Shown here in pieces: positions 1-10,000 of a stretch of 10,000 nt of DNA; position 1 is the first letter of the stretch; each line of letters opens with the position of its first letter. A program made the translations under genes and the position numbers. Source of the DNA: Kiritimatiellota bacterium (GTDB taxonomy: Bacteria > Verrucomicrobiota > Kiritimatiellia > JAAZAB01); NCBI GenBank assembly GCA_008636095.1, contig VSJD01000245.1, positions 1 through 10,000 on the forward strand, written 5' to 3'. The notes under the pieces are model-generated. The model was not told where the DNA came from and ran no database searches. It saw only the letters and a program-made list of their open reading frames with translations.

Positions 1-1
1 G

Positions 2-352
2 AACAGCCAGGGAAGCCTGGGTCGGGTTGCCGGTATTTATGCCAACAACGATACGGTCATCGCCGCGTTTTCCCAGCTCATGAACGTGGGGTACCTGATG
101 GTAAACACCCCCGTGGCCATAGGAATTGCCGGTGGGGTATTAACCCAATTGCAGCCGACGTTTATTCTGAGCAGTAGTCCGGACGGTAAGCACATTGTTC
201 ACGAAAGCATCTCGATCCGACAACTGCTGGCCATCAAGCGTATCTGCCGCCGCCGATGCAATGAACGCTGGCAGGTTATATCCGGTGATAACTATTTGGA
301 CGAACGTCTTACGGCCGATGATGTGGCGGCAATTTATAATCGAAATTATTAA
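2..352 (+). CDS. C-terminal part of an unrecognised protein (5' end outside window)
   Basis: The frame is open from the first bases of the window to a TAA at 350-352, giving at least 116 residues; the true start lies upstream. An internal ATG at 80 has no special claim to be the start, because the frame upstream of it is coding-like. The N-terminal half of the visible part is mildly hydrophobic and glycine/valine/alanine-rich (around codons 20-50). It is followed by a soluble tail with a basic cluster (ICRRRC near codon 80) and the acidic end DERLTADDVAAIYNRNY. I do not recognise the family. The stop codon overlaps the AAGGG ribosome-binding site of the following STAS gene, whose ATG is only 9 bases downstream, so the two are almost certainly co-transcribed and possibly translationally coupled. 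A role linked to the STAS/acetyl-CoA synthetase module is inference from position alone. Confidence 0.75.
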   Translation, partial: NSQGSLGRVAGIYANNDTVIAAFSQLMNVGYLMVNTPVAIGIAGGVLTQLQPTFILSSSPDGKHIVHESISIRQLLAIKRICRRRCNERWQVISGDNYLDERLTADDVAAIYNRNY

Positions 353-361
353 GGGCTTGTC

Positions 362-688
362 ATGAATTCAAAATACGATGAATCCGGCCATACCTTGACC
401 TTCTTTTTTACGGGTCACCTGGACACGCTCCATTGCCACCCGCTGGAGGCCGAAATCCATAGTGCCATGGATGCCCGGACGGCGCAAATAAACGCACCCC
501 TGCCCAAACCGCTGCGGGTCGTTTTTGACGTCAAGGACGTCACCTTTATCTGCTCGTTTTTCTTCCGGATCTGCCTCAGCACGGTCAAAAAGGCGCGCAA
601 GGGTAATTTTTGGATAACTAACGCCTCGCCGGCCACCACCCAGTTGCTGAAGATTGCCGGAATGGATGAGTTCATGGCGGCGGTTTAA
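362..688 (+). CDS. Stand-alone STAS-domain protein (anti-sigma factor antagonist-like)
   Basis: The 108-residue product has the size and layout of a single STAS domain of the SpoIIAA/anti-anti-sigma type: beta strand [11 protein letters not shown] near residue 11, the core strand [15 protein letters not shown] at 51-65, then helix [16 protein letters not shown] and strand NFWITNAS. In SpoIIAA the core strand ends Asp-Ser, and the Ser is phosphorylated by the anti-sigma kinase. Here the Ser is kept (S65), but the preceding Asp is Cys (C64) and the usual following Ser-Gly is Phe-Phe. Phospho-switching is therefore possible but unproven. An insertion of about 10 residues ([10 protein letters not shown], 41-50) precedes the core strand. 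The start is chosen from AAGGG at 351-355, six bases before ATG 362. It lies between the partial upstream gene and a synthetase carrying a clearly related STAS domain, which suggests a shared partner. No kinase or sigma factor gene is in view. Confidence 0.8.
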
Positions 689-720
689 GACCTTGTCAAT
701 TTTTCAAAGAGGTAATGCTT

Positions 721-3039
721 ATGATAAATTTTATTTTTGATCCGGCCAACCAAACGCTGATGTGTAAGTTCGCCGGCGAATTAAACAGCAAAACCTGCGC
801 CGACATGGCGCCCCTGATGGACCGGAAACTGGCCGAGGTGGCGCCAGCCTCTTCCGTTAAAGCGCCTTCCAAGACGTTGAAAATTATTTTTGACCTCGAA
901 CAGGCGCCGTATGTTTCCTCCGTTTTTTTAAGAATCGTGCTTTTAACCGCCAAAAAAGTGACGCGCGGCAATTTTTCCGTCGCCAAGGCTTGTCCGTTCG
1001 TCAAAGACCTTTTCCGGACATCCGGACTGGAACAACTGTTACGGGACCCCTCGGGCAACATCGAAAGCACGTTGCACGAAAGCCGTGTGTTCCCGCCGCC
1101 GCAGGCTTTTTCAGCCCAGGCACGTTTGAGTTCCAAAGACGACTATCTGAAGGCCTATCGCCGATCGGTGGAACAGCCCGAAGAATTCTGGGCGGAACAG
1201 GCCAAGCAATTACTGGTATGGGACAAACCCTGGGATAAAGTTCTGGAATGGAAGGCGCCCCACGCGACTTGGTTCAGCGGAGGACAACTGAATGCCAGCG
1301 CAAACTGTCTGGACAAGCACCTGAATACGCCGAACGCGAACAAGGCGGCCCTCATTTGGGAAGGCGAGCCCGATTCCAGCACCAATCCCGGCGAGGAACG
1401 CGTGCTCACCTACCGGCAACTCTACCACCAGGTGTGCCGGTTCGCCAACGTGCTCAAGCGCAACGGGGTCGGCAAGGGCAACCGGGTCCTGCTCTACATG
1501 CCGATGGTGCCCGAGGCCGTGGTGGCGATGCTGGCCTGTGCGCGGCTGGGGGCCGTTCATTCGGTCGTCTTCGCCGGATTCAGTGCCCAGTCCGTGGCGG
1601 AGCGTATCAAGGACTGTCAGGCCAAAGTGGTTGTCACCGCCGATGGCGGCTACCGTAAAGGCGCCGTCGTTCAGTTGAAGAAAAACGTGGATGACGCCCT
1701 GAATTGCCAGGATGCCGAGGGACACCCCCTGTGTGCGTCCGTAAAAAAAGTCATCGTCTTGCACCGGACCGGCCTGGACGTGCATATCGAGGAAGGCCGC
1801 GATGTCTGGTGGCACCAGGAATTGGAGTATGTGAACGCCGATTGTGCCCCGGAAATGGTCGCGAGCGAGGATCCCTTATTTATCCTGTACACCAGCGGAT
1901 CCACGGGAAAACCCAAGGGGATCCTGCACACCACCGCCGGCTACCTGCTGGGCGCGACACTCAGTCACCAGGTCATTTTTGACATTCGTGCTACGGACAT
2001 CTTCTGGTGCACGGCCGATATTGGCTGGGTAACCGGCCACAGCTATGTCGTCTACGGCCCGTTAGTTAACGGCGCCACCGTGCTCATGTACGAAGGGGCT
2101 CCCAATTATCCCCAGCCGGACCGGTTCTGGAGCATTATCGAAAAATACGGCGTCACCATCTTCTACACCGCGCCGACCGCCATTCGCGCCTTCATGCAAT
2201 GGGGCAACGAATGGCCGGCCAAACACGACCTTTCGTCCCTGCGCCTGCTGGGTACCGTGGGCGAACCAATCAATCCGCAGGCTTGGATCTGGTATTATGA
2301 GATCATCGGCGGCCAGCGCTGTCCCATTGTGGATACATGGTGGCAGACGGAAACCGGGTCCATCATGATTTCCACCTGCCCTGGCGCGCTGGCCACCAAA
2401 CCGGGATCAGCCGGCCTGCCTTTCTTCGGCGTCCAGGCAGAAGTGGTCAATGAAGCAGGCCGGGCGGTGCCTGCCAATGCGGGCGGCAAACTGATTGTGC
2501 GCCACCCCTGGCCCAGCATGTTGCGCGGCGTGTGGGGCGATCCCGACCGTTTCCAATGGACTTATTGGAATGATTTCCCTGGAAATTATTTTACCGGAGA
2601 CGGCGCGCGCACCGATGCCGACGGCTATTTCTGGATCATGGGCCGAATTGATGACGTGATCAACGTGTCTGGACACCGCATTGGAACCGCCGAAGTTGAG
2701 AGCGCGCTCGTCAGCAATCCGGCTGTGGCGGAAGCGGCGGTAGTGGGCCGCGCCGATGACATCAAGGGCTCAGGCTTGGTCGCCTTTGTGACGCTCAAAT
2801 GCGGCAAGAAACCCAGTCCGGAATTACGCGAAGCGCTTTGCAACCACGTGTGCAAGGAAGTCGGCGCGTTCGCCAAACTCGATGAGATTCGGTTTGCCGA
2901 AGCCTTGCCCAAAACCCGTTCGGGAAAGATTATGCGTCGCTTGCTGAAACAGGTGGCCGCCGGCACGGAAATCACCGGGGATGTGACCACCCTGGAAGAC
3001 TTTGGTGTCCTGGAACGTCTGAGCGGTGAAGAAGGCTGA
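721..3039 (+). CDS. acs: STAS domain fused to AMP-forming acetyl-CoA synthetase
   Basis: The C-terminal ~640 residues are a full-length acetate-CoA ligase (acetate + ATP + CoA to acetyl-CoA + AMP + PPi, via acetyl-AMP), close to the 652 residues of the E. coli enzyme. The family N-terminal segment starts around S138. The P-loop is Y390-G400 ([11 protein letters not shown]), [10 protein letters not shown] ends at 546, FTGDGA is 624-629, GRIDD is 641-645, and PKTRSGK ends in K736. K736 is the adenylation-catalytic lysine, which is also the usual regulatory acetylation site. Acetate-pocket residues of the Salmonella enzyme (Val, Thr, Val, Trp) match V437, T438, V513 and W541, so acetate is the likely substrate. 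Residues 1-110 are a STAS domain related to the preceding protein (IIFDLE, then S66-S67, then RIVLLTAKK and RGNF). ATG 721 is chosen over ATG 715 because AAAGAGG at 706-712 lies 8 bases upstream of it. Both domains are in one uninterrupted frame. A STAS domain is not part of the usual Acs architecture, and its role here is unknown. Confidence 0.93.
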
Positions 3040-3107
3040 TCTTGAGTAAGGCGTATTTTACGCTGCGCCGGCTAAGGGCTCCCAGCCGCAAATTGGTGTT
3101 TCCCAGG

Positions 3108-3136
3108 TTGCTAAATGGCGGCTAAACCCCTATTCT
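3108..3136 (+). promoter_or_regulatory. Possible sigma70-type promoter, perhaps leaderless
   Basis: TTGCTA (3108-3113) and TATTCT (3131-3136) are separated by 17 bases. A start point 6-8 bases downstream would fall at about 3142-3144, essentially on the ATG of the cation-transporter gene. That gene has no recognisable Shine-Dalgarno sequence, which would fit a leaderless transcript. This is only a pattern match to the E. coli consensus in an unknown organism. Confidence 0.25.
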
Positions 3137-3143
3137 AAACTGC

Positions 3144-4028
3144 ATGGCACTCACCGAAAGAGAGCGAACGGAACGGACCGCCTTAACCGGCGTGATTACC
3201 TGCGCTCTCGGGTTAGTGCTCATCATCATCTCCGTCATCTTTTCCAACTCGCTGGTGCAGATGGCGGACTTGTTCAATTCCTTCCTGGAGTTCATCTCGA
3301 TCTCGCTCTCGTGGCTGACCCTGCGCGCGCTCCGCAAGGATAACCGGGCGGTTTTCAATTACGGCCTGGGCAAAATCGAAAATATTTCCAGCCTGTTTAT
3401 CGGCGTATTCATGCTGGTCAGCATCCTGATCATGGTGCTCCTGATCGGATACCGACTGCTACACCTCGTGCGTATCCAGGGATTCGGCGTCTGGCTGGGC
3501 ATAGCCTGCACGCTGATTTTCGGCACGCTCAATGCCGTTTTGTGGGTGAAGAGCCTGCGGCATAAGCGGGCCGCGCCTTCACCGATCGTGGATGCTCAGT
3601 GCCGGCTTTTCGCGGTCAAAACCGTCGGTAATACCTGCATGTTCTTCACGTTCGTACTCAGCCTTTCCCTGGATTACCACTGGGCCCTGTATCTGGATCC
3701 GCTGGCCTCCTGCATCACCGTGGGGTTCATGAGCCAGAGCACCTGGAAACTCATCCGGCATTCCATTCACGACCTGCTGGACCGCTCGCTGGATGAATCA
3801 TTGCAGGTGCTGATTAACAAGCAGTTAGTCGGTTTTTTTAACGAATACACGGCCTTGGACAGCGTGCGTTCCCGGTATTCCGGCCAAAACGTGTTTATCG
3901 AAATCTTTCTGGGCTTCGACTCCCAACGGCCGCTGGCGGAAGTTCAGGAAATCACCGACACCATCAAGCGCAACTTGGAAGCGGACATTCCCCACGCCGA
4001 GGTGCTTGTCATTCCCCGCGCCCAGTGA
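3144..4028 (+). CDS. Cation diffusion facilitator (CDF) family protein with altered metal site
   Basis: This 294-residue membrane protein has the CDF layout: six predicted transmembrane segments (about 14-33, 36-60, 80-105, 114-135, 155-176, 182-202), the YGLGKIEN motif after TM2, LDPLAS in TM6, the HDLLDRSLDE linker (209-218), and a C-terminal ferredoxin-like domain ending IPHAEVLVIP. CDF proteins export Zn, Cd, Co, Fe or Mn in exchange for protons, using a site formed by (H/D)xxxD in TM2 and HxxxD in TM5. By my hand alignment the TM2 pair is N45 and E49, and the TM5 pair is L155 and K159, so the canonical site is largely lost. The fold assignment is strong, but metal transport is not assured. 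The gene sits 104 bases after the synthetase with no visible SD, so it probably has its own promoter. No metal-resistance genes are adjacent. Confidence 0.85.
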   Translation: MALTERERTERTALTGVITCALGLVLIIISVIFSNSLVQMADLFNSFLEFISISLSWLTLRALRKDNRAVFNYGLGKIENISSLFIGVFMLVSILIMVLLIGYRLLHLVRIQGFGVWLGIACTLIFGTLNAVLWVKSLRHKRAAPSPIVDAQCRLFAVKTVGNTCMFFTFVLSLSLDYHWALYLDPLASCITVGFMSQSTWKLIRHSIHDLLDRSLDESLQVLINKQLVGFFNEYTALDSVRSRYSGQNVFIEIFLGFDSQRPLAEVQEITDTIKRNLEADIPHAEVLVIPRAQ

Positions 4029-4116
4029 ATTCCACATATATTGTAATTGTTTCTAAACAGGTGCCATTGTTCGAAAAACAAAGCAACGATGTGTGTTTTT
4101 GCGCAAAGGAAATGTT

Positions 4117-5394
4117 ATGAAATTCGCTTTTTATAAAAAATGTATCACGCCTAAAGTCGGCACAGGTCTGGCTGGTTATACACGCAAACCAACTTCGACC
4201 GGCATCTATGATGATCTGTATCTTCAAATGCTTTTGATGGAAGACGATCAAAGACGCCGTCTGCTTTTAATTTCCGCTGATTTGATCGGTTTTGACGAGT
4301 TGTTTGTAAGAAAATTACGGCGTTGGATTACACTGCAGGATCCCGCTATCAAACCGGAAAATGTGAATTTTAGCGTGACCCATACTCATTGTGGTCCGTG
4401 TACGGTCCATTTTGTTCGGTCGGTAGGCACTCTGAATACTGAGTATTTGCGGTTTTTGGAAGGCGCCATCCATGCGGGGGTGGGGCATCTTGTGCATTCG
4501 CTTGGGACGGGTTCCCTTTATTATGGCAAAGGCCGATGTGCTTTGGCCGTCAATCGGCGCCGCCCGGCAACAAGAACAGTTGATGGTCGCAGGATTGTAC
4601 AATATGAAATGCGTCCCAATCTGCAAGGCTCGGTGGACCATGAACTGGGCGTCCTGTGCATCCGGAACAGATCTGAAGAGATTGTCGTATTAAATTGTGC
4701 CTGTCATCCTACGACGCGCGGCGGATATAATATTTCCGGAGATTATCCGGCTGCGGCAATGAGGGCTTTGCGTTCGGATTCCTATGCCAAAAGAGAAGTG
4801 ATGTTTTTACAGGGCGCGGGAGCTGATTCCAGGGTTCCCTGCATGACGGATGATTGCCTTAGTTTCAGGCCGGGAACTGCGGATGATGTTATTGCATATG
4901 GCAATATTGTTGCGGATGCGGCTCGCCGTATATTGAAAAAAGGGCTTGTCAAAATCCAGCCGGGTTTCAGTGCCGCACGGCTTGTTTTCAAGTTGCCTTA
5001 TGATACCGGTTGGGTGGTGGATGTTCCCCGCAAGGACAAGGAATATTGGGAATTGGTGAAATGGCGTAAAACCCATTTTGGATTATCAGGAGTGCCGATG
5101 GAATGGGTGATATGGAGACTGGGGAATAATTGTGTTATGATGTCTCTGCCGGGCGAGGTGTGCCATGGGATTGGTCTTATGGCTAAAAAGATGATGAATG
5201 TCAAATATCCGTTTTTCCTCGGATATACTAATGGCTTGCCAACCTATATACCAACGGATGCCATAATCCGCGAGGGTGGCTATGAAGGTCTAGAAGCCTT
5301 AAATCCATATGGTCAGCCATACCCCTTTAAAGCCGGTGTGGACAATATATTGAAGGGAACTTTGCAGAAAACTTTTTCCTTGTTGGGAACATGA
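4117..5394 (+). CDS. Neutral/alkaline ceramidase-family hydrolase, catalytic domain only, no signal peptide
   Basis: This 425-residue protein matches the N-terminal catalytic domain of neutral/alkaline non-lysosomal ceramidases, zinc amidases that cleave ceramide to sphingosine and fatty acid. Landmarks in order are THTHCGP (88-94, zinc-ligand histidine region), NCACHPTT with H197, GDYPAAAMRAL (208-218), FLQGAGADSR (230-239, equivalent to the catalytic GDxSP region), SLPGEV with E347, and GYTNGLPTYIPT with Y377 followed by GGYE. H, H, E and Y ligands are thus present. The nucleophile region reads ADSR, with the Ser one place earlier than in the Pseudomonas enzyme, so true ceramidase activity is doubtful; many bacterial relatives act on unknown amides. 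There is no signal peptide or C-terminal Ig-like domain, so it is probably cytoplasmic. ATG 4117 is chosen because AAAGGA (4105-4110) lies six bases before it; an in-frame GTG at 4093 lacks such a site. Its base composition is more AT-rich than the synthetase. Confidence 0.85.
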   Translation: MKFAFYKKCITPKVGTGLAGYTRKPTSTGIYDDLYLQMLLMEDDQRRRLLLISADLIGFDELFVRKLRRWITLQDPAIKPENVNFSVTHTHCGPCTVHFVRSVGTLNTEYLRFLEGAIHAGVGHLVHSLGTGSLYYGKGRCALAVNRRRPATRTVDGRRIVQYEMRPNLQGSVDHELGVLCIRNRSEEIVVLNCACHPTTRGGYNISGDYPAAAMRALRSDSYAKREVMFLQGAGADSRVPCMTDDCLSFRPGTADDVIAYGNIVADAARRILKKGLVKIQPGFSAARLVFKLPYDTGWVVDVPRKDKEYWELVKWRKTHFGLSGVPMEWVIWRLGNNCVMMSLPGEVCHGIGLMAKKMMNVKYPFFLGYTNGLPTYIPTDAIIREGGYEGLEALNPYGQPYPFKAGVDNILKGTLQKTFSLLGT

Positions 5395-5573
5395 GAATCA
5401 ATCGCTGGCGCATATCAGGTTTGATTAGGCTGAGTTAAAGGAGACACGAACTCACTTTCCATCCGCGCCGGCCCCGGGCCTGTTACCCAGCCGTATCCAG
5501 TTCGTCGTAGTCGTCGGAATACCACGTGTCATGCCAGGCTTGCCAAATTGATCAAACATTTCAAATAATCCGC
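5395..5573. other. Intergenic spacer with gene relics and palindromes
   Basis: This spacer changes composition sharply: AT-moderate to about 5454, then GC-rich to about 5525. It holds an orphan Shine-Dalgarno-like AAAGGAG (5437-5443) with no start codon at a usable distance, inside a TGAGTT/AACTCA inverted repeat (5431-5436 with 5449-5454). An 11-base palindrome GGCCCCGGGCC lies at 5470-5480. On the minus strand, 5483-5551 reads as a short, codon-like peptide ending YSDDYDELDTAG and stop, preceded by an in-frame stop, possibly the tail of a deleted gene. No intact gene is seen. Confidence 0.4.
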
Positions 5574-6602
5574 ATGAATATTTCATTTAAAAATCTGAAG
5601 GAAATGCGCCTTGTCATTGTCTTTGTGCTGATCAGCATCGTCTTGGGCGGCGCCTTGTCCTCATTAAATAGCGGCCATGTTTCTCAGAAATCGATTGTCA
5701 CCGGCGGACTTATTGGATTTTGCATAGCTTCCATTTGTGCCGTTGGCCATTTCGCTTTCCTTTATCGACTCCGGTATCTTCCGTTTGCCGCCCATTTGCT
5801 TCTCAGCACCGCCTATTTCACGGCCGTGGCATCGACGGTTATGGCGGTTAAATTTATTTTTTTTGATCGTATCCACGACATGACCACTTGGACACATAAT
5901 CTTGTTTCCGCGACCCTCTTGACCCTTGGGCTCAGTTTTACAAGCGCTTTTGTTTTAATGCTTCGTCGTATGCTGGGACCCAACGTGTTGCTGAATTTCT
6001 TCACCGGCCGCTACTACAAGCCGGTTGAAGAAGAACGCATCTTCATGTTTGTGGATATTGTCGCATCCACGACAATTGCCGAAAAGATCGGCCACCTGAA
6101 CTTTCACGTTTTCCTGAATGATTATTTTTATGACATTACCGATGCCATCCTGTCTGCCGAAGGTGAAATCTACAAGTATGTCGGCGATGAAATCATCGTC
6201 AGCTGGAGGGTTTCCGACAGCATCAGCAACGCCCGATGTATTCAATCGTTTTTTGAAATCAAGCAGAGCATTGAAAAGAAAAAACAAACGTACCTGAATA
6301 AATTCGGGTTCTTTCCCTATTGCCGGGCCGGCCTGCACTGTGGCCCTGTCATTGTCGGCGAAATGGGAGATTTCAAGCGGGAAATTGCTTTTCTCGGCGA
6401 CACGGTGAATACCACCGCCAGGATTCAAGAAGCCTGCAGGGAATACGGAACCGATTTGCTGGTATCCTCGGAATTGCTTAACAAGCTCCAGCTACCCCGT
6501 GATTATAAATTGACAAGCCTGGGAGAAATTCGGTTAAAGGGCAAAGATAAACCGATGGAATTATTCGGCATCGAAAAATCACAAGCGGAATTACTGCAAT
6601 GA
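5574..6602 (+). CDS. Membrane-anchored class III adenylate/guanylate cyclase
   Basis: This 342-residue protein has an N-terminal membrane region with about four hydrophobic segments (roughly 12-32, 40-64, 68-98, 108-131) followed by a cytoplasmic class III nucleotide cyclase domain (about 152-335). Metal-binding aspartates are D161 (FMFVDIVAST) and D205 (YKYVGDEIIV), 44 residues apart as in characterised enzymes. The purine-specifying lysine position is K201. Transition-state residues are N279 and R283 in GDTVNTTARIQ. All catalytic residues for a self-sufficient homodimer are present. The second purine-specifying position, normally Asp or Thr seven residues before the Asn, is Ala (A272), so cAMP versus cGMP is uncertain. 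The membrane part is not a recognised sensor domain such as CHASE or HAMP. ATG 5574 is chosen because it directly precedes a basic N-terminus and the first hydrophobic segment; an in-frame GTG at 5526 would add 16 residues overlapping spacer relics. Neither start has a strong SD. It is probably a single-gene unit. Confidence 0.9.
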   Translation: MNISFKNLKEMRLVIVFVLISIVLGGALSSLNSGHVSQKSIVTGGLIGFCIASICAVGHFAFLYRLRYLPFAAHLLLSTAYFTAVASTVMAVKFIFFDRIHDMTTWTHNLVSATLLTLGLSFTSAFVLMLRRMLGPNVLLNFFTGRYYKPVEEERIFMFVDIVASTTIAEKIGHLNFHVFLNDYFYDITDAILSAEGEIYKYVGDEIIVSWRVSDSISNARCIQSFFEIKQSIEKKKQTYLNKFGFFPYCRAGLHCGPVIVGEMGDFKREIAFLGDTVNTTARIQEACREYGTDLLVSSELLNKLQLPRDYKLTSLGEIRLKGKDKPMELFGIEKSQAELLQ

Positions 6603-6831
6603 CGTATCCGCGCGGTTTAAAAGCGGCGTTTGTGGAAATAATAATTTTGTTTCCAAATTAAATGAATAAATGCTAATTTTGCCATACTTGATGGGGTTTA
6701 TTTTATTTGGGAAGATTGGTTTGAGGGCGTTAATCCAAGCTTGATTTTAAGAAGGATTTAGTCATGATGCTGAAATCGTGCTAAATTGTCAGTCAATAGT
6801 TCGATGCAAAAAAATATTTGATGGAAAATAG
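6603..6831. other. AT-rich spacer upstream of the ATP-grasp gene
   Basis: No gene longer than a few codons is seen. A TGGAAA/TTTCCA inverted repeat (6633-6638 with 6650-6655, loop 11) follows the cyclase gene but lacks a T-tract, so it is a poor terminator candidate. At 6751-6755 GAAGG precedes ATG ATG at 6764, opening a six-codon reading frame that ends in TAA at 6782-6784. This could be a leader peptide or chance. No convincing -35/-10 pair was found. Confidence 0.4.
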
Positions 6832-8121
6832 ATGAACGGAAATCACAAAAAATTTCTTTTTGTATCTTTTGAGAGCCTGAGCGGTGACCTGGCCTGGCAG
6901 ATAAAAAAAGAGGGTCATGAAGTGAAGGTGTTCATAGAGAAAGATTCGGACAAGGATGTTTACGAAGGAATTCTCGACAAGGTCGATGACTGGAAAAAGC
7001 ATGTAGACTGGGCGGATGTTATTGTTTTTGATGATATAGGCTTTGGTGATGTTGCAGAGTCATTGCGCGCTTCAGGGAAGATTGTAATCGGCGGAAGCAA
7101 GTATGCTGACAAGCTTGAAGAAGACCGGGAGTTTGGCCAGAATGAGATGCAAAAAGCCGGCATGTCTGTGCTTTCTCATTGGGACTTCACGGATTTTGAC
7201 TCGGCCATAAGTTTTATAAAATCAAATCCGGGAAGATATATTTTCAAGCCTTCGGGAAACACGGCTTCTGACCAGAAAGGCATATTGTTCCTTGGCCAGG
7301 AAGAGGACGGGAAAGACCTTGTAGAGATACTCGAGCAAAACAAGAAAACCTGGGCAAGGAAAATAAAGAAATTCCAGCTGCAGAAGATGGCAGAAGGAGT
7401 AGAAGTAGCGGTTGGCGCGTTCTTCAACGGAAAGGATTTTATCTATCCTATTAATGTGAATTTTGAGCATAAAAAGTTGTTTCCCGGAGACCTTGGCCCA
7501 TATACCGGCGAGATGGGTACTTTGATGTACTGGTCTCCCGAGAACGAGATATTCAGAAACACACTGATGAAAATAAAGCCTGAACTGGCGAAGTCAGGAT
7601 ATATTGGTTATATAGATATAAATTGCATAGCGAATGCAAGGGGCATCTACCCGCTTGAGTTCACATCGCGTTTTGGATATCCCACTATAAGCATACAGAT
7701 AGAAGGCGTTTCGAGTGAATGGGGAGATTTTCTTTACAGGCTCGCGAAGCAAGAAAAGCCCGAGTTGAAAATTAAGAAAGGCTTCCAGATAGGGGTCGCT
7801 ATTGTTATCCCGCCATTTCCATATGAGGATAAACGGGAAGCCGCGATATATCAGGATCTCTCAATACTTTTCAGGAAACAGAATCTTGATGGAGTTCGTC
7901 TTGGCGATGTAAAAATAGTAAATGGTACTTGGGCTGTTGCAGGAGATTCAGGGTATATCTTGGTGATCACAGGATCAGGAATAACGGTGGAAGAAGCCAG
8001 GAGGCAGGTGTATTCAAGAGTAAATAACATAATCCTCCAGAACATGTATTACCGGACGGATATAGGCATCAGGTGGCTCGGAGATTCAGACCGGCTACAG
8101 ATGTGGGGATATTTATACTGA
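6832..8121 (+). CDS. PurD-like ATP-grasp ligase family protein
   Basis: This 429-residue protein is the length of glycinamide ribonucleotide synthetase (PurD: phosphoribosylamine + glycine + ATP) and follows its plan: an N-terminal Rossmann-like domain (FLFVSFESLSGDLAWQI at 8-24), an ATP-grasp core with FKPSGNTASDQKGILF (138-153), LGPYTGEMGTL (221-231, compare PurD GGPNTGGMG), GYIDIN (259-264), PLEFTSRFGYP (274-284, compare EFNxRFGDP), and a C-terminal lobe starting near GVAIVIPPFPY (321-331). Key PurD signatures are changed. The N-terminal GxGGREHA motif is absent, the metal-ligand Asn of EFN is Thr (T278), and the Asp of FGDP is Tyr (Y283). It may therefore be a paralogue ligating another substrate; no purine genes are nearby. 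Start: ATG 6832 with weak GGA six bases upstream. Codon use differs strongly from the synthetase gene: over 20 AUA codons, and most arginines are AGA/AGG. This suggests transfer from an AT-richer, perhaps archaeal or candidate-phylum, donor. Confidence 0.85.
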   Translation: MNGNHKKFLFVSFESLSGDLAWQIKKEGHEVKVFIEKDSDKDVYEGILDKVDDWKKHVDWADVIVFDDIGFGDVAESLRASGKIVIGGSKYADKLEEDREFGQNEMQKAGMSVLSHWDFTDFDSAISFIKSNPGRYIFKPSGNTASDQKGILFLGQEEDGKDLVEILEQNKKTWARKIKKFQLQKMAEGVEVAVGAFFNGKDFIYPINVNFEHKKLFPGDLGPYTGEMGTLMYWSPENEIFRNTLMKIKPELAKSGYIGYIDINCIANARGIYPLEFTSRFGYPTISIQIEGVSSEWGDFLYRLAKQEKPELKIKKGFQIGVAIVIPPFPYEDKREAAIYQDLSILFRKQNLDGVRLGDVKIVNGTWAVAGDSGYILVITGSGITVEEARRQVYSRVNNIILQNMYYRTDIGIRWLGDSDRLQMWGYLY

Positions 8122-8130
8122 TTTGTCCGC

Positions 8131-8234
8131 TTATTTCTTCTCGCCCCGCTTCCTTTTGACTGAAGCCAGATGCCAGTCGTTGTGTCTTTGTTCGATTAAT
8201 TACTCCGGCACCTCGTGTCATATATCGTCTTCAT
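8131..8234 (-). pseudogene. Possible decayed short minus-strand reading frame
   Basis: On the minus strand a good ribosome-binding site, AAGAGG, lies five bases before an ATG at 8234, but the frame stops after 12 codons (8196). A shifted frame further on ends in the protein-like tail DWHLASVKRKRGEKK with its stop at 8131-8133. Joining the two needs a frameshift. This could be a relic of a small gene or chance; no family is recognised. Confidence 0.15.
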
Positions 8235-8250
8235 GCTATCCTCTTGTTTA

Positions 8251-8269
8251 AAAGGGATAAATTCCCTTT
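8251..8269. terminator. Perfect 7-bp inverted repeat, weak terminator candidate
   Basis: AAAGGGA (8251-8257) pairs with TCCCTTT (8263-8269) around a five-base loop. It lies 130 bases after the ATP-grasp gene. On the minus strand the stem is followed by a short T run. The stem is A/T-flanked and only moderately stable. Confidence 0.25.
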
Positions 8270-8306
8270 ATAATTATAACCGGGTATGGCTGAATGTAGG
8301 CCGGCA

Positions 8307-8387
8307 ATTTAACGGAAAAACAATAGGATTCGGATGGTTATAGAAAATAGGCGCCCTGACCTGTCCGCAATATAGCAGGCGTTAAAT
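8307..8387. repeat. 81-bp attC-like imperfect inverted repeat
   Basis: The ends are a perfect 7-bp inverted pair, ATTTAAC (8307-8313) and GTTAAAT (8381-8387). These fit the RYYYAAC and GTTRRRY core-site patterns of integron attC sites, and the spacing is within the usual attC size range. Inside, ATTCGGATGG (8328-8337) can pair with CCTGTCCGCAAT (8360-8371) with bulges, giving an imperfect stem as in attC. No integron integrase or cassette gene is seen, so this may be chance or another palindromic element. Confidence 0.3.
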
Positions 8388-8422
8388 CTGGCTTGCCATG
8401 CGTAGTCCGAAGGGCGAAGGCT

Positions 8423-8589
8423 GGCCTGCCCTCCGTAGCCGCTTTGGGCGTAGGAGGGTGGGCCGTGCAGGGCTTTCCGCCACAGGCGGATCAGCCTGCG
8501 GCTGAGAACCTGCGACTTCTACCGCCCGCCTGCAACGCTATGCGCGTAGCATTGCGGGCAGGTGTGAGATCAACCTGGTGATTTCTCGC
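8423..8589. repeat. GC-rich cluster of five consecutive stem-loops
   Basis: Five inverted repeats follow one another with little space. (1) GGCCTGCCCTCC (8423-8434) pairs with GGAGGGTGGGCC (8453-8464) using two G-T pairs. (2) TCCGCC/GGCGGA (8476-8490) has a three-base loop. (3) TCAGCC/GGCTGA (8491-8505) directly abuts it, also with a three-base loop. (4) GCCCGC (8524-8529) pairs with GCGGGC (8554-8559) enclosing AACGCTA/TAGCATT (one mismatch, six-base loop). (5) GTGAGA (8564-8569) pairs with TCTCGC (8584-8589, one T-G pair). The block is far more GC-rich than its flanks and has no credible protein. It could be a REP/BIME- or MITE-like repeat, a structured RNA, or a folded recombination site. 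No known RNA family is recognised. Confidence 0.55.
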
Positions 8590-8642
8590 ATGTCCTTGAT
8601 TTTATTGTATTTACCAATAATTCAACGAGTTAAACTGCCTGT

Positions 8643-8680
8643 CCAATTTCGCCAATTCCGACCAAATTCACCAATTCCAG
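8643..8680. repeat. Degenerate tandem repeat, four ~10-bp units
   Basis: Four adjacent units begin CCAAT or CCAAA: CCAATTTCG, CCAATTCCGA, CCAAATTCA and CCAATTCCAG. The array lies between the stem-loop cluster and an exact tandem duplication, and none of it is in a coding frame. Iterated sites of this kind can bind a protein or mark a mobile-element end. Which applies here is unknown. Confidence 0.5.
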
Positions 8681-8687
8681 TAAAAAT

Positions 8688-8709
8688 GTGGCCAGTAAGT
8701 GGCCAGTAA
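8688..8709. repeat. Exact tandem duplication of an 11-mer (GTGGCCAGTAA)
   Basis: GTGGCCAGTAA occurs twice head to tail at 8688-8698 and 8699-8709, flanked by A-rich sequence on both sides. TGGCCA within each unit is palindromic. It follows the degenerate repeat array directly and is not coding. It may be an iterated protein-binding site or the end of an inserted element. Confidence 0.6.
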
Positions 8710-8974
8710 AATTCGGTGTCTTGAACTCATAAAAAAGGGCATCACACGATACCCCTATAATCCATCCACCCTGAGCGATCCTGGGGCATTCTTAGCTCGC
8801 GACACAACATCTGGTGATTTGCGGTTTGACCTTCTACCGGGGCGGGTATAACCTTGAATTCAAAGAATGCATTGTCCTTCGCTATAAAGGCGGGTATCCC
8901 AATCGCCTGAAAAGCGATTTCTGATAAGTTCGGCAATCATTACTCGAACCCTAGCAAGCGGACGAAAATACGCA
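8710..8974. other. Non-coding stretch upstream of the lactonase-like gene
   Basis: No convincing gene is seen. The minus strand has a 64-codon open frame (8742-8936) without a good ribosome-binding site or family likeness. No clear promoter or SD for the following metallo-hydrolase was found beyond the purine-rich AAGCGGACG around 8956-8964. Confidence 0.4.
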
Positions 8975-9757
8975 ATGAAACTTTATATGTTCCAGTGTGG
9001 CATTCTTAAGACCAAAAAGCATCTCATTACAATGGGGCGCGGCATCGGTCAACCATTTGACGTTCCCGTTCCTTTCTTTCTTATTAAGCACCCCCGGGGC
9101 AACGTGCTTTTTGACACGGGGAACGCTCTTGCAGTGGTCAACAATAAGGCCAAGCACTGGGGCACGGTCGTAGAGTCATATGATCCGGTCATGACCAAAG
9201 ACGACTATGTGGTTGCCCAGTTAGCTAAAGTTGGCGTCAAGCCGGAAGAGATTACGCATGTGATTTTTTCCCACTTGCATTTGGATCATGCCGGCGGCAC
9301 GGGTGAATTTTCGAACGCAATTCATTACGTTCAGCGCACCGAAATGCAATATGCTTACATGCCTGACTTTTTTCAGGCGGGAGCCTACATTCGTGCCGAC
9401 TTTGATAAGCCTCATCTCAATTGGCATCTCCTGGAAGGATATCAGGATGATTGTTACGATGTTTTGGGCGATGGCAAACTTCAAATTGTGTTTACACCGG
9501 GCCATAGCCCCGGCCATCAATCTTTGCTGGTTAAGCTTGAGAAGTGGGGTCCAACTCTGTTGACGGGCGACAGTGTCTACACGGAGGAAATTCTGGAGGA
9601 AGACGTTCTGCCAGGGTTGGTCTACAGTCCGCCTGACGCCGTGAAATCAATCAAGAAAATGCGTGATCTGCGCCGGGTTAACGGAGTGCGAATCATTACC
9701 GGGCACGATCCCATTGCTTGGGCTAAGTTCAATCTCGCGCCAGCATGCTATGAATAA
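8975..9757 (+). CDS. Metallo-beta-lactamase-fold N-acyl homoserine lactonase-like hydrolase
   Basis: This 260-residue protein is the size of AHL lactonases such as AiiA, AttM and AiiB, which open the lactone ring of acyl-homoserine lactone signals. All metal-site motifs are present: SHLHLDH (H100, H102, D104, H105), TPGHSPGHQS (H177), LLTGDS (D199, bridging) and ITGHDP (H244). Y202, just after the bridging Asp in GDSVYTEE, matches the substrate-assisting tyrosine of AiiA (SYTKE). The N-terminal stretch, with PFFLIKHPRGNVLFDTGN (33-50), is typical of this subfamily rather than of glyoxalase II or beta-lactamases. No signal peptide is present, so it is cytoplasmic. The ATG at 8975 starts directly with the family-like MKLYMFQCG; its SD is weak. 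It stands alone after a repeat-rich spacer with no luxI/luxR-type gene in view. Activity on AHLs rather than other lactones is inferred from motifs. Confidence 0.88.
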   Translation: MKLYMFQCGILKTKKHLITMGRGIGQPFDVPVPFFLIKHPRGNVLFDTGNALAVVNNKAKHWGTVVESYDPVMTKDDYVVAQLAKVGVKPEEITHVIFSHLHLDHAGGTGEFSNAIHYVQRTEMQYAYMPDFFQAGAYIRADFDKPHLNWHLLEGYQDDCYDVLGDGKLQIVFTPGHSPGHQSLLVKLEKWGPTLLTGDSVYTEEILEEDVLPGLVYSPPDAVKSIKKMRDLRRVNGVRIITGHDPIAWAKFNLAPACYE

Positions 9758-9850
9758 CTCGGGTTTTTTAAGGGACAATAAAAAGAAACTTTGAATCCCA
9801 AGAATATGTTGTCCGTGAGAAATGGAATCAGCGCGAGCGTTATGCCGCCA

Positions 9851-10000
9851 TTAAAAATCCTCGTCAAGTCGGTTCATGCCGGCAGCAAAGCGATTTCTTG
9901 CCAATTTAATACTCACTCCGCGCGGATACTCGGTCAGCTCGGCAACGGTGGTCGGAGTTCCGTGCTGAGTCAGGTAGCTCCGTGCCGCGTACATTCCGAG
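9851..10000 (-). CDS. C-terminal part of an unrecognised minus-strand protein (start outside window)
   Basis: Reading the minus strand from the window edge gives 49 codons without interruption to a TAA at 9851-9853 (plus-strand TTA). The peptide looks protein-like: MYAARSYLTQHGTPTTVAEL from its third residue, then TEYPRGVSIKLARNRF, ending MNRLDEDF. The alternation of a helix, a TPTTVAEL turn-like segment and a second basic helix resembles a helix-turn-helix or winged-helix fragment, but I do not recognise a family. It converges on the lactonase-like gene across a 93-base gap in which no clear terminator is visible. Confidence 0.6.
   Translation of the reverse strand, partial: LGMYAARSYLTQHGTPTTVAELTEYPRGVSIKLARNRFAAGMNRLDEDF

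Follow-up and report, generated by a model that had tools for sequence, protein, structure and literature searches.

The locus described here raises the question of why an acetyl-CoA synthetase (Acs) should begin with a STAS domain, and what such a domain might do there. The window, which is the whole stretch of 10,000 nucleotides that was analysed, encodes both in a single open frame. The control of Acs is mostly discussed in terms of transcription and lysine acetylation. A built-in STAS domain, if regulatory, would be a further layer of control beyond these two.

The fusion gene and its domains

The features of the locus are given below in window coordinates.

2 to 352, + strand: 3' part of a gene like that of acetylating acetaldehyde dehydrogenase (ACDH), which begins in the preceding piece of the genome (G000:C67, 8874-10000) and has Phe at the site of the catalytic Cys
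362 to 688, + strand: stand-alone F-type STAS protein, 108 aa (PF01740, E 2.4e-5)
721 to 3039, + strand: STAS-AcsA fusion gene, 772 aa with its stop at 3039 (774 aa from the in-frame ATG 715)
721 to 1056, + strand: F-type STAS domain with the loop S-x-F-x-R, some 112 residues (profile to SpoIIAA, AlphaFold2)
919 to 921, + strand: Ser codon aligned with SpoIIAA Ser58, Ser67 from ATG 721 (alignment to PDB SpoIIAA)
1144 to 1308, + strand: ACAS_N, the start of the ordinary acetyl-CoA synthetase (PF16177, residues 144-198)
1336 to 2532, + strand: AMP-binding domain (PF00501, residues 208-606)
2692 to 2928, + strand: AMP-binding C-terminal domain, AMP-binding_C (PF13193, residues 660-738)
2926 to 2928, + strand: conserved Lys of PKTRSGK (alignment to the Salmonella Acs chain)

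The open frame runs from 715 to 3039 (+) and encodes 774 aa when counted from ATG 715. The likelier start is ATG 721, because the sequence AAAGAGG (706-712) is well spaced from it and homologues begin there. Residues are numbered from ATG 715 by default, so that Ser67 counted from ATG 721 is Ser69.

Residues 116-771 match acetate--CoA ligase models well above their curated cut-offs (TIGR02188, 987 bits against 725; NF001208, 1033 bits against 657). The N-terminus of an ordinary Acs corresponds to about residue 116, and the STAS segment of about 115 residues is therefore an added domain. Aligned with Salmonella Acs, the Acs part of about 659 C-terminal residues keeps the ATP-binding, WWQTETG and PKTRSGK motifs. 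These catalytic motifs are invariant in all 16 aligned fusions, which suggests that the Acs of the fusions still works. Like the acetate--CoA ligases of TIGR02188, the protein comprises a whole enzyme, in which the three Pfam domains and PKTRSGK are all present; what sets it apart from them is the additional STAS domain, about 112 residues long, at its N-terminus. By these matches, STAS-AcsA is a normal, complete acetyl-CoA synthetase to which a STAS domain of the anti-sigma-antagonist type has been added. The second-best Acs match in the genome of the window (3.8 Mb in 357 pieces, 87% complete) is a 612-aa frame with 43% identity, covering residues 266-648 of the Acs part.

The original prediction, made from the letters of the window, had read one frame of about 110 STAS-like residues followed by a full synthetase, starting at 721 and with every catalytic motif intact. 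It was right in each respect: the two parts are about 112 residues and a complete AcsA, the start agrees with the likelier ATG, and the motifs are confirmed by the Salmonella Acs alignment and by 16 of 16 fusions.

Evidence for a STAS domain

The domain search that the prediction had proposed recovers ACAS_N, AMP-binding and AMP-binding_C, and PF01740 stays under threshold when the protein is taken alone. The N-terminal segment matches PF01740 with an E-value of 0.038 within the full-length protein and of 0.0017 when cut out, both under the gathering score. At E<=0.05 the match is present in 12 of 16 full-length fusions. At E<=0.01, STAS_2 is matched by 17 of 20 family members and STAS by 15. 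A profile of this 20-member family finds eight distinct PDB sequences at E<=0.01, with SpoIIAA as the best (4.4e-9), and the names of the eight are only those of anti-sigma antagonists, STAS or stage II sporulation proteins. Structure prediction, also proposed at the outset, is compatible with this. The AlphaFold2 model of the segment is a beta-alpha domain with the matching order of beta and alpha elements (pLDDT 85.4, pTM 0.80). The assignment to STAS is thus weak from the single sequence and clear at the level of the family, where it can be called firm.

STAS domains are found in several kinds of protein. SpoIIAA and RsbV, the antagonists, resemble the domain described here in the STAS fold, as judged by profile, and in the conserved phospho-acceptor Ser. 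They differ in the loop, which is S-x-G-L there and S-x-F-x-R here; moreover, a metabolic enzyme is here fused or co-encoded, and no sigma-factor gene was noticed among the annotated neighbours. In RsbR-type stressosome proteins STAS and another domain share one chain, in the order sensor then STAS. STAS-Acs instead carries its STAS domain at the N-terminus, ahead of an intact enzyme.

The STAS domains of the SulP/SLC26 type belong to membrane transporters. This type is ruled out for the window's protein, in which Pfam shows only STAS and Acs domains and no membrane transport domain. There is one likeness, in that a STAS domain touches a component of acyl metabolism: PMC8748788, in a passage that cites Babu 2010, has the STAS domain of E. 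coli YchM (SulP/SLC26) bound to acyl carrier protein.

Two subfamilies can be told apart by the loop, and the labels are coined here: F-type for S-x-F-x-R, and G-type for the ordinary, SpoIIAA-like S-x-G-L-R. All 58 F-type domains, and likewise all 16 aligned fusions, have a Ser at the position of SpoIIAA Ser58. In the 58 F-type genes Phe stands at +2 in 57 (one Tyr) and Arg at +4 in 57 (one Met); the split between F- and G-type follows in part from the models that did the sorting. When the STAS domains are placed on a tree, 11 G-type rows fall on one side (99/86), most of the tree being poorly resolved. Three loci (L039, L042 and L043) repeat others (L076, L137 and L139) and were counted once; the STAS domain of L152 sits in an over-long chance frame.

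Spread and descent of the fusion

The fusion occurs in ten genomes overall, two of them with incomplete copies. Among the 345 genomes of the class, the complete form is present in the genome of the window (G000), G003, G008, G048, G064 and G076. In G005 the STAS domain lacks its first ~57 residues, and in G340 a contig end cuts the gene, which is partly masked. Sampling 387 genomes of the phylum adds G434 and G600. A phylum draw of equal size contains 162 genomes that match Acs at E<=1e-140; the fused form is found in 6 of the 162. Within the genus of the window, 2 of 5 genomes carry it. Two protein searches gave 5 and 7 clusters of fusions.

The N-terminal part of the fusions found elsewhere is 48-86% identical to that of the window. 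An assembly artefact is unlikely because the same fusion occurs in these other genomes. A fresh local fusion was rejected on the tree of Acs domains, in which the 18 fused domains form one clade. This holds against 17 unfused domains and against 30 (SH-aLRT 99), the larger set lacking 5 of 18 newly fetched unfused loci whose longest ORF was not the Acs frame. L212 was lost for the same reason, and the unfused loci L210, L213, L215, L216 and L218 were set aside. The Acs tree also omits P0003 and P0035, which are the same as the proteins of G064 and G434. On the STAS tree, which is poorly resolved over 105 columns, a single clade of fused domains was not recovered, and the 16 rows need three changes.

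Between the window's genome and G003 of the same genus, the fused STAS domain has a dN/dS of 0.16; the values for Acs and the stand-alone STAS protein are 0.10 and 0.24. The fused domain is, by this measure, under purifying selection. Its identity between the two genomes is 82%, that of Acs 92%. In all 16 fusions S68, S69, F71 and R73 are invariant. The fusion is a conserved feature of a single Acs clade. It is old, and it belongs to a broader association. The architecture that the prediction had singled out is real, and it is no lone oddity.

Two of these loci have further features. In G005 (L028 3617-5770 (-) and upstream) an ACDH runs out of frame into a STAS-Acs without ~57 residues, a junction that may be either a real deletion or an assembly collapse; a protein cluster with 11 members (P0005) starts at the same place as this shortened protein. 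In G048 (L027 7201-12069 (-)) STAS-Acs follows a same-strand set of DctP/DctQ/DctM TRAP genes and genes for Usp, ferredoxin-like and cupin proteins.

Association of F-type STAS with ACDH

Upstream of the fusion the gene order is ACDH-like, stand-alone STAS, STAS-Acs. The stand-alone STAS gene follows the end of the ACDH-like gene by 10 bp, and its own end is 33 bp from ATG 721. The stand-alone domain shares 30% identity with the fused one and belongs to the same S-x-F-x-R subfamily; its Ser65 (554-556) is the equivalent of SpoIIAA Ser58. Divergently upstream (L032) lie a bifunctional AdhE (5548-8175 (-)) and an ordinary G-type STAS gene (8239-8586 (-)). The pair of AdhE and a directly adjoining G-type STAS gene is found in four genomes of the window's family (L032, L025, L232 and L263).

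This arrangement is one example of an association centred on ACDH, which the original prediction did not note. Among the 38 non-seed F-type genes, that is, those outside the set used to build the profile, 20 are fused to Acs (3) or to ACDH (1) or have an ACDH within 3 kb (16). In 12 of the 16 unfused cases the distance is 16-95 bp. The other 18 show no Acs or ACDH link in the stretches fetched. Such a link is found for 0 of 33 G-type control genes at 28 loci (Fisher p 2.9e-7, with genes that are not fully independent), the controls being the next lower-scoring matches of the same search and no random draw. Counted by genome, 15 of the 23 non-seed genomes or records hold a linked case. An ACDH-type match as such is present in 104 of 374 genomes.

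Seen from the enzymes, a grouping by similarity and length gives 17 monofunctional AdhE-like ACDHs, and 16 of them have an F-type STAS domain next to them or in the same protein; the exception is G380:C48. At 22 AdhE-length loci no F-type neighbour was found, with G-type STAS there in the four genomes of the window's family, and no STAS was seen at 13 EutE-like loci. ACDH or AdhE fragments at contig ends (e.g. G407, G582, G081, G201, G572 and G586) are unclassed and stand outside the 17 and the 22. A C-terminal tail, [YF][ND]-x-N plus one or two residues, is present in 20 of 21 AdhE-like ACDHs. In G492 (L151 1812-3584 (-)) ACDH and STAS share one 590-aa frame, and a linker replaces the usual tail. 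The pair of ACDH and F-type STAS also occurs in Bacteroidales and Eremiobacterota records, and in G434 an Fe-alcohol dehydrogenase lies 5 bp from STAS-Acs. By gene context, then, F-type STAS domains are attached, fused or co-encoded, to enzymes of acetaldehyde, acetyl-CoA and acetate, with ACDH as the core partner. The distinction between S-x-F-x-R, often with ACDH or Acs, and the ordinary S-x-G-L-R is a testable sequence rule.

Some F-type STAS genes have other neighbours. IlvD (dihydroxy-acid dehydratase) is near those of L029 and L080, with L081 alike by eye only. A homocysteine methyltransferase/MTHFR protein is found in L079, an AMP-binding ligase in L031, and a response regulator in L124, with L122 and L123 alike by eye only.

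ACDH genes without the catalytic Cys

We take the catalytic Cys of ACDH to be the C in FDNG-x-x-C-A-S-E-Q. In the ACDH-like gene of the window (2-352 together with L032 8874-10000 (+)) the site reads FDNGTLFAGEQ, with Phe in place of Cys. It reads FDNGMLLAGEQ (Leu) in G003 (L025 7084-8562) and FDNGTLFASEQ (Phe) in G008 (L026 2478-4184), and the Cys is replaced by Asn in G382 (L139 2534-3964) and by Trp in Eremiobacterota (L041 6335-7978). Of the 21 F-type-associated ACDHs with a readable site, 5 have lost the Cys and 16 keep it; an ACDH fragment of G005, from the window's own family, has it intact. The five genes that lost it are otherwise whole. The window's ACDH-like gene is equal in length to its G003 relative, keeps its tail and has a dN/dS of 0.22. 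The Cys was apparently lost in three lineages, counted by taxonomy, one of them that of the window. These Cys-less proteins favour a role of ACDH as a scaffold or sensor.

Kinase and phosphatase genes

In known partner switching, as PMC8256260 describes it, the equivalent Ser is phosphorylated by the kinase and returned to its unmodified state by a phosphatase. The main text of that review contains none of the words metabol-, enzyme, fused and fusion.

As with SpoIIAA and RsbV, genes for an RsbW-type kinase and a SpoIIE-type phosphatase adjoin some stand-alone F-type relatives. RsbW is beside an F-type STAS gene, with no G-type gene there, at six loci (G497, G503, G453, G382, G380:C40 and the Eremiobacterota record). 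Five of the six have a SpoIIE-type gene within 3 kb (not G382), and five have an ACDH (not G380:C40). The RsbW proteins at F-type loci score 78-82 bits with HATPase_c_2 and keep the ATP-binding motifs. Within 3 kb, RsbW is absent for 31 of 38 non-seed F-type genes and present for 26 of 33 G-type controls. The window's genome has four HATPase_c_2 matches above cut-off and three SpoIIE matches. None lies in pieces C66-C69, and hence none at the window's locus. In G064 RsbW and SpoIIE genes adjoin STAS-Acs, RsbW being 378 bp away and overlapping a G-type STAS gene. No fused STAS-Acs gene is in an operon with a kinase among the fusions examined. A dedicated RsbW clade for F-type loci was not resolved, the six F-linked rows needing three changes on a weak tree.

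Possible roles of the STAS domain

The reading favoured here, in which belief and doubt are evenly balanced, is that F-type STAS domains form a partner-switching module on enzymes of acetaldehyde and acetate, with control through the conserved Ser. An RsbW-type kinase would phosphorylate this Ser (Ser67 from ATG 721), and a SpoIIE-type phosphatase would reverse the modification. Depending on their phosphorylation state, the STAS domains would dock to or leave their partners, such as the kinase or a STAS/ACDH assembly. Docking could in this way couple the activation of acetate to an upstream signal. We infer the phosphorylation, the choice of partner, the effect on Acs and the place of the enzyme as output, sensor or scaffold. 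The SpoIIAA-like profile, the Ser in 58 of 58 F-type domains, the six RsbW loci, the dN/dS of 0.16, the RsbW- and SpoIIE-type proteins in the window's genome and the linkage to ACDH or Acs (20 of 38 against 0 of 33) speak for such switching. Against it stand the 31 of 38 F-type genes without RsbW within 3 kb, the lack of a fused STAS-Acs in a kinase operon, the missing clade of RsbW beside F-type genes and the presence of the fusion in only 2 of 5 genomes of the genus. The original prediction had proposed that Acs may be switched or localised through STAS partners. This proposal is supported in part: the neighbouring STAS and ACDH genes, the invariant Ser and the RsbW and SpoIIE genes beside some stand-alone relatives elsewhere fit it, but Acs may be a sensor or scaffold instead, and the window's ACDH-like neighbour lacks the catalytic Cys.

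The domains might instead serve as pairing tags that join Acs, ACDH and alcohol dehydrogenase, so that acetyl-CoA or acetaldehyde is passed on and phosphorylation is secondary or lost. The 16 of 17 ACDHs that adjoin or are fused with F-type STAS would be expected of such a scaffold, as would the single ACDH-STAS frame of G492, the alcohol dehydrogenase next to STAS-Acs in G434, the many F-type genes without a nearby kinase gene, and an ACDH tail that is conserved in 20 of 21 proteins and absent from the G492 fusion. A bare tag, however, would not need its Ser kept in all 58 domains, and some F-type domains lie beside genes for a kinase and a phosphatase; a scaffold role is rather unlikely. In another proposal the enzyme is the input: its active or dead part would read acetyl-CoA, CoA, NAD or acetaldehyde, and STAS would relay this to an RsbW-type kinase and on to a sigma factor or other target. 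A whole gene with a dN/dS of 0.22 in the window, in one of the three lineages that lost the Cys, is what a non-catalytic subunit would look like. The ACDH-STAS protein of G492 has the order sensor then STAS, as RsbR-type proteins do. There is also a precedent in Chlamydia, where partner switching is described in PMC11619594 as sensing metabolites through RsbU. The Acs motifs kept in 16 of 16 fusions and the Cys kept in 16 of 21 ACDHs speak against a sensor, and no sigma-factor gene was noticed in passing among the annotated neighbours; this proposal is improbable on balance. Finally, the STAS part could be a functionless relic or a local accident. From G000 to G003 it has changed more quickly than Acs (82% against 92% identity), and the segment alone scores poorly with Pfam. 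The single clade of 18 fused Acs domains, the dN/dS of 0.16 and the four residues (S68, S69, F71 and R73) invariant in all 16 fusions make this very hard to believe.

If partner switching is the right reading, a mechanism known from the control of sigma factors would act directly on carbon metabolism. It can be proposed tentatively, with doubt somewhat outweighing belief, that these genes represent an undescribed module between signalling and metabolism. STAS antagonists of a distinct subfamily would sit on acetaldehyde and acetate enzymes, switching would act on or read from these enzymes and not only a sigma factor, and in at least three lineages ACDH would have given up catalysis to become a signalling subunit. 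Among open-licence PMC papers no description of this combination was found. The dead ACDHs make the question of sensor or scaffold answerable with purified proteins.

Other features of the window

Scans for promoters and terminators gave chance level. The window holds no Rfam match at the gathering threshold, no tRNA and no telling match to PHROGs.

Further genes downstream of the fusion include the following.

3144 to 4028, + strand: cation-efflux transporter
4093 to 5394, + strand: weak neutral-ceramidase-like protein
5526 to 6602, + strand: protein with an adenylate/guanylate cyclase domain
6832 to 8121, + strand: ATP-grasp protein related to PurD, far under the PurD cut-off (106 of 288 bits)
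8975 to 9757, + strand: metallo-beta-lactamase-fold protein near AttM-type lactonases (343 bits, cut-off 390)
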